DNA of 64,000 nucleotides. Origin: Rhodocyclales bacterium GT-UBC. Its GTDB lineage: Bacteria; Pseudomonadota; Gammaproteobacteria; Burkholderiales; Rhodocyclaceae. Location: NCBI GenBank assembly GCA_003583745.1, contig QXPY01000006.1:124001-188000 (forward strand). Direction: 5' to 3'. The notes beneath the pieces were generated by a model, which saw only the letters and a program-made list of their open reading frames with translations, ran no database searches and was not told where the DNA came from. The translations under genes and the position numbers were made by a program. Numbering within the stretch: position 1 is the first letter of the stretch; each line of letters starts with the position of its first letter. Shown here piece by piece: positions 1 to 64,000 of this stretch.

Positions 1-368
1 TCGTCGAGCTGGCCGACGAAGCGCTCGAAATACGGCTCCGGCATCAGGGTTTCGTGATTGCGGGCGATGCCGACGACGCTGACCTTGGCGTTGGGAATCA
101 GGTCGAGCACGCCGTCGAGCATGCCGAGGCCGGCACGCAGGATGGGGACGACGGTGACTTTCTTGCCCTTGATCTGGTCGATTTCGACCGGACCGGCCCA
201 ACCCTGGATGGTCACCGTTTCCAGCTCGAAATCGCTGCAGGCTTCATAGGTGAGCAGACGGGCGACTTCGGCGGCGAGCTCGCGGAATTTCTTGGTACTG
301 ATGTCGTCTTCGCGCATCAGACCGATTTTGTGTTTGACCAGGGGATGGCGGACTTCGATCACCGGCAT
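1..368 (-). CDS. upp: Uracil phosphoribosyltransferase (5' part; gene runs off the window)
   Basis: Pyrimidine salvage enzyme converting uracil and PRPP to UMP in the cytosol. Only the first 122 codons lie in the window; the rest is beyond base 1. The translation from the ATG at 368 begins [20 protein letters not shown] and continues with [18 protein letters not shown] and [14 protein letters not shown], which is strongly like the E. coli Upp N-terminal half as I remember it. The catalytic PRPP-binding loop lies outside the window. The gene upstream on the same strand is a hydrolase-like gene 156 bp away, so upp probably has its own promoter. No disruption is visible. Confidence 0.95.
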
Positions 369-457
369 GGCGATTCCTTACAGGCAAATATTTAAGGGGC
401 GAAGGTTAGCCGATTCCCGGTTGGCCGCCCATACGGGAAATCACATATCGGCCATCT

Positions 458-481
458 ATTCCCCCAGGTTTGTGGGGGAAT
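458..481. repeat. Perfect 9-bp inverted repeat between upp and the hydrolase gene
   Basis: ATTCCCCCA at 458-466 and TGGGGGAAT at 473-481 form a perfect stem with a 6-nt loop. It lies 90 bp upstream of the upp start and 43 bp past the stop of the hydrolase gene. No T-run follows on either strand, so it is not a canonical intrinsic terminator. It may end or protect the hydrolase transcript or act in the upp leader. Seen directly; function is inference. Confidence 0.4.
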
Positions 482-524
482 GTTGGGAAAAAGTCAGTTA
501 GGCGCTTTCCGCCGCGGCGGCGAG

Positions 525-1115
525 TCAGTGCAAGTGCAGTCCAAGCCAGGCGGCAACCCGGACGACGGGGTCTTCGCCGCCGTGCAGCACGTGCATCTCG
601 TGGATGCCCTTGAGATGGACCGTTGCCCGGCGGTAGGCCGCCTCGCCGAAATGGTCGTCGGCATCGAACAGCATCAGGAAGGGGGCGACGAGAAGGTTCA
701 GGCCTTGCAGGCCGGCGCGGTCGATGATGCCGCCGTGTGCTGCCAGAACCTTGACCTGGGTGTCGCGCTGGGCAGCGGTGCGGATGGCGGCCGGCGTCGC
801 GTCGCCGGTGGCGTAGATGGCCAGCGGCAGGTCCTGCATGTCGCCATCGTTGCGGATCAGATCGACGATGTCGAGCAGGCGTTGGCCGAGGCGCGGCACA
901 TTCTGCGTCGCATCGGCGAACTGGGCTTCGCGGGCCGTCAGCAATTCCATGTTGAGGATGGCGTAGCCCCGCGCCGCCAGATTGGCCGCGATGACGGCGT
1001 CGATCGGCGCGTGATGGGCGCGGGCGAGCAGCACCAGACCGCGCGGATTGTCGGGGAGATTGAGTTGGCCGTGCAGTTGGCCGAGCGGAGTCTGGATGAC
1101 GAGGGTGCGGATCAT
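525..1115 (-). CDS. Alpha/beta-hydrolase-like protein attached to the AMMECR1/MEMO/radical SAM cluster
   Basis: 196 aa from the ATG at 1115, which overlaps the stop of amrS in an ATGA junction; a longer upstream reading would sit inside amrS and is rejected. The layout resembles dienelactone-hydrolase-like proteins: an early TPLGQLHGQL strand, PRGLVLLARAHHAPIDAV, and LMLFDADDHFG near the C-terminus. The region where relatives carry a G-x-S-x-G-type nucleophile elbow reads YATGDATPAA here, so I cannot point to a catalytic serine. It could be a degenerate or non-hydrolytic member. Tight coupling to amrS suggests co-expression with that system. Substrate unknown. Confidence 0.7.
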   Translation of the reverse strand: MIRTLVIQTPLGQLHGQLNLPDNPRGLVLLARAHHAPIDAVIAANLAARGYAILNMELLTAREAQFADATQNVPRLGQRLLDIVDLIRNDGDMQDLPLAIYATGDATPAAIRTAAQRDTQVKVLAAHGGIIDRAGLQGLNLLVAPFLMLFDADDHFGEAAYRRATVHLKGIHEMHVLHGGEDPVVRVAAWLGLHLH

Positions 1116-2206
1116 GATGAGAGTCGTACGGGAATGCGTTGCGGACCGAAGGCCTGGCCGGCGCGTCCGAGCTGGCGGCCAAAGCGGCCGGCCAGCGGCG
1201 TCCGGCAATGCGGGCAATGCCCGTCGGGCGTCAGGTCGTAGTGGCGGATGTCGTACCAGTCGCGCACGATCAGCGCCGCCTGGCAGGTCGGGCAAAACGT
1301 CGTGCCGCCCGCGCTGTCATGGACGTTGCCGGTAAAGACGTGGTGTAGCCCGGCATCGAGTGCGATGCGGCGGGCCTGGGCGAGGCTGGCCGGTGACGTG
1401 GCGGGCAGCTCGCGCATTTTCCAGTCCGGGTGAAAGGCGGTGAAATGCAGCGGCACGTCGGGACCGAGTTCACGCCCGACCCAGGCGGCCAGTTGGGCGA
1501 TCTCGGCCAGGCTGTCGTTGTGGCCGGGGATGAGTAGCGTGGTGATCTCCAGCCAGCAGTCGGTTTCGTGGTGGATGTAGGCCAGCGTATCGAGCACCGG
1601 CTGCAGATGTCCGACACACAGCTTGTGATAGAAGTCCTCGCTGAAGGCCTTGAGGTCGACATTGGCGGCATCCATCACGGCAAAGAATTCGCGGGCCGGT
1701 GTCGGGTGGATGTAGCCGGCGGTCACCGCGACATTGCGGATGCCCTGCTCGCGACAGGCGAGGGCGGTGTCGATGGCGTATTCAGCGAAGATCACCGGGT
1801 CGTTGTAGGTGTAGGCGACGCTGTCGGCCCCGTAGCGCCGGGCGGCGTCGGCGATGGCCTGCGGACTGGCTTGGTCGAGCAGGCGGTCCATGTCTTTCGA
1901 CTTGGAGATGTCCCAGTTCTGGCAGAAGCGGCAGGCCAGGTTGCAGCCGGCGGTGCCGAAGGAAAGGACGCTGCTGCCCGGATAAAAATGGTTGAGCGGC
2001 TTTTTCTCGATCGGGTCGATGCAGAAGCCCGAAGAGCGGCCGTAGGTAGTCAGCTGCATGGCGCCATCGTGCATCTGGCGAACGAAGCAGGCGCCGCGCT
2101 GGCCTTCGTGCAGTTGGCAGTCGCGCGGGCAGAGGTCGCACTGGATGCGCCCGTCGTCGAGGGCGTGCCACCAGTGTGCCGGATGCAGGCCGACTTCAAG
2201 CGTCAT
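1112..2206 (-). CDS. amrS: AmmeMemoRadiSam system radical SAM enzyme
   Basis: 364-aa cytosolic iron-sulfur protein. The radical SAM cluster motif Cx3Cx2C is visible as CNLACRFC, preceded by a cysteine-rich N-terminal region (CDLCPRDC...GACF) and followed by C-terminal CPTC and CPHC pairs that could bind another metal. YGADSVAYTYNDPVIFAEY and TALACREQGIRNVAVTAGY are typical of the PflA-like branch of this family. The start at 2206 follows a strong GGAGGAGA site, and its ATG overlaps the amrA stop (ATGA). The three-gene neighbourhood amrB-amrA-amrS is the family hallmark; the reaction is not established to my knowledge. Gene symbol follows current naming of the system. Confidence 0.9.
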   Translation of the reverse strand: MTLEVGLHPAHWWHALDDGRIQCDLCPRDCQLHEGQRGACFVRQMHDGAMQLTTYGRSSGFCIDPIEKKPLNHFYPGSSVLSFGTAGCNLACRFCQNWDISKSKDMDRLLDQASPQAIADAARRYGADSVAYTYNDPVIFAEYAIDTALACREQGIRNVAVTAGYIHPTPAREFFAVMDAANVDLKAFSEDFYHKLCVGHLQPVLDTLAYIHHETDCWLEITTLLIPGHNDSLAEIAQLAAWVGRELGPDVPLHFTAFHPDWKMRELPATSPASLAQARRIALDAGLHHVFTGNVHDSAGGTTFCPTCQAALIVRDWYDIRHYDLTPDGHCPHCRTPLAGRFGRQLGRAGQAFGPQRIPVRLSS

Positions 2207-2751
2207 GCCGTCTCCTCCTTCCATTTTCGAACCTGATAGCGCTCCAGTCGGACATCCGGTCCCCAATAGCGGGCAGGCAGCCCGGCCTTTTCTTTTAGAT
2301 GGCGCAGGAAGGCGGCAGGTTCAGGCAATTGTTCCCAGACTTGCGGCAAAAAAGTGGCCCGATGTCCGCCGGCGGAGAGAATGACACCGTCGGTGCCGGG
2401 GCGCAGTTGGGCCAGGGCATCGGCCTCGCTGGCGAAAGACATGGCCTGCGGGGCGGTGAGCAGCGAGATCTCGACGCGGACGAGCGGCCATTCCCCGGCA
2501 CTGAGGGGCGTGAAGCGCGGATCGCGAAAGGCGGCGCTGCAGGCGTTTTCCTCGACATCGCGGCCCAGCGGGCGCCAGGCTTCAAGGCTGCCGATGCAAC
2601 CGCGCAACTGTCCGTGCAGGGTCAGCGTGACGAAGCTGGCACCGGGTTGATGCAAGGCCGGCAAGTCGGTCGTCGGGCGGGGGGCTTCGCCCAAGCGGGC
2701 GGCAATGGCATTGCGCGCCAGGACGAGCAAGGTTTTGCCCAGCTCATCCAT
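2203..2751 (-). CDS. amrA: AmmeMemoRadiSam system protein A (AMMECR1 domain)
   Basis: 182 aa from the ATG at 2751; this start overlaps the end of amrB by 8 nt. The AMMECR1 fold is recognisable from GASFVTLTLHGQLRGCIGSL, then AAFRDPRFTPLSAGEW, VEISLLTAP and GVILSAGGHRATFLPQVWEQLP. The LRGCIG motif with its conserved cysteine is the signature of the family shared with human AMMECR1. No signal peptide or membrane segment, so cytosolic. It sits between the MEMO-like gene and the radical SAM gene in one overlapping unit, so the three products are expected to act together. Biochemical role unknown. Confidence 0.9.
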   Translation of the reverse strand: MDELGKTLLVLARNAIAARLGEAPRPTTDLPALHQPGASFVTLTLHGQLRGCIGSLEAWRPLGRDVEENACSAAFRDPRFTPLSAGEWPLVRVEISLLTAPQAMSFASEADALAQLRPGTDGVILSAGGHRATFLPQVWEQLPEPAAFLRHLKEKAGLPARYWGPDVRLERYQVRKWKEETA

Positions 2752-3550
2752 GGCCGGACTCCGTTTCGTTGAAGGCGAAGGCGGCGTAGCCGACGACACG
2801 CTCCTTGTCGCCGGCGGTGTCGCCGGAATTGCAGGCGTGCAGCAAGTGCGCCGTCATGCCGCGTTGCCGGGCGGCGAGCAGCAGGCCGTTGAGCGGGTAG
2901 GCGCCGCAGGCTTGTTCGGGGTGGAGCTGGGTGTCGAGATGCAGGATGTGCTGACAGGTATCGCGATCGACCTGCCGGGCGCTGTCGTAGGGCAGGAAAT
3001 GCGACAGGTCGGAACTGACGACGATCAGCGTTTCCGGCCCGCCCCAGACCTGTTCAAGCACTTCGGCGACCGCCGCCGGCGAGGCATGGCCGACGGCCAG
3101 CGGGAGCAGCGAAAAGTCGCCCAGAACCCGCTGCAGGAACGGAAGATGGACTTCCAGCGAATGTTCCCGGGCATGGGCTGCGGCGCTGAACGAAATCTGC
3201 GGCAGGGCGGCGAGCTGGCGGATGCCGTCAAGGTCGAGCCGGACATCGCCGAGCGGTGTGGTGAAGGCCTCGCATTCGGGCAAGGCGAGGCCATCGACGG
3301 CAACCCGGTGCGTCGGCCCGAGCAGTACGACGCGCTGGATGGCCTGACGCCAGGGGGCCAGGCCGGCATAGGCCGTGGCCGCCGTGGCACCGGAGTAGAT
3401 GTAGCCGGCGTGCGGCACGATCAATGCCTTGGGCTGACGGCTGAGGGCTGGGGCGGCTTCGAGCAGCAAGCGGTCAACCGTGCCGGCGAGCAGGGCCGGG
3501 CGTTCCGGGTAGAAACTGCCGGCGACGGCCGGGGGGCGGGCGTGAGTCAT
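2744..3550 (-). CDS. amrB: AmmeMemoRadiSam system protein B (MEMO1 family)
   Basis: 268 aa starting at the ATG at 3550 behind GAGGCATCCC. MEMO1-family marks: AVAGSFYPERPALL at the N-terminus, VPHAGYIYSGATAATAY, LLGPTHRVAVDGLALP, VSSDLSHFLPY and LLHACNSGDTAGDKERVVGY. The two histidines in HAGYIYSG and GPTHR and the cysteine in HACNSGD correspond to the metal-site residues reported for human MEMO1. Distantly related to extradiol dioxygenases but no such activity is implied. First gene of the triad; 11 bp downstream of the DUF4010 gene, so the transcript may start further upstream at that gene. Confidence 0.9.
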   Translation of the reverse strand: MTHARPPAVAGSFYPERPALLAGTVDRLLLEAAPALSRQPKALIVPHAGYIYSGATAATAYAGLAPWRQAIQRVVLLGPTHRVAVDGLALPECEAFTTPLGDVRLDLDGIRQLAALPQISFSAAAHAREHSLEVHLPFLQRVLGDFSLLPLAVGHASPAAVAEVLEQVWGGPETLIVVSSDLSHFLPYDSARQVDRDTCQHILHLDTQLHPEQACGAYPLNGLLLAARQRGMTAHLLHACNSGDTAGDKERVVGYAAFAFNETESGHG

Positions 3551-3561
3551 GGGATGCCTCC

Positions 3562-4818
3562 TCAGATCAGGAGCAGGCCGGCAGCCATGCCGCCGCCGAT
3601 GGCGAACAGGCCGGGCAGCGCGTAGCGGGCCAGTTTGCCGCCGCCGATGCTGATCACCAGGCCGATCTTGAAGATCAGGTTGGCCATCAGGGCGAGGGTG
3701 ACGGCGATGACGGCCTCGCTGCCGGAAATTTTTTCCAGATTGAACATGCGCAGCGTCGACAGCACGCTGGCGTCGGCGTCGGTCAGCCCCGAGGCGAGCG
3801 CGACGATGTAGAGGCCGCTGTTGCCGGCGATGTCCTGCAACCAGGCCGAAGCGAGCAGGACGCAGGCATAGAGGAGGCCGAAGGAGATGGCGGTCTTCAG
3901 TTCGGTCGGGTTCTTGACCTCCGGCATCGGCAGGTCGCCGGCGGCATTGAGGATCTTCCAGCCGTAGAGCGACATGATCACGCCGGGGACGATGCCGCAG
4001 GCGAACACGATGGCCACCGGCTTGAGCAGCGCCGGCGCCACGAAGCTGGAGACCAGGCCGAGACGCAGCATGACCATCACGTTGGCAATCAGGATGACGA
4101 TGGCCGACATGCGCACCAGGTGACCGTGGTCGCGGGCATGGCGGGAGAACATCATGGTGGTCGCGGTGCTGGAGGCGAGGCCGCCGAAGATGCCGAGCAG
4201 GGCGGCACCGTGGCGGGCGCCGATGATGCGCAGGGCGAGGTAGCCGGAGAGTGCCAGGCCGGAAATCAGCACCACCATCCACCAGATCTGGCGCGGGTTG
4301 ATCGCGTCGTAGGGACCGAAGTCTTCACTAGGCAGGATGGGCAGGATGACCAGCGACAGGACGGCGAATTGCAGGATCGAGTTGATGTCCTTGGGGGTGG
4401 TCCGTTCGCTGAACTGGCGCAGCTCGGCCTTGAAGTAAAGCAGCACGGTGGTGGTGATGGCCAGCATCACGGCCAGCGTCGCATAGCCGAACCAGACGGC
4501 GGCACCCAGGCCATAGGTGACGATGATGGCGGCTTCCGAGGTGAAGCCGCGATATTGCTCTTCCTGTTGCGCCGAAAAGTTGGAGGCGATCATCGAGCCG
4601 GAGATGACCAGCAGGCCGCAGACGAGCAGCCACGGCCCGCCGGTTTTCTCGCCGAGCAAGGCAAACAGGCAACCGAGCATGGCGACCAGGGCGAAGGTGC
4701 GCAGTCCGGCGGCGGAGTCGGGGCGGCGTTCGCGTTCCATGCCGACCAGCAGGCCGATGCCCAGCGCTGTCGCGAAAGCCTCGACCGGGGCGGCAAGTTC
4801 GGGGGCGACGAAGCTCAT
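3562..4818 (-). CDS. MgtC/SapB-family integral membrane protein with DUF4010 domain
   Basis: 418 aa, almost entirely hydrophobic with roughly 12 possible membrane segments. The N-terminal part (residues about 15-140) has the MgtC-like signature LGIGLLVGMERERR followed by GLRTFALVAMLG; the rest matches the DUF4010 extension, with LFGIFGGLASSTATT-like and ALASGLTDADAS-like segments (here LLGIFGGLASSTATT and ALASGLTDADAS). Function in this two-domain subfamily is not known; transport or ion homeostasis is only a family-level guess. Start at 4818 is preceded by AGAGGAG. Divergent from ispD across 41 bp. Confidence 0.85.
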   Translation of the reverse strand: MSFVAPELAAPVEAFATALGIGLLVGMERERRPDSAAGLRTFALVAMLGCLFALLGEKTGGPWLLVCGLLVISGSMIASNFSAQQEEQYRGFTSEAAIIVTYGLGAAVWFGYATLAVMLAITTTVLLYFKAELRQFSERTTPKDINSILQFAVLSLVILPILPSEDFGPYDAINPRQIWWMVVLISGLALSGYLALRIIGARHGAALLGIFGGLASSTATTMMFSRHARDHGHLVRMSAIVILIANVMVMLRLGLVSSFVAPALLKPVAIVFACGIVPGVIMSLYGWKILNAAGDLPMPEVKNPTELKTAISFGLLYACVLLASAWLQDIAGNSGLYIVALASGLTDADASVLSTLRMFNLEKISGSEAVIAVTLALMANLIFKIGLVISIGGGKLARYALPGLFAIGGGMAAGLLLI

Positions 4819-4847
4819 GCGACTCCTCTTTTATGATCGTTATTCAG

Positions 4848-4853
4848 TAAAAT
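4848..4853 (+). promoter_or_regulatory. TAAAAT box 6 nt before the ispD start (candidate -10, leaderless mRNA)
   Basis: TAAAAT at 4848-4853 ends 6 nt before the ispD ATG, and no Shine-Dalgarno sequence precedes that ATG. If it is a -10 element, transcription would begin at or next to the start codon. The same arrangement is seen before tsaB and the YgiQ gene in this window. No convincing -35 hexamer. Confidence 0.35.
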
Positions 4854-4859
4854 TAAGCC

Positions 4860-5546
4860 ATGCCACGTCATTTCGCAATTGTTCCCGCTGCCGGCAGCGG
4901 TTCGCGCTTCGGCGCCGAGAAGCCCAAACAGTACCTGAGCCTGCTCGGCCGTCCGTTGATTTTTCACACCCTGGCGGCGCTGGTCGCTTGCCCGGACATC
5001 GATCGGGTCTGGGTCGTCCTGTCGCCGGACGATACCGAATGGGGCCGCCACGACTGGTCGGAACTCGGCGCCAAGCTGGAAACCGTGCGCTGCGGCGGTG
5101 CGACGCGGGCCGAAAGCGTCAGCAACGGCTTGCAGGCGGCGGCGATGGTGGCCAGCGAGGACGACTGGGTGCTGGTGCACGATGCCGCCCGGCCCTGCCT
5201 GAGCGCCGAGATGCTGGGCGCCTTGTTCCATGAACTGGCGAATGATCCGGTGGGCGGCATCCTGGCCGTGCCGGTGGCCGATACCCTGAAGCGGGCCGAT
5301 GCCGAGCAACGGGTTGCCGCCACCGAGCCGCGTGACGGCCTGTGGCAGGCCCAGACGCCGCAGATGTTCCGCTACGGCGTCCTGTCGGAGGCCTTGGCCA
5401 AGTGCCGTGCGGTGACCGACGAGGCGGGCGCGATCGAGGCCATGGGCCTGCAGCCGAAACTGGTGCGGGCCGATTCGACCAATCTGAAAGTGACTTATCC
5501 GGCCGATCTGGCGCTGGCGGCAATGATACTGAGGGGACGCAAATGA
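4860..5546 (+). CDS. ispD: 2-C-methyl-D-erythritol 4-phosphate cytidylyltransferase
   Basis: 228 aa. MEP-pathway isoprenoid enzyme that joins MEP and CTP to give CDP-ME. The nucleotide-binding N-terminus reads [20 protein letters not shown], with [10 protein letters not shown] around residues 103-112 and [11 protein letters not shown] later, all characteristic of Isp[11 protein letters not shown] and [11 protein letters not shown] mark the C-terminal part. The ATG at 4860 has no evident ribosome-binding site but a TAAAAT box just upstream. The stop overlaps the ispF start (ATGA), giving the usual ispD-ispF pair. Confidence 0.97.
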
Positions 5547-6025
5547 GTTTTCGGGTCGGGCAGGGCTACGATGTGCATCAACTGGTCGAAGGCCGCAAAC
5601 TCATTCTCGGCGGCGTCGAGATCCCCCACAAGACCGGCCTGCTCGGGCATTCCGATGCCGATGCGCTGTTGCATGCCATCACCGATGCCTTGCTCGGCGC
5701 CGTGGCACTGGGCGACATCGGGCGTCATTTTCCGGATACCGATTCGCGCTACAAGGGCGCCGACAGCCGCGTCCTGTTGCGTGGCGCCGTGACGCTGCTC
5801 GCCGAGCGGGGTTGGCGGCCGGTCAATGTCGATGCAACGCTGATCGCCCAGCAACCCAAGCTCGCACCGCACGCCGCCGCCATGGTGGCCAATGTTGCAG
5901 CCGATCTCGGCATTGCGGCCGATTGCGTCAATATCAAGGGCAAGACCAACGAGCGCCTGGGCTATCTCGGTCGCGAAGAGGCGATCGAGGCGCAGGCCGT
6001 GGTGCTGGTCGAACGTGCCGCCTGA
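5543..6025 (+). CDS. ispF: 2-C-methyl-D-erythritol 2,4-cyclodiphosphate synthase
   Basis: 160 aa. Converts CDP-ME 2-phosphate to MEcPP with release of CMP in the MEP pathway. Metal-binding residues are in GQGYDVHQL (Asp, His) and [29 protein letters not shown] and [20 protein letters not shown] complete the family pattern. Length is standard. The start at 5543 overlaps the ispD stop by 4 nt with GAGGGG upstream. Its last 11 nt overlap the GTG start proposed for thpR, so three genes are translationally coupled. Confidence 0.97.
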
Positions 6026-6590
6026 CGGCCCTCCCGGAATCAACGCCAAACCGCCGACGGCACGCCTGTTCTTTGCACTGTGGCCGGAGCCGGAACTGGC
6101 GGCCAGTCTCGCCGCCCACGCCACGGACATCGCCGGCCGCTATCAGGCCCGGCCGATGCGCCGCGATACCATCCATCTGACGCTGCATTTTCTCGGCGAT
6201 GTCGCCGAAACGGCCTTGCCGCGACTGGTCGAAGCCGGGAGGAGCGTGCGGGCCGCGCCTTTTGGGCTCGATATCGACCGACTGGCTGTCTGGCAGCACA
6301 ATCACCTTCTGTGGGCCGGCTGCCAGGAAACGCCGGCAGCCTTGCTGGAATTGGTGGGCAAGCTGCGCTCGGCTCTCCTTGCATCGGGCAGCCCGGTTGG
6401 TGACATCCGGCGGCCCTTTGCACCGCATATCACCCTGGTGCGCAAGTTGCCGGTTGTGGCGGAACCTTTTGTTTTGCCGCAAATCGAAGCGACGCGCTGG
6501 CCCTGTACTCGCTTTGTTCTGGTACGCTCCAGATTATCGGCCCAAGGCCCCGATTACCAGACCATTGCAGAGTTTCCGCTCGTTCCATGA
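6015..6590 (+). CDS. thpR: RNA 2',3'-cyclic phosphodiesterase (2H phosphoesterase)
   Basis: 191 aa from a GTG at 6015 inside the ispF 3' end; no other start lies before the conserved [17 protein letters not shown] segment. The two H-x-T-x motifs that form the 2H active site are both present: HLTLHFLG (about residues 55-62) and [10 protein letters not shown] (about residues 137-146). The family opens 2',3'-cyclic phosphate ends and was first described as a 2'-5' RNA ligase. Its stop overlaps the start of the HD-GYP gene (ATGA), so housekeeping and signalling genes share one overlapping run. Confidence 0.9.
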
Positions 6591-7813
6591 TCAAGAAAAT
6601 TCCGGTGCAGTCGCTTGAGCCAGGCATGTATGTCAGCGACTTCAATGCCGGCTGGCTGCACCACCCGTTCGCCTTCAACAGCATGATGATCTCGAACGAG
6701 GCCGAGGTCGCAAGGGTCGTCGCGGCCGGTATCCGCGAGCTGTACATCGATACCGGGCGGGGGCGCGATATTGGCGATCATGTGCCGACGGCGGACGAGG
6801 TCGAGCGCGAGACGGCACGCCAGGTTCGTCTGATCGAAGCGGCTCCGGCTGTATCCTCGGCCGAAACACGGGTCTCGCTGGCCGAAGAGATGAATCGGGC
6901 ACGCCAGGCTTTCGGCGAAGCAGTCCGGATCATTCGCGGCTTGATGGAGGACGTCCGGCTGGGCAAGCAGATCGAGCTGGCCTCAACCCAGCCGACGGTC
7001 GAAAAGATCGTCGGTTCGGTGATGCGTAACAGCAATGCCATGATGACCATGCGCCGCTTGAAAAGTCTCGACGATTACACCTTCCTGCACTCGGTCAGCG
7101 TGTGCGCGATGTTGGTCAGTTTTTCCAAAATCGTCGATCTCAATTTGAGCGCCATCCACGATATCGCACTTGGCGGACTGATCCACGATCTGGGCAAAAT
7201 GCGCCTGGCCCAGGCCGTGCTCAACAAACCGGGACGATTGAGCGAGGAGGAGTTCGTTCATATCAAGGCGCACGTCGTGCTGGGCTCCGATCTAGTACGG
7301 CAACTGCCGGGCATTCCGCCGCTGGCCATGGAACCGCTGGAAATGCATCATGAGCGCTATGATGGTTCAGGCTATCCGCGTGGGTTGAAAGGCGATGAAA
7401 TCAGCCGGGTCGGCCAGATGTCGGCGATTGTCGATGTCTATGATGCAATTACGTCGGACCGGCCTTATCGCAAGGCGATGTCGCCGGCGGCCGCCGTGCA
7501 GAAGCTGTTTGAATGGAGCCGCCATCACTTTGATCCGGAAATGACTAAAGTTTTCGTCAAGAGTGTCGGTATCTATCCAATCGGGACCTTGGTTCGCCTG
7601 GAGAGCGGTCGCCTCGGCGTGGTCATCGAACAGTGCGATACGCAATTGCTGACGCCGGTGGTACGGGTGATGTACGACGGCAAGCGGCAGCATTACATCG
7701 TGCCGGAAGATGTCGATCTGGCCCGACCAATGGGGATGGGCGGTGCCGACAGCATCGTCGGTTTCGAGTCGGCAACAAAATTGGGGATCGATATTTCGCG
7801 CTTTCTGCAGTAA
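6587..7813 (+). CDS. HD-GYP domain protein with N-terminal DUF3391 (probable cyclic-di-GMP phosphodiesterase)
   Basis: 408 aa, cytosolic. The N-terminal DUF3391 module begins [20 protein letters not shown]; a helical linker follows to about residue 140. The HD-GYP domain shows the HD pair in [12 protein letters not shown] and the GYP motif in [19 protein letters not shown], both intact, with [17 protein letters not shown] after it. Expected to degrade c-di-GMP to pGpG or GMP. First gene of a four-gene signalling block that ends with an HDOD protein; spacing to the next gene is 25 bp. Confidence 0.92.
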
Positions 7814-7838
7814 GGGAGGCATTTCAGGGGAGGCAGCG

Positions 7839-10784
7839 TTGGGGGAAGTTACGCAGTCCGAATCTTCGGCAGTCCTTCGGGTCTTGCTGCTCGATGCCAA
7901 TGTGCGCGATGGCCAGCGCTTGCTCGATGCCTTGCGGGGCGGCGGTCATACCGTTTACGCCCGGCAGGCGGGGTGGCGTAACGAGATCGAGGCGGCGTTG
8001 AAGGAGGAGGTGTGGGATATCGCCTTGCTGAGCTGCGCCTTGCCGGATGTGACGCCGGGTGAGGCGATCGATCTGGTTGACGAGTTGTCGCCGACGATAC
8101 CGGTCATCCTGACGGTTGAGCGGGGGCGTGAGCTGTTCCCTGTCGAGTTGCTCGAAAACGGCGCCTGCGACTTCGTATTCAAAAGCAATCCGGCGCGATT
8201 GTTGCCCGTGGTCGAGCGCGAGTGTGCTCGTCTCAGCTTGGCCGACCAAGCGATGGACGGGGGCGCTGCTGCCGGACAGACTTCACCGATCGACGAAGGC
8301 GAGGCCCGTTTTCTCCAGTTGGCGAGCAACACGCCGGAGTGCTACTGGCTGACCGATTACGAAAGTCAGCGCATTACTTACGTCAGCAAGGGCTATGAGC
8401 AGATATGGGGGCGTTATGTCGAGGCCCTCTATGCCGATCAGCGGGATTGGCTGAAACATCTGCATGCCGATGATCAGGCACGCCTGCTCCAGGCTTTCCG
8501 CCGTCATCGTCAGGGCGGGCTCAACGAGAAATTCCGCACGCTGCGTCCGGATGGCGGGGTTCGCTGGTTGCATGCGCGAACCTTCCCGGTCAGGGATGCC
8601 GACGGCAAGGTGGTCAGCATTGGCGGCGTCGCCAGCGATATCAGCAGCCTGGTCGGCGATCAACGCCAATTGCCGTTCTTTGCCCATTTCGACTCGCTGA
8701 CCGCCTTGCCGAACCAGTTGATGTTCTACGACCAGGCGCGACGCATGATCGCCTTGGGGCGGCGCCAGGGACTGTCGCTCGGGGTGATGGTGGTCGATAT
8801 CGATCATTTTCGCGAGGTTAACCAGACCTTTGGCCATACCTCGGGCGATGAACTGTTGCGCCAGGTTGCCGGACGCCTTTCCGGCTCCTTGCGCGAGTCG
8901 GACATACTCGGCCGCCTGGGTGGGGATGTGTTTGCCGTCTTGCTGCCGGATGCGCCGGATAGTCAGCAGGCGGCATCGGTGGCGAGACGGGTGATCGATA
9001 CCCTGATTCTGCCGGTGCGGGTGGAAGGACAGGATGTCTTTGCCACGGCGAGTATCGGGATTTCCTTCTTTCCCGGCGATGGGGAGGACGCGCACGAGCT
9101 GATCTCGCATGCCGAACTGGCCGTGCGCGAAGCCAAGAGCCGTGGCCGGAACAATTACCAGTTCTACACGGCGCACATGCATGACGGCATTCGTGATCGC
9201 ATGTTTCTGGAAACCGATCTGCGCAATGCCGTTTTGCGCGAAGAGTTCGTTCTCTACTACCAACCCAAGGTCAGTTGCGCCAATGGCCGGGTTACCGGGG
9301 CAGAAGCCCTGTTGCGCTGGAATCATCCACGGCGCGGCATCGTGCCGCCGGATCAGTTCATTCCCTTGCTCGAAGAAACCGGTCTGATCATCCCGGTCGG
9401 ACGCTGGGTCCTGCGCGAAGCTTGCCGCCAGTTGCTGGCCTGGCAGCAAGCCGGCCTCGATATGCCGAGCGTTTCGGTCAATCTTTCAGCCCGGCAGTTG
9501 TTGTCCGATACCCTGCAATCGGATATCGAAAACATGCTGGCCGAAGTCGGTTTGAAGCCGGCCTGCCTGGACCTGGAAATCACCGAAAGCATGCTGATGC
9601 AGAATGCCGATTCGGCAATCAACATGCTGTTCGCGCTGAAGGCAACCGGCGTCACCATCTCGCTCGACGATTTCGGGACCGGCTATTCGAGCCTGGCTTA
9701 CTTGAAGCGTTTCCCGCTCGATGCGGTAAAGGTCGATCGTTCCTTCGTCCAGGACATCACCGCCGACTCGGACGATGCTTCGATCACCCGGGCGGTGATC
9801 ACCATGGCCCACCACCTCAAGCTGAAAGTGGTGGCCGAGGGGGTCGAGACGGCGGAGCAGCTGGCGCTGCTCATTTCGCACCAGTGCGACATCATCCAGG
9901 GGTATTTCTTTTCGCGCCCGCTGGCCGCCGACGAAATGACGGCCTTGCTGGCCGCCGACAAACGTTTGCCGGCTGCCTTGCTCCGTTCCGGAACCCGCAA
10001 GCCGATGGCCTTGTTCGTCGGTACGCAGTCGTGCGACGAAGTCATCGCCATGCTCGAGCGCGATGGACATCGGGTGTGTTCAGCCCAGGATGCCGACTGC
10101 GCGCAGCAGTGGTTTGCCGGCAATCTGGTCGATGTGCTGGTCTGCGGCTCGCCCAGCAAACGCTTTGATGCAGCCGGGGTGATTCGCCAGGTAACCCGAC
10201 TCCAGCCGCTCTGCGAGCGGATCCTGTTGCTTGACGATCGGCCGTGGGGGCGCAAGCAGGCGATCGAGTTGTGCAGTGCCGGCATGGTGCATCGTGTGGT
10301 GCATCTGCCGGTGGAGTCGGTGGCCTTGCGGCAGGCGGTCGAAGAGGCGCTCGAACGACGAAGGATTTCCGATGATTACGGTCGTTTGTCGCACGAGGTC
10401 GAGCAGGTCGAACGCAAACTGTTCCTGGTCGAAGAGGAAAGGCGCCACCTGAGCGAGGAAAATCGCTTGCTGCAGGAGCGTAGCCGGCAAGGTTTGCTGA
10501 TTCTGCAGGAAACGCTGGCCGAGTTGCCCTGGCCGGTTCTGGGGGTCGATCAGGAGGGCAATCTCGTCATGGTCAACGATGCGGCATTGGCGGACTTTGC
10601 CGAGCGCAACTTGATGATGGGAGTGAGCCTTGCCGCTCAGCTTCCAGAATTGCCCCCGGTCGGGCAAGTCGTCGAAGCACAGGTCGACGGCAAATCATAT
10701 TACTGTCGCTGGCGTGCCTTGCCGTCGGGGCAATCCCTGGATGGCCACATCCTGTTGCTGGAGAAAAAGAATGCGGGTGACTGA
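7839..10784 (+). CDS. Multi-domain signalling protein: pseudo-receiver, PAS, degenerate GGDEF, EAL, second pseudo-receiver, PAS-like
   Basis: 981 aa from a TTG at 7839 with AGGGGAGG upstream; no ATG precedes the first domain after the HD-GYP stop. Domains by eye: receiver-like 10-135 in which the phospho-acceptor aspartate position is lost ([12 protein letters not shown]); PAS about 155-275; diguanylate cyclase domain about 290-450 with GGDVF in place of GGDEF; EAL about 460-715 with intact [17 protein letters not shown] and [10 protein letters not shown]; second receiver-like domain about 725-845, again without the aspartate (DVLVCGSP); a coiled coil; and a C-terminal PAS-like domain. Probably a c-di-GMP phosphodiesterase whose other modules are regulatory. 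Confidence 0.88.
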
Positions 10785-11091
10785 AATCCTGAAACTCGAT
10801 CAGCTGGAGCCGGGCATGCAACTGGCTGAACCGGTCCTGGACGAGAGCGGGCGGGTTCTGGTGCCGGCAGGCGCCGAAGTCAACGAAAGCTTGGTGCATG
10901 GTCTGCAGCGTAGGGAGATCGTGCAGGTTTCGGTTTCTTACGAGCAGGCGGAAGATCCGGCCCAGCGCGAAGCGCGATTGGCGCAAATCAATGCCCAGTT
11001 GGCGCATCTCTTCAGGAAGGCAGGCGACGACGATGCGACGCGGCAGTTGCAACGGGCCGTGATGGCATTTCGTTCAGGGGATGCGCCATGA
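10771..11091 (+). CDS. Small protein with DUF3391-like motif, between EAL and HDOD genes
   Basis: 106 aa. Starts at the ATG at 10771, overlapping the preceding gene by 14 nt, with GGAGAAAAAGA before it. Residues 5-55 ([45 protein letters not shown]) resemble the small beta-rich module that precedes many HD-GYP and HDOD proteins. The second half is charged and helical. No enzymatic motif and no membrane segment. It ends by overlapping the HDOD gene (ATGA), so it is probably an accessory or adaptor for the neighbouring signalling proteins. Function not known. Confidence 0.75.
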
Positions 11092-11930
11092 GCCCGCTCG
11101 ATCGCGAACAGGTCGTGTCGCATCTCAAGCAACTGCCATCTCTGCCTTCGGTGGTAAGCGAGTTGCTGGCCTCCTTTGGCAACGATGACATCGATGTCGG
11201 CCGGATCGCCCAGCAGATTGCCCATGACCAGGGCTTGACGGCGCGTGTGCTGAGAGTGGCCAATTCCTCATTTTATGGTTTGCAGAGCCGGGTCGGAACC
11301 ATCAACGAAGCGGTGGTCGTTCTCGGATTCCGTGCCGTTCGCAGCATGGTGCTGGCCGTCGGCATGAGCGGCGCATTGCGTCTCGATCAATGTCAGGGAT
11401 TTGATGGACAGGCTTATCTGCGACACTGCGTGGCGGTTGGCCTGGCGGCGCGCGCGATTGCCCCGTTTGCCGGGCACAATCCCGAACTCGCCTTTACGGC
11501 GGGCATCCTGCACGATATCGGCGAGTTGGTGCTGGCTTCCAGTTTTCCCGAACAATATGCTGCGGTGCTGGCTTACCGCGCCCAGCATGATTGTTTCATG
11601 GTCGTTGCCGAACGTGACATTCTCGGGCTCGATCATGCCGAAGTGGGCGGGCTGCTGGCCGATACCTGGCATTTCCCTTCCTCTTTGCGCGATGCGGTGG
11701 CGCTGCATCACCAGCCGGCCAGCGCGCCAGCCGGATCGTTGGCCGACCTGATCCATGTTGCCGACGGGATTGCCCATGCCCTGGGGATGGCGTTGGCACA
11801 GGACGAGATGGTGATGCCGGTCGAGCGGACGGCCTGGCTGCGCCTGGGGCTGGATAGCGAAAAGCTCGGTCGGATCTTGCCGCAGGTCGAGTCCGACATG
11901 GATGCGACCTATCAGGCCATCAAGGGCTGA
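11088..11930 (+). CDS. HDOD domain protein
   Basis: 280 aa, cytosolic. HDOD proteins are catalytically inert relatives of HD phosphohydrolases that often act in signal transduction. Typical segments are LPSLPSVVSELLASFGN, DDIDVGRIAQQIAHDQGLTA, RVLRVANSSFYGL, EAVVVLGFRAVRSMVLAV and FTAGILHDIGELVLAS. The last contains one HD pair, but the full HD metal set is not seen. Last gene of the signalling block and overlaps the preceding small gene by 4 nt. Its final 11 nt overlap the 3' end of the oppositely oriented histidine kinase gene. Confidence 0.9.
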   Translation: MSPLDREQVVSHLKQLPSLPSVVSELLASFGNDDIDVGRIAQQIAHDQGLTARVLRVANSSFYGLQSRVGTINEAVVVLGFRAVRSMVLAVGMSGALRLDQCQGFDGQAYLRHCVAVGLAARAIAPFAGHNPELAFTAGILHDIGELVLASSFPEQYAAVLAYRAQHDCFMVVAERDILGLDHAEVGGLLADTWHFPSSLRDAVALHHQPASAPAGSLADLIHVADGIAHALGMALAQDEMVMPVERTAWLRLGLDSEKLGRILPQVESDMDATYQAIKG

Positions 11931-13224
11931 ATGGCAGATTGATGCGGGCCAGCAGGCCGCCGCCCGGATTGCTCAGCAGTTCAAGGCTGCCGCCGTGCAG
12001 ACGGCAGATGCGTTCAACGATGGCCAATCCGAGCCCGGTCCCGCCGGCATTGGTGCGCGCGTTTTCCAGCCGAGTGAATGGACGTTTCAGGCGTTCCGTC
12101 TCGCCGGAGGGAATGCCTGGGCCGCGGTCGGCCACTTCGATGCAGATTTTTCCGTGCGTCGCGTAAGCCCGCAGACTGACTTCGCCGCCGCCGTATTTCC
12201 AGGCGTTGTCGATCAGATTGGTTAGTGCACGGCTCAAAGCCTTCGGTCGCAACGGCAGCTTCGGCAAAGTCGGAATATCGACCTGCAGCGGGCGTCCGAT
12301 GCAGGTTTGCCGTTCGGCGACAAGGGCGATAACCGAGGCGGTTTCGGAGAGTACCGGCGCTTCGCCAGTCTCGGTACGGGCATAGTCCATGAATTGCGAA
12401 ATGACCGCTTCCATCTGCTCGATATCGGCGACGACAGCCTGACGGGCGCTTTCCTCGCTGACACTGAGTTCGGCTTCCAGCCGCAGACGGGTAAGCGGGG
12501 TGCGCAGATCATGGGAAATGCCGGCCAGGACTTCGGAGCGGTCCTTTTCATGGCGTTCGAGATCGGTCGCCATGGTGTTGAAGGCCTTGGCCAGGCGCTT
12601 GATTTCTTCAGCGCCATCCTCGGGGAGAGGAGATGGTGTCTGCCCCCGACCGACGGCCTCGACGCCGCGTGCCATGGCTTTCAGCGGCCGGCTGATGCGC
12701 GAGGCGATCAGCCAGGCGACGGCCAGTGCCAAGGTGACGGCGAGTGCCATCCAGCTCAGCCAGTGGGCGGCAAAATTGCGGATGGCCCGTTCGCGCGGCA
12801 GGACCAGCCAGTATTCCTCTTCGTCGTGTTCGTCGAGCCGAAAACTGACCCAGAAACCCGGTACGCCGTCCACGGCGGCGGCGATCCGCGTATGGCTGCC
12901 GAGACGGCTGCCCAATTCATCCTGCAGCAGCTTGAGAAAGTGCGTGTCCGGCATCGCCTCGATCTGGTCCTCCGGCTCGGCGGGCAAGAGTCGAATCCCC
13001 TCGCGGGTCGAGAATTCGTTGAACAGGGCCAGGCGTTTTTCCGGCGCGGCCGCGAATAGCGATGCCCGGATAAGGTTCACCGCGGAGGCGGCGAGCTGTG
13101 CGGTTTCCCGGGCACGCGGCTCGGCATCCATGTAGCGGAACAAGCTGAGCCAGGCGGCCGTGGTCAGCAGGACAAGCAGTGCCAGCAGCAGGAAGGTCCG
13201 GGCCAGCAGGGAGCGGGGCATCAT
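11920..13224 (-). CDS. EnvZ-like sensor histidine kinase
   Basis: 434 aa. Transmembrane segment 1 at about residues 8-28, a periplasmic sensor of about 130 residues, segment 2 near residues 155-175, a HAMP linker (ISRPLKAMARGVEAVGRGQ), the H-box GISHDLRTPLTRLRLEAEL with the phospho-histidine, and an ATPase domain with NLIDNAWKYGG, DRGPGIP and GGTGLGLAIVERI. The order and the DLRTPLTRLRLA-type H-box match EnvZ and relatives. It overlaps the regulator gene upstream by 4 nt (ATGA), so the two form one operon. The stimulus cannot be read from sequence. Confidence 0.92.
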   Translation of the reverse strand: MMPRSLLARTFLLLALLVLLTTAAWLSLFRYMDAEPRARETAQLAASAVNLIRASLFAAAPEKRLALFNEFSTREGIRLLPAEPEDQIEAMPDTHFLKLLQDELGSRLGSHTRIAAAVDGVPGFWVSFRLDEHDEEEYWLVLPRERAIRNFAAHWLSWMALAVTLALAVAWLIASRISRPLKAMARGVEAVGRGQTPSPLPEDGAEEIKRLAKAFNTMATDLERHEKDRSEVLAGISHDLRTPLTRLRLEAELSVSEESARQAVVADIEQMEAVISQFMDYARTETGEAPVLSETASVIALVAERQTCIGRPLQVDIPTLPKLPLRPKALSRALTNLIDNAWKYGGGEVSLRAYATHGKICIEVADRGPGIPSGETERLKRPFTRLENARTNAGGTGLGLAIVERICRLHGGSLELLSNPGGGLLARINLPFSP

Positions 13225-13949
13225 GCCTCGCGGGTGGTGCCGTCCGGAACGAAGACGTAGCCGAAGCCCCAGACCGTCTGCAGGTAACGGGGCTGGGCCG
13301 GGTCGGCTTCGATGAGCTTGCGCAATCTGGAGACCTGGACATCGATGGCGCGATCAAACGGACCTTGTTCGCGCCCCCGGGCCAGGGTCATCAGTTTGTC
13401 GCGGGACAGCGGCTGACGCGGGTGCTGAAGCAAAACCTTGAGAACGGCGAATTCACCCGTCGTCAAAGGCAGCAATTCATCACCTCTTTTAAGGGTGCGC
13501 GCCGCCAGGTCGACCTCGATGTTGCCGAAGTGAACGGTCTCGGCTTCATCACCCGGCGCCCCCGGGGGACGGTTCCCCTGGCGGCGCAGCACGGCGTGGA
13601 TGCGGGCCAGCAGCTCGCGTGGGTTGAAGGGTTTCGGCAAGTAATCGTCTGCGCCCATTTCCAGGCCGACGATACGGTCGACTTCATCTCCCTTGGCAGT
13701 AAGCATGACGATCGGGGTCTGGTCGCCGGTGCCGCGCAGACGGCGGCAGATGGTGAGGCCGTCTTCGCCAGGCATCATCAGGTCGAGCACGATCAGATGG
13801 AAATGTTCGCGGCTACGCAGCTTGTCCATCTGCTGGCCATCGGCCACGGCCTTGACGTCAAAACCCTGCTCGCCGAGATATCGGGTAAGAAGGTCGCGCA
13901 GACGGGCATCGTCGTCGACCACCAGAATGTGGAAGTTTTGTTCGTTCAT
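13221..13949 (-). CDS. ompR: OmpR-family response regulator
   Basis: 242 aa from the ATG at 13949 (MNEQNFHILVVDDDARLRDLL); upstream in-frame codons are not needed. Receiver domain about 1-120 with the acidic pocket VVDDD, the phospho-acceptor in LIVLDLMMPGEDG and KPFNPRELLAR; winged-helix DNA-binding domain about 140-235 with LTTGEFAVLKVLL, LSRDKLM, RAIDVQVSRLRKLIE and QTVWGFGYVFVPD. Closest in pattern to OmpR. Partner is the kinase gene directly downstream. The 160 bp to the divergent DUF3106 gene should hold the promoter. Confidence 0.88.
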   Translation of the reverse strand: MNEQNFHILVVDDDARLRDLLTRYLGEQGFDVKAVADGQQMDKLRSREHFHLIVLDLMMPGEDGLTICRRLRGTGDQTPIVMLTAKGDEVDRIVGLEMGADDYLPKPFNPRELLARIHAVLRRQGNRPPGAPGDEAETVHFGNIEVDLAARTLKRGDELLPLTTGEFAVLKVLLQHPRQPLSRDKLMTLARGREQGPFDRAIDVQVSRLRKLIEADPAQPRYLQTVWGFGYVFVPDGTTREA

Positions 13950-14109
13950 GTGGGCAAGGATAATTGCGGACGGTAAATGCGTCGCGCTGAATGGTAACAA
14001 GGTTTGTCGGCGACCTCTTGTGTAACATTCTTTTACATATCGAGCGGCGATCGCTGCGCTTGCCGATAGACAATGATCACAACGTGTTTTTCATGTCGTC
14101 ACTCATTTC

Positions 14110-14403
14110 ATGATTCGCCGCCTTTTCTGCCATCTATGCTTGTTGCTCGGCCTTTTCGGGGCGCTGGGCAGCGCTTGGGCGCAGGGGCGCTGGCACGACT
14201 TGCCGCCCGATGAGCGCCGCCAGTTGCGGCAGCAGATGCGCGAGCATTGGCAGCAAATGCCGCCGGAAGACAAACAACGTTTCCGTCAGGAGCGTCAGGA
14301 ACGACGGGAGGCATTCCAGCAGATGGCACCCGAAGATCGTAGTCGCTTGCGCGACGAATTGCGTGGTCGGCGCTTTGAAGATGGAGCCGAAGGCCGCCGT
14401 TGA
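14110..14403 (+). CDS. Small secreted DUF3106-type protein
   Basis: 97 aa with a clear signal peptide (RRLFCHLCLLLGLFGALGSAWAQ, cleavage near residue 25). The mature part is a run of acid/base-rich repeats of the form LPPDERRQLRQQMREHWQQM, MPPEDKQRFRQERQERR and MAPEDRSRLRDELRGRR, the pattern of DUF3106 periplasmic proteins. Highly helical and charged; no cysteine pair or enzymatic motif. Divergent from ompR, so it could share that control region. Function unknown. Confidence 0.8.
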   Translation: MIRRLFCHLCLLLGLFGALGSAWAQGRWHDLPPDERRQLRQQMREHWQQMPPEDKQRFRQERQERREAFQQMAPEDRSRLRDELRGRRFEDGAEGRR

Positions 14404-14509
14404 TCGAGGCAGGGCTTTTGTCTTGGGCGTGAAGGGCTTTCTGTTATCGGCGAACGGCCTTCGCATCCCCTCGTTGCATGTTGAGCGCGTTGTCTGGGGT
14501 TGCCTCCGG

Positions 14510-14515
14510 TAAAAT
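14510..14515 (+). promoter_or_regulatory. TAAAAT box 8 nt before tsaB start (candidate -10, leaderless mRNA)
   Basis: TAAAAT at 14510-14515, then 8 nt, then the tsaB ATG at 14524. No Shine-Dalgarno sequence is present in between. A transcript started from this box would have almost no 5' leader. The -35 region is not convincing. Confidence 0.35.
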
Positions 14516-14523
14516 GCGCGCTT

Positions 14524-15210
14524 ATGCGTATTCTTGCCCTCGAAACCTCTACTGAACTCGGTTCCTGCGCCCTGTGGCACAACGGAGTAATGACCGAACG
14601 ATTTTGTCCGGCAGGCCAGACGCACGCCGAGACCTTGTTACCCCTGGTGCGCGAATTGTTGCAGGAGGCCGCGCTGCGGGTTGCCGATCTCGATGCCATT
14701 GCATTCGGTGTCGGTCCCGGTGCGTTCACCGGCCTGCGCGTGGCCTGCGGTGCGGCACAGGGACTGGCGATGGCAGGCAATACCCCGCTGATTCCGGTGA
14801 CGAGTCTGGAAACGCTTGCCCTCCAATGTGGTGGCGAGCAGGTCGTTGCTCTGCTCGATGCCCGCATGGGCGAGGTTTATGGCGCGAGCTATCGGCGTAC
14901 GGAGGCAGGTTATTGCCTGGTCGGTGAAATACGTCTGGCGGCACCGGCCGATATTGCCTTGCCGACGGAAGCGGGATGGCAGGCTTGCGGCAATGCTGCA
15001 CGGGCCTATCCGCAGCTCGACGAGCGTTTGCGGGCGGCAGCCATCTCGTCAGAGTACTGCCTGCCTGGCGCGGCGGCTGTGCTGCGTGTCGCCCTGCCGC
15101 GCGCCGAACGCGGCGAAGGCATCGATGCTGCCTTGGCTGCGCCGCTTTATGTGCGCGACAAGGTGGCCAAGACCGTGGCCGAGCGTTTGAGCGAGGGTGG
15201 CCGGGCGTGA
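14524..15210 (+). CDS. tsaB: tRNA threonylcarbamoyladenosine biosynthesis protein TsaB
   Basis: 228 aa from the ATG at 14524 (MRILALETSTELGSCALW). TsaB is the non-catalytic partner that dimerises with TsaD to make t6A37 in ANN-decoding tRNAs. Visible marks: the ASKHA-fold N-terminus LALETSTE, AETLLPLVRELL, AFGVGPGAFTGLRVACGAAQGLA and VVALLDARMGEVYGASYR. Length is standard. Overlaps rimI by 4 nt (GTGA), the common tsaB-rimI arrangement. A TAAAAT box lies just before the start. Confidence 0.95.
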   Translation: MRILALETSTELGSCALWHNGVMTERFCPAGQTHAETLLPLVRELLQEAALRVADLDAIAFGVGPGAFTGLRVACGAAQGLAMAGNTPLIPVTSLETLALQCGGEQVVALLDARMGEVYGASYRRTEAGYCLVGEIRLAAPADIALPTEAGWQACGNAARAYPQLDERLRAAAISSEYCLPGAAAVLRVALPRAERGEGIDAALAAPLYVRDKVAKTVAERLSEGGRA

Positions 15211-15668
15211 GTGGTTTGCAGATATCCGCCGAATACTTTCCGATGAACGAGCGCGACCTCGATGGCGTGGCGGCCTTGGAAGCGACCTTGCAGCACTTTC
15301 CTTGGTCGCGCGGTAACTTCGCCGATTCGCTGGAGGCGGGATATAGCGTCTGGGTTTGCCGCCTGGGCGGTGAGCTGATCGGTTTTTCGGTAGTCATGCT
15401 GGTGCTCGATGAGGCTCATCTGCTCAATATCGGTGTTGCCAAGCGTTATCAGGGCCAAGGCTACGGCGCACGCCTGTTGCGGCATGCCATGGCATGTGCC
15501 CGACAGGGGGGAGCAGGCAAGCTGTTTCTCGAAGTCAGGCCGTCGAATGCGCGGGCGGTGGAGTTGTACCGGCATTTTGGTTTCCAGCAGATCGGTCTTC
15601 GCAAAGCGTATTACCCGGCCGAGACGGGGCGGGAGGATGCATTGGTCTTCGACAAGGAGCTGGCATGA
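15207..15668 (+). CDS. rimI: Ribosomal-protein-alanine N-acetyltransferase RimI
   Basis: 153 aa from a GTG at 15207 overlapping the tsaB stop; an alternative ATG at 15243 would remove 12 residues. GNAT fold with the acetyl-CoA loop in AKRYQGQGYGARLLRHAMA, then LFLEVRPSNARAVELYRHFGF and RKAYYPAETGREDALVF, the RimI signature. Acetylates the N-terminal alanine of ribosomal protein bS18 in E. coli. Overlaps udg by 4 nt (ATGA). Part of the tsaB-rimI-udg run. Confidence 0.93.
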   Translation: MSGLQISAEYFPMNERDLDGVAALEATLQHFPWSRGNFADSLEAGYSVWVCRLGGELIGFSVVMLVLDEAHLLNIGVAKRYQGQGYGARLLRHAMACARQGGAGKLFLEVRPSNARAVELYRHFGFQQIGLRKAYYPAETGREDALVFDKELA

Positions 15669-16495
15669 GTCTGACGCGCGAACAAATGCTCAGGGAAATG
15701 GGGATTTCGCCAATCTGGACATTGCGGGCGCCGCAACAGGATGCCGGCATGGTCGAAGAGGCAACGGTGCCCGAGGCGCCGGCTGAGCCGCGCTCGGAGC
15801 CGCTGGCCGTCGTGGCGGCTCCGCTCGAAGCGCCGGCCACTCAGGCGGAGCGCGATCCGGTTCCGGTCGTTGCCGTTCCGGTGACGAGCCAGGGTGGCGC
15901 GGCCATCACTGCAGTAGCGGGACTCGATTGGCCGGCCTTGTCGAATGCGGTTGCGGCATGTCGGGCGTGTTCCTTGTGTCAGCAACGCAAGCAGGCCGTA
16001 TTCGGGGTGGGTGATTTGAATCCGGATTGGCTGTTCATCGGCGAAGGCCCGGGGGCAGACGAGGATGTGCAGGGCGAGCCATTTGTCGGCCAGGCCGGCA
16101 AGCTGCTCGACAACATGCTGCAGGCGCTCGATTTGCGGCGTGGTGAGAAAGTCTACATCGCCAATGCGGTGAAATGCCGGCCACCCGGCAATCGCACTCC
16201 CGAGGCTGCCGAGATGGCCGCATGCCGCCCTTATCTGGAAAGACAGATTGCTTTGCTCAAGCCGAAGATCATCGTGCTACTTGGCAAGGCAGCCGTCCAT
16301 GCCGTACTGCATGATGACAAGTCCTTGGCTTCGATGCGCGGCAAGCGCTTCGACTATGCCGGTATTCCTGCGGTAGTGACCTACCATCCGGCCTACCTGC
16401 TGCGCAATTTGCCGGAAAAAGCCAAAGCCTGGGAAGACTTGCTGTTCGCCCGGAGAATGCTGCGCGCACAAGAGCCGGCGGAACTTCCATTCTGA
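15665..16495 (+). CDS. Type-4 (iron-sulfur) uracil-DNA glycosylase
   Basis: 276 aa. Removes uracil from DNA in base-excision repair. The N-terminus ([18 protein letters not shown]) is followed by an Ala/Pro-rich linker to about residue 85, then the catalytic domain. The 4Fe-4S cluster cysteines begin with CRACSLC; the active-site motif is [31 protein letters not shown] and TYHPAYLLR follow. The family 4 pattern is unambiguous. Start at 15665 overlaps the rimI stop (ATGA). A hairpin terminator follows the stop by a few bases. Confidence 0.92.
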
Positions 16496-16499
16496 GTTG

Positions 16500-16527
16500 A
16501 AAGCCCGGCGTCAGCCGGGTTTGTTGT
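16500..16527 (+). terminator. Intrinsic terminator after the udg gene
   Basis: Stem AAGCCCGGC (16501-16509) and GCCGGGTTT (16514-16522) with loop GTCA, followed by a T-rich stretch interrupted by G. Sits between convergent udg and lplT. Confidence 0.65.
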
Positions 16528-16541
16528 TGGGAGGGGCCGAC

Positions 16542-17810
16542 TCAGCAGTGGTGGCCGGTGTCGTCCAGATGCTGGACGTCGTCCTGCGCTGCCTGGTTGG
16601 CGATATGCCGTTGCCGGATCAGGTACATCAGGCCGCTGACGAACAGGCCGAACAGTGTGACAACCCAGTAAATCGACAAGTTGAGCTTGACCATCAGATA
16701 GTACAAGCCGGTCATGATCAGGATAGACAGGTTTTCGTTGAAATTCTGGACGGCGATGGAATGTCCGGCTCCCATCAGGATATGGCCGCGATGCTGCAAC
16801 AGGGCGTTCATCGGTACGACGAAGAAGCCCGAGAGACCGCCGATGATGATCAGCAGGGGAATGGCCAGCCACATCTCATGAACGAAGTTCATGACCAGCA
16901 CGATCAGGCCCATCGCGATACCGAGCGGAATGACCCGGACCGATTTGCGCAGTGTGATGAATTTGGCTGCCAGCATGGCGCCGACGGCAACGCCGACGGC
17001 GACCACGCCCTGTAGCATGGAGGCCTTCGACAGGTCGAGGTTGAGCGCGACTTCGGACCACTTGATGACGATGAATTGCAGTGTCGCGCCAGCCCCCCAG
17101 AACAAGGTGGTGACGGCCAGCGAAATCTGCCCGAGACGGTCACGCCAGAGCAAGGCCAGGCAATGGTTGAATTCGTGGATCAGGTAGAACGGATTGCTCT
17201 TCAGTGCCTTGTGGTCGACGCCGGTATCGGGTACGTAGAGGTTGAAGAGCGCCCCCAGGATGTAGAGCACGGCGACGATGGTCAGGGCCATTTCGCCCGC
17301 CGTATCGACGCCGGTATCGATCAACGGGAAGTCGAAGGACAAGAGGGCATGGGCGACATCGGGTTTGATCAATGTGCCGCCGATGACGACGCCGAGAATG
17401 ATCGCGCCCACCGTCAGGCCTTCGATCCAGCCGTTGGCAACGACCAGCAGGCGATGCGGCAGGTACTCGGTGAGAATGCCGTACTTGGCCGGCGAATAAG
17501 CTGCCGCGCCCAGGCCGACGACAGCGTAGGCAAGCAGCGGATGTGCGCCAAAGAACATCATGCTGCAGCCGACGATCTTGATCGTGTTGCTGATGAACAT
17601 GACCCGCCATTTCGGCATCGAGTCTGCGAAAGCACCAACGAAGGCGGCGAGCAAGACATAGGAGACGGTGAAGAAAGTCTTCAACAGCGGCTCATACTCG
17701 GCCGGCGCATGCATGTCGCGCAGCGCGGCAATCGAGGCAATCAGCAGGGCGTTATCGGCCAGCGCGGAAAAAAACTGCGCGGCCATGATGATGTAAAAGC
17801 CTAACGGCAC
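16542..17810 (-). CDS. lplT: Lysophospholipid transporter LplT (MFS)
   Basis: 422 aa from a GTG at 17810; the frame stays open upstream but without plausible homology, and the family N-terminus GFYIIMAAQFFSALADNALL begins right after this GTG. Twelve hydrophobic segments of a major-facilitator protein. KWRVMFISNTIKIVG, YSPAKYGILTEYLP and NGWIEGLTVGAIILG match LplT, which flips lysophospholipids across the inner membrane for re-acylation; the acyltransferase partner (aas) is not in this window. Convergent with udg. Confidence 0.85.
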   Translation of the reverse strand: MPLGFYIIMAAQFFSALADNALLIASIAALRDMHAPAEYEPLLKTFFTVSYVLLAAFVGAFADSMPKWRVMFISNTIKIVGCSMMFFGAHPLLAYAVVGLGAAAYSPAKYGILTEYLPHRLLVVANGWIEGLTVGAIILGVVIGGTLIKPDVAHALLSFDFPLIDTGVDTAGEMALTIVAVLYILGALFNLYVPDTGVDHKALKSNPFYLIHEFNHCLALLWRDRLGQISLAVTTLFWGAGATLQFIVIKWSEVALNLDLSKASMLQGVVAVGVAVGAMLAAKFITLRKSVRVIPLGIAMGLIVLVMNFVHEMWLAIPLLIIIGGLSGFFVVPMNALLQHRGHILMGAGHSIAVQNFNENLSILIMTGLYYLMVKLNLSIYWVVTLFGLFVSGLMYLIRQRHIANQAAQDDVQHLDDTGHHC

Positions 17811-18143
17811 TTGGTGTCTTCTCTTGTCTCTTATATAACTTTGGTCGAGGGTTATACCACGCTTTGGGCGGGGCGCAAGGCTTGCGGAGGCGTTCGAGTT
17901 GTGCATTGTGCAGTGTTGCGCCGGGCAATATCGACCCGGCATCCTAACGAGCCTGCATGAATGCGGCGTGACAGCCTTGTCACAAGATGCTTGCCGGCGT
18001 TCGGGGCTGGCTGCCCGGGAAGCTTGATACTAAAATCCCGGCCCACGATCGGCGATGGCCTTGCTTCAACCCGCCTGCCCCGATTCTCCATTGAACTTTT
18101 GTTTCCCTTTGTCCCCGCGTTCATGCCGGAAAAACGTTTGTCC
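17811..18143. other. Intergenic region between divergent lplT and a small membrane protein gene
   Basis: 333 bp without a supportable gene. It holds the perfect inverted repeat GTGACA-gcct-TGTCAC at 17968-17983 and a TAAAAT box at 18031-18036 about 110 bp before the downstream start. The half-sites are too far apart for a CRP site and not of FNR type. Probable promoters of both flanking genes; nothing else recognised. Confidence 0.5.
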
Positions 18144-18443
18144 ATGTCTTCGTCGCAATTTTCCGATCAGGAGAGAGTCGTGTTCCTGAAACACATGGCT
18201 TTCCGCTTTTTGATTTCGAGTTGGGCAATCTACTCGCTGATCTTCGACTCATTCAGTCGAACCGTCTTCACGCTGATGATGATCGTTTGTCTGTATGGCA
18301 TGGGCGAGATCGTCTTTTCATCTCTGATGGGCCTGGCAAGGCTTCGGGCGAGAAGGGAAAAGGAGCGGCTGGCAAAGGAGGAGGCCGAGCGATTGGCTGC
18401 CGAAAAGGCCGAAAACCAGGTGAATTATTTCGAAACGGCCTAG
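18144..18443 (+). CDS. Small two-helix membrane protein with coiled-coil tail
   Basis: 99 aa from the ATG at 18144; another in-frame ATG at 18123 is equally possible, and neither has a good ribosome-binding site. Residues about 18-35 (MAFRFLISSWAIYSLIF) and 40-62 (RTVFTLMMIVCLYGMGEIVF) are hydrophobic; residues 65-95 are a highly charged helix (RLRARREKERLAKEEAERL) likely on the cytosolic side. No family recognised. Isolated gene followed by a large inverted repeat. Confidence 0.6.
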   Translation: MSSSQFSDQERVVFLKHMAFRFLISSWAIYSLIFDSFSRTVFTLMMIVCLYGMGEIVFSSLMGLARLRARREKERLAKEEAERLAAEKAENQVNYFETA

Positions 18444-18448
18444 GACGC

Positions 18449-18506
18449 GCCGAGGGAAAATGCCGGCTTGGGCCAAAGTCGACTGTTTGCCGGGGTTTCC
18501 CTCGGC
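18449..18506. repeat. Long two-tier inverted repeat upstream of the LysR gene
   Basis: Outer arms GCCGAGGGAAA (18449-18459) and TTTCCCTCGGC (18496-18506) are perfect over 11 bp. Inner arms CCGGC (18463-18467) and GCCGG (18489-18493) nest within. No T-run follows, so it is not a plain intrinsic terminator; it may end the small gene's transcript or bind a regulator upstream of the LysR-alr-radA operon. Confidence 0.5.
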
Positions 18507-18633
18507 TTACAATGGTGCGCTGTGCCCCGTCTGGTGGTGTCGTGACGGGGAAGTGCATTCTGCCAACGTCAATCTCGAGAAGCTGGCGATGCGTGCTTCT
18601 TTTGCTCGGGAGTGACTTGCATGGAGAAATGTC

Positions 18634-19536
18634 ATGGCTGACCGGCGGCTTCAGGTTTTCCACGCTGTAGCAAAACATCTCAGTTTCACGCGGGCGGCCG
18701 ATGCCTTATTCATGACGCAGCCCGCCGTCACGTTCCAGATCAAGCAACTCGAAGAGCAATACAGTACCCGTTTGTTCGAGCGCCGGCACGGCAGCATTTC
18801 GCTGACCCCGGCCGGCGAGCTGGTGCTGTCCTATGCTGAAAAGATCCTTGCCTTGTCGGACGAAATGGAAACCCGCCTGGGCGAAATGACCGGCGAAATG
18901 CGCGGGCCGCTGTTGGTCGGCGCCAGCACGACGATTGCCGAATTCATGTTGCCGCGCGTGCTGGGCGAATTCAATGCGCTCTATCCACAGGTTAGGGCGC
19001 GTTTGATCGTGGCCAATTCCGAAAGCATCGAAAGTCGAGTGGCCGAGCATACGCTCGATGTCGGCCTGATCGAGGCGCCCGCAAAAATAGCCGGCCTGAA
19101 CAGCCAGATTTGTTGCGAGGACGAGTTGCAGGTGATCTGCGCGCCGGATTATCCCTTGGCCGGCATGGCCTCGGTGACGGCGAAATCCCTGGTCGAATAC
19201 GAATACATTTCCCGCGAGCCGGGGTCGGGTACCCGGGAAATCACCGACGCCTATTTTCGCGACAACGACGTGCCGGTCGAGCGGCTCAAAACGCAGATGG
19301 AGCTCGGCAGCCCGGAAGCGCTGAAGGGCGTCGTCGCCACCGGTCTGGGCTTTGCCATCGTGTCGCGTGCCGTCGTCGCCAAGGAAGTCCAGCTCGGGGC
19401 ACTGGCTGCCGTGCCGCTCAAACCAGCCTTGACCCGCGATCTCTACCTGGTCTATCCGCAAGACCGTTTTCAGTCCCGCCTGACCAGTACCTTTATCGAT
19501 TTCACCAAGTCCAAGCTTCGAGAAATGGTTTTATGA
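18634..19536 (+). CDS. LysR-family transcriptional regulator (YeiE/CysL-like)
   Basis: 300 aa. N-terminal winged helix 1-60 (RLQVFHAVAKHLSFTRAADAL, TQPAVTFQIKQLEEQYSTRLF, ERRHGSISLTPAGE) and a periplasmic-binding-like effector domain about 90-295 (LLVGASTTIAEFMLPRVLGEF, EYEYISREPGSGTREITD). The effector domain resembles that of YeiE/CysL-type regulators, often tied to sulfur or redox metabolism; the ligand cannot be inferred. Good site GGAGAAATGTC before the ATG. Overlaps alr by 4 nt (ATGA), so the regulator is co-transcribed with alr and radA. Confidence 0.9.
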   Translation: MADRRLQVFHAVAKHLSFTRAADALFMTQPAVTFQIKQLEEQYSTRLFERRHGSISLTPAGELVLSYAEKILALSDEMETRLGEMTGEMRGPLLVGASTTIAEFMLPRVLGEFNALYPQVRARLIVANSESIESRVAEHTLDVGLIEAPAKIAGLNSQICCEDELQVICAPDYPLAGMASVTAKSLVEYEYISREPGSGTREITDAYFRDNDVPVERLKTQMELGSPEALKGVVATGLGFAIVSRAVVAKEVQLGALAAVPLKPALTRDLYLVYPQDRFQSRLTSTFIDFTKSKLREMVL

Positions 19537-20627
19537 AGACGTCCCGTCCCATCGTTGTCCGCATTTCCCCCACCGCCATCCTTCACAACTACCGCCTGGC
19601 CAAACGCCGGGCCCCCGATACCAAGGCCTTTGCCGTGATCAAGGCCAATGCCTACGGGCACGGGCAGTGGCGGGCGGTCGAGGCGTTGCGCGGCGAGGCC
19701 GACGGTTTTGCCGTGCTGGAGTGCGAGAACGCGGTGGCGCTGCGCGAGGCTGGCGTTACGCAACCGATCCTCTTGCTCGAGGGACTGTTCAGTGCGCGTG
19801 ATGTCCGTGCCGTGGTCGAGCACCGACTGACGACGGCGATTCACTGCCAGGAACAACTGGAATTGCTGCTGCAACATGCCGATCCGAGTGCTGCCGTGTC
19901 GCTTTGCCTGAAGCTCAATACCGGCATGAATCGTCTCGGCTTTACCGAGAAGACCTTGCCGGCGGCCCGGGCGGCACTGCAGCGCCTGCCCAATGCCGAT
20001 ATCACGCTGATGACCCATTTTGCGGAAGCCGACGGCGAGCGGGGCGTCGACTGGCAGTTGGCACGCTTCAAGTCCTTGGCCGGCGACTGGGCCGGGCGTT
20101 GCTGCCTGGCCAATTCGGCGGCCATCCTGCGCCATCCGCAGACCCACGCCGACTGGGTCCGGCCGGGCATCATGCTCTATGGAGCCAGCCCCTTCGTCGA
20201 TCAAAGCGCCGCCGATCTGGGTTTGCAGCCGGCGATGACGCTGCAAAGCGCGATCATCGGCATACAGGAGATCGGCGCCGGCGAACGGGTCGGTTACGGC
20301 GGCACCTTTACGGCCGAACGGGCGATGCGTATCGGCATCATTGCCTGCGGCTATGCCGACGGCTATCCGCGCCATGCGCCAAGCGGCACGCCGCTGGCTG
20401 TCTGCGGGCAACGGACGACGACGGTCGGGCGCGTCTCGATGGACATGATGGCTTGCGATCTGAGCGAGATTCCAGAGGCACGCATCGGTTCGCCGGTTAC
20501 GCTGTGGGGGCGTGGCACCGCCGGTGACGTGCCGGCCGACGAGGTGGCCAGCGCAGCCGGAACCATTGCCTATGAGTTGTTCTGTGCCGTGGCGCCGCGC
20601 GTGCCAGTCGAAGTCGAGGCCAGTTGA
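19533..20627 (+). CDS. alr: Alanine racemase
   Basis: 364 aa PLP enzyme interconverting L- and D-alanine for peptidoglycan. The PLP lysine lies in FAVIKANAYGHG (about residue 33); the catalytic tyrosine region is ERVGYGGTFTAER; RVSMDMMACDLSEIP and ANSAAILRHPQTHADWVRPG are typical. Length is standard. The start at 19533 overlaps the LysR stop, and the 3' end abuts the radA start, giving a tight LysR-alr-radA run. Biosynthetic rather than catabolic role is likely because no dadA is nearby. Confidence 0.96.
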   Translation: MKTSRPIVVRISPTAILHNYRLAKRRAPDTKAFAVIKANAYGHGQWRAVEALRGEADGFAVLECENAVALREAGVTQPILLLEGLFSARDVRAVVEHRLTTAIHCQEQLELLLQHADPSAAVSLCLKLNTGMNRLGFTEKTLPAARAALQRLPNADITLMTHFAEADGERGVDWQLARFKSLAGDWAGRCCLANSAAILRHPQTHADWVRPGIMLYGASPFVDQSAADLGLQPAMTLQSAIIGIQEIGAGERVGYGGTFTAERAMRIGIIACGYADGYPRHAPSGTPLAVCGQRTTTVGRVSMDMMACDLSEIPEARIGSPVTLWGRGTAGDVPADEVASAAGTIAYELFCAVAPRVPVEVEAS

Positions 20628-20629
20628 GC

Positions 20630-21988
20630 GTGGCCAAGGCAAAGTCGATCTACAGCTGTACCGAATGCGGGGCGACCAGTCCCAAGTGGCAGGGCCAGTG
20701 TCCCGGTTGTAACGAATGGAATACCCTGGTCGAGGCGGTGGCAGAAAAGGCAACCGGGCATCGTTTCGAATCGCTGGCCCCGACGGCTCGTCTGCAGAAT
20801 TTGTCGGAAATCGAAGCCCGCGAGACCGAGCGCATTCCGACCGGGATCGGCGAGTTCGACCGGGCGCTCGGCGGCGGTCTGGTGGCCGGCGGCGTGGTGC
20901 TGATCGGCGGCGATCCCGGAATCGGCAAAAGTACGCTGCTGCTGCAAGCCTTGTCGCATCTTTCTCTCGAGCAAAAGGTGCTCTACATCAGCGGCGAGGA
21001 GTCCGGCGAACAGGTGGCGCTGCGGGCCCGGCGCCTGAGTTTGGATACGACGCGGCTGCAATTGATGGCGGAGATCAACCTGGAGCGCATCCTGGCCACC
21101 TTGCAGGCCGAGAAACCGCTGGTTGCCGTGGTCGATTCGATCCAGACCCTGTGGTCCGATCAGTTGTCGAGCGCGCCGGGATCGGTGGCGCAGGTTCGGG
21201 AATGTGCCGCGCAATTGACCCGACTGGCCAAGCAGATGGGCATCACCGTGATCCTGGTCGGCCATGTCACCAAGGAAGGTGCCTTGGCCGGGCCGCGCGT
21301 CCTCGAGCACATCGTCGATACGGTGCTTTATTTCGAGGGCGATACGCATTCCAGTTTCCGGCTGGTGCGAGCCTGCAAGAATCGCTTCGGTGCGGTCAAT
21401 GAGCTTGGCGTCTTCGCGATGACCGACAAGGGCTTGAAGGGGGTCAACAATCCGTCGGCGCTGTTCCTTTCGCAGCATGGCCAGGATGTTGCCGGCTCCT
21501 GCGTGATGGTGACGCAGGAAGGGACACGGCCCTTGCTGGTGGAAATCCAGGCGCTGGTCGATACCGCTCATGGCAATCCGCGCCGCCTGACGGTGGGTCT
21601 CGATGCACAGCGCCTGGCCATGTTGCTGGCGGTGCTGCATCGTCATGCCGGGGTGGTCTGCTTTGACCAGGATGTCTTTGTCAATGCGGTAGGCGGGGTG
21701 AAAATCACCGAGCCGGCTGCCGACCTGGCCGTTCTGCTGTCGATTACCTCTTCGTTGAAGAACAAGCCCTTGCCGGGCAAACTCATCGTTTTTGGCGAGA
21801 TCGGTCTGGCCGGTGAGATACGCCCGGCGCCACGCGGCCAGGAGCGTTTGAAGGAAGCGGCCAAGCTCGGCTTCACGCGGGCCCTGATTCCGGAGGCGAA
21901 TCGTCCGAAGCAGGGAATACCGGGCATGGAGGTGATCGGGGTCAAACGGGTCGAGGAAGCGGTAGCCCGAATCCGCGAGATGGAATAG
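20630..21988 (+). CDS. radA: DNA repair protein RadA
   Basis: 452 aa from the GTG at 20630 (reads MAKAKSIYSCTECG when initiated); a TTG at 20624 overlapping the alr stop is an alternative adding two residues. Zinc-finger cysteines in CTECGATSPKWQGQCPGC, Walker A GGDPGIGKSTLLL, the RadA-specific KNRFG motif in ACKNRFGAVNELGVF, and a C-terminal Lon-like domain (IVFGEIGLAGEIRPAPRGQERL). RadA promotes branch migration in recombination. Last gene of the LysR-alr-radA set. Confidence 0.95.
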   Translation: MAKAKSIYSCTECGATSPKWQGQCPGCNEWNTLVEAVAEKATGHRFESLAPTARLQNLSEIEARETERIPTGIGEFDRALGGGLVAGGVVLIGGDPGIGKSTLLLQALSHLSLEQKVLYISGEESGEQVALRARRLSLDTTRLQLMAEINLERILATLQAEKPLVAVVDSIQTLWSDQLSSAPGSVAQVRECAAQLTRLAKQMGITVILVGHVTKEGALAGPRVLEHIVDTVLYFEGDTHSSFRLVRACKNRFGAVNELGVFAMTDKGLKGVNNPSALFLSQHGQDVAGSCVMVTQEGTRPLLVEIQALVDTAHGNPRRLTVGLDAQRLAMLLAVLHRHAGVVCFDQDVFVNAVGGVKITEPAADLAVLLSITSSLKNKPLPGKLIVFGEIGLAGEIRPAPRGQERLKEAAKLGFTRALIPEANRPKQGIPGMEVIGVKRVEEAVARIREME

Positions 21989-22015
21989 TCTCCGGGCATA
22001 TTCAGGACGGCCCAC

Positions 22016-24097
22016 ATGTTCAACCTTTCGCGCTATTTCTCCACGGTCAGCTTCATCCTGATTGTGCTGGCGGCCGGCGTGCTCGGGCCGCTCTATCGCC
22101 AATTGGCCGTCCAGCAGATGACGGCCCTGGCCGAAGAACGTAATGTCGCGATGGCGCAGGTTTTCCGCAATTCGCTCAACGAACCGCTGGAAGGCTTGAT
22201 GCTCGCTTCGATCGGCCAGGAGACCGCTTCCTTGCGGCATTCGGCCGAGTTGCAGGCGTTGGCGGGGCGCGTCGCAGCCCTGATGAAAGAGACGGCTGTC
22301 GTCAAGGTCAAGGTCTATAACCGGTTGGGCGTCGTCATTTTTTCGACGGATGCCGACCTGCTCGGCCAAACCCTGCTGGATAGTGCGCATTTCCGCAGCG
22401 CCATGCATGGCGAAGTCGTCAGCGAGCTGGCCCGGCGGGGCGCCTCGCAGGATGGCGCGCCCAGCCCGGTCGATCTGCTCGCCAGCTACATTCCGGTACG
22501 CAACGAAGGGCGCGCCGTCGAAGGCGTGCTGGAGCTCGATCAGGATGTCACCGCCTTCATGGATTTGCTCAGTCGTACCCTGTGGTGGGTGACGGGTGGC
22601 GTCTTTTGCATTTTCGCCGGCCTCTACCTGATGCAGTACATGGTCGTCCGGCGGGCCCAGCAGATCCTCGAGGAGCAGGAAGGGCGCATCAAGGCGGCGC
22701 GCGATACGCTGGAGATCCAGGTCGATGCGCGTACCGATGAGTTGCGGCGAGCCAATCGCCAATTGGAGGCCGAAATCGCCGAACGGCGCCAGGCGGAAAA
22801 CAAACTCAACTACTTGGCCTACCACGATCCGCTGACCGGGTTGGCCAACCGTCGCTGTTTCATCGAGCGACTCGAGCAAAGCCTGCGCGAATCCTCGGTG
22901 AATGGACAGTTGCTGGCCGTCTTGTTCATCGATCTCGATCAGTTCAAGCAGGTCAATGATTCCCTGGGCCACAGCGTTGGCGATGAGTTGTTGATTTCGG
23001 TGGCGGCGCGGCTATCCGAGAACGTCAAATTGATCGACATGCTGGCGCGCCTGGGCGGGGACGAATTCATCTGCCTGATGGAAGGCCTGCATGGTCAGCG
23101 CGATGTCGCCATCCTGGCCGAGGAAATCATTGCGACTTTCGAACACCCCTTCGTGATCGGCGGACACGAGCTGTTCTTGTCCACCTCGGTCGGGATCAGC
23201 ATCTACCCCGGTGACGGCGCCAGCGTCGGCGACCTGATGCGTAATGCCGATACCGCGATGTACCGGGCCAAGGCGGTGGGACGCGGTCAGTTTCATTTCT
23301 ACACGCCGGAGATGACCCGCGACGCGCAGGAGCGGATTCAGATGGAGAACTTGCTGCGTCGTGCACTCGAAAATGGCGAGATGTCGGTCAAGTTGCAACC
23401 TCAGGTGGATACCCGAAGCGGGGCGTTGGTCGGGGCGGAAGCCCTGGTGCGCTGGGATAGCCCGGAGCTGGGCAGCGTCCAGCCATCGCGTTTCATCCCA
23501 CTGGCCGAGGATTCGGGGGCCATCGTCAGCCTCGGCAACTGGGTCTTGCGCGAAACTTGCCGGCAGGTCATGCAATGGCAGGAAAGCGGCTTCGCCTTGC
23601 CGATGGTGTCGGTCAACCTCTCGGTCAAGCAGCTTGAGCGGCCAGGGTTTATCGAGACCCTCGAACAGATTCTGGCCGAAACCGGTATGGAGCCGTCCCG
23701 CCTCAAGCTCGAGATCACCGAGTCGGTCGTCATGGCGGTAACCGATGCCTTCGATCTGCTCGACCGTCTGCACAGCCTGGGCGTCACCCTGGCGCTGGAC
23801 GATTTCGGGACCGGCTATTCTTCCTTGAGTTACCTGAAGATGTTGCCGGTACAGCAACTCAAGATTGATCAGTCCTTTGTCGTCGGGATCGGCAGCAATC
23901 CGGATGACGAAGCAATCATCAGGACGGTCATGGCGCTGGCTCGCAGTCTCAATTTCGAGGTCGTTGCCGAAGGCGTGGAGACGGCAGCACAAGCGGCATT
24001 TTTGGCTGAACAGGGTTGCGATCAGTTGCAGGGCTTCCTGCATGGTAAGGCGGTGGCACCCTCCGAATTTCTGGCGCGCTGGGCGGCAGCGGAATGA
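22016..24097 (+). CDS. Membrane-anchored GGDEF-EAL protein
   Basis: 693 aa. Membrane segment 1 at about residues 7-27, a periplasmic or extracytoplasmic sensor domain of about 150 residues, segment 2 near 185-205, a coiled-coil linker, a GGDEF domain about 265-425 with the intact motif ARLGGDEFICLME, and an EAL domain about 435-685 with EALVRWDSPELG, LKLEITESVVM and [16 protein letters not shown]. Both catalytic signatures are intact, unlike the 981-aa protein earlier in the window. It could make or degrade c-di-GMP. Its stop overlaps the next gene by 4 nt. Confidence 0.92.
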   Translation: MFNLSRYFSTVSFILIVLAAGVLGPLYRQLAVQQMTALAEERNVAMAQVFRNSLNEPLEGLMLASIGQETASLRHSAELQALAGRVAALMKETAVVKVKVYNRLGVVIFSTDADLLGQTLLDSAHFRSAMHGEVVSELARRGASQDGAPSPVDLLASYIPVRNEGRAVEGVLELDQDVTAFMDLLSRTLWWVTGGVFCIFAGLYLMQYMVVRRAQQILEEQEGRIKAARDTLEIQVDARTDELRRANRQLEAEIAERRQAENKLNYLAYHDPLTGLANRRCFIERLEQSLRESSVNGQLLAVLFIDLDQFKQVNDSLGHSVGDELLISVAARLSENVKLIDMLARLGGDEFICLMEGLHGQRDVAILAEEIIATFEHPFVIGGHELFLSTSVGISIYPGDGASVGDLMRNADTAMYRAKAVGRGQFHFYTPEMTRDAQERIQMENLLRRALENGEMSVKLQPQVDTRSGALVGAEALVRWDSPELGSVQPSRFIPLAEDSGAIVSLGNWVLRETCRQVMQWQESGFALPMVSVNLSVKQLERPGFIETLEQILAETGMEPSRLKLEITESVVMAVTDAFDLLDRLHSLGVTLALDDFGTGYSSLSYLKMLPVQQLKIDQSFVVGIGSNPDDEAIIRTVMALARSLNFEVVAEGVETAAQAAFLAEQGCDQLQGFLHGKAVAPSEFLARWAAAE

Positions 24098-26580
24098 TCT
24101 CGCTGGCGTGGCGCATGCTCGGCCGGGCCTTGCGCGGCGGCGAACTGGGCTTGTTATGCGCGGCGCTGGTGGTCGCCGTGGCGGCGGTGACGGCCGTGGG
24201 ATTCTTCGCCGACCGCCTGCGCCTTGCCTTGGAGAGTCAGGCGCAGCAATTGATCGGCGGCGATCTGGTGCTGCTCGGCGATCAACCGTGGTCGGCAGCG
24301 ATTGCCCAGGAGGCGCAGCGGCGCGGCTTGTCCCTGGCCGAAACCCGCGTTTTTCCGAGCATGGTGCAGGTCGACGGGCGGGTGCAGTTGGCCGATATCA
24401 AGGCGGTCAGCGGCAATTATCCTCTGCGCGGTCAGCTCTCGATTGCCGACCGCCCGGGCGACCCCGGCCTGTCCGTCGAGCGAGGGCCGCAAGCCGGCGA
24501 GGTCTGGGTGGACGAGCGCCTGGCCGCTGCCTTGCAGATCCGGCCAGGGGGGAGCCTGCAACTGGGAAACAGCCGTTTGCCGGTCCGTGCCATCCTGTCC
24601 CAGGAGCCTGATCGCAGCTTCAACCTGTTCAGCCTGGCGCCCCGCTTGCTGATGCATATCGACGATCTCCCGGCGAGTGGCCTCGTGCAGTTTGGTTCGC
24701 GCGTCACCTATCGTTTGCTGATGACCGGCGAAGCGTCTGCCGTGGCCGGGTTTCGCCAGTGGCTGACGCCGCAACTGGGGCGCGGCCAGCGCTTGGAAGA
24801 TGCCAGCAATGCCCGGCCGGAAGTCCGTTCCGCCCTCGATCGCGGCCAGCGCTTTCTTGCCTTGGCGACGGCGTTGACCGTTGTGCTTTCGGCCGTTGCC
24901 GTCGCTTTGGCGGCTCGACGCTACATGCAGCGACATCTCGATGCTTGTGCCGTGATGCGCTGCCTGGGGACGACTCAGTCCAGGCTGCTGCGTTTGCACG
25001 CATTCCAGTTCGTCGGCCTGGCCGGGATCGCCATCGTGCTGGGTAGCGCTTTCGGTTTCGCGGCGCATTTCGTCCTGATTTTTTGGCTGGGGCGCGTGCT
25101 GGCCATCGATTTGCCCCAGCCGGGCTGGATGCCCCTGCTGCAGGGCGCAGGGGTGGCCGCAGTCCTGCTTTTCGGTTTTGCCTTCCCGCCCTTGCTGCAA
25201 CTGAGCAAGGTGCCCACCCTGCGCGTCTTGCGTCGCGAACTCGGTCCGCCAAGCCCCTGGCTGCTGGGTGGGTATGCCCTGGGCTTGTTGCTGCTGGCCG
25301 GTCTGATCCTTTTGGTCGCCGGCGACAAGCGTCTCGGGATGCTGGTGGTGGGCGGTTTCGCCGGCGCCTTGGCGGCTTTCTGGCTGCTCGCCCGCTTGCT
25401 GGTCGCGCTACTGGGCGTAGTGCGCCGTGTTGGCAGCTTCGGCTGGCGCCAGGGGGTAGCCAATCTGGCCCGTCGCGGCTCGGCCAGCGCCCTGCAGGTC
25501 GTTGCCCTGGCCATCGGTTTGATGGCCTTGCTGGTGCTGACCGTGACGCGTGGGCAATTGCTGGAGGCCTGGCAAAAAGCCTTGCCTGCAGATGCGCCGA
25601 ATCGGTTCGTGATCAATATCCAACCCGATCAGCAGACGGCGGTTGCACGCTTCCTGGAAGAGCAGGGCGTGGTTGCCGAACTGGCGCCGATGGTGCGCGC
25701 CCGTTTGACCCATATCGCGGGACAACCGGTGAGTGCCGAGCGCTTTCCGAACGACGAGCGGGCGCAGCGTTTGGCCGAACGGGAGTTCAACCTGTCCTGG
25801 CGCTTGGCGCCGCCGCCGGCCAACCGGCTGGTTGCCGGCCGCTGGTTCGAGCCGGCGGATGTCGGGCAGGGGCTGGCCTCGGTCGAGGAAGGGCTGGCGA
25901 AGACCTTGGGGATCCGGCTCGGCGACGAATTGCGTTTCATGGTTGCCGGCATGGAGAAGCGGGTCGAGGTAACGGCCTTGCGCAAGTTGGACTGGGATTC
26001 GATGCGCGTCAATTTCTTCGTGCTGACGCCGCCTGGCGTCATCGATGACGCGCCGGCCAGCTATATCACCAGCTTCCATCTGCCAGCCGGCCAAGCGAAT
26101 GTGACCCGGAGTCTGGTGGCCGCCTTTCCCAACTTGACAGTCATCGACGTCGGAGCGGTGATCGGGCAATTCCAGGCGATTATCGATCAGCTGGTGGGGG
26201 CGGTGCAGTTCGTCTTTCTATTTACCTTGCTGGCTGGCGGCATCGTGCTATACGCGGCTTTGCAGAGCGCCTTCGACGAGCGGCGTTACGAACTGGCGCT
26301 GATGCGTGCGCTCGGGGCCAGGCGGCGCCAGTTGCAGACGACGATAGTGAGCGAACTGGCGACAGTGGGGGCGGCAGCCGGCCTGATCGCAGCGGCGGGG
26401 GCCAGTTTGCTCGGCAAGTTGGTGGCGCAGCAGGTTTTCGATATCGACTTGCCGCTTGATCCGGGATTGCTGTTGGTCGCGGCCTTGATCGGCACCTTGC
26501 TGAGCGTCGCCATCGGCTGGCTGGCCCTGCGCCGCCTGCTCGCCGCACCGCCCTTGCTGGCCTTGCGTGCCAGCGCGTGA
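24094..26580 (+). CDS. ABC transporter permease, FtsX/YbbP-like
   Basis: 828 aa. N-terminal membrane helix (about 20-40), an extracytoplasmic domain, three helices around 265-430, further helices, a second large extracytoplasmic domain and three C-terminal helices (about 700-825), the duplicated FtsX layout of the YbbP/MacB-like permease family. ELALMRALGARRRQL near residue 730 is a classic FtsX-domain motif. In E. coli the relative ybbP is paired with the ATPase gene ybbA; no ATPase gene adjoins here. Substrate unknown; lipid or lipoprotein handling is a family-level guess. Overlaps the GGDEF-EAL gene upstream (ATGA). Confidence 0.85.
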   Translation: MISLAWRMLGRALRGGELGLLCAALVVAVAAVTAVGFFADRLRLALESQAQQLIGGDLVLLGDQPWSAAIAQEAQRRGLSLAETRVFPSMVQVDGRVQLADIKAVSGNYPLRGQLSIADRPGDPGLSVERGPQAGEVWVDERLAAALQIRPGGSLQLGNSRLPVRAILSQEPDRSFNLFSLAPRLLMHIDDLPASGLVQFGSRVTYRLLMTGEASAVAGFRQWLTPQLGRGQRLEDASNARPEVRSALDRGQRFLALATALTVVLSAVAVALAARRYMQRHLDACAVMRCLGTTQSRLLRLHAFQFVGLAGIAIVLGSAFGFAAHFVLIFWLGRVLAIDLPQPGWMPLLQGAGVAAVLLFGFAFPPLLQLSKVPTLRVLRRELGPPSPWLLGGYALGLLLLAGLILLVAGDKRLGMLVVGGFAGALAAFWLLARLLVALLGVVRRVGSFGWRQGVANLARRGSASALQVVALAIGLMALLVLTVTRGQLLEAWQKALPADAPNRFVINIQPDQQTAVARFLEEQGVVAELAPMVRARLTHIAGQPVSAERFPNDERAQRLAEREFNLSWRLAPPPANRLVAGRWFEPADVGQGLASVEEGLAKTLGIRLGDELRFMVAGMEKRVEVTALRKLDWDSMRVNFFVLTPPGVIDDAPASYITSFHLPAGQANVTRSLVAAFPNLTVIDVGAVIGQFQAIIDQLVGAVQFVFLFTLLAGGIVLYAALQSAFDERRYELALMRALGARRRQLQTTIVSELATVGAAAGLIAAAGASLLGKLVAQQVFDIDLPLDPGLLLVAALIGTLLSVAIGWLALRRLLAAPPLLALRASA

Positions 26581-26751
26581 GGCGCTGCCTGGTCGTCTTT
26601 AGTAGGCGTGCTTGAGGCGATTCATCGTTCTTGTCGCCCTGGTGGCGAACTCTTCCTCTCATTGATTGTCTATCGCGCGCTCAGCCAAGCCGGTTTCGGC
26701 GTTCGAGCACCTTAAAATTTCGGCTGCGCCTTAGCTTCCGGCGCGCTCAGG

Positions 26752-26757
26752 TAAAAT
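26752..26757 (+). promoter_or_regulatory. TAAAAT box 5 nt before the YgiQ-family start (candidate -10, leaderless mRNA)
   Basis: TAAAAT at 26752-26757, then ATTGC, then the ATG at 26763, with no ribosome-binding site. Third instance in the window of this spacing before an ATG lacking a Shine-Dalgarno sequence. Confidence 0.35.
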
Positions 26758-26762
26758 ATTGC

Positions 26763-29006
26763 ATGGATTCAAACAATCAAGCCGTCCGCCCGCTCTTCGG
26801 GCACCGTAAATTCTGGGCCCACCGTTTTGGTCCGGCCCCCTTCCTGCCGATGTCGCGCGCCGAAATGGAGCAACTCGGCTGGGATTCCTGCGACATCATC
26901 CTGGTGACCGGCGATGCCTATATCGACCATCCGAGCTTCGGCATGGCCCTGATTGGCCGCCTGCTCGAGGCACAGGGTTTCCGGGTTGGCATTCTGGTTC
27001 AGCCGGACTGGAATTCGGCGGTCGATTTCAAGAAACTGGGCAAACCCAACCTGTTTTTCGGCGTCACCGCCGGCAACATGGATTCGATGATCAATCGCTA
27101 CACCGCCGACCGCAAGATCCGCTCGGACGACGCCTATACGCCCAATGCCGAGCCCAACAAGCGGCCGGATCGGGCCGTCACCGTTTATGCCCAGCGTTGC
27201 CGCGAAGCCTTTCCTGGCACGCCGATCGTCATCGGCTCGATCGAGGCCAGCCTGCGCCGCATTGCTCACTACGACTACTGGTCGGACAAGGTGCGCCGTT
27301 CGGTGCTGCCCGACTCGAAGGCCGATCTGCTGATCTTCGGCAATGCCGAGCGCGCCGTCGTCGAAGTGGCGCATCGCCTGGCCAAAGGTGAAAAAATTTC
27401 CGAAATCCGCGACCTGCGCGGTACTGCCTTCATGGTCCCGCCCGGCTGGCGGCCATCCGAAGAGTGGGAAGTGATGGACTCGACCGAGGTCGACACCCCG
27501 GGGCCGCTGGCCAAGCCGGTCGATCCTTATGCAATGGAAAGCGGGCCGACTAATGGCCAGAATGCCGCGCCAGCGCCGGGCGAGCATCCGGTGCGTATCG
27601 TTTCGCGTGCCGAGCGCCTGGCCGCCCGCAAGGACCGGCGTGCCCATACCGTCGTTCGTTTGCCGTCCTACGAGCAGGTCAAGGACGATCCGGTGCTCTA
27701 CGCCCATGCCTCTCGTACCTTGCACCTCGAATCCAATCCCGGCAATGCGCGGGCGCTGGTTCAGGCACATGGCGAACGCGACGTCTGGCTGAATCCGCCG
27801 CCATTCCCGCTCACCACCGAAGAGCTCGACCAGGTCTACGAACTGCCTTATGCCCGTCGGCCGCATCCTAGCTACGGCGATGCCAAGATTCCGGCCTGGG
27901 AGATGATCCGCTTCTCGGTCAATATCATGCGCGGTTGTTTCGGCGGTTGTACTTTCTGTTCGATCACCGAGCACGAAGGGCGCATTATCCAGAGCCGTTC
28001 CGAGGATTCGGTGATCCGCGAAATCGAGGAAATGCGCGACAAGACGCCGGGCTTTACCGGTGTTGTCTCTGATCTGGGCGGGCCGACCGCCAACATGTTC
28101 CACCTCAAGTGCAAGGACGAGAAGATCGAGTCGGCCTGTCGCCGGCTGTCCTGCGTCTATCCAGACATCTGCGAGAACATGAACACCGATCACTCGCAGC
28201 TGATTTCACTGTACCGGCGGGCACGTTCGCTCAAGGGTGTGAAGAAAGTCCTGATCGGCTCCGGCCTGCGCTACGACCTCGCTGTCCGTTCGCCCGAATA
28301 CATCAAGGAACTGGTCACCCACCACGTCGGCGGCTACCTGAAGATCGCGCCCGAGCATACCGAAGAGGGCACGCTGTCGAAGATGATGAAACCGGGCATC
28401 GGCTCCTACGACCGCTTCAAGCAGTTGTTCGACCGTTTCTCGCGCGAGGCGGGCAAGGAGCAATACCTGATTCCGTATTTCATCGCTGCTCACCCAGGCA
28501 GTACCGATCAAGACATGCTGAACCTGGCGCTGTGGCTGAAGAAAAACAACTTCCGTCTCGATCAGGTGCAGGCATTCGTGCCGACGCCAATGGCGCTGGC
28601 GACGACGATGTACCACACCGAGCGCAATCCGTTGAAGAAGCTGCATCGCAACGGAGGTGAAATCGTCGGCGCGGTGCGAAATGGTCGACAGCGCAAGCTG
28701 CAAAAGGCCTTCCTGCGCTACCACGACCCGGCTAACTGGCCGCTGCTGCGCGAGGCGCTGAAGGAAATGGGTCGGGCCGACCTGATCGGCAATGGCAAGA
28801 AGCAGTTGATTCCGGCCTGGCAGCCGGCCGGCGTGCCGGGCAAGACTTGCGGCCAACCCGTTCAGACGGGGCAAAATCCAAAGATGGCAGGCAAGCCGCG
28901 CGGTGAGCCAAAGCCGTTCCGTCAGCCTGGCGCCGTCGCTGGTCGTCCCGGCTTTGCCAAGCCGGGGACGCCGCAGCGGGCGCGCGGTCCGGCACGCAAA
29001 CCCTGA
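26763..29006 (+). CDS. YgiQ-family radical SAM protein
   Basis: 747 aa from the ATG at 26763, where family members begin ([20 protein letters not shown]). The radical SAM cysteines are in [10 protein letters not shown] (about residues 394-403) after [46 protein letters not shown] and [21 protein letters not shown] are characteristic. The C-terminal 60 residues are a basic, proline-rich tail. The family is widespread but its reaction is not established. The 182 bp upstream holds only a TAAAAT box of note. Confidence 0.92.
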
Positions 29007-29029
29007 AATTCAATGTGCTTGAAGCAGTC

Positions 29030-29422
29030 ATGGAAAACACCACTACCACTACTTACGAAAAAATCGGCGGCGAAGCCGTCGTCGGTCAACTCTGCGACCG
29101 TTTCTACGAATTGATGGATACCACGCCGCAGTTCTGCGAACTGCGCGCCATGCATCCCGAGAGCTTGCAGGGTTCGCGCGACAAGCTCTACATGTTTCTT
29201 TCCGGCTGGTTCGGTGGGCCGGACCTGTTTGTCGAGAAATTCGGGCATCCGCGCCTGCGGGCGCGTCACATGCCGTTCGCTATCGGCACCAAGGAGCGTG
29301 ACCAGTGGGTGGCCTGCATGGTGCTGGCGATGGAAGACGTCGGAATCAGCGAGGATATCCGCAAGGTGCTGCTGAATAATTTCTTCAATACCGCTGATTT
29401 CATGCGCAATAAAGAAGGATAA
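29030..29422 (+). CDS. Group II truncated hemoglobin
   Basis: 130 aa from the ATG at 29030 (an ATG at 29015 adds 5 residues). The 2/2 globin fold shows KIGGEAVVGQLCDRFYELM, LYMFLSGWFGGPDLFVEKFG, the proximal histidine in RLRARHMPFAIG and the G8 tryptophan in ERDQWVACM. Group II (trHbO) proteins bind O2 and are linked to NO or redox chemistry. Only 23 bp after the YgiQ gene, so possibly co-transcribed with that radical SAM protein. Cytosolic. Confidence 0.9.
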   Translation: MENTTTTTYEKIGGEAVVGQLCDRFYELMDTTPQFCELRAMHPESLQGSRDKLYMFLSGWFGGPDLFVEKFGHPRLRARHMPFAIGTKERDQWVACMVLAMEDVGISEDIRKVLLNNFFNTADFMRNKEG

Positions 29423-29438
29423 AAGCGGTGTAGGGATG

Positions 29439-29465
29439 TTGCGATGCAGCATGGGATGGTAGAAT
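29439..29465 (+). promoter_or_regulatory. Possible sigma-70-type promoter of typA
   Basis: TTGCGA (29439-29444), 15-bp spacer, TAGAAT (29460-29465), 32 bp before the typA ATG. The short spacer makes this tentative. Confidence 0.3.
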
Positions 29466-29497
29466 CTTGTCTTTGATTTTTCAGGCATTCCCCATTC

Positions 29498-31339
<1,842 letters not shown>

Positions 31340-31385
31340 CCGTTTCCTGCAAGACCGGGGCAGCCCGGTCCGGGAGCGGAAAAGC

Positions 31386-31419
31386 AAAGCCCGTCATCGC
31401 AAGATGACGGGCTTTTTTT
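31386..31419 (+). terminator. Strong intrinsic terminator of typA
   Basis: Perfect 13-bp stem: AAAGCCCGTCATC (31386-31398) and GATGACGGGCTTT (31403-31415), loop GCAA, followed by a T-run. 46 bp after the typA stop. Confidence 0.92.
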
Positions 31420-31470
31420 ATCATCGGCGCAGAACATGCCGCATCGGGTGGCATTTTGCATGCGCTTCAG

Positions 31471-31498
31471 AAAAAAAGCCCCGCCGTGGCGGAGCTTT
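31471..31498 (-). terminator. Intrinsic terminator of the phasin gene
   Basis: On the minus strand AAAGCTCCGC, a 3-nt loop and a GCGGGGC arm are followed by a 7-T run; 52 bp after the phasin stop. Stem includes one G-T pair. Confidence 0.8.
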
Positions 31499-31550
31499 CG
31501 AGACTTTTCGTTCGGCACGGAAGGTTTCCGCGCCGAACGATCCCGGCGGC

Positions 31551-32087
31551 TTACTTGGCTTTCTTGGCAGCCTTGGCCGTGGCGCTGGTGACGGCGGCAA
31601 TGTTGGTTTGCGCCATGTCGCTGACTTGCTTGGCGGCCTGACGCATGTTGCTGAACGCCGAGTTGGCGGCGGCAACAGCGCTTTGAACGGCGGCAACGGC
31701 CACGTCGCTACCGGCCGGAGCCGACTTGGCGGCCTTTTCCAGCAGGTCGGCAACCGACTTCTGGAATTCGCCGAATTGGGCTTCGACCAGCTTGCCCAGT
31801 TCTTCCTGGGTTTGGGCGGTGATTTCATAAACCGAGCGCGAATAGGCGACAGCCTTTTCGACATTCGGCTGGGTCAGCGAAGCCTGAATGGAAACGGCTT
31901 CCTTCACATCCTTGGCACCCATCAGCGCCTTGGCGCCAGAGACCGAGCCTTCGACCAGCTCGCGAGCCGTTTCGAGGTTCAGGGTGGCGATACGTTCGGC
32001 AGAAGCCAGGGCGGTGTTGGCGACGGACAGCAGGGAATCAACGGCGGCCTTGTTGGCAGCAGCAAATTGTTCGGTGTTGATAGACAT
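31551..32087 (-). CDS. Phasin family protein (polyhydroxyalkanoate granule-associated)
   Basis: 178 aa, almost all helix with alanine-rich heptads. MSINTEQFAAANKAAVDSLL, LNLETARELVEG, SVYEITAQTQEELGKLVEAQF and a C-terminal Ala/Lys-rich tail (SATAKAAKKAK) are typical of betaproteobacterial PhaP-type phasins that coat PHA storage granules. Good ribosome-binding site AAGGAG 7 nt before the ATG at 32087. Monocistronic, with its own terminator. No PHA synthase gene in the window. Confidence 0.93.
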   Translation of the reverse strand: MSINTEQFAAANKAAVDSLLSVANTALASAERIATLNLETARELVEGSVSGAKALMGAKDVKEAVSIQASLTQPNVEKAVAYSRSVYEITAQTQEELGKLVEAQFGEFQKSVADLLEKAAKSAPAGSDVAVAAVQSAVAAANSAFSNMRQAAKQVSDMAQTNIAAVTSATAKAAKKAK

Positions 32088-32507
32088 CGGTGGCTCCTTG
32101 TTGAAAATTCATAATTACAGCGGGTGGATTCTAGCAACTTTTTTGCGCGTCTTGCTGCGCCGCAACAAATTTTTTGTTGATGTTAATCAATAGATTGCCG
32201 GATTGTTTTGGCGAACGAGTGTTTCAAACAATGCGTTTGGCATTTTGTCGGGGCGTGCGAATGGGCGGAGCGCCTGACCGGTGGCGGAAAAGCCTTGTTC
32301 CGGTCGAGCAGGCAGGTCGGCCAGAATGTGGCGGCCGCTCTGGCGAATCTTGGCGCTGATCTGCTAGCATGTCGGTGCGATCTTCATTTGAAGCGAGCCG
32401 TAAGCGTTTACGTCAATCAACGCGCCACTTCTGCCGGCTCATGCCGGGGGTTGAGTTCTCTTTGTGCGAAGAGAAGGCGCCTTGCTTGACCGGCTTATGG
32501 AGCATTC
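32088..32507. other. Intergenic region between divergent phasin and DUF2798 genes
   Basis: 420 bp, AT-rich near the phasin. On the minus strand TAGAAT lies about 45 bp upstream of the phasin start and could be its -10. The perfect repeat CAACAAA-ttt-TTTGTTG at 32163-32179 lies about 85 bp upstream of the phasin and is a candidate operator, for instance for a PHA-responsive repressor; this is inference. The part from about 32240 to 32500 shows no convincing gene. Confidence 0.5.
32163..32179. promoter_or_regulatory. Perfect 7-bp inverted repeat upstream of the phasin gene
   Basis: CAACAAA (32163-32169), 3-nt spacer, TTTGTTG (32173-32179). Position upstream of the likely -10 of the phasin promoter suggests an operator. 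Identity of the binding protein unknown. Confidence 0.35.
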
Positions 32508-32774
32508 ATGAATCGTTTGAAATCGCAATCCCGGTTTGCCATTCGCAAGCTTCCGGCTCGTTACGCGAGCCTGGTCATGCCCTTGATCCTTTCCATACTC
32601 ATGACCTGTGTTGTCTCACTGATCAGTACCTTGAGAAGCATAGGCTGGGGGCCGGGCTTTTTTGATGTCTGGCCTGCCGCATGGGCACTTTCCTGGCTGG
32701 TCGCCTTTCCGGTCTTGCTGTTGGTGTTGCCCGTCGTCCGCAAATTGACCGCAATGCTGGTGCATACCGGCTAG
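32508..32774 (+). CDS. Small membrane protein, DUF2798-like
   Basis: 88 aa with two membrane helices: about residues 21-43 (ASLVMPLILSILMTCVVSLI) and 56-77 (AWALSWLVAFPVLLLVLPVV). The spacing with RKLPARYASLVMPL before helix 1 and a positively charged end after helix 2 (RKLTAML) matches DUF2798 proteins. Function unknown. Ribosome-binding site GGAG lies 5 nt before the ATG. Monocistronic. Confidence 0.8.
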   Translation: MNRLKSQSRFAIRKLPARYASLVMPLILSILMTCVVSLISTLRSIGWGPGFFDVWPAAWALSWLVAFPVLLLVLPVVRKLTAMLVHTG

Positions 32775-32938
32775 GCGCTCTCTGAAGCCTCTGCCAGTGC
32801 CGGTCATGGACTCAAGCAATGCGTCGGGCCTGCGCTGGCTTTTTCGTTCGACTTGAAGAAAGCCGGCGAAATGGGTAGCTTGCCGCGTTTCGCCGGCCGC
32901 TTCGCTCGCCGTTTCATCCGCCATTGTCCGATCCCGCC

Positions 32939-33529
32939 ATGACCCAGCTGCAACGCCCACTGCATTTCAAGGAAGCCACACTCGGCGATCTGGCGCTCAT
33001 CATGGAGATGGAGGCCAGCGGTTTCGCGCCGGGCAATCGCGAGCGGCAAGAGGTCTATGCGCAGCGGATCGCGTGCTTTCCGCAGGGTTCGCTGCTGGCT
33101 TATGTCGGTTCGTCTTGCGTCGGCTGCTTCTTTTCCGAAATCTGGCAATTCACACCCAGTCCCGGCGCCGAATGCTTCACCCTTGGCCACGCCATTGAAG
33201 AACGCCATGATCCGCTTGGCGGTACCGAGCTGTACATCAGTTCGATGACGCTGGCGCCGACCTTTCGCGGCCAGGGACTCGGCCCATCCCTGTTCGCCGG
33301 CGGCATCGGCCAGGTAGCGGCGTGCTATCCGCAGTTGACCAGTGCGCTGCTGCTGGTCAACGAAAGCTGGCAGTCCGCCCGAAAAATCTATGCTGCGGCC
33401 GGCTTTCAGGAGCTGGCTCAACTCAAGGATTTCTTTGCGCCACGCCAAGGGCTGCGCGAGGACGGGATCGTCATGCGGCGGGAGATTGCGCCGGCAGCGC
33501 TGCCCAGTCGGCCCACGCTAGTCGACTAA
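32939..33529 (+). CDS. GNAT-family N-acetyltransferase
   Basis: 196 aa from the ATG at 32939. GNAT fold with FKEATLGDLALIMEMEASGF at the N-terminus, YISSMTLAPTFRGQGLGPSLF carrying the acetyl-CoA-binding RGQGLG, and SARKIYAAAGFQEL. The acceptor substrate cannot be inferred. No clear ribosome-binding site; an upstream TTG at 32924 is less likely. The last 12 nt overlap the 3' end of the convergent nhaR gene. Confidence 0.82.
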   Translation: MTQLQRPLHFKEATLGDLALIMEMEASGFAPGNRERQEVYAQRIACFPQGSLLAYVGSSCVGCFFSEIWQFTPSPGAECFTLGHAIEERHDPLGGTELYISSMTLAPTFRGQGLGPSLFAGGIGQVAACYPQLTSALLLVNESWQSARKIYAAAGFQELAQLKDFFAPRQGLREDGIVMRREIAPAALPSRPTLVD

Positions 33530-34444
33530 CTGGATTGCCGCTTCAGTCTCGCTGCGCGCCTCGGTCAGGCGATGCGCCGAACGCGTGATTGCCACGACGC
33601 ACGGGTGGGTCAGGCGGCGTTCGACCGAGATCGCGTAGTAGTTGGCGGTGACCTCCCTGGTCCGGCCGACGACGGCGAGTTCTCCCGACGCGACGAATTC
33701 GTCCTCGGCGATGCTGGGGACGGGAAACAGCCCGGTGCCGGCCCGGCCGAACGCTGCCATCAAGGCCGTATCGTCAAATTCGCCGAGAATGCGCGGCCGT
33801 ATCCCCTTGCGTTCGAACCACGGTTCGAGACTGCTGCGGATGGCCGAATCCTCGCCCGGCAGCATCACTGGCAGCGTGTTCAGGCAATCCGGAAAGGTGG
33901 CGGGCGGGCTGGTCATCAAGCCCGGCGCGGCGAGAAAGCTGAGACCGGAAGAGAGCAGGTGGTGGTTGTAGGCGCGCACGCTGTAGGAGGGGGGAATCGG
34001 GCTGTCGGAAATCACCAGGTCGAGTTGATGCACCGCCAACTGGCCGAGCAGGCGATCGAGCTGCCATTCGCGACAAATGATCCGGGTCGGCTGCTCGCCG
34101 CCGATGGCCGGTTGCAGCAGCTGGTAGGCCAGGGATTTGGGCACGGCATCCGAGACACCGACGCGGAACTCGGCGGGGCGGCCCTTGGGGTGGTGCTTGA
34201 TCACCGCCTCCAGTTCGGCGCTCAGCGCGAACAGCTCGTCGGCGTAGTCCAGCGCCAGCTTGCCGGCCTCGGTCAGGACCAGCGAGCGGCCTTGTTTGGC
34301 GAACAGTTCGGTACCCAGATTTTTTTCCAGCAGTCCGATCTGTCCGCTCAGGGTCTGGGGGGTGATGGCGATGGCGTCGGCTGCCTTGGCAATACTGCCG
34401 GCCTTGGCCGCCTTCCAGAAATAGAAGAGATGCTTGTGGTTCAT
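33518..34444 (-). CDS. nhaR: NhaR-type LysR-family regulator
   Basis: 308 aa. The N-terminus MNHKHLFYFWKAAKAGSIAK with ITPQTLSGQIGLLEKNLGTEL, LTEAGKLALDYADELF matches NhaR, the sodium-responsive activator of Na+/H+ antiporter genes. Effector domain about 95-300. Divergent from nhaD with 110 bp between the starts, which fits direct control of the antiporter; AT-rich inverted repeats sit in that interval. Assignment rests on N-terminal similarity plus context. Confidence 0.85.
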   Translation of the reverse strand: MNHKHLFYFWKAAKAGSIAKAADAIAITPQTLSGQIGLLEKNLGTELFAKQGRSLVLTEAGKLALDYADELFALSAELEAVIKHHPKGRPAEFRVGVSDAVPKSLAYQLLQPAIGGEQPTRIICREWQLDRLLGQLAVHQLDLVISDSPIPPSYSVRAYNHHLLSSGLSFLAAPGLMTSPPATFPDCLNTLPVMLPGEDSAIRSSLEPWFERKGIRPRILGEFDDTALMAAFGRAGTGLFPVPSIAEDEFVASGELAVVGRTREVTANYYAISVERRLTHPCVVAITRSAHRLTEARSETEAAIQLVD

Positions 34445-34449
34445 AAGGT

Positions 34450-34490
34450 ATCGATTTATTCGATGTATTTTAAGAATTAAATCGAATTTA
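34450..34490. promoter_or_regulatory. Candidate NhaR operator between nhaR and nhaD
   Basis: Two AT-rich palindromes: ATCGA-tttat-TCGAT (34450-34464) and TAAAT-cga-ATTTA (34478-34490). The strings ATCGATTTATT and ATCGAATTTATT also form an imperfect direct repeat. Position in a divergent LysR-type promoter region supports an operator; binding protein is inferred. Confidence 0.45.
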
Positions 34491-34554
34491 TTTTACTGTC
34501 AGCCTGCGTTACTGTCTTCTTTTCCCCTGTTGGCCCGATTTGCCGGGAGCCGCC

Positions 34555-35838
34555 ATGCTGACTGCGCTCATTCTCGTCTTCGTCATCGCCTATGCCGCGA
34601 TCGCCCTCGAACATCCCCTGAAAATCAACAAGTCGGCCTCGGCCCTGGTCGGCGCCGGCCTGCTGTGGACCATCTACGCCCTGGCTGCCGGCGATCCGCA
34701 TCTGGTCGGCGAGCAACTGGGTGAATCCTTGATGGGTACGGCGCAGATCGTCTTTTTCCTGATGGGCGCCATGGCCATTGTCGAAGTGATCGATGCCCAT
34801 AACGGATTCGAGGTCATCACCCAGCGCATCCGCACGGCCAGCCTGCCGGCCTTGATGTGGCTGGTCGGCTTCGTCACCTTCTTCCTCAGCGCGGTACTCG
34901 ACAATCTGACCACCACCATCGTGATGATTTCGCTGATGCGCAAACTGCTGGCCAAACGGGACGACCGTCTGTTCTTCGCCGGCATCATCGTCATTGCCGC
35001 CAACTCGGGCGGCGCCTGGTCGCCGATTGGCGACGTGACGACGACCATGCTGTGGATCGGCGGCCAGATCACGGCGCTGGCCATCATGAAGTCGGTCCTG
35101 CTGCCTGCTTTGGTCAGCATGTTGATCCCGCTCGCAATCACCGCCTATCTGTTGCGCGGGCAGAAAGTCCTGGCACCGGCTGCGGGCGGTCACGGTTCCG
35201 GCATCCGGAGCAGCGATTTTGAACGCAATCTGATCTTCTGTCTCGGCATCGGCATTCTGGTTGCCGTACCGGCCTTCAAGACGCTGACGCACCTGCCACC
35301 CTTCATGGGCATCCTGTTCGGGCTGGGCATTCTGTGGCTGGTCGGCGACCTGGTGCATCGGCACAAGGAGGACGAGTTCAAACACCATCTCACCCTGGTG
35401 CATGCGCTGAGCCGGATCGACATGAGCTCGCTGGTCTTTTTCGTCGGCATCCTGCTCGCCGTCGCCACGCTGGAACACACCCACGTTCTGGGCGACCTGG
35501 CCGGCTGGCTGGACCGTATGGTCGGTCGCCACGACCTGATCGTACTCATCATCGGCATGGTCAGCGCCATCGTCGACAACGTGCCCCTGGTCGCCGCCTC
35601 GATGGGCATGTACAGCCTGGCCGATTTCCCGGCCGATCATTTCCTGTGGCAGTTCATGGCCTACTGCGCCGGGACCGGCGGCTCCATCCTGATCATCGGC
35701 TCGGCGGCCGGTGTGGCGGCGATGGGTCTCGAAAAGATTGATTTTTTCTGGTACTTGAGAAGAATCAGCGGTCTCGCCCTGGTTGGCTATTTTGCCGGCG
35801 CCGGGGTCTATCTGCTGCAACATGCGGTAGTGGGATAA
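34555..35838 (+). CDS. nhaD: Sodium/proton antiporter NhaD
   Basis: 427 aa inner-membrane protein with 11-13 hydrophobic segments. GFVTFFLSAVLDNLTTTIVM, ANSGGAWSPIGDVTTTMLWI, HALSRIDMSSLVFFVGILLA and GMVSAIVDNVPLVAASMGMY are NhaD signatures; the two half-sites with conserved Asp-Asn (LDNLT and VDNVP) are likely cation-binding. The ATG at 34555 follows GGGAG. Exports Na+ (and Li+ in relatives) for pH and salt tolerance. Divergent from its probable regulator nhaR. Confidence 0.93.
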   Translation: MLTALILVFVIAYAAIALEHPLKINKSASALVGAGLLWTIYALAAGDPHLVGEQLGESLMGTAQIVFFLMGAMAIVEVIDAHNGFEVITQRIRTASLPALMWLVGFVTFFLSAVLDNLTTTIVMISLMRKLLAKRDDRLFFAGIIVIAANSGGAWSPIGDVTTTMLWIGGQITALAIMKSVLLPALVSMLIPLAITAYLLRGQKVLAPAAGGHGSGIRSSDFERNLIFCLGIGILVAVPAFKTLTHLPPFMGILFGLGILWLVGDLVHRHKEDEFKHHLTLVHALSRIDMSSLVFFVGILLAVATLEHTHVLGDLAGWLDRMVGRHDLIVLIIGMVSAIVDNVPLVAASMGMYSLADFPADHFLWQFMAYCAGTGGSILIIGSAAGVAAMGLEKIDFFWYLRRISGLALVGYFAGAGVYLLQHAVVG

Positions 35839-35912
35839 ATGGAGCCAAGGAATGATTTTCCAATGCAAGAATGAATGGTTTGAACCGGCCATCATGCCTG
35901 GTTCGGCGGGGA

Positions 35913-36467
35913 ATGATCGTGCTGCTGCCTGAGCGTCGGGCCTGCACGGCAATGCTGGCCGGCGTGCTGGTCGGCCTGCTTGCCGCCTGTGCGACGCAGC
36001 CGGCACCGGACGAGGCGGCCAAGCCGCCGGTTGCCGTCCCCAGTGCGACACCGCAAGCCAAGACGCCGACGGCGGAAGCGCCTCCCGCCGCGCCGGTCGT
36101 CGAAGTGGTACGCGAGAACAGCGTGTTCTTCGCCTCGCGCAGCAGCGACATCAACGAAGAGGGTTTGGCGACACTGCGCCGCTATGCCGAACGCCTAAAG
36201 GACAACAAGGATCTCAAGGTCATGTTGGTCGGCATGACCGACGACCTGGGTAGCCGGACCTACAACCTGGCCATGGCCGACCGCCGTATCGCCGCCGTCC
36301 AGCATCAACTGCGCGAACTGGGCGTCCGACCGCAGCAGATGCGGCGCTACAACGCCGGCGGCGAACAGGGCAGGGCCTGTACGTCGCCCGAATGCCGCAG
36401 CACGATGCGCCGGGTCGAACTGCGCTATATAGAGAAGCCGGCAGCGGCCAGGAAACACCATCCCTGA
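35913..36467 (+). CDS. OmpA-like lipoprotein
   Basis: 184 aa from the ATG at 35913; an ATG at 35871 would add 14 residues. Signal peptide ending in the lipobox LLAAC (cysteine about residue 26), a Pro/Ala-rich linker to about residue 75, then an OmpA-like peptidoglycan-binding domain: VFFASRSSDINEEGLATL, LKVMLVGMTDDLGSRTYNLA, MADRRIAAVQHQLRELGV, PECRSTMRRVELRYI. The usual D..GS..YN..L..RRA pattern is kept. Probably tethers outer membrane and cell wall. It contains two cysteines in ACTSPEC. Single gene, convergent with cynS. Confidence 0.8.
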   Translation: MIVLLPERRACTAMLAGVLVGLLAACATQPAPDEAAKPPVAVPSATPQAKTPTAEAPPAAPVVEVVRENSVFFASRSSDINEEGLATLRRYAERLKDNKDLKVMLVGMTDDLGSRTYNLAMADRRIAAVQHQLRELGVRPQQMRRYNAGGEQGRACTSPECRSTMRRVELRYIEKPAAARKHHP

Positions 36468-36536
36468 GCGCAGCCCCGATCTAGCCGTGGGGCGGCGGTG
36501 CCATGCCGGCATCCGCCTGACCCAGCGGCAGGGCGC

Positions 36537-36980
36537 TCAGTAAGTCTTGTACGGCAGGAACTTGCCGCTCATCGTGATCTTGACGCGGTCGCCCTTGGGG
36601 TCGGCTTCGCGGGTCAGGTCCATGTTGAAGTCGATGGCGCTCATGATGCCGTCGCCGAATTCCTCATGGATCAGCGACTTGAAGGTCGTGCCATAGACAC
36701 TGATCAGTTCGTAGAAGCGGTAGATCAACGGGTCGGTCGGCACGGCGGTGGGCAGCGAACCCTTGTAGGGCACGACCTGCAACTGCGTCACGGCTTCTTC
36801 CGGCAGGTCGAGCGCTTCGCCGACCGCCTTGGCCTGGGCTTCGGTCAGCGTCATCTGGCCGAGCAGGGCGGCGGTACTCCATTCCTTGCTGTGGCCGACC
36901 ACTTCGGCCAGCTTGGCCCAGGTCAGCTTTTTCTTGATTTTTTGGGTGACGATCAGGTCGGTGACTTCTTCGCGATTCAT
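36537..36980 (-). CDS. cynS: Cyanate hydratase (cyanase)
   Basis: 147 aa, cytosolic. Converts cyanate and bicarbonate to carbamate and CO2, releasing ammonia. Helix-turn-helix-like N-terminal domain (LTWAKLAEVVGHSKEWSTAAL) and the cyanase C-terminal domain with catalytic residues Arg88 and Glu91 (YRFYELISVYG) and Ser114 (GDGIMSAIDF). Length is standard for the family. Last gene of a five-gene minus-strand cluster; 19 bp after the ATPase gene, with GGAGACCCACC before the ATG. Confidence 0.97.
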   Translation of the reverse strand: MNREEVTDLIVTQKIKKKLTWAKLAEVVGHSKEWSTAALLGQMTLTEAQAKAVGEALDLPEEAVTQLQVVPYKGSLPTAVPTDPLIYRFYELISVYGTTFKSLIHEEFGDGIMSAIDFNMDLTREADPKGDRVKITMSGKFLPYKTY

Positions 36981-36999
36981 GGTGGGTCTCCTTGAGAGT

Positions 37000-37848
37000 T
37001 TAAGCAGCGAGTGAGGCGGTAAGCGGTTCGTCTTCGCCGGGGCGGACGACCGGGGGATGGATTTCGCCAGCCGGTTTCGGGTCTTTCGAGCGGCTGACCA
37101 GAAAATCGACCAGGTGATTGCGGATGCGGTAGAAACGCGGGTCGTGGTGCATGTCGTGGCGGGTGCGGCGGCGCGGCAGCGTCACCTGAACAATCTCGGC
37201 GATGCGCGCCCGTGGCCCGTTGCTCATCAGCAGGATGCGGTCGGAAAGCAGGATCGCCTCATCGACATCGTGGGTGATCATGAACACCGTCTGTTCCGTT
37301 GCCTGCACGATCTTCAGCAGTTCGTCCTGAATCGTGCCGCGGGTCAGGGCGTCGAGGGCACCGAAGGGTTCGTCGAGGAGCAGCATCTTGGGCTGGATGG
37401 CGAAGGCGCGGGCGATGCCGACGCGCTGCTTCATGCCGCCGGAGAGCATGCTCGGCTTCTTGTGCAGGGCGTGGCCGAGGCCGACCATCTCCAGGTACTG
37501 CGTCGCCTGGGCTTCGATCTGGGCCTTGCTCCAGTCCGGCCAGCGCGAGCGCACGCCGAATTTCACATTGTCGATAACGCTCATCCACGGCATCAGCGCG
37601 TGGCTCTGGAAGACGACGCCGCGATCCAGCCCCGGCCCGACGACCTCACGGCCGTCCATGATCAGGTTGCCGGCGCTGGCGTTTTCCAGCCCGGCCAGCG
37701 CGTTCAGGATCGTCGTCTTGCCGCAGCCGGAGTGGCCGATGATGCAGACGAACTCGCCTTTCTCGATGCTGAAATTGACGTTCTCGAACACCGGCGCATC
37801 GTTGCCGGTGTAGGACTTGGCGAGGTTGTCGACTTGCAGGAAGGCCAT
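37000..37848 (-). CDS. cynD: Cyanate ABC transporter ATP-binding protein
   Basis: 282 aa from the ATG at 37848. Walker A IGHSGCGKTT, Q-loop VFQSHALMPW, signature LSGGMKQRVGIARA, Walker B MLLLDEPFGALD and switch histidine ITHDVDEA are all intact. Belongs to the NrtD/TauB/SsuB group. The C-terminal 40 residues form a proline-rich tail (FLVSRSKDPKPAGEIHPPVV). With genes for permease, binding protein and cyanase in the order cynA-B-D-S, the cargo is very probably cyanate, although nitrate-type cargo cannot be excluded from this subunit alone. Confidence 0.88.
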   Translation of the reverse strand: MAFLQVDNLAKSYTGNDAPVFENVNFSIEKGEFVCIIGHSGCGKTTILNALAGLENASAGNLIMDGREVVGPGLDRGVVFQSHALMPWMSVIDNVKFGVRSRWPDWSKAQIEAQATQYLEMVGLGHALHKKPSMLSGGMKQRVGIARAFAIQPKMLLLDEPFGALDALTRGTIQDELLKIVQATEQTVFMITHDVDEAILLSDRILLMSNGPRARIAEIVQVTLPRRRTRHDMHHDPRFYRIRNHLVDFLVSRSKDPKPAGEIHPPVVRPGEDEPLTASLAA

Positions 37849-37853
37849 GGCGC

Positions 37854-38693
37854 TTACTCCGTGTAGCTGACCAGCTTTTGCAGGCCGGCAAAGCAGCGGT
37901 CGAGGATCATGCCGACGACGCCGATGACGAGAATGGCGAAGATCACGTTGGGCAGCGCCAGGTTGTTCCACTCGTTCCACACGAAGTAGCCGACCCCGGT
38001 GCCGCCGACCAGCATCTCGGCGGCGACGATGACCAGCCAGGCGATGCCCATCGAGATGCGCATGCCGGTCAGGATGGTCGGCGCGGCGGCGGGCAGGATC
38101 ACCGTCAGCGCCTTGCGCAGCGGCTTCACCTCCAGTGTGCGGGCGACGTTCAGCCAGTCCTTGCGCACATTGGCGACACCGAAGGCGGTGTTGATCAGCA
38201 TTGGCCAAACCGAACAGATGAAGATCACGAAAATGCCCGAGAGGTCCGAATCCTTGATCGTGTACAGCGCCAGTGGCATCCAGGCGAGCGGCGAAATCGG
38301 CTTCAGGACCTGGATGAAGGGATCGAGCGCCCGGTGCAGCAGCGGCGACATGCCGATGGTGAAGCCGAGCGGCAGCGCCACCAGGATCGCCAGCGCAAAG
38401 CCCAGGCCGACCCGGCCGAGCGAATGGCCGAGCTGGATGGCGATGCCCTTGTCGTTCGGCCCGTTATCCTTGAATGGGTCGGAGAGGTGGGTGACGATGG
38501 CCTTGCCGATCTCCTGCGGCGGCGGGAAACCGCCCGACTTGGCGGCTCCCTTGCCCATCAGGGCCGCGTATTCGTCCTGCGCCGCCGCCTGCTGCGCGCT
38601 CTCCTTCGGCTGCGTGGCAACGAACCACACGCCGATGAAGAAGGCGAACAGCACCACCGACAGCAGCAGGCTTTTCCAGTGCTCGTTTTTCAT
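37854..38693 (-). CDS. cynB: Cyanate ABC transporter permease
   Basis: 279 aa inner-membrane protein of the NrtB/SsuC group. Helix near residues 8-26, a soluble loop with PPPQEIGKAIVTHL, then five or six helices. The coupling-helix (EAA-like) region is FGVANVRKDWLNVARTLEVKP followed by ILPAAAPTILTGMRISMGIAW. 5 bp after it on the minus strand is the ATPase gene; 12 bp before it is the binding-protein gene. Substrate inferred from the downstream cyanase. Confidence 0.9.
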   Translation of the reverse strand: MKNEHWKSLLLSVVLFAFFIGVWFVATQPKESAQQAAAQDEYAALMGKGAAKSGGFPPPQEIGKAIVTHLSDPFKDNGPNDKGIAIQLGHSLGRVGLGFALAILVALPLGFTIGMSPLLHRALDPFIQVLKPISPLAWMPLALYTIKDSDLSGIFVIFICSVWPMLINTAFGVANVRKDWLNVARTLEVKPLRKALTVILPAAAPTILTGMRISMGIAWLVIVAAEMLVGGTGVGYFVWNEWNNLALPNVIFAILVIGVVGMILDRCFAGLQKLVSYTE

Positions 38694-38705
38694 GGCGGGC
38701 TTTCG

Positions 38706-40085
38706 TCAGGCCTTCTTGATGGCGAAGGAATTGACGTAGGCGTCGGCCTTCATCGGGTCGAACTCCTTGCCCATCACCTTGAACTTGGCGTAATTCTCCT
38801 TGGGCGCCGGCATACCGATCTCGGCCATGTGCTTCTTGGCATCGGTGATCAGATACACCTTCTCGGCGATGTCCTTGTAATTGACGTCGCCCTTGATGTA
38901 ACCCCAGCGCTTCATCTGGCTGAGAATCCACACCGCCATCGAATACCACGGGAAGGGGTCGAAATCGGCACGGGTCGGCACGTTCTGCACGCTGCCCAGG
39001 CCGTCGGCGAACTTGCCGGTGAGCACCTGTTCGAGCACCGTCTTGGGCTGGTTGAGGTAGGCGGCGGGCGACAGCACCTCGGCCATGATCGGGCGGTTCT
39101 TCGGGTCGCGGGCCATCTTGGCGGCGGTCAGGATGGCGCGGTAGAGCGCGGCGAAGGTGTTGGGGTTCTGCTTGACGAAATCGGCCGGCACGCCGAAGGA
39201 GCAGCAGGGGTGGCCGTCCCAGATTTCCTTCGAGAGGATGTGGATGAAGCCCACCTCGTCATAGACCGCGCGCTGGTTGAACGGGTCGGGGCCGAGATAG
39301 CCGTCGAGGTTGCCGGCGCGCAGGTTGGCCACCATCTCAGGCGGCGGCACGACGCGAATCTGGATGTCCTTGTCCGGGTCCAGCCCGTGCTCGGCCACGT
39401 AGTAGCGGAGCAGGAAGTTGTGCATCGAAAACTCGAAAGGCACAGCGAACTTGAAGCCCTTCCATTGCTTCGGGTCGCGCTTGTCCTTGTGCTTGACGTG
39501 CAGCGTGATCGCCTGGCCGTTGGTGTTCTGGATGGTGGCGACGTTGAGCGGCAGCGGGTTGGAGCCGATGCCCATGCTCATCGCAATCGGCATCGGGGCC
39601 AGCATGTGCGAGGCGTCGTATTCGCGGTTCAGCACCTTGTCGCGGATCAGCGCCCAGCCGGCGGTCTTGATCATCTGCACGTTCAGCCCCTGCTGCTTGT
39701 AGAAGCCCAGCGGGTCGGCCATCAGCAGCGGGCTGGCGCAGGTAATGGGAATGAAGCCGATCTTCAGGTCCTTCTTTTCCAGCGGGCCTTTCTCCTGCGC
39801 CATCGCCTCCAGCGCCCCGAGCGGGAAGAAGCTGGACAGCGCGGCCAGCGCCGTCGAGCGGCCCACGGCGCGCAGGAAGCGGCGGCGCTCGCCATCGTCC
39901 GGGAAAACGGCGCGCATGATCGCCGACTCGATGGTGCGGCGGTTCAGCGCTTCCTCATTGGCCTCGACCGGCAGATCGGCAGCCTTGGCCAGTGCCGCAT
40001 CGTGCTCGGCCTGCGAGTGGTGCCGGCCGCAGCTGCAACTGCCGAGCCGGGTGCCGTCGTTGAAAGGGTCCTTGAAAGCAGACAT
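38706..40085 (-). CDS. cynA: CmpA/NrtA-family ABC transporter substrate-binding protein (cyanate)
   Basis: 459 aa. The N-terminal 60 residues are hydrophilic with a cysteine-histidine patch (GSCSCGRHH), then a Tat-like signal (RRRFLRAVGRSTALAALSSFF) around residues 68-90, so export is probably in folded form. Binding-protein body: LKIGFIPITCASPLLMADPL, LNREYDASHMLAPMPIAMSMG, LRYYVAEHGLDPDKDIQIRVV, LGPDPFNQRAVYDE. This matches NrtA/CmpA/CynA proteins for nitrate, bicarbonate or cyanate. The unusual long pre-signal region may be a leader or cytosolic segment. Confidence 0.88.
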   Translation of the reverse strand: MSAFKDPFNDGTRLGSCSCGRHHSQAEHDAALAKAADLPVEANEEALNRRTIESAIMRAVFPDDGERRRFLRAVGRSTALAALSSFFPLGALEAMAQEKGPLEKKDLKIGFIPITCASPLLMADPLGFYKQQGLNVQMIKTAGWALIRDKVLNREYDASHMLAPMPIAMSMGIGSNPLPLNVATIQNTNGQAITLHVKHKDKRDPKQWKGFKFAVPFEFSMHNFLLRYYVAEHGLDPDKDIQIRVVPPPEMVANLRAGNLDGYLGPDPFNQRAVYDEVGFIHILSKEIWDGHPCCSFGVPADFVKQNPNTFAALYRAILTAAKMARDPKNRPIMAEVLSPAAYLNQPKTVLEQVLTGKFADGLGSVQNVPTRADFDPFPWYSMAVWILSQMKRWGYIKGDVNYKDIAEKVYLITDAKKHMAEIGMPAPKENYAKFKVMGKEFDPMKADAYVNSFAIKKA

Positions 40086-40120
40086 GGCAATCTCCTTCTG
40101 GAAAATCGATGAATGAAAAG

Positions 40121-40783
40121 TCAGGCGGGTTCGTTGAATTCAATGTCGTGTCGGTACAGCTCGTAGGCACGGTGGTATTCCATGACGCGGGCCACGTCGT
40201 CGATGAAGGCTTCGTCGTAGCCGGCCCTGCGCAGCAGGTGAAAGCCCATCTCCATGCCGGAAGCGATGCCACCGGCGGTGACGATGCGCCCGGCGTCGAC
40301 GACGCGCGCCCGGCTGACGCGGCAGGCCGGGGCGATCTCGGCCAGGCGGTCGATCGGCGTCTTGCCCATGTGCGAAGCTTCGAGCCGGTCTGGCTCCTTG
40401 CGGTTGGTCGCCGGCAGGCCATCGAGCAGGCCCATCCGGCCGTAGATCCATGAGCCGGTGCACACGCTGGTCAGCAGGCAGTCCGGCGGCAGCGCCTTGA
40501 TGTAGCGGTGCAGGTTGGCGTTGTTCAGCTCCTGCCGCGTGCCGTAGCCGCCGGGAATCAGGAAGGCATCCATCGCCGGCTGGTCGGCGAAGCTGTAATT
40601 GGGAATGACGGTAAAGCCGGCCTGCGTCTGCACCGGCCGCATCGACTCGGCGATCAGGAAAGTATCAAGCTCCGGGTCCAGCCGCCGCGCCACCGAAAAC
40701 ACCCCGGCCGGCGCCGCGTAATCGACGATCTCGGCATCCTTGAACACATAGATGCCCAGCCTGAATCCCTGTTTGCGTGCCAT
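40121..40783 (-). CDS. DJ-1/PfpI-family protein (isonitrile-hydratase-like) leading the cyanate cluster
   Basis: 220 aa, cytosolic, no AraC-type DNA-binding domain. DJ-1/PfpI fold with FRLGIYVFKDAEIVDYAAP, DAFLIPGGYGTRQEL, the nucleophile elbow LTSVCTGSWIYGRMGLLDG (cysteine near residue 109) and GRIVTAGGIASGMEMGFHLL. The elbow resembles that of isonitrile hydratase and the non-regulator part of GlxA-like proteins. First gene of the cynABDS run, 35 bp before cynA, with GGGAGG before its ATG. A role in cyanide- or nitrile-type chemistry linked to cyanate use is inference. Confidence 0.8.
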   Translation of the reverse strand: MARKQGFRLGIYVFKDAEIVDYAAPAGVFSVARRLDPELDTFLIAESMRPVQTQAGFTVIPNYSFADQPAMDAFLIPGGYGTRQELNNANLHRYIKALPPDCLLTSVCTGSWIYGRMGLLDGLPATNRKEPDRLEASHMGKTPIDRLAEIAPACRVSRARVVDAGRIVTAGGIASGMEMGFHLLRRAGYDEAFIDDVARVMEYHRAYELYRHDIEFNEPA

Positions 40784-41186
40784 GCGACGACCTCCCGAAA
40801 GGGGCCGCCTTCGCCAGAAACGAAGGCCGGCCGATGGAGATCATTCTGGCGACGCCGGCTGGGGCCCGGTATCACGACAACTGTGATTCGGGTGTAGGGG
40901 GATTACTACAAGGGGGGAATAGTGCTATCCATCGTAAAAGGTCATTCGTCTGATGCGACACATCTTTCCGAGATCAGCTGTTTATCTGCCACCCTGGCTG
41001 TAACGCGCATATCTGTTGAGATGGCGCGAAACCAAAAGTCGCAGGCGCCCCAAAGGACGTATAGCACTTAAAATTACGGACTCCGCGTGTCGCAGCCGTG
41101 GAGCCGTGCGAAACAATCCAGACCTAGGTCATTTTCAACTGCGATGGAATGACCACATAAGCACCATTGAAACAGGAACAGTACAC
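40784..41186. other. Intergenic region between the cyanate cluster and the type I R-M operon
   Basis: 403 bp, no gene. Contains TCAC-N7-GTGA at 40872-40886 and, nearer hsdM, an inverted repeat GGTCATT/AATGACC plus a third GGTCATT at 40940-40946. Base composition becomes less GC-rich toward hsdM. It should hold promoters for both divergent operons and the left junction of the R-M island. No integrase, tRNA or insertion sequence is seen here. Confidence 0.5.
41127..41154. promoter_or_regulatory. Inverted repeat GGTCATT-N14-AATGACC before hsdM
   Basis: Perfect 7-bp arms at 41127-41133 and 41148-41154, ending 32 bp before the hsdM ATG. Candidate operator controlling R-M expression. No control-protein gene of the classical type adjoins, so the binder is unknown. 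Confidence 0.4.
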
Positions 41187-42731
41187 ATGACCAGCGCCCA
41201 ACAACGTGCCGAACTGCAGCGCCGCATCTGGCAAATTGCCAACGAGGTCCGCGGTGCGGTCGACGGCTGGGATTTCAAGCAATACGTGCTCGGCGCGCTG
41301 TTCTACCGCTTCATCAGCGAAAACTTCGCCGCCTACATCGAAGGCGGTGACGACAGCATCGATTACGCCGAGCTGCCCGACAGCGTCATCACCCCGGCCA
41401 TCAAGGACGACGCCGTCAAGACCAAGGGCTATTTCATCTACCCCAGCCAACTATTCGCCAAGGTCGTCGCCGGCGCCAACACCAACGAAAGCCTGAACAC
41501 CGACCTTGCCGCCATTTTTGCCGCCATCGAAAGCTCCGCCAGCGGCTACCCTTCGGAGCAGGACATCAAGGGCCTGTTTGCCGATTTCGACACCACCAGC
41601 AACAAACTCGGCAATACGGTCAAAGACAAGAACACCCGCCTGGCCGCCGTGCTCAAGGGCGTGGCCGATCTGAATTTTGGTGACTTTAATGCCGTTCACA
41701 TCGACCTCTTCGGCGATGCCTACGAATTCCTCATCTCCAACTACGCCGCCAACGCCGGCAAATCCGGTGGCGAGTTCTTCACGCCGCAAAACGTCTCCAA
41801 GCTGATCGCGCAACTGGCCATGCACAAGCAGACCAGCGTCAACAAGATCTACGACCCGGCCTGCGGCTCCGGCTCGCTGCTGCTGCAAGCCAAGAAACAA
41901 TTCGACGACCACCTCATCGAAGACGGCTTCTACGGGCAGGAAATCAACCACACCACGTACAACCTGGCGCGGATGAACATGTTCCTGCACAACATCAACT
42001 ATGACAAATTCGACATCCAGCTCGGCAACACCCTGACCGAACCGCATTTCGGCGACGAAAAACCCTTCGACGCCATCGTCTCCAACCCGCCCTATTCGGT
42101 GAAGTGGGTCGGCAGCGACGACCCGACGCTGATCAACGACGAACGCTTCGCCCCGGCCGGTGTGCTGGCGCCCAAATCCAAGGCCGACTTCGCCTTCGTG
42201 CTGCACGCCCTCGGCTACCTCTCCGCCAAAGGCCGCGCCGCCATCGTCTGCTTCCCCGGCATCTTCTACCGGGGCGGTGCCGAGCAGAAAATCCGCCAAT
42301 ACCTTGTGGACAACAACTACGTCGAAACGGTGATTTCGCTGGCGCCCAACCTGTTCTTCGGCACCACCATCGCCGTCAATATCCTGGTGCTGTCCAAGCA
42401 CAAGACCGACACCCGAACCCAGTTTATCGACGCCAGCGGCCTGTTCGACAAGAAAACCAATAACAACGAGCTATCCGACCAGCACATCGAAGAAATCATG
42501 CAGGCCTTCGACAGCAAGGCCGATGTCGCGCACTTCGCCCACTCGGTGAGCTTCGAAGCCATCGCCGCCAACGACTACAACCTGTCAGTCAGCAGCTACA
42601 TCGAAGCCAGGGACGACCGCGAAGTCATCGATATTGCCCAGCTCAATGCCGAGTTAAAGACCACTGTTGCCAGGATTGACCTGCTCCGCAAAGAGATTGA
42701 TGCCATCGTGGCGGAAATCGAAGGCTCTTAA
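41187..42731 (+). CDS. hsdM: Type I restriction-modification system methyltransferase subunit
   Basis: 514 aa. N6-adenine DNA methyltransferase subunit of a type I R-M complex (M2S1, with R2). HsdM N-terminal domain ([35 protein letters not shown]), SAM-binding motif [11 protein letters not shown] at residues 223-232 and catalytic motif NPPY at 300-303. Length and pattern agree with EcoR124I-type (type IC) HsdM. Start at 41187 is the first ATG before the family N-terminus. Followed after only 15 nt by an unexpected RelA/SpoT-domain gene. Confidence 0.95.
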
Positions 42732-42746
42732 ATCGAGGCCAAGCCC

Positions 42747-43409
42747 ATGACACTCAGCAATAGCCTGATTACAAAACTGGGCGACAGACTTCGCTGCGGC
42801 GATTTCAGCGAAGCTGACTTGGCGATGCTCGATACTTTTCGCCAAACCTTCAGTGAGGTTGATGAACAGGCCTATCAGCTTATCCAAAGCACGCTTGCAT
42901 CAGCAACGGGCTGGACTAGCACCAAACGCAAGCGCAAAACCCAGCAGTCAATTGTTGATAAGCTGTGTCGCCAGCCCCGGTTACGCTTGCCACAAATGCA
43001 GGATATCGCAGGCTGCCGGATTGTGATTGAGGGCGGCAGTCAGGTAGCAGACACCTTGGGCAGCCTGCTTACTGGCGCATTTGAGCCGCTGCAATGGGAA
43101 ATTGAGCGCAAAGAGCGGCATGCCCATGGTTACCGAGCCACCCATATCATTGCCAAAAAAGGGCAGAAGTTTTACGAAATACAGCTTAGAACGTATGCGC
43201 AGGATGTGTGGGCAAACCTGGTTGAGAGTTTGTCCGATGAGAACAACACCCTCAAATACGGTGGCAACGACCAAGAGCAAGCACTAATGAGTCAGTTGAA
43301 AATTTTGGCGGAGCGATTTTCTGAAATTGACCAAAACGCTCATCAAGTAAGCTTTGAAATCTATCAGCAACAAATAAAGGATGCGATTCACCATGTATTT
43401 TCTCATTGA
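42747..43409 (+). CDS. RelA/SpoT-domain nucleotidyltransferase-like protein inside the R-M operon
   Basis: 220 aa, cytosolic. A single RelA/SpoT synthetase-type domain about residues 55-165: basic donor-binding region TKRKRKTQQSIVDKL, then MQDIAGCRIV (Asp86, Arg91), HGYRATHIIAK (Tyr129, the guanine-stacking position in related synthetases) and YEIQLRTYAQDVWANL (Glu144, Arg148). All core synthetase positions I can identify are kept, so it may be active as a (p)ppGpp/(p)ppApp synthetase or a toxSAS-type tRNA pyrophosphokinase. No hydrolase (HD) domain. Lower GC than hsdM and hsdR. Its 3' end overlaps a small membrane protein gene by 17 nt. Role in the R-M operon is not known to me. Confidence 0.85.
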   Translation: MTLSNSLITKLGDRLRCGDFSEADLAMLDTFRQTFSEVDEQAYQLIQSTLASATGWTSTKRKRKTQQSIVDKLCRQPRLRLPQMQDIAGCRIVIEGGSQVADTLGSLLTGAFEPLQWEIERKERHAHGYRATHIIAKKGQKFYEIQLRTYAQDVWANLVESLSDENNTLKYGGNDQEQALMSQLKILAERFSEIDQNAHQVSFEIYQQQIKDAIHHVFSH

Positions 43410-43677
43410 ACACAATCGCACCACCAAAAAAACTCACTGCGAAGAATTCAGTGATTATGCTGCTGCACAGTTTGCTGGCCTGCAAAAAGAGCAAGAATAC
43501 TTTCATGCCAAGCGCCATGAAATGGAAGTGGTTGTTTTCGAAGCTAATTCAATTGATGATTTAAAGCGGACCCATAGTCGCTATTTTGTTACCGGAGGTA
43601 AAGATGATAATTCAGCAGGCGCTTTGCTGGCCATAGGGCTGATTGGTCTGGCGATTTATCTGCACAATAAAAAGTGA
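43393..43677 (+). CDS. Small one-helix membrane protein overlapping the RelA/SpoT-like gene
   Basis: 94 aa from the ATG at 43393 (an ATG at 43381 adds four residues). Soluble N-terminal part, residues 1-66, mixed charged with YFLIEHNRTTKKTHCEEFS and a conserved-looking end SIDDLKRTHSRYF; a Gly/Asp linker; and one membrane helix at about 75-90 (AGALLAIGLIGLAIYL) with a short KK tail, so probably N-in or tail-anchored. Overlaps the upstream gene by 17 nt and precedes hsdS by 10 nt. The overlap suggests translational coupling and a functional pair with the RelA/SpoT-like protein. I do not recognise a family. Confidence 0.7.
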   Translation: MYFLIEHNRTTKKTHCEEFSDYAAAQFAGLQKEQEYFHAKRHEMEVVVFEANSIDDLKRTHSRYFVTGGKDDNSAGALLAIGLIGLAIYLHNKK

Positions 43678-43687
43678 GTTGTCGAGC

Positions 43688-44878
43688 ATGGATTTTCTGG
43701 AAAAACTGCTGGACGGAGTGGCGGTGGAGTGGCGACCGCTTGGAGATATAGCCAAGTACTCTGATGTCCGTATCGACTCCAGTCGAGTCCGCAAAGATAA
43801 CTATGTAGGCGTTGATAACCTTCTACAGAATCGAGCAGGAAAAACAGACTCGAGTTACGTCCCGAACGTCGGACGCCTTATAGAGTATCTGCCCGGTGAT
43901 ATTTTGATCGGAAATATTCGCCCATATTTGAAGAAAATTTGGCTTGCCAATCAAACTGGAGGCACAAATGGTGACGTACTTGTTATACGGCCGACTCATC
44001 CATCTTTGAGTTCCAGTTACTTGCATCAGGTGCTGACCGATGAGCAATTTTTTGCTTACAACATGCAGCACGCAAAAGGGGCAAAAATGCCTCGGGGTGA
44101 CAAATTAAAGATACTTGAATATCGAATCCCCATCCCCTGCCCGGAAAACCCCAAAAAATCGCTCGAAATCCAGGCCGAAATCGTCCGAATACTGGACGCA
44201 TTTACCTCCCTTACAGCCGAGCTTACAGCCGAGCTTACAGCCGAGCTTAACACCCGAAAACGACAATACAACCACTATCGCGACCAATTGTTGAGTTTTG
44301 AAGAAGGAACTGCGGAGTGGACTCCGCTTGGTGATCTCGCAGAGAACCTTGACAATAAGCGCAAGCCGATTACGAGTGGTTTGAGAGAACCAGGGGATAT
44401 TCCGTACTATGGAGCATCGGGGATTGTCGATTACGTTAAGGACTATATCTTTGACGAAGACCTGTTACTTGTTTCCGAAGATGGCGCAAATTTGCTGGCG
44501 CGAAATACCCCAATTGCTTTCAGTATCAGTGGAAAAAGCTGGGTTAACAATCATGCGCATGTGCTTAAATTTGAAACATATGCCGAGCGCAGATATGTTG
44601 AATACTATTTGAATAGCATTGATCTGACGCCTTATATCTCCGGTGCTGCACAGCCAAAACTCAATAAAAAGAATCTGGAAGACATTAGCATCCCAAATCC
44701 TTCCCTAGAGGAGAAGAAGCGCATCGTCGCCATCCTCGACAAATTCGACGCCCTGACCAATTCCCTCAGCGAGGGCCTGCCCCGCGAAATCGCGTTGCGC
44801 CAGAAGCAATACGAGCATTACCGCGATATGCTATTGAGCTTTCCCAAGCCAGAAGCCCCCACGCCCACCGCCGCCTAA
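43688..44878 (+). CDS. hsdS: Type I restriction-modification specificity subunit (EcoR124I-like)
   Basis: 396 aa. Two target-recognition domains, about residues 15-160 and 205-360, each followed by a conserved helical region. The central spacer reads LTAELTAELTAELNTRKRQY at residues 175-194; the repeat and the RKRQYNHYRDQLLSF motif, echoed at the C-terminus by RQKQYEHYRDMLLSFP, are as in type IC subunits. In EcoR124I the number of TAEL repeats (two or three) sets the spacer of the recognition site, so this protein should use the longer form. GC content is markedly lower in the recognition domains (about 44.3-44.7 kb), typical of exchangeable HsdS domains. Recognised sequence unknown. Confidence 0.93.
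   Translation: MDFLEKLLDGVAVEWRPLGDIAKYSDVRIDSSRVRKDNYVGVDNLLQNRAGKTDSSYVPNVGRLIEYLPGDILIGNIRPYLKKIWLANQTGGTNGDVLVIRPTHPSLSSSYLHQVLTDEQFFAYNMQHAKGAKMPRGDKLKILEYRIPIPCPENPKKSLEIQAEIVRILDAFTSLTAELTAELTAELNTRKRQYNHYRDQLLSFEEGTAEWTPLGDLAENLDNKRKPITSGLREPGDIPYYGASGIVDYVKDYIFDEDLLLVSEDGANLLARNTPIAFSISGKSWVNNHAHVLKFETYAERRYVEYYLNSIDLTPYISGAAQPKLNKKNLEDISIPNPSLEEKKRIVAILDKFDALTNSLSEGLPREIALRQKQYEHYRDMLLSFPKPEAPTPTAA
44210..44245 (+). repeat. Three tandem 12-bp repeats in hsdS (TAEL repeats)
   Basis: CTTACAGCCGAG occurs three times in exact tandem at 44210-44221, 44222-44233 and 44234-44245, encoding L-T-A-E three times. Twelve base pairs keep the frame, so slippage changes the length of the helix between the recognition domains without inactivating the gene. 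Confidence 0.95.
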
Positions 44879-44888
44879 GGAGGGAGCC

Positions 44889-45932
44889 ATGTCCAGGCAC
44901 CATCTCACGCTTCGCGACCAGACCACGGAATTCCTGCTCTACACCGCGCCCAACGGCGCAGTCAAAGTCGAAGTCCTGCTCAGCAATGAAAGCATCTGGC
45001 TGACGCAAAAGCGCATGGCGGAGTTGTTTGGCGTGGGCGTGCCGGCCATTTCCAAGCATCTGAAGAACATCTTCGACAGTGGCGAGTTGGTGGAAGAAGT
45101 GGTTGTTTCCATTTTGGAAACAACCACTGAGCATGGCGCCGTGGCGGGCCTTACCCAGACCCAGCAGGTCAAGTATTACAACCTGGATGCGGTGATTTCG
45201 GTGGGCTACCGGGTCAATTCGGCGCAGGCGACGCAATTCCGCATCTGGGCGACGGCCTTGATCAAGGAGTACATCATCAAGGGCTTTGCCATGGATGATG
45301 AGCGTCTGAAGAATGGCCGCTTCTTTGGCAAGGATTATTTCCGTGAGTTACTGGAGCGGGTGCGCTCGATCCGCGCCAGCGAGCGGCGGATTTATCAGCA
45401 GATCACAGATATTTTTGCCGAGTGCAGCATCGATTACGACGCGAAATCCGAGACCACTCGCCTGTTCTACGCCCATGTGCAGGACAAGTTTCATTTTGCG
45501 ATCACCGGCCACACGGCGGCCGAAATCATTTTGCTGAAGGCCGACGCCAGCAAGCCCTTGATGGGCATGAGCACCTACAAGAATGCGCCGGATGGCCGAG
45601 TGCTGAAATCCGATTCGCTGGTGGCGAAAAACTACTTGAGCGAAGAAGAAATCCGGAAACTTGAGCGCGCCGTTTCCGCTTTTTTTGATTACATCGAAGG
45701 CATCATCGAGCGGCGCAATACCTTCACGATGGAGAGCTTTGCCGAAAGCGTGGACAAGTTTCTCTCCTTCAACGAGTACCGGATTCTGGAAGGCTACGGA
45801 TCGGTCAGCCGACAGCAGGCCGAGGCGAAAGCCGTTGCCGAATATGAAAAGTTCAACAAGCAGCAGCGCATCGAATCCGACTTCGACCGCGCAGTAAAAA
45901 AGCTGCTGCAAAAGAGGGGCGCCGAGGAATGA
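44889..45932 (+). CDS. rhuM: RhuM-family protein in the R-M operon
   Basis: 347 aa, cytosolic. Contains an N-terminal KilA-N/helix-turn-helix-like part ([33 protein letters not shown]) and the RhuM core ([33 protein letters not shown] is the family hallmark region), then [11 protein letters not shown]-like, here [19 protein letters not shown]. The family was named from a Salmonella pathogenicity island gene and is often found within or beside type I R-M operons; its molecular role is unclear. Starts 10 nt after hsdS and overlaps hsdR by 4 nt (ATGA). Confidence 0.88.
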
Positions 45933-48900
45933 GCGACTACAAGACCATTGCCGAATCGAACAGCTTCATCGTCCTGGATAAGTACGTCAAGGAATGGCAG
46001 GCGAACGAGAGCTACCAGAGCGAATACGACCTGGAGCGGGAATTCATTCAGGATTTGCAGAATCAGGGCTACGACTATATGCCCGAGCTGAACACGCCGG
46101 AGAAGCTGCTGGCCAATGTGCGCGACGCTTTGCAAACGCTGAACAATGTGCAGTTTTCTGACGGCGAATGGCTACGTTTTGTGGAAACCTGGCTGGACAA
46201 GCCGAGCGATGGCATCGTCGAGAAAACTCGCAAGATTCACGACGACTACGTGCACGACTTTGTCTTTGATGATGGGCATATACAGAACATCTACCTGCTG
46301 GATAAAAAGAACATTGCCCGCAACAAGGTGCAGGTGATCCGGCAGTTTGAGCAAAAGGGCAGCCACGCCAACCGTTACGACGTGACGATCTTGGTGAACG
46401 GCCTGCCGCTGGTGCAGGTGGAGCTGAAAAAACGCGGCGTGGCGATTCGCGAAGCCTTCAACCAGGTGCACCGCTACAGCAAGGAGAGCTTCAACAGCGA
46501 GTATTCCCTGTTCAAGTATCTGCAACTGTTCGTGATCTCCAACGGCACTGACAGCCGTTATTTCGCCAACACCACGCAGCGCAACAAGAACAGTTTCGAC
46601 TTCACCATGAACTGGGCGAGGGCGGATAACACGCTGATCAAGGATTTGAAGGACTTCACTGCCACCTTCTTCCAGAAAAAGACTTTGCTCAACGTGCTGC
46701 TGCATTATTCGGTTTTCGATGCCAGCAACACGCTGCTGGTCATGCGGCCCTACCAGATCGCCGCCACCGAACGCATCCTGTGGAAGATCAACTGCGCCTG
46801 GCAGGCGAAGAACTGGAGCAACACGGAAAGCGGCGGCTACATCTGGCACACCACCGGCTCCGGCAAGACCCTGACCAGCTTCAAGGCGGCACGGCTGGCC
46901 ACCGAGCTGGATTTCATCGACAAGGTGTTTTTCGTGGTCGACCGCAAGGATCTGGATTACCAGACCATGAAGGAATACCAGCGTTTTTCGCCGGACAGCG
47001 TCAATGGTTCGGACAGCACGGCCGGCCTCAAGCGCAATCTGGACAAGGACGACAACAAGATCATCGTCACCACCATCCAGAAGCTCAACAACCTGATGAA
47101 GAGCGAGGGCGACCTGCCCATCTACGGCAAGCAGGTGGTGTTCATTTTCGACGAGTGCCACCGCAGCCAGTTTGGCGAAGCGCAGAAAAACCTGAAAAAG
47201 AAGTTCAAGAAGTTCTATCAGTTCGGCTTCACTGGCACGCCGATCTTCCCGCAGAACGCCCTCGGCGCGGAAACCACCGCCAGCGTGTTCGGCCGCGAAC
47301 TGCATTCCTATGTGATTACCGACGCTATCCGCGATGAAAAGGTGCTGAAGTTCAAGGTGGATTACAACGACGTCCGCCCGCAATTCAAGGCCGTCGAAAG
47401 CGAGCAGGACGAGAAGAAGCTCAGCGCGGCGGAAAACCGGCAGGCCTTGCTGCACCCTGACCGCATCGGCGAAATCACCCAGTACATCCTGAACAACTTC
47501 CGGCAGAAAACCCATCGCCTACAAGCCAGCGCCAAGGGCTTCAACGCCATGTTCGCGGTAAGCAGCGTGGAGGCCGCCAAGCTGTACTACGACTCCTTCA
47601 AGGATTTGCAGAAGAACAGTGACAAGCCGCTGAAAGTGGCGACCATCTTTTCGTTTGCCGCCAACGAGGAACAGGATGCTGTGGGCGACATCCAGGACGA
47701 AAGCTTCGATGTTTCCGCCATGAGCGTCAGCGCCAAGGAGTTCCTGAGCGCCGCCATCGCCGATTACAACGCGCTGTTCAAGACCAATTTCAGCGTCGAC
47801 AGCAACGGCTTCCAGAACTATTACCGCGATCTGGCCAAGCAGGTGAAAGCCAAGGAAATCGACCTGTTGATCGTGGTCGGCATGTTCCTGACCGGCTTCG
47901 ATGCGCCGACGCTGAATACCCTGTTCGTCGACAAGAACCTGCGCTACCACGGCCTGATGCAGGCCTATTCGCGCACCAACCGCATTTTTGACGCGACCAA
48001 GACCTTCGGCAACATCGTTACCTTCCGCGATCTGGAACAGGCGACCATCGACGCCATCACCTTGTTCGGTGACAAGAACACCAAGAACGTGGTGCTGGAG
48101 AAGAGCTACAAGGAATACATGGAGGGCTTCACCGATGTGCTGACTGGTGAGGCGCGCCGTGGCTTCGTGGACGTGGTGCGCGAGCTGGAGCAGCGTTTCC
48201 CCGACCCTGCAGCCATCGAAAAGGAATCCGACAAGAAGGCTTTTGTGAAGCTGTTCGGGGAGTATCTGCGCGTCGAGAATGTGCTGCAGAACTTCGACGA
48301 ATTCGCCAGTCTGAAGGCTTTGCAGGCTCTGGATATGAACGACCCGGCGGCCGTCGAGGCGTTCAAGGCGCAGCGTTATTTGAGCGACGACGACCTGGCT
48401 GCGCTACAGGCGATCAAGATTCCGGCGGAACGGAAGATCCAGGATTACCGTTCAACCTATAACGACGTGCGCGACTGGCTGCGCCGGGAAAAATCTTCCG
48501 CAGAGAAGGAAAAATCGACCATCGACTGGGACGACGTGGTTTTCGAGGTCGATCTGCTGAAATCGCAGGAAATCAACCTCGACTACATCCTGGAACTGAT
48601 CTTCGAGCACAACAAGAAGATCAAGGACAAGGCCGCGTTGATCGAAGACGTGCGGCGGGTGATTCGCGCCAGCCTGGGCAACCGTGCCAAGGAAAGCCTG
48701 TTGGTCGATTTCATCAACCAGACCGACCTCGACCAGATCGGCGACAAGGCTAACGTGATCGACGCCTTCTTCACTTTTGCCCAGGCGGAGCAACAACGCG
48801 AGGCACAAGAGTTGATCAGTGACGAGAGCCTGAACGCCGAGGCGGCCAGGCGTTACATCACGACCTCTCTAAAACGTGAATTCGCCAGTGACAACGGGAC

Positions 48901-49027
48901 TGAACTCAATGCGGTTTTGCCAAAGATGAGCCCATTGAATCCGCAGTACCTGACTAAAAAGCAGAGTGTTTTTCAGAAAATCGCTGCTTTTGTGGAGAAG
49001 TTCAAAGGCGTGGGCGGGCAGGTTTAA
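45929..49027 (+). CDS. hsdR: Type I restriction endonuclease subunit (EcoR124I-like)
   Basis: 1032 aa. PD-(D/E)xK nuclease domain with Asp151 (RYDVTILV) and Glu165/Lys167 (VELKK), followed by the type I QxxxY motif Gln179-Tyr183 (QVHRY). As I recall, these are the same residue numbers as the nuclease site of EcoR124I HsdR. Superfamily 2 motor: Walker [14 protein letters not shown] box [20 protein letters not shown], and motif VI region [12 protein letters not shown]. Translocates DNA and cuts at a distance after meeting unmethylated sites. Last gene of the operon, overlapping rhuM by 4 nt. Confidence 0.96.
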
Positions 49028-49030
49028 TGC

Positions 49031-49075
49031 AAGTCAGGTTGTACTCTGGATTTAATTCAGAGACAGGGCTGACTT
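49031..49075. repeat. Nested inverted repeat directly after hsdR
   Basis: Outer arms AAGTCAG (49031-49037) and CTGACTT (49069-49075); inner arms CTCTG (49044-49048) and CAGAG (49058-49062). It starts 4 nt after the hsdR stop, at the right edge of the R-M island. No T-run, so termination would be imperfect; it may instead mark the junction. Confidence 0.5.
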
Positions 49076-49184
49076 GAAGTGAGTGAAAAATCGCATGTTT
49101 TCGCACGTTGGCATCTCGGGGTCTCCACTGCTGATCGGGGCTAGATCTTTTTGCCAATAGATCGAGATCGCCCTGTCACCATAT

Positions 49185-49823
49185 TCACCCCATCAACTCA
49201 TGCCTAACCGCATAAGCAAACAAATCCGCCGGATTGTTCAAGTTCAGCTTCTCGAAAATCCGCGCCCGGTAGGTTGAGATGGTGTTGGCAGAGAGTGTCA
49301 GCTGCTGGGCGATCTGGGTGACGCTTCGGCCTTGGGCGAGCAGTTTCAGGACTTGGTATTCGCGGTTGGAGAGGGTTTCGTGTGGCGGTTTTTCGCTGTC
49401 GGTGTCGCCGCGTACGTCGTGGGCGAGCAGTTCGGCGACGGTGGGGGTGACGTAGAGGCCGCCGCTGGCGACCTTGGCGATGGCGGCGCAGAGGATGTCC
49501 GGGTTGCAGCCCTTGTTGAGGTAGGCGTGGGCGCCGCTCTTGAGGGCGCGCAGCGCGAACTGGTTCTCGGGGTACACGGAAAGCATGATGACGCCGAGGC
49601 GCGGGAATTCGCCGTGCAGGGTTTTCAGTACGTCCAGCCCGTCGCGTTCGCCGAGCGCGATGTCGAGCAGCACGACGTCGATGGCCGTGCTGCGCAGGCA
49701 GCGCAGGGCGGCGGGGCCGTCTTCGGCTTCGTGGATGTCGCCGATGGCGGAGTTTTCGGAGAGGATCTGCCGCAGGCCGCGGCGGATGATCATGTGGTCA
49801 TCGACGATCAGGATGCGGGTCAT
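49185..49823 (-). CDS. NarL/FixJ-family response regulator
   Basis: 212 aa from the ATG at 49823. Receiver about 1-120 (ILIVDDHMIIRRGLRQIL, phospho-acceptor in DVVLLDIALGERDGLDVL, LNKGCNPDIL) and LuxR-type DNA-binding domain about 145-210 (LSNREYQVLKLLAQGRSVTQ, LSANTISTYRARIFEKLNLN). Partner of the kinase gene overlapped at its 5' end (ATGA). Regulon not visible; proximity to the urtA-like gene suggests nitrogen-compound sensing, which is inference. Confidence 0.92.
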   Translation of the reverse strand: MTRILIVDDHMIIRRGLRQILSENSAIGDIHEAEDGPAALRCLRSTAIDVVLLDIALGERDGLDVLKTLHGEFPRLGVIMLSVYPENQFALRALKSGAHAYLNKGCNPDILCAAIAKVASGGLYVTPTVAELLAHDVRGDTDSEKPPHETLSNREYQVLKLLAQGRSVTQIAQQLTLSANTISTYRARIFEKLNLNNPADLFAYAVRHELMG

Positions 49824-51004
49824 GCGCTGGCTCCTTGCTGGCCGGCCACGACGCCGGGCAGGCACAACACGACGGTGGTGCCTTCGCCGGGGCTGCTGAC
49901 GATATTGAGCCGCCCGCCCAGTGCGAGGGTGCGTTCGCGCATGCCGAGCAGGCCGAAGGATGTGGGTTGCGGCGGCACGCGCATGCCTTGTCCGTCGTCG
50001 GCGATGCGCAGCGTCAGGGCGTCGCCTTCGGTGCTGGCGACGAGTTGCACATTGCGGGCGCCGGCGTGGCGGGAAACGTTGGTCAACACTTCCTGGACGA
50101 TGCGGTAGAGGGCGATTTCGGCGTCGCGCCCGAGGCGGCAGCGCTCGACGGCGGGCGGACAGACGTAGCGGCAGGCGATGCCGCTGCGCCGCTGGAATTC
50201 CTGGAGCAGGGTTTCGAGCGCCGGCCACAGGCCGAGGTGGTCGAGCACGCCGGGGCGCAGGTCGTTGAGGATGCGGCGCACGGCGCTCATCGCCTCGCTG
50301 CCCACTTCGAGCATGTCGTCCAACTTGCCGGCCAGCGTTTCGTCGCCGGCCAGGCGCTGGCGCAGCCAGTTCATGTCGAGTTGCAGCGCGGTGAGGGCGG
50401 CGCCGAGGTCGTCATGGATGTCGCGGGCGATGTGCCGGCGTTCCTCTTCGCGCACGCTGTTGAGGTGGGCGGAGAGCCGGCGCAGCGATTCGTGCGACTG
50501 GCGCAGGTTGTCGTGGGCGGCGGTGAGTTCGGCGGTGCGTTCGCGGACGCGCCGTTCGAGCTGGTCGTGAGCCTCCTGCAGCAGGCGTTCGGTGCGCTTG
50601 CGCTCGGTGATGTCGTTGAAGGTGACGACGGCGCCGACCACGCTGTCGCCATCGCGAATCGGGTAGGAGGCATATTCGGCGGGAAAGCTGCTGCCGTCGC
50701 GGCGCCACAGCACTTCGTTGTCGACGCGGATGCCGTGGCCTTCCTGGAAGGCCTTGTAGATGCGGCATTCATGGACCGGCATCAGGGTTTCGTCGGCGTG
50801 CGAATGGTGGATCAGGTAGTGCATCGAGCGGCCGAGCACTTCATCCGGCGTGTAGCCGAGCATCTCGGCGCCGGCTTCGTTGATGAAGATGCAGCGCCCG
50901 CGCAGGTCGATGCCGTAGATGCCTTCGCCGGTCGATTCGAGGATCAGCTCCAGCTGGCGGCGCCAGGCGGCGTGGTGCGAGAGGTTATGCAGGTTGGCGA
51001 ACAT
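49820..51004 (-). CDS. PAS-domain sensor histidine kinase (NarX-like, HisKA_3)
   Basis: 394 aa, no membrane segment, so a cytosolic sensor. PAS domain about 18-135 (LILESTGEGIYGIDLRGRCI, EMLGYTPDEVLGRSMHYLIH, SFPAEYASYPIRDGDSVVG) with an alternating helix linker, a HisKA_3 dimerisation region with phospho-histidine in RRHIARDIHDDLGAALTALQ, and an ATPase domain (YRIVQEVLTNVSRHAGA, IADDGQGM, FGLLGMRERTLALGG). Overlaps the regulator gene by 4 nt. Located 93 bp after the urtA-like gene behind a strong terminator. Confidence 0.9.
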   Translation of the reverse strand: MFANLHNLSHHAAWRRQLELILESTGEGIYGIDLRGRCIFINEAGAEMLGYTPDEVLGRSMHYLIHHSHADETLMPVHECRIYKAFQEGHGIRVDNEVLWRRDGSSFPAEYASYPIRDGDSVVGAVVTFNDITERKRTERLLQEAHDQLERRVRERTAELTAAHDNLRQSHESLRRLSAHLNSVREEERRHIARDIHDDLGAALTALQLDMNWLRQRLAGDETLAGKLDDMLEVGSEAMSAVRRILNDLRPGVLDHLGLWPALETLLQEFQRRSGIACRYVCPPAVERCRLGRDAEIALYRIVQEVLTNVSRHAGARNVQLVASTEGDALTLRIADDGQGMRVPPQPTSFGLLGMRERTLALGGRLNIVSSPGEGTTVVLCLPGVVAGQQGASA

Positions 51005-51054
51005 CGGCTTGGTTTGCGGGCGAAGCGGGCACGATCGGTTTTCCTGCTGCGGAT

Positions 51055-51080
51055 AAAAAACGGGGGCCGAAGCCCCCGTG
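51055..51080 (-). terminator. Strong intrinsic terminator after the urtA-like gene
   Basis: Minus strand CGGGGGC-TTCG-GCCCCCG stem with a stable TTCG loop followed by a T-run (A-run at 51055-51060 on the plus strand). Confidence 0.9.
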
Positions 51081-51097
51081 CGACTGACAGCCCCGGA

Positions 51098-52360
51098 TTA
51101 TTTGACTTCCGGCTCGTCCTTCTTCTTGTCGTTGCCGGCGATGTACGGGCTCCACGGTTGGGCCTTGACCGGGCCCGGCGTCTTCCAGACGACGTTGAAC
51201 TGGCCGTCGGCCTTCACTTCGCCGATGAACACCGGCTTGTGCAGGTGGTGGTTCTTTTCGTCCATCGTGGCGACGAAGCCGGACGGTGCCTTGAAGGTCT
51301 GGCCGGCCATGGCGGCGATGACCTTGTCGGTGTCGGTCGACTTGGCTTTCTCGACAGCCTGCGCCCACATGTGGATGCCGATGTAGGTGGCTTCCATCGG
51401 GTCGTTGGTGACGACGGTGGCGGCGTTCGGCAATTTCTTCTTGACCGCCCAGTCCTTGTACATCTTGATGAACTTGGTGTTCTCGGCGTTCTTTAGGGAC
51501 TGGAAGTAGTTCCAGGCAGCCAGGTGGCCGACCAGCGGCTTGGTATCGACGCCGCGCAGTTCTTCTTCACCCACCGAGAAGGCGACGACCGGCACGTCGG
51601 TGGCCTTCAGGCCGGCGTTACCCAGTTCCTTGTAGAAGGGCACGTTGGAGTCGCCGTTGATGGTCGAAACCACGGCCGTCTTCTTGCCTTCGGAGGCGAA
51701 CTTCTTGATCTTGGCGATGATGGTCTGGTAATCGCTGTGACCGAACGGCGTGTAGTCTTCCATGATGTCGGCGTCAGCCACGCCCTTGGACTTCAGGAAG
51801 GCGCGCAGGATCTTGTTGGTGGTGCGCGGATAGACGTAGTCGGTGCCGAGCAGCACGAAGCGCTTGGCTTCGCCGCCGTCCTTGGACATCAGGTATTCGA
51901 CGGCCGGGATGGCTTGTTGGTTGGGGGCTGCACCGGTGTAGAAAACGTTCTTTTCGAGTTCTTCACCTTCGTACTGGACCGGGTAGAAGAGCAGGCCGTT
52001 CAGTTCCTTGTAAACCGGCAGAACCGACTTGCGGGACACCGAGGTCCAGCAGCCGAAGGTGACGGCAACCTTGTCCTTGGTCAGCAGCTGGCGGGCCTTT
52101 TCGGCGAACAGCGGCCAGTTGGAAGCCGGATCGACGACGACCGGTTCGAGTTTCTTGCCCATTACACCACCGGCCTTGTTGATTTCCTCGATGGTCATCA
52201 GCACGGTTTCCTTGAGCGCGGTCTCGGAAATGGCCATGGTGCCGGAGAGGGAGTGCAGTACGCCAACCTTGATGGTGTCGGCGGCATGGGCGGCCATGCC
52301 AATGGAAGACAGCGCGGCGGCCAGGACAGTGGCCTTGATGAAGTTGCGGCGATTGCTCAT
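51098..52360 (-). CDS. urtA: Urea-type ABC transporter substrate-binding protein
   Basis: 420 aa periplasmic protein. Signal peptide MSNRRNFIKATVLAAALSSIG ending at AAHA near residue 26, with a twin-arginine-like NRRNFIK start. Mature part VGVLHSLSGTMAISETALKE, NWPLFAEKARQLLTKDKVAV, FGCWTSVSRKSVLPVYKELN, YEGEELEKNVFYTGAAPNQQ is the UrtA/FmdD pattern for urea or short amides. No urtBCDE genes adjoin, so it is an orphan binding protein or supplies a distant transporter. Good site AGGAG before the ATG. Confidence 0.88.
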   Translation of the reverse strand: MSNRRNFIKATVLAAALSSIGMAAHAADTIKVGVLHSLSGTMAISETALKETVLMTIEEINKAGGVMGKKLEPVVVDPASNWPLFAEKARQLLTKDKVAVTFGCWTSVSRKSVLPVYKELNGLLFYPVQYEGEELEKNVFYTGAAPNQQAIPAVEYLMSKDGGEAKRFVLLGTDYVYPRTTNKILRAFLKSKGVADADIMEDYTPFGHSDYQTIIAKIKKFASEGKKTAVVSTINGDSNVPFYKELGNAGLKATDVPVVAFSVGEEELRGVDTKPLVGHLAAWNYFQSLKNAENTKFIKMYKDWAVKKKLPNAATVVTNDPMEATYIGIHMWAQAVEKAKSTDTDKVIAAMAGQTFKAPSGFVATMDEKNHHLHKPVFIGEVKADGQFNVVWKTPGPVKAQPWSPYIAGNDKKKDEPEVK

Positions 52361-52522
52361 GGAAGCTCCTCGGTTTGGGTAATCTGGTCAAACTGCGTTG
52401 TTGCAGTGCAGCGCCAGATTAAGGAGCCGGCCGTTTTGGCGAAATACGTTAGATTGCGTAGGTGTCTGGAATGGGGATTTGCCGGTTGGCAACGCCCCCT
52501 TGCCGGCTATGGGCGCGGGGTG

Positions 52523-52566
52523 GCGCGCCGGCCCAAAGCTGGCCCGGCGCGCTGCCGCCGGGCCAG
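52523..52566. repeat. Two overlapping, mutually exclusive hairpins after fghA
   Basis: Hairpin A: GCGCGCCGG (52523-52531) with CCGGCGCGC (52544-52552). Hairpin B: CTGGCCCGGC (52539-52548) with GCCGGGCCAG (52557-52566). They share bases 52544-52548, so only one can form at a time. Located just past the fghA stop on the minus strand; no T-run. Could be a GC-rich transcript end. Confidence 0.45.
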
Positions 52567-52575
52567 GCTCCGGTA

Positions 52576-53418
52576 CTACTTGAGCGCTGCGGCGTGGTGG
52601 CGCAAGTGATCGTCGATGAAGCTGGCGATGAAGAAATAGCTGTGGTCGTAACCGGCCTGCTGGCGCAGCGTCAGCGGATGGCCGGCGGCGCTGGCGGCGG
52701 CTTGCAGCGCCTCGGGCTTGAGCTGGACGGCGAGAAACTGGTCGCGGTCGCCCTGGTCGATCAGGATCGGCAGCTTTTCGCCGGCCGTGGCGAGCAACTG
52801 GCTGGCATCCCACTCGCGCCATAACGCCCGGTCTTCGCCCAGGTAACGGGAGAAGGCTTTTTCGCCCCAGGGCACGGCCGCCGGGTTGCAGATCGGCGCG
52901 AAGGCCGACAGCGACTGGTAGCGGCCCGGATTGCGCAGGGCGCAGACCAGGGCGCCGTGCCCACCCATCGAGTGGCCGAAAATGCCGCGCCGCTCGCCGA
53001 CGGCGAAGTTGGCTTCGATCAGGGCCGGCAGTTCCTGCACCACGTAGTCGTGCATGCGGTAGTGCTTTGCCCACGGGGCTTGCGTCGCGTTCAGGTAGAA
53101 GCCGGCGCCGTGGCCGAAATCCCAGCCGCCATCCGGGTCGCCCGGCACCTCGGCGCCGCGTGGGCTGGTGTCGGGGGCGACGATGATCAGGCCGAGTTCG
53201 GCCGCCAGCCGGAAAGCGCCGGCTTTCTGCATGAAGTTCTCGTCGGTGCAGGAGAGGCCGGACAGCCAGTAGAGCACCGGCAGCTTTTCACCCTGTTCCA
53301 TCTGCGGCGGCAGGTAGATCGAGAACACCATGTCGCAGTTGAGCGTGCTGGCGCGGTGCCGGTAACGCTTGAGCCAGCCGCCGAAGCTTTTCTGGCAGGA
53401 GAGATTTTCCAGGGACAT
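52576..53418 (-). CDS. fghA: S-formylglutathione hydrolase
   Basis: 280 aa from the ATG at 53418, which sits 8 nt after GAGG; an ATG at 53424 is too close to that site. Alpha/beta hydrolase of the esterase D group: [40 protein letters not shown], nucleophile elbow [23 protein letters not shown] and the catalytic histidine in GYDHSYFF. Hydrolyses S-formylglutathione to formate and glutathione. 10 bp after frmA on the same strand, the standard formaldehyde detoxification pair. Confidence 0.94.
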
Positions 53419-53428
53419 CGTCATCGCC

Positions 53429-54605
<1,177 letters not shown>

Positions 54606-54671
54606 TCGCCATTCGGTAATTGATTGTTGCTGTATGGGGATAATCCGGCGAGGCGCCGGGGAAGGGCAAAA

Positions 54672-55571
54672 ATGAGTCGTTGGGATGGTCTGGACGAGTT
54701 CGTGGCGGTGGCCGAGTGCGGCAGCTTTTCGCGGGCGGCCGAGCGTTTGCGCCTGTCGTCGTCGCATGTCAGCCGGCAGGTGGCGCTGCTCGAAGAGCGC
54801 TTGCAGGCCCGGTTGCTCTACCGGACGACGCGCCGGGTGTCGCTGACCGAGGCCGGGCAGACCTTTCTCGCCCGCTGCCAGCGCCTGGTCGAGGAGCGCG
54901 ACGAGGCTTTCCTCACCATCGGCGACCTGCACAGCGCGCCGACCGGGCTGCTGCGCATGACGGCGGCGGTGGCCTACGGCGAGCGTTTCATCGTGCCACT
55001 GGTCAATGATTTCATGGCCCAGTATCCGGCGCTGAAGGTCGAGATCGAGCTGACCAACCGCACGCTCGACATGGTGCATGAAGGTTTCGACCTGGCGATC
55101 CGCCTCGGCCGGCTCAACGAGTCGAGCCTGGTGGCGACCCGGCTGGCGCCGCGGGCGATGTACCTGTGTGCCGCGCCGGCCTATCTCGAACGCTATGGCC
55201 GGCCGCACACCTTGTCCGAGCTGGCCGGGCACAACTGCCTGGTGGGCACCGGCGATACCTGGCTGTTCCGCCAGGACGAGCGCGAGGTGCAGTTCCGGCC
55301 GACCGGCAACTGGCGCTGCAACAGCGGCCAGGCGGTGCTCGACGCGGCCTTGCGCGGTTTCGGCCTGTGCCAGTTGCCCGACTATTACGTGCTCGACCCC
55401 TTGCGCCGGGGCGAGCTGGTCTCCTTGCTCGAAGCCAACCAGCCGCCGGGGGCAGCCGTCTGGGCGGTCTATCCGCAACGGCGCTATTCGCTGCCCAAGG
55501 TCCGCCTGTTGCTCGACGCGCTCAAGCTCGGGCTGGCAGCGCGGCCGGAATATGCCGCCGCGCCGGCCTAA
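54672..55571 (+). CDS. LysR-family regulator divergent from frmA
   Basis: 299 aa from the ATG at 54672. DNA-binding domain: DGLDEFVAVAECGSFSRAAE, LSSSHVSRQVALLEERLQAR, LLYRTTRRVSLTEAGQTFLA; effector domain about 90-290 with AAPAYLERYGRPHTLSELAG and FRPTGNWRCNSGQAVLDAAL. Belongs to the large CrgA/AaeR-like subgroup. The 127-bp gap to frmA with opposite orientation suggests it controls the formaldehyde operon. Inducer unknown. Confidence 0.9.
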   Translation: MSRWDGLDEFVAVAECGSFSRAAERLRLSSSHVSRQVALLEERLQARLLYRTTRRVSLTEAGQTFLARCQRLVEERDEAFLTIGDLHSAPTGLLRMTAAVAYGERFIVPLVNDFMAQYPALKVEIELTNRTLDMVHEGFDLAIRLGRLNESSLVATRLAPRAMYLCAAPAYLERYGRPHTLSELAGHNCLVGTGDTWLFRQDEREVQFRPTGNWRCNSGQAVLDAALRGFGLCQLPDYYVLDPLRRGELVSLLEANQPPGAAVWAVYPQRRYSLPKVRLLLDALKLGLAARPEYAAAPA

Positions 55572-55620
55572 TCGGACTGACAGCGCGTGGTGGCTGGGGG
55601 CTTTTGCAATGAGGCCAAAA

Positions 55621-55652
55621 ACAAAGGCCACATCAGCGGATGTGGCCTTTGT
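55621..55652 (-). terminator. Intrinsic terminator of the PEP-CTERM gene
   Basis: Perfect 14-bp stem ACAAAGGCCACATC (55621-55634) and GATGTGGCCTTTGT (55639-55652), loop of 4. On the minus strand it is followed by a short T-run. It may also stop the LysR transcript from the other side. Confidence 0.75.
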
Positions 55653-55702
55653 CGATATGGCTGGGTAAAGCGCAGGCGGATACGAAAACTTTGCCTGGCG
55701 GC

Positions 55703-56347
55703 TTAGTTCGATTTCGTCTTGCGACGGGAGAAGCCAAGTCCTGCCAAGCCGAGACCGATAAGGGCAAGAGAGGCCGGTTCCGGAATGTTGTTGGCGCTTT
55801 CACCGATTTGATAGGAAATGAATTCGCCGGATACTGCGTCCGTCACCGTATAGGTTCCGGATACCAGGCCGAGGCTGGCGAAGTTCGTATTGGCAAAAGT
55901 CCAATTCTGATCCGGCGACCAAAGACCGTTTACCAGGTCGGCGCGCTCAACGCCCAAGCCAGGGGTGATGACGCTGTCCCAGATGTAGGTGGCAAATCCC
56001 TTGCTTCCGCTATCAATGCTCGACACTCCAAGCCAGAATGTGTCCCACAAGCCACTGGAGCTCCATGCCGAGTAGTCGGTTCCGTTATGGAAACCGAAGG
56101 AAATATCGATCGAGCCAACACTGGTTCCACCCATGATCGAGGTGTTGCCGTAATACTGAATGCCAGTCCCACCCCAGCTGGAGGCACTGTTCTGGAGTAC
56201 CAGCTGGTTGGTGTCGATGCTTCCGGAAGACGTCATCGTGACGTTGTTTCCGACTTCGGAAAAGGTGAATGTCAAACCGGCCAAGGCAGGGGCGGAGGCG
56301 AGGGCGAACAGGGCGGAAACAGCCAGCGAGCAGAGTTTTTTGTTCAT
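55703..56347 (-). CDS. PEP-CTERM sorting-domain protein
   Basis: 214 aa. Signal peptide MNKKLCSLAVSALFALASAP ending at ALA near residue 23; a mature beta-rich domain with no recognised enzyme motif and many Ser, Thr, Asn and Gly (GNNVTMTSSGSIDTNQLVLQ, SWGGTGIQYYGN); and a C-terminal tripartite signal of PEP motif (NIPEPAS), hydrophobic helix (LALIGLGLAGLGF) and basic end (SRRKTKSN). Expected to be processed by an exosortase and exported to the surface or biofilm matrix. No exosortase gene in the window. Confidence 0.9.
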   Translation of the reverse strand: MNKKLCSLAVSALFALASAPALAGLTFTFSEVGNNVTMTSSGSIDTNQLVLQNSASSWGGTGIQYYGNTSIMGGTSVGSIDISFGFHNGTDYSAWSSSGLWDTFWLGVSSIDSGSKGFATYIWDSVITPGLGVERADLVNGLWSPDQNWTFANTNFASLGLVSGTYTVTDAVSGEFISYQIGESANNIPEPASLALIGLGLAGLGFSRRKTKSN

Positions 56348-56654
56348 GGTGAGATAGGTGACTCGAAAAAAAGTTTTTTCGAGAAAAGCAAAAATTCGGC
56401 CATGTAAATTTATTTATATAAATCAAATTGATGGCTGTTAGTAGGGTAATGGTGTGTAAGAAATTCCGACAGTTCTTGAGTGCTTGCTCGAAACGCTTGC
56501 ATCCTGCGTCGTGTACGCCGATCAAGCGTATTTCTGCGCTGTCTTGTTGAAGAAGCAAGGGCTTTCCATTGTGCCTGGCACAGTGGTTCGCTCCCCGTCG
56601 CCCCGGCTAGAATCACCGCCTGTTCAAAGCAGTTGAGCGAGAAAGGTCGAGGGT
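56348..56654. other. AT-rich intergenic region between divergent PEP-CTERM and def genes
   Basis: 307 bp with no gene. Contains the leader hairpin of the PEP-CTERM gene (56362-56383), the palindrome TTTATATAAA at 56413-56422, and TGTGC-ctg-GCACA at 56570-56582. Much lower GC than the genes on either side. Promoters for both genes are expected here. Confidence 0.5.
56362..56383 (-). promoter_or_regulatory. Hairpin in the 5' leader of the PEP-CTERM gene
   Basis: CTCGAAAAAA (56362-56371) and TTTTTTCGAG (56374-56383) form a perfect 10-bp stem, ending 14 nt before the ATG. No Shine-Dalgarno sequence is seen between hairpin and ATG on the minus strand, so translation may depend on this structure. 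Function inferred only. Confidence 0.4.
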
Positions 56655-57176
56655 ATGGCGGTACGTAGCATTCTGCGCATGGGCGATCCGCGCTTGTTCA
56701 AGGTGGCGGCGCCGGTCGAGGATTTTTCCAGCCCGCAGTTGGCGGCGCTGATCGAGGACATGTTCGACACCATGGCAGCAGCCGGCGGCGTCGGGCTGGC
56801 CGCGCCGCAGATCGGCGTCGATCTGCAACTGGTGATTTTCGGCTTCGAGAAAAGCGAGCGCTATCCGGATGCCGAGGCCGTGCCGCAAACCATCCTGATC
56901 AATCCGCTGATCACGCCGCTCGGCGACGACGAAGAAAGCGCCTGGGAGGGCTGTCTGTCGGTGCCGGGCCTGCGCGGCATGGTGCCGCGCCCGGCGCGCA
57001 TCCGTTACCAGGGCTTCGACCCGGCCGGGCAGGTGATCGACCGGACGGTCGCGGGCTTTCATGCCCGCGTCGTCCAGCACGAGTGCGATCACCTGATCGG
57101 CCGGCTCTATCCGTCGCGGATTCGCGACTTTCAGCAGTTCGGTTTTACCGAGGTGCTGTTTCCCGACCTGAAGTAG
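56655..57176 (+). CDS. def: Peptide deformylase
   Basis: 173 aa metalloprotease removing the N-formyl group from new proteins. The three signature motifs are intact: [10 protein letters not shown] (45-54), EGCLSVPG with metal ligand Cys100, and QHECDHLIG with His142, His146 and catalytic Glu143. Site GAGGGT before the ATG at 56655. No fmt gene beside it, so possibly the second of two deformylases in the genome. Convergent with the pirin gene after 6 bp. Confidence 0.95.
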
Positions 57177-57182
57177 CCTATT

Positions 57183-58073
57183 TCAGGCAGTCAGAGACTG
57201 GACGTGGGCGGCTTCGAACAGGCCGGCCTGGTAGTCGCGCGCCGCCTGCTGGATCTCGTCGTTGGTGTTCATCACGAACGGACCCCACTGGGCGATCGGC
57301 TCCTTGAGCGGGTTGCCGGCCGCGATCAGCAGGCGTGAATCCTCGCTCGCCGTGACCCGGATGCCGTTGCCGCCATCGTTGGCGAGGATCGCCATGTGGC
57401 TGTCCGGTACCGTGGTGCCGGCGATCTCGACGCTGCCCCGGTAGGTGTAGGTAAAGGCGTTGAAACCGGGCGGGATCGCCTGTTCGAAGCTGCTGCCGGC
57501 CGGCAGATGCACGTCGAGGTAGAGCGGCTCGGTATCCGGACGCTGCACCGCGCCGGCGACGCCATGGCTGGCACCGGCAATGACGCGGACGCGCACGCCG
57601 TCGTCGCGGCGGTATTCGGGAATCGCCGCGCTCGGGATGTCGCGGTAGAAGGGCGCGATCATCTTGTTCTTGGCCGGCAGGTTGAGCCAGAGCTGGAAGC
57701 CTTCCATCAGGCCTTCTTCCTGTTCCGGCATTTCCGAATGCAGCAGGCCGCTGCCGGTGGTCATCCACTGGGCGCCGCCCGGCCCGAGTAGGCCTTCGTT
57801 GCCGACGCTGTCGTGGTGGCGCATGCGGCCGGCGATCATGTAGGTGACGGTTTCAAAGCCGCGATGCGGGTGATCGGGGAAACCGCCGATGTAGTCGTCC
57901 GGATTCTCGTTGCGGAAGGCATCGAGCATCAGGAAGGGGTCGAGGCGGCGTTGCAGGTTCTGGGTCAGTACGCGGGTCAGGCGGACACCGGCGCCGTCCG
58001 AGGTGAGGACGCCCCGGACCAGGCGTTCGACCTGGCGGACTTGCGACAGGGGATATTCGGCAGAAACGGTCAT
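57183..58073 (-). CDS. Pirin-family protein
   Basis: 296 aa from the ATG at 58073, preceded by AAGGAG; an ATG at 58094 is less likely. Pirin bicupin: RRLDPFLMLDAFRNENPDDY, FPDHPHRGFETVTYMIAGRM (metal-binding histidines), GGAQWMTTGSGLLHSEMPEQ, MEGFQLWLNLPAKNK. The C-terminal cupin carries GFNAFTYTYRGSVEIAG. Some pirins have quercetinase activity; others regulate. Located after azoR (59 bp) on the same strand, a common pair. Confidence 0.92.
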   Translation of the reverse strand: MTVSAEYPLSQVRQVERLVRGVLTSDGAGVRLTRVLTQNLQRRLDPFLMLDAFRNENPDDYIGGFPDHPHRGFETVTYMIAGRMRHHDSVGNEGLLGPGGAQWMTTGSGLLHSEMPEQEEGLMEGFQLWLNLPAKNKMIAPFYRDIPSAAIPEYRRDDGVRVRVIAGASHGVAGAVQRPDTEPLYLDVHLPAGSSFEQAIPPGFNAFTYTYRGSVEIAGTTVPDSHMAILANDGGNGIRVTASEDSRLLIAAGNPLKEPIAQWGPFVMNTNDEIQQAARDYQAGLFEAAHVQSLTA

Positions 58074-58132
58074 GATGGGGCTCCTTGCAGGCATGGTCCG
58101 CCAGCCGGGGGGGCTGGTGGCAGTCTGGATAA

Positions 58133-58729
58133 TCAGGCGAGGGCGGCGATTTCGGCTTCGGCCTGGGCAAAGGCCTGGCTGGCTGCGTCGGCGCCCATGG
58201 CGAGGCCTTCGGCATAGACGAAGCTGACATCGGTCATGCCGAGGAAAGCCAGCACGCTCTTCAAGTACGGCACCTGCGAGTCGGCCGGGGTGTCGCGGTA
58301 GAGACCGCCACGGGCCAGGGCGATGTAGACCTTCTTGCCCTTGAGCAGGCCTTCCGGACCGTTGGCGGTGTAGCGGAAGGTGACGCCGGCACGGGCGATG
58401 GCATCGATCCAGGTCTTCAGCTGGACGGGCACGCCGAAGTTGTACATCGGCACGCCGAGGACGATGGCGTCGGATGCCTGGACCTGGGCGATCAGTGCGT
58501 CGTCGAGGGCGACGCGGGCGGCTTGTTCAGGCGTGCGCTGTTCGGCCGGGGTGAAGAGGGCGCCGAGCGAAGGCTCGTCGAGGACCGGATGCGGCTGGCT
58601 GGCCAGGTCGCGCAGTTCGAGCTTGGCGCCGGGGTTGGCGGCCAGCAGGCGCTGGCTGATGGCATCGGCCAGACGGGTCGAGTTGGAACCCTGGGAACGG
58701 GCGCTGGCGTTGATTTGCAGAATGTTCAT
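58133..58729 (-). CDS. azoR: FMN-dependent NADH-azoreductase
   Basis: 198 aa flavodoxin-like quinone/azo reductase. FMN-binding N-terminus [20 protein letters not shown], then [20 protein letters not shown] and [20 protein letters not shown] as in AzoR. Uses NADH to reduce quinones, azo and nitro compounds, acting against thiol and electrophile stress. Good ribosome-binding site (GGAGATTCCC) before the ATG. Divergent from the LysR gene at 58865, which probably controls it together with the pirin gene. Confidence 0.93.
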
Positions 58730-58864
58730 GGGAATCTCCGGTTGGGGTTGGGTTTCTCGGCCAGCCCTGCGCTGACCATGGAGTGCATTCTATTGATGCA
58801 ATCGTGGCACCAGAAGTCCTTGAAATGGGTATGATTGTTCCGATATTGAAACGATAGGCGCGCC

Positions 58865-59785
58865 ATGAGTCTCGATGCCAACGACCTGATTCTCTTCGCC
58901 CGGATCATCGATGCCGGCAGTTTTTCCCGTGCCGCCGAACAGACCGGCTTGCCCAAATCGACGCTGTCGCGCCGCATCACTCAGCTTGAAGCGAGGCTGG
59001 GCGAACGGCTGCTGACGCGCAGCACGCGCCGGCTGGCGATTACCGAGTTCGGCGAGCGCATTCTTGAACATGCCCGCCGCCTGCTCGAGGAAACCGAGGC
59101 GGCGACGGCGATGGCGCTGCATCGCCAGGGCAAGCCGCGCGGCACGCTGCGGGTCGCCATGCCGCCCGATTTCGTCGAGCTGGACCTGACGCAGTTCCTG
59201 CTCCAGTTTGCCGCTGCCTACCCGGAGGTCAGCCTGGAGCTGGATCTTTCGCCACGTCGGGTCGACCTGCTGGCCGAACGTTTCGATTTGGCCATCCGTG
59301 CCGCGGCGCAATTGCCGGACGACGCGACACTGGTTGCCCGGCAACTGTTTCGGCAAAGCGCACAGCTCTATGCCAGCCCGGCCTACCTGGCCCGCTACGG
59401 CACGCCGGCGGCACCGGCCGAACTGCTGCAGCACGTCTGCCTGCGTCTGATCAGCGGCAATGGCGAAACCCTGCCGTGGAAGCTGACGCGCGGCAACGAA
59501 ACCTGGGAGGGCCTGCCCAGTGGCCCGCTGGCGGCCAATTCGCTGGGCCTGCAGCGCAATCTGGCAGCCCACGGCATGGGTATTGTCGCGCTCTCCGAAA
59601 TCTTCGCCCGCGAATGGGTGGCGAAAGGCCTGCTGCTGCCGGTGCTGCCCGATTGGCAACTGCCGGCGGTCACCATCTGGTGCGTCACCCCGGGTCGCCG
59701 CCTGCAACCGGCGCGAACCACCGTCTTTATCGACATGCTGCGCAAGGTGCTGATGGAAAAGACCGGAGGCGTGGCCGGCGGCTAA
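58865..59785 (+). CDS. LysR-family regulator divergent from azoR
   Basis: 306 aa. DNA-binding domain: DANDLILFARIIDAGSFSRA, LPKSTLSRRITQLEARLGER, LLTRSTRRLAITEFGERILE; effector domain about 95-295 with LFRQSAQLYASPAYLARYGT and PNSLGLQRNLAAHGMGIVALS-type end (here AANSLGLQRNLAAHGMG). CrgA/AaeR-like subgroup. The 135-bp gap to azoR suggests control of azoR-pirin. It precedes ohr on the same strand by 211 bp, so control of ohr is also possible. Ligand unknown. Confidence 0.9.
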   Translation: MSLDANDLILFARIIDAGSFSRAAEQTGLPKSTLSRRITQLEARLGERLLTRSTRRLAITEFGERILEHARRLLEETEAATAMALHRQGKPRGTLRVAMPPDFVELDLTQFLLQFAAAYPEVSLELDLSPRRVDLLAERFDLAIRAAAQLPDDATLVARQLFRQSAQLYASPAYLARYGTPAAPAELLQHVCLRLISGNGETLPWKLTRGNETWEGLPSGPLAANSLGLQRNLAAHGMGIVALSEIFAREWVAKGLLLPVLPDWQLPAVTIWCVTPGRRLQPARTTVFIDMLRKVLMEKTGGVAGG

Positions 59786-59852
59786 TTGGGCAACTGGAAA
59801 TAGACCATTTCGCCCTGGGCGATAGTGGGCGGGTTGGCTAATGGTTAAATAC

Positions 59853-59879
59853 TATCAATGATATAAAGCCAATTCATTG
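59853..59879. promoter_or_regulatory. AT-rich palindromes upstream of ohr
   Basis: TATCA-a-TGATA at 59853-59863 and the overlapping repeat CAATGA (59856-59861) / TCATTG (59874-59879), about 120-140 bp before the ohr ATG in a 211-bp gap. Such clustered half-sites suit a peroxide-responsive regulator (OxyR or LysR type), but this is inference. Confidence 0.4.
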
Positions 59880-59996
59880 GAGCTATTTTTTAGCGGCACC
59901 TAGACTGCATCCATCGAGTCGTAAGCGGCGTGACAGATTGATCCCGGTCATCGGCAAAGCGCGACTTTTCATGGACCGACAGATCAAGGAGTCGCA

Positions 59997-62710
<2,714 letters not shown>

Positions 62711-62718
62711 TCCGGGGC

Positions 62719-62766
62719 AGGGCGTTCCCCCGGCTGGCAGGACGAAGCCAGGCGGAACGCCCTTTA
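62719..62766 (+). terminator. Terminator-like hairpin after katG
   Basis: Arms AGGGCGTTCC (62719-62728) and GGAACGCCCT (62754-62763), perfect over 10 bp, with an inner CTGGC/GCCAG stem and a short TT after it. Weak T-run. Confidence 0.65.
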
Positions 62767-62796
62767 TCGCAGCAAGCACCGTTTAACAAGATTTGA

Positions 62797-63078
62797 ATGA
62801 TGCCGCTTCCCGATTTTGCTGAATTCGAGCGCCAGGCCCTGGGCGAAGGCTTCGACCAAGTGCTCGAACGGATTTGGGCCCCCGATACCGTGGTGCCCAC
62901 CCACGACCATCCGTTTTCCGTCAAGGCGCTGGTGGTGGCAGGCGAGATGTGGCTGACGGTGGGGGAGCAGACGCAGCATCTGCTGCCGGGAAATACCTTC
63001 GAGCTCGATCACAGCGCGCCGCATGCCGAACGTTACGGCCCTGCCGGCGCCACCTACTGGGTGGCGCGGCGAAATTGA
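62797..63078 (+). CDS. Small cupin-domain protein
   Basis: 93 aa, cytosolic. One cupin barrel: PTHDHPFSVKALVVAGEMWL with the metal-binding His-His pair, GEQTQHLLPGNTFELDHSAP and HAERYGPAGATYWVARR. Such single cupins bind a metal and small ligand; reaction unknown. The ATG at 62797 is followed by a second ATG, either may be used; no strong ribosome-binding site. After the katG terminator, so probably separately transcribed. Its stop abuts an orphan PEP-CTERM tail. Confidence 0.8.
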   Translation: MMPLPDFAEFERQALGEGFDQVLERIWAPDTVVPTHDHPFSVKALVVAGEMWLTVGEQTQHLLPGNTFELDHSAPHAERYGPAGATYWVARRN

Positions 63079-63203
63079 CCAGGCACTGGTGCCGCTATAA
63101 CTTCTTCCCCAGCAATACCGTTCCGGAGCCGTCGTCTCTGGCTTTGCTCGGGTTGGCATTGGCCGGCGGCAGTTTGGTGCGCCGTCGCGCCCAGCGCACT
63201 TGA
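63079..63203 (+). pseudogene. Remnant of a PEP-CTERM gene (sorting tail only)
   Basis: The frame ending with the TGA at 63203 encodes TVPEPSSLALLGLALAGG and SLVRRRAQRT, a complete PEP-CTERM sorting signal (PEP motif, hydrophobic helix, basic end). No signal peptide or mature domain precedes it: upstream the frame runs into the cupin gene in another phase. It looks like the 3' stump of a deleted PEP-CTERM gene. It ends 36 bp before a strong terminator that probably belonged to it. Confidence 0.75.
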
Positions 63204-63238
63204 GGCTGATTGCTCGAGTCTGATGGCTCGATTCCACG

Positions 63239-63264
63239 AACGGGGGCTGCGGCCCCCGTTTTTC
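63239..63264 (+). terminator. Intrinsic terminator after the PEP-CTERM remnant
   Basis: CGGGGGC (63241-63247), loop TGCG, GCCCCCG (63252-63258), then TTTTT. Perfect GC-rich stem. Confidence 0.88.
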
Positions 63265-63439
63265 ATTGTGGCGCGGTCCGGGTCACGGCGCTAAGCGGTG
63301 CCGGACGCCGGGAAGTTCGGCGGGGTGCGACAAAGCGTCGCGCGACAATTTGTCCAATTTTCGGGGGCGGATGGCGCAATTAGGATGACGACCTCCAGTC
63401 CGCCATCCGGTGGGCGAAACCTGATTGTCGAGGTCATCC

Positions 63440-64000
63440 ATGTCTGCTTTGCCGGTTCGTCTTCTTTTCGCCTTCGCCATTGCCCTGAGCGCGCAATTTG
63501 CCCATGCCGCCTCGGCGGACGAGGATTTCCGGCGTGCTGCGAAGTTGCACAAAGCGGGCGAAACGGCGCAGGCGGTAGCGATCTGGCAGCGCTGGGCCGA
63601 GCAAGGGCAAGCCGATGCCGCCTACAACCTGGCGATCATCCACCATTATGGCGACGGTGTAGCGCTCGATTACGCCAAGGCCATGGCCTGGTATCGCCAG
63701 GCGGCCGAAAAGGGTGACAAGCCGTCGCAATTCCAGATCGGCCTGATGTACCAGAACGGCGAAGGGGTGGAGGCCAATCAGGAAGAAGCGCATCGCTGGT
63801 TTACCCAGCATCTGCAGCATCATCTTCACCACCAGCACGACCCCAAAATGGTGGCGTGGCGGCAGCAGGCGCTGGCCTTGATCGACGAACGGGATCGGCG
63901 CGAACAAGCGGCGCTGGCCCGCCAGAACGGCCAGCGAATCCTGGCCGAGTTGAAGCAGCGGGCGCTGCCGCAGGCACCCTTGTCAGCCGAACGCCTGGCC
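63440..64000 (+). CDS. Secreted Sel1/TPR-repeat protein (5' part; runs off the window)
   Basis: 187 codons present, open to the last base. Signal peptide MSALPVRLLFAFAIALSAQF ending at AHA near residue 23. Then Sel1-like repeats: AIWQRWAEQGQADAAYNLAI, HHYGDGVALDYAKAMAWYRQ, AAEKGDKPSQFQIGLMYQNG, EGVEANQEEAHRWFTQHL. A His-rich stretch (HLQHHLHHQHD) and a charged helix follow. Periplasmic scaffold or interaction protein is the family-level expectation. The 175 bp upstream after the terminator should contain its promoter. Confidence 0.85.
   Translation, partial: MSALPVRLLFAFAIALSAQFAHAASADEDFRRAAKLHKAGETAQAVAIWQRWAEQGQADAAYNLAIIHHYGDGVALDYAKAMAWYRQAAEKGDKPSQFQIGLMYQNGEGVEANQEEAHRWFTQHLQHHLHHQHDPKMVAWRQQALALIDERDRREQAALARQNGQRILAELKQRALPQAPLSAERLA

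What the first reader, a model, noticed from the sequence alone, without database searches (positions are those of the whole stretch)
42747..43677. RelA/SpoT-like protein and overlapping membrane protein look like a toxin-antitoxin or enzyme-anchor pair
The synthetase keeps Asp86, Arg91, Tyr129, Glu144 and Arg148 at the expected active-site positions and has no hydrolase domain, so unopposed activity would be harmful. The next gene overlaps it by 17 nt and encodes a soluble head plus one C-terminal helix. A membrane-tethered neutraliser or sensor is plausible; known toxSAS antitoxins are mostly soluble, which would make this variant new.
Basis: partly seen in the sequence, partly recalled or inferred. 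Interest (0 to 1): 0.65.

Follow-up and report, generated by a model that had tools for sequence, protein, structure and literature searches.

The report
Tail-anchored toxSAS toxin-antitoxin inside restriction operon
Two overlapping genes inside a DNA-restriction operon look like a known kind of growth-arresting anti-phage toxin and its antitoxin, except that this antitoxin has a conserved greasy tail that probably fixes it to the cell membrane.

Summary
ORF1 (42747-43409, 220 aa) is a single-domain RelA/SpoT synthetase with its active site intact. ORF2 (43393-43677, 94 aa) overlaps it by 17 nt and has a soluble head, a loose linker and one C-terminal hydrophobic helix. Both match, in the same order, Phrann gp29/gp30 (PhRel/ATphRel), a published anti-phage toxSAS pair, and the two parts of PADLOC model PDC-S33, which CapRel-SJ46 hits at 7e-87.

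The pair lies between hsdM and hsdS of a type I restriction operon. Six of nine relatives found elsewhere have the same arrangement; the other three keep the antitoxin but have lost or broken the toxin. None of 29 more distant antitoxin loci shows the tail (one is masked past the head) or hsd neighbours. The tail is as constrained as the head (pN/pS 0.21 and 0.23; linker 0.70).

Best reading: an unfused CapRel/PhRel-type toxSAS module whose antitoxin is probably tail-anchored, riding in a type IC restriction operon much as PrrC does in EcoprrI. Toxicity, neutralisation, membrane insertion and trigger are inferred, not shown. It is a new variant of a known kind.

The parts
42747..43409 (+). ORF1: toxSAS-type RelA/SpoT synthetase, 220 aa, inferred toxin
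   Evidence: Pfam RelA_SpoT 1.8e-12; PADLOC PDC-S33 6.2e-26; tblastn Phrann gp29 1e-6; AF2 mean pLDDT 92.9, Foldseek top hit CapRel 9erv 8.3e-8
43002..43004 (+). Asp86 codon of ORF1, in the QDIAGCR motif
   Evidence: conserved in 20 of 21 aligned toxins
43176..43178 (+). Glu144 codon of ORF1, in EIQLR
   Evidence: conserved in 21 of 21
43376..43381 (+). AAAGGA, likely ribosome site for ORF2 inside the 3' end of ORF1
   Evidence: AGGA at this place in 9 of 10 clade members
43393..43677 (+). ORF2: inferred antitoxin, 94 aa (gp30/ATphRel-like head, linker, hydrophobic tail)
   Evidence: phrog_22117 6.6e-11; profile match to gp30-like group prob 98.9, E 1.2e-17; AF2 model and VIA-align, ATfaRel2 Z 5.6
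43573..43584 (+). HSRY (H61-Y64), counterpart of the YXXY neutralisation motif of CapRel
   Evidence: aligned to YPNY of the CapRel C-terminal domain; H61, R63, Y64 and F65 invariant in 26 of 26
43591..43614 (+). linker, residues 67-74, variable
   Evidence: pN/pS 0.70; low pLDDT over residues 69-80
43615..43674 (+). hydrophobic C-terminal tail, residues 75-94, probable tail anchor
   Evidence: KD15 2.36, clade 2.25-2.92 against 1.15 or less in 29 others; pN/pS 0.205; helix 75-93 in the model, low confidence
41187..42731 (+). hsdM, type I methyltransferase
   Evidence: TIGR00497 5.1e-197
43688..44878 (+). hsdS, specificity subunit
   Evidence: Methylase_S 2.5e-33
44889..45932 (+). RhuM-family gene, second passenger (PADLOC PDC-S05)
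   Evidence: Virulence_RhuM 1.3e-101; PDC-S05 4.1e-150
45929..49027 (+). hsdR, restriction subunit with EcoR124_C domain
   Evidence: TIGR00348 5.2e-208; EcoR124_C 9.7e-72

Best explanation
ORF1-ORF2 is an unfused toxSAS toxin-antitoxin module of the CapRel/PhRel kind, carried inside a type IC restriction-modification operon. ORF1, when free, would use ATP to pyrophosphorylate tRNA 3'-CCA ends and stop translation (inferred from relatives). The ORF2 head would sit on the ATP donor site of ORF1 through its HXXY motif, the counterpart of YXXY in CapRel and ATfaRel2 (inferred from fold and alignment). The C-terminal tail would hold antitoxin and bound toxin at the inner membrane (predicted). The pair is probably made together with the restriction enzyme and most likely acts as a second line of defence: a phage trigger, still unknown, loosens ORF2 and the cell arrests. 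Shown here: gene order, overlap, homology, conservation of the tail and the repeated operon context. Not shown: activity, complex, membrane insertion, co-transcription, trigger.
For: Same-order match to Phrann gp29 (E 1e-6) and gp30 (41.5% over residues 3-65; weak, E 0.08); ORF2 hits gp30's family phrog_22117 (6.6e-11; gp30 itself 3.1e-38); profile-profile ORF2 clade against gp30-like group prob 98.9, E 1.2e-17 and against the CapRel C-terminal domain prob 81.6, E 1.1e-5, HSRY on YPNY. Two parts of one model: ORF1 matches PDC-S33 8-232 and ORF2 265-329; CapRel-SJ46 hits that model at 7e-87. Structure: ORF1 model nearest CapRel 9erv and 7ztb; ORF2 head nearest ATfaRel2 (Z 5.6, rmsd 1.7, 56 residues), CapRel at Z 4.4. 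Operon: hsdM-toxin-antitoxin-hsdS in the window and 6 of 9 relatives, 17-nt overlap in all seven. In the other 3 the toxin is lost or broken and the antitoxin open. Tail. Published functions: passages of PMC9712102, PMC11782079, PMC9262239.
Against: No experiment was done. Profile search of the PDB puts CapRel (3.9e-16) barely ahead of the housekeeping synthetase RelP (4.6e-16), so ORF1 alone does not prove a toxin. tblastn of ORF2 to gp30 is not significant by itself, and gp30 itself does not reach PDC-S33 at E 0.01. The Foldseek hit of ORF2 to CapRel is not significant (E 1.6), and a VIA-align Z of 5.6 is modest, with an unrelated designed protein next at 4.5. The first Tyr of YXXY is His here. 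The hydrophobic stretch is short (about 15-16 residues), its helix is modelled at low confidence, and L063 scores slightly unfavourable (+0.36, scale recalled). Lys at the very C-terminus sits awkwardly with a cytoplasmic head under the positive-inside rule (recalled). Relatives were found through the antitoxin, so a toxin without antitoxin could have been missed. The control restriction loci lack the pair (0 of 20 fetched, 19 readable at the junction), so it is a passenger and not a required part.
Confidence: 0.72

Rival explanations
1. The pair is as described, but the tail is not a membrane anchor: it is a packing or oligomerisation helix (small residues A80, G82, G85 and A87 are invariant), or a hydrophobic degradation signal that makes the antitoxin labile.
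For: The tail is short (15-16 residues) with invariant small residues in 10 of 10. FaRel2-ATfaRel2 is a heterotetramer whose stability rests on oligomerisation (passages of PMC11782079).
Against: With a recalled insertion scale the tail scores favourable for a membrane in 9 of 10 clade members, and nothing similar is seen in the 29 others.
Confidence: 0.25
2. ORF1 is a (pp)pApp synthetase of the FaRel/Tas1 type and kills by draining ATP rather than by modifying tRNA.
For: The active-site residues checked are those of alarmone synthetases in general, and ORF1's net charge is slightly negative (-2), not obviously made for RNA.
Against: pZFD-type antitoxins block the ATP donor site and go with tRNA-targeting toxSAS, while (pp)pApp makers are blocked at the acceptor site by Tis1-like domains (passages of PMC11782079). 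The nearest relatives are of the CapRel/PhRel kind.
Confidence: 0.12
3. ORF1 is an alarmone synthetase under control of a membrane partner, an enzyme-anchor or sensor pair rather than a toxin-antitoxin.
For: RelP and RelQ structures score close to CapRel.
Against: The partner belongs to the gp30/ATphRel family. The pair sits in a restriction operon, and the genome has two long RelA/SpoT-domain frames of its own. In 3 of 9 relatives the synthetase is lost or broken and the partner is kept.
Confidence: 0.08
4. It is a chance passenger that is decaying and has no present function.
For: The cassette is rare (only the window's own copy at clade-level identity in 369 class and 398 phylum genomes, own genome included), and 3 of 9 relatives are damaged.
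Against: pN/pS about 0.2 in head and tail across the ten clade members; the five named active-site residues intact in the window and 6 of 6 intact relatives.
Confidence: 0.04

Closest known systems
PhRel-ATphRel (Mycobacterium phage Phrann gp29-gp30)
   Same: Two genes in the same order; ORF2 head is in gp30's protein family; published anti-phage toxSAS pair
   Different: gp30 is 71 aa with no hydrophobic tail; gp29 is longer (292 aa); found in a mycobacterial phage, not a restriction operon; the two genes do not overlap there
CapRel-SJ46 (fused toxSAS, matches PADLOC PDC-S33)
   Same: Synthetase and pZFD-type C-terminal domain; ORF1 and ORF2 match the two parts of one model
   Different: CapRel-SJ46 is one fused chain with YXXY; here two chains, HXXY, and a membrane-type tail; outside the fused clade in the tree
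FaRel2-ATfaRel2
   Same: Two-gene tRNA-targeting toxSAS pair; the ORF2 head superposes on ATfaRel2 at 1.7 A over 56 residues
   Different: ATfaRel2 was solved as a small compact protein without such a tail and keeps YXXY; PMC11782079 suggests it is circularly permuted relative to the CapRel domain (passages)
Unfused CapRel of Vibrio harveyi with a PanA antitoxin
   Same: An unfused CapRel-type toxSAS of a proteobacterium with a separate antitoxin (passages of PMC8832971)
   Different: Its antitoxin is of the Panacea family, not a gp30-like head with a tail
PrrC in EcoprrI (type IC restriction operon)
   Same: A translation-blocking, tRNA-directed toxin gene embedded in a type IC hsd operon
   Different: PrrC is an anticodon nuclease silenced by the restriction enzyme itself; here a presumed pyrophosphokinase with its own antitoxin
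DarTG2 embedded in a type I restriction island of EPEC
   Same: A toxin-antitoxin pair inside a type I hsd operon
   Different: Different toxin chemistry (DNA ADP-ribosylation); lies between hsdS and hsdR (passages of PMC12255303)

Membership tests
toxSAS toxin-antitoxin (CapRel/PhRel group) | single RelA/SpoT synthetase domain with conserved active site, no hydrolase | tested here: met
toxSAS toxin-antitoxin (CapRel/PhRel group) | adjacent antitoxin with pZFD/gp30-like domain | tested here: met
   by sequence: phrog_22117 6.6e-11, profile match E 1.2e-17; by fold only modest: ATfaRel2 top in VIA-align at Z 5.6, Foldseek not significant
toxSAS toxin-antitoxin (CapRel/PhRel group) | YXXY neutralisation motif | tested here: inconclusive
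   HXXY in ORF2 and in the unfused gp30-like relatives, gp30 itself included; second Tyr and the next Phe kept
toxSAS toxin-antitoxin (CapRel/PhRel group) | toxin arrests growth and the antitoxin rescues | not testable with these tools
   needs expression assay
toxSAS toxin-antitoxin (CapRel/PhRel group) | pyrophosphorylation of tRNA CCA ends | not testable with these tools
   needs enzyme assay
CapRel (fused) | toxin and antitoxin in one chain | tested here: not met
   two overlapping ORFs in window and six relatives; outside the fused clade in the tree (84/85)
PhRel proper (clade of Phrann gp29) | groups with gp29 in the toxin tree | tested here: not met
   window clade 100/100, sister to L089 and L032 (91/89); gp29 lies in an 18-row fork (100/94) without it; base of the tree unresolved
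Tail-anchored membrane protein | single C-terminal hydrophobic helix | tested here: met
   KD15 2.25-2.92 in 10 of 10; helix 75-93 predicted at low confidence
Tail-anchored membrane protein | inserted in the membrane, head in the cytoplasm | not testable with these tools
   needs fractionation or topology reporter
PrrC-like restriction guard | toxin gene embedded in a type IC hsd operon | tested here: met
   type IC inferred from the EcoR124_C domain and the TAEL repeats in hsdS
PrrC-like restriction guard | toxin held silent by the restriction enzyme and freed by anti-restriction proteins | not testable with these tools
   needs phage or Ocr/Stp assay

The most novel reading that the evidence does not exclude
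The antitoxin is a membrane-based sensor. Its tail keeps a latent tRNA-disabling toxin at the inner membrane next to the restriction enzyme. A phage event at the membrane (DNA entry, depolarisation, lysis proteins) or loss of the restriction complex pulls the head off the toxin. Among the systems in the papers I saw, this would be the first toxSAS pair triggered by location rather than by a phage protein binding the antitoxin domain, and a two-tier guard on restriction.
Probability: 0.22. Interest if true: 0.8.

Novelty: new variant of a known kind. Interest (0 to 1): 0.56.

Why it matters
How CapRel/PhRel-type toxins are triggered is a live question; for CapRel-SJ46 the sensor is the antitoxin domain, which binds phage proteins (passages of PMC9712102 and PMC11578894). 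Here that domain is a separate protein with a tail under selection, and wherever toxin and antitoxin are both intact (7 of 10 loci) they sit in the same slot of a type I restriction operon. That gives a clean test of whether location at the membrane is part of sensing, and whether restriction and tRNA-directed arrest are coupled as in PrrC-EcoprrI. It also links PADLOC's unnamed candidate PDC-S33 to CapRel and adds an unfused, gp30-type lineage from Proteobacteria.

Tried and rejected
Spread on phages or plasmids was looked for: no member of the tailed clade turned up in phages, plasmids (18, 33), viral contigs (19, 34, 54) or E. coli genomes by DNA. Promoters and terminators: counts equal to shuffles (5 against 4.8; 12 against 11.9), so nothing is claimed. 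Foldseek for ORF2 against the PDB gave no significant hit, which is why VIA-align was run. I tried to read an Arg-to-Lys change at residue 62 of ORF1 as coevolution with HXXY; the alignment around KRKRK is ambiguous and it was dropped. A model of the toxin-antitoxin complex was not made: the folding tool takes one chain, I met no natural in-frame fusion of this clade, and only two folding jobs were allowed. Papers: PDC-S33 is in no paper of the library; six membrane-antitoxin phrases, none found; the search with CapRel, hsdM, type I restriction and embedded listed 15 of 617 papers holding two of the four terms, and of those 15 only PMC12255303 holds 'CapRel', as a comparison. A negative here covers only the open PMC library. 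Papers were seen as passages (PMC9712102, PMC11782079, PMC11559606, PMC8832971, PMC11578894, PMC9262239, PMC8118318, PMC3874165, PMC2610378, PMC12255303); none was read whole.

Rows dropped: L003 (no match to the toxin profile), L022 (broken by a stop) and L064 (early stop), 3 of 49 toxin rows, before the tree; fused proteins were cut to their first 250 residues and the N-terminal extension of L086 was left off for it. Searches took 20 of the 25 non-own HsdM hits; L109 ends before the hsdM-hsdS junction. Among the 29 tail-less antitoxins, L078 is masked past its head, and some are near-copies (L068/L069, L067/L091, L083/L085).

Full report
WHAT IS THERE. ORF1 (42747-43409) and ORF2 (43393-43677) are real and overlap by 17 nt. 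ORF1 is one RelA_SpoT domain (Pfam 1.8e-12, residues 63-157). D86 is kept in 20 of 21 aligned toxins and R91, Y129, E144 and R148 in 21 of 21. The genome has two other RelA_SpoT matches, both in long frames (1134 and 719 aa). The pair sits between hsdM and hsdS of a type I restriction operon; a RhuM-family gene and hsdR follow. HsdR has the EcoR124_C domain and HsdS has three TAEL repeats, which PMC3874165 (passages) describes for EcoR124II, EcoDXXI and EcoprrI, all listed there as type IC or variants of a type IC enzyme; the type IC label is inferred from this.

WHAT THE TWO PROTEINS ARE. In the phage collection ORF1 matches five records (E limit 1e-3) and ORF2 four (E limit 1). Four records, two of Phrann, WST1 and IME1320_01, are hit by both, in the same order; the ORF2 scores are weak (E 0.08-0.3). 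Phrann gp29/gp30 is the PhRel/ATphRel pair; reviews say it defends against other phages and that gp29 is toxic (passages of PMC9262239 and PMC8118318). ORF2 hits gp30's own PHROG family (6.6e-11; gp30 3.1e-38), and profile against profile gives prob 98.9, E 1.2e-17. PADLOC's single-gene candidate PDC-S33 matches ORF1 at 8-232 and ORF2 at 265-329 of 349. CapRel-SJ46 hits that model at 7e-87 over nearly its whole length, so PDC-S33 takes in CapRel, and ORF1 plus ORF2 correspond to a split CapRel; gp30 alone does not reach the model. The aligned C-terminal domains put ORF2's HSRY on CapRel's YPNY (prob 81.6, E 1.1e-5; PDB profile search, E 0.43). In CapRel and ATfaRel2 this YXXY blocks the ATP donor site (passages of PMC9712102 and PMC11782079).

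STRUCTURE. ORF1 model: mean pLDDT 92.9; the first three Foldseek hits are CapRel chains (8e-8 to 3e-7), then RelP and RelQ-type enzymes. By profile search CapRel and RelP are nearly level (3.9e-16, 4.6e-16). ORF2 model: head confident, linker unordered, helix 75-93 at low confidence. Foldseek: nothing significant, best CapRel at E 1.6. VIA-align of 77 chains: ATfaRel2 first (Z 5.6, rmsd 1.7 A, 56 residues), the only one at Z 5 or more; CapRel third and fourth at 4.4, level with an unrelated designed protein at 4.5. This agrees with, but does not prove, a pZFD fold.

A COHERENT CLADE. A scan of one genome for each of 84,980 species with the antitoxin alignment gave 34 relatives. Nine (L057-L065; Dechloromonas, Roseateles, Catenovulum, Marinomonas, Amphritea, Endozoicomonas and others) are 61-87% identical and carry the tail. 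The other 25, plus 4 from viral contigs, do not show it: best 15-residue hydropathy is 2.25-2.92 in the window and the nine, and 1.15 or less in the 29 (L078 is masked past its head). With the window, 7 of 10 loci have hsdM-toxin-antitoxin-hsdS and hsdR, each with the 17-nt overlap. In L062 the toxin is gone and hsdM has lost its middle; in L060 the toxin and any hsd gene within 8 kb are gone; in L064 the toxin has an early stop and no hsd gene was found in the stretch read. In all three the antitoxin is open. Losing the toxin while keeping the antitoxin is what a toxin-antitoxin pair would allow, but because the search started from the antitoxin the reverse could not be seen. None of the 29 tail-less loci has an ORF like the window's HsdM, HsdS or HsdR (E 1e-3) in the stretch read, up to 8 kb on each side (5 kb for viral contigs; several contigs are short).

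THE TAIL IS SELECTED. Over all pairs of the ten genes, pN/pS is 0.233 for residues 1-66, 0.702 for the linker and 0.205 for residues 75-94; pS is near saturation in all three (0.66-0.72), so the ratios compare regions and are not absolute. With an insertion scale recalled from memory the tail scores -3.0 to +0.4 in the clade and +7.7 or worse elsewhere. Invariant A80, G82, G85 and A87 also allow a packing helix.

CONTROLS. HsdM at E 1e-120 was found in 26 of 399 genomes of the order, the window's own among them. Of the other 25 I fetched 20; none has toxin or antitoxin (phmmer E 1e-3). 13 run straight from hsdM to hsdS, 3 hold a Fic gene (Pfam run on two of them), 1 a RhuM-type gene, 2 a gap of about 0.33 kb, and 1 is cut. 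The slot between hsdS and hsdR holds AAA_13, Fic, Bro-N, RhuM or other genes, or nothing. So the pair is one of several passengers that use these slots. The toxin itself was searched in 369 class and 398 phylum genomes (E 1e-12, own included): only the window's own copy belongs to the clade. Two weaker hits (36-37%), L116 and L117, stand beside tail-less gp30-like genes; the L117 toxin reads as two frames.

TREE. 46 toxins: the tailed clade is 100/100, next to two unfused pairs with tail-less antitoxins (L089, L032; 91/89); fused CapRel 84/85; a mostly actinobacterial and phage group with gp29 91/81; deeper order unresolved. PMC9712102 says CapRel is mostly fused except in Actinobacteria, that PhRel is mostly unfused, and that fusion or fission happened several times; an unfused proteobacterial CapRel with another kind of antitoxin is also published (PMC8832971). 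So being unfused is not new; the tailed gp30-type partner is what I found no record of.

HOW IT MOST LIKELY WORKS. See Best explanation. Shown: order, overlap, homology, tail conservation, operon context. Inferred: toxicity, tRNA target, donor-site block, membrane location, trigger. PrrC in EcoprrI (passages of PMC3874165 and PMC2610378) and DarTG2 in an EPEC restriction island (PMC12255303) are precedents for toxins inside type I operons.

VERDICT. A new variant of a known kind: an unfused CapRel/PhRel-type toxSAS pair with a probably tail-anchored antitoxin, as a passenger in a type IC restriction operon.

Noticed in passing
44210-44245: Three 12-bp repeats (CTTACAGCCGAG) in hsdS coding Thr-Ala-Glu-Leu, the spacer repeat known from EcoR124I/II, where copy number changes the DNA target (PMC3874165).
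   Followed up: no
44889-45932: RhuM-family gene (PADLOC PDC-S05) as a second passenger between hsdS and hsdR, overlapping hsdR by 4 nt; also in L057, L062, L063, L105, L107, and as a fragment in L065.
   Followed up: partly
L058 6867-8000; L059 9572-10687; L063 9534-10706; L096, L100: AAA_13 ATPase of about 370-410 aa between hsdS and hsdR; the family is recalled to include PrrC, so these may be further nucleic-acid-directed guards.
   Followed up: partly
L095 7655-8257 (minus), L098 1585-2190; L101 (reverse complement) 1707-2312: A 201-aa Fic gene in the same hsdM-hsdS slot that the toxSAS pair occupies here (Pfam run for L095 and L098; L101 by similarity of its start).
   Followed up: partly
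L060 8001-8285; L062 8001-8285; L064 8001-8297: Antitoxins left with the toxin lost or broken; they might act against incoming relatives of the toxin.
   Followed up: partly
L052 2424-6192 (Pseudarthrobacter plasmid): PhRel-type toxin with a gp30-like antitoxin not annotated in the PLSDB table, a few kb from TIR and caspase genes.
   Followed up: no
L032 1498-2428 (reverse complement of the locus), L088, L089, L116, L117: toxSAS-like genes beside tail-less gp30-like antitoxins outside Actinobacteria; L032 and L089 are the nearest relatives of the tailed clade in the tree, and L032 also has a 17-nt overlap.
   Followed up: partly
L065 4055-4978 (minus): Abi_2 abortive-infection gene upstream of the Marinomonas copy of the operon.
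   Followed up: no
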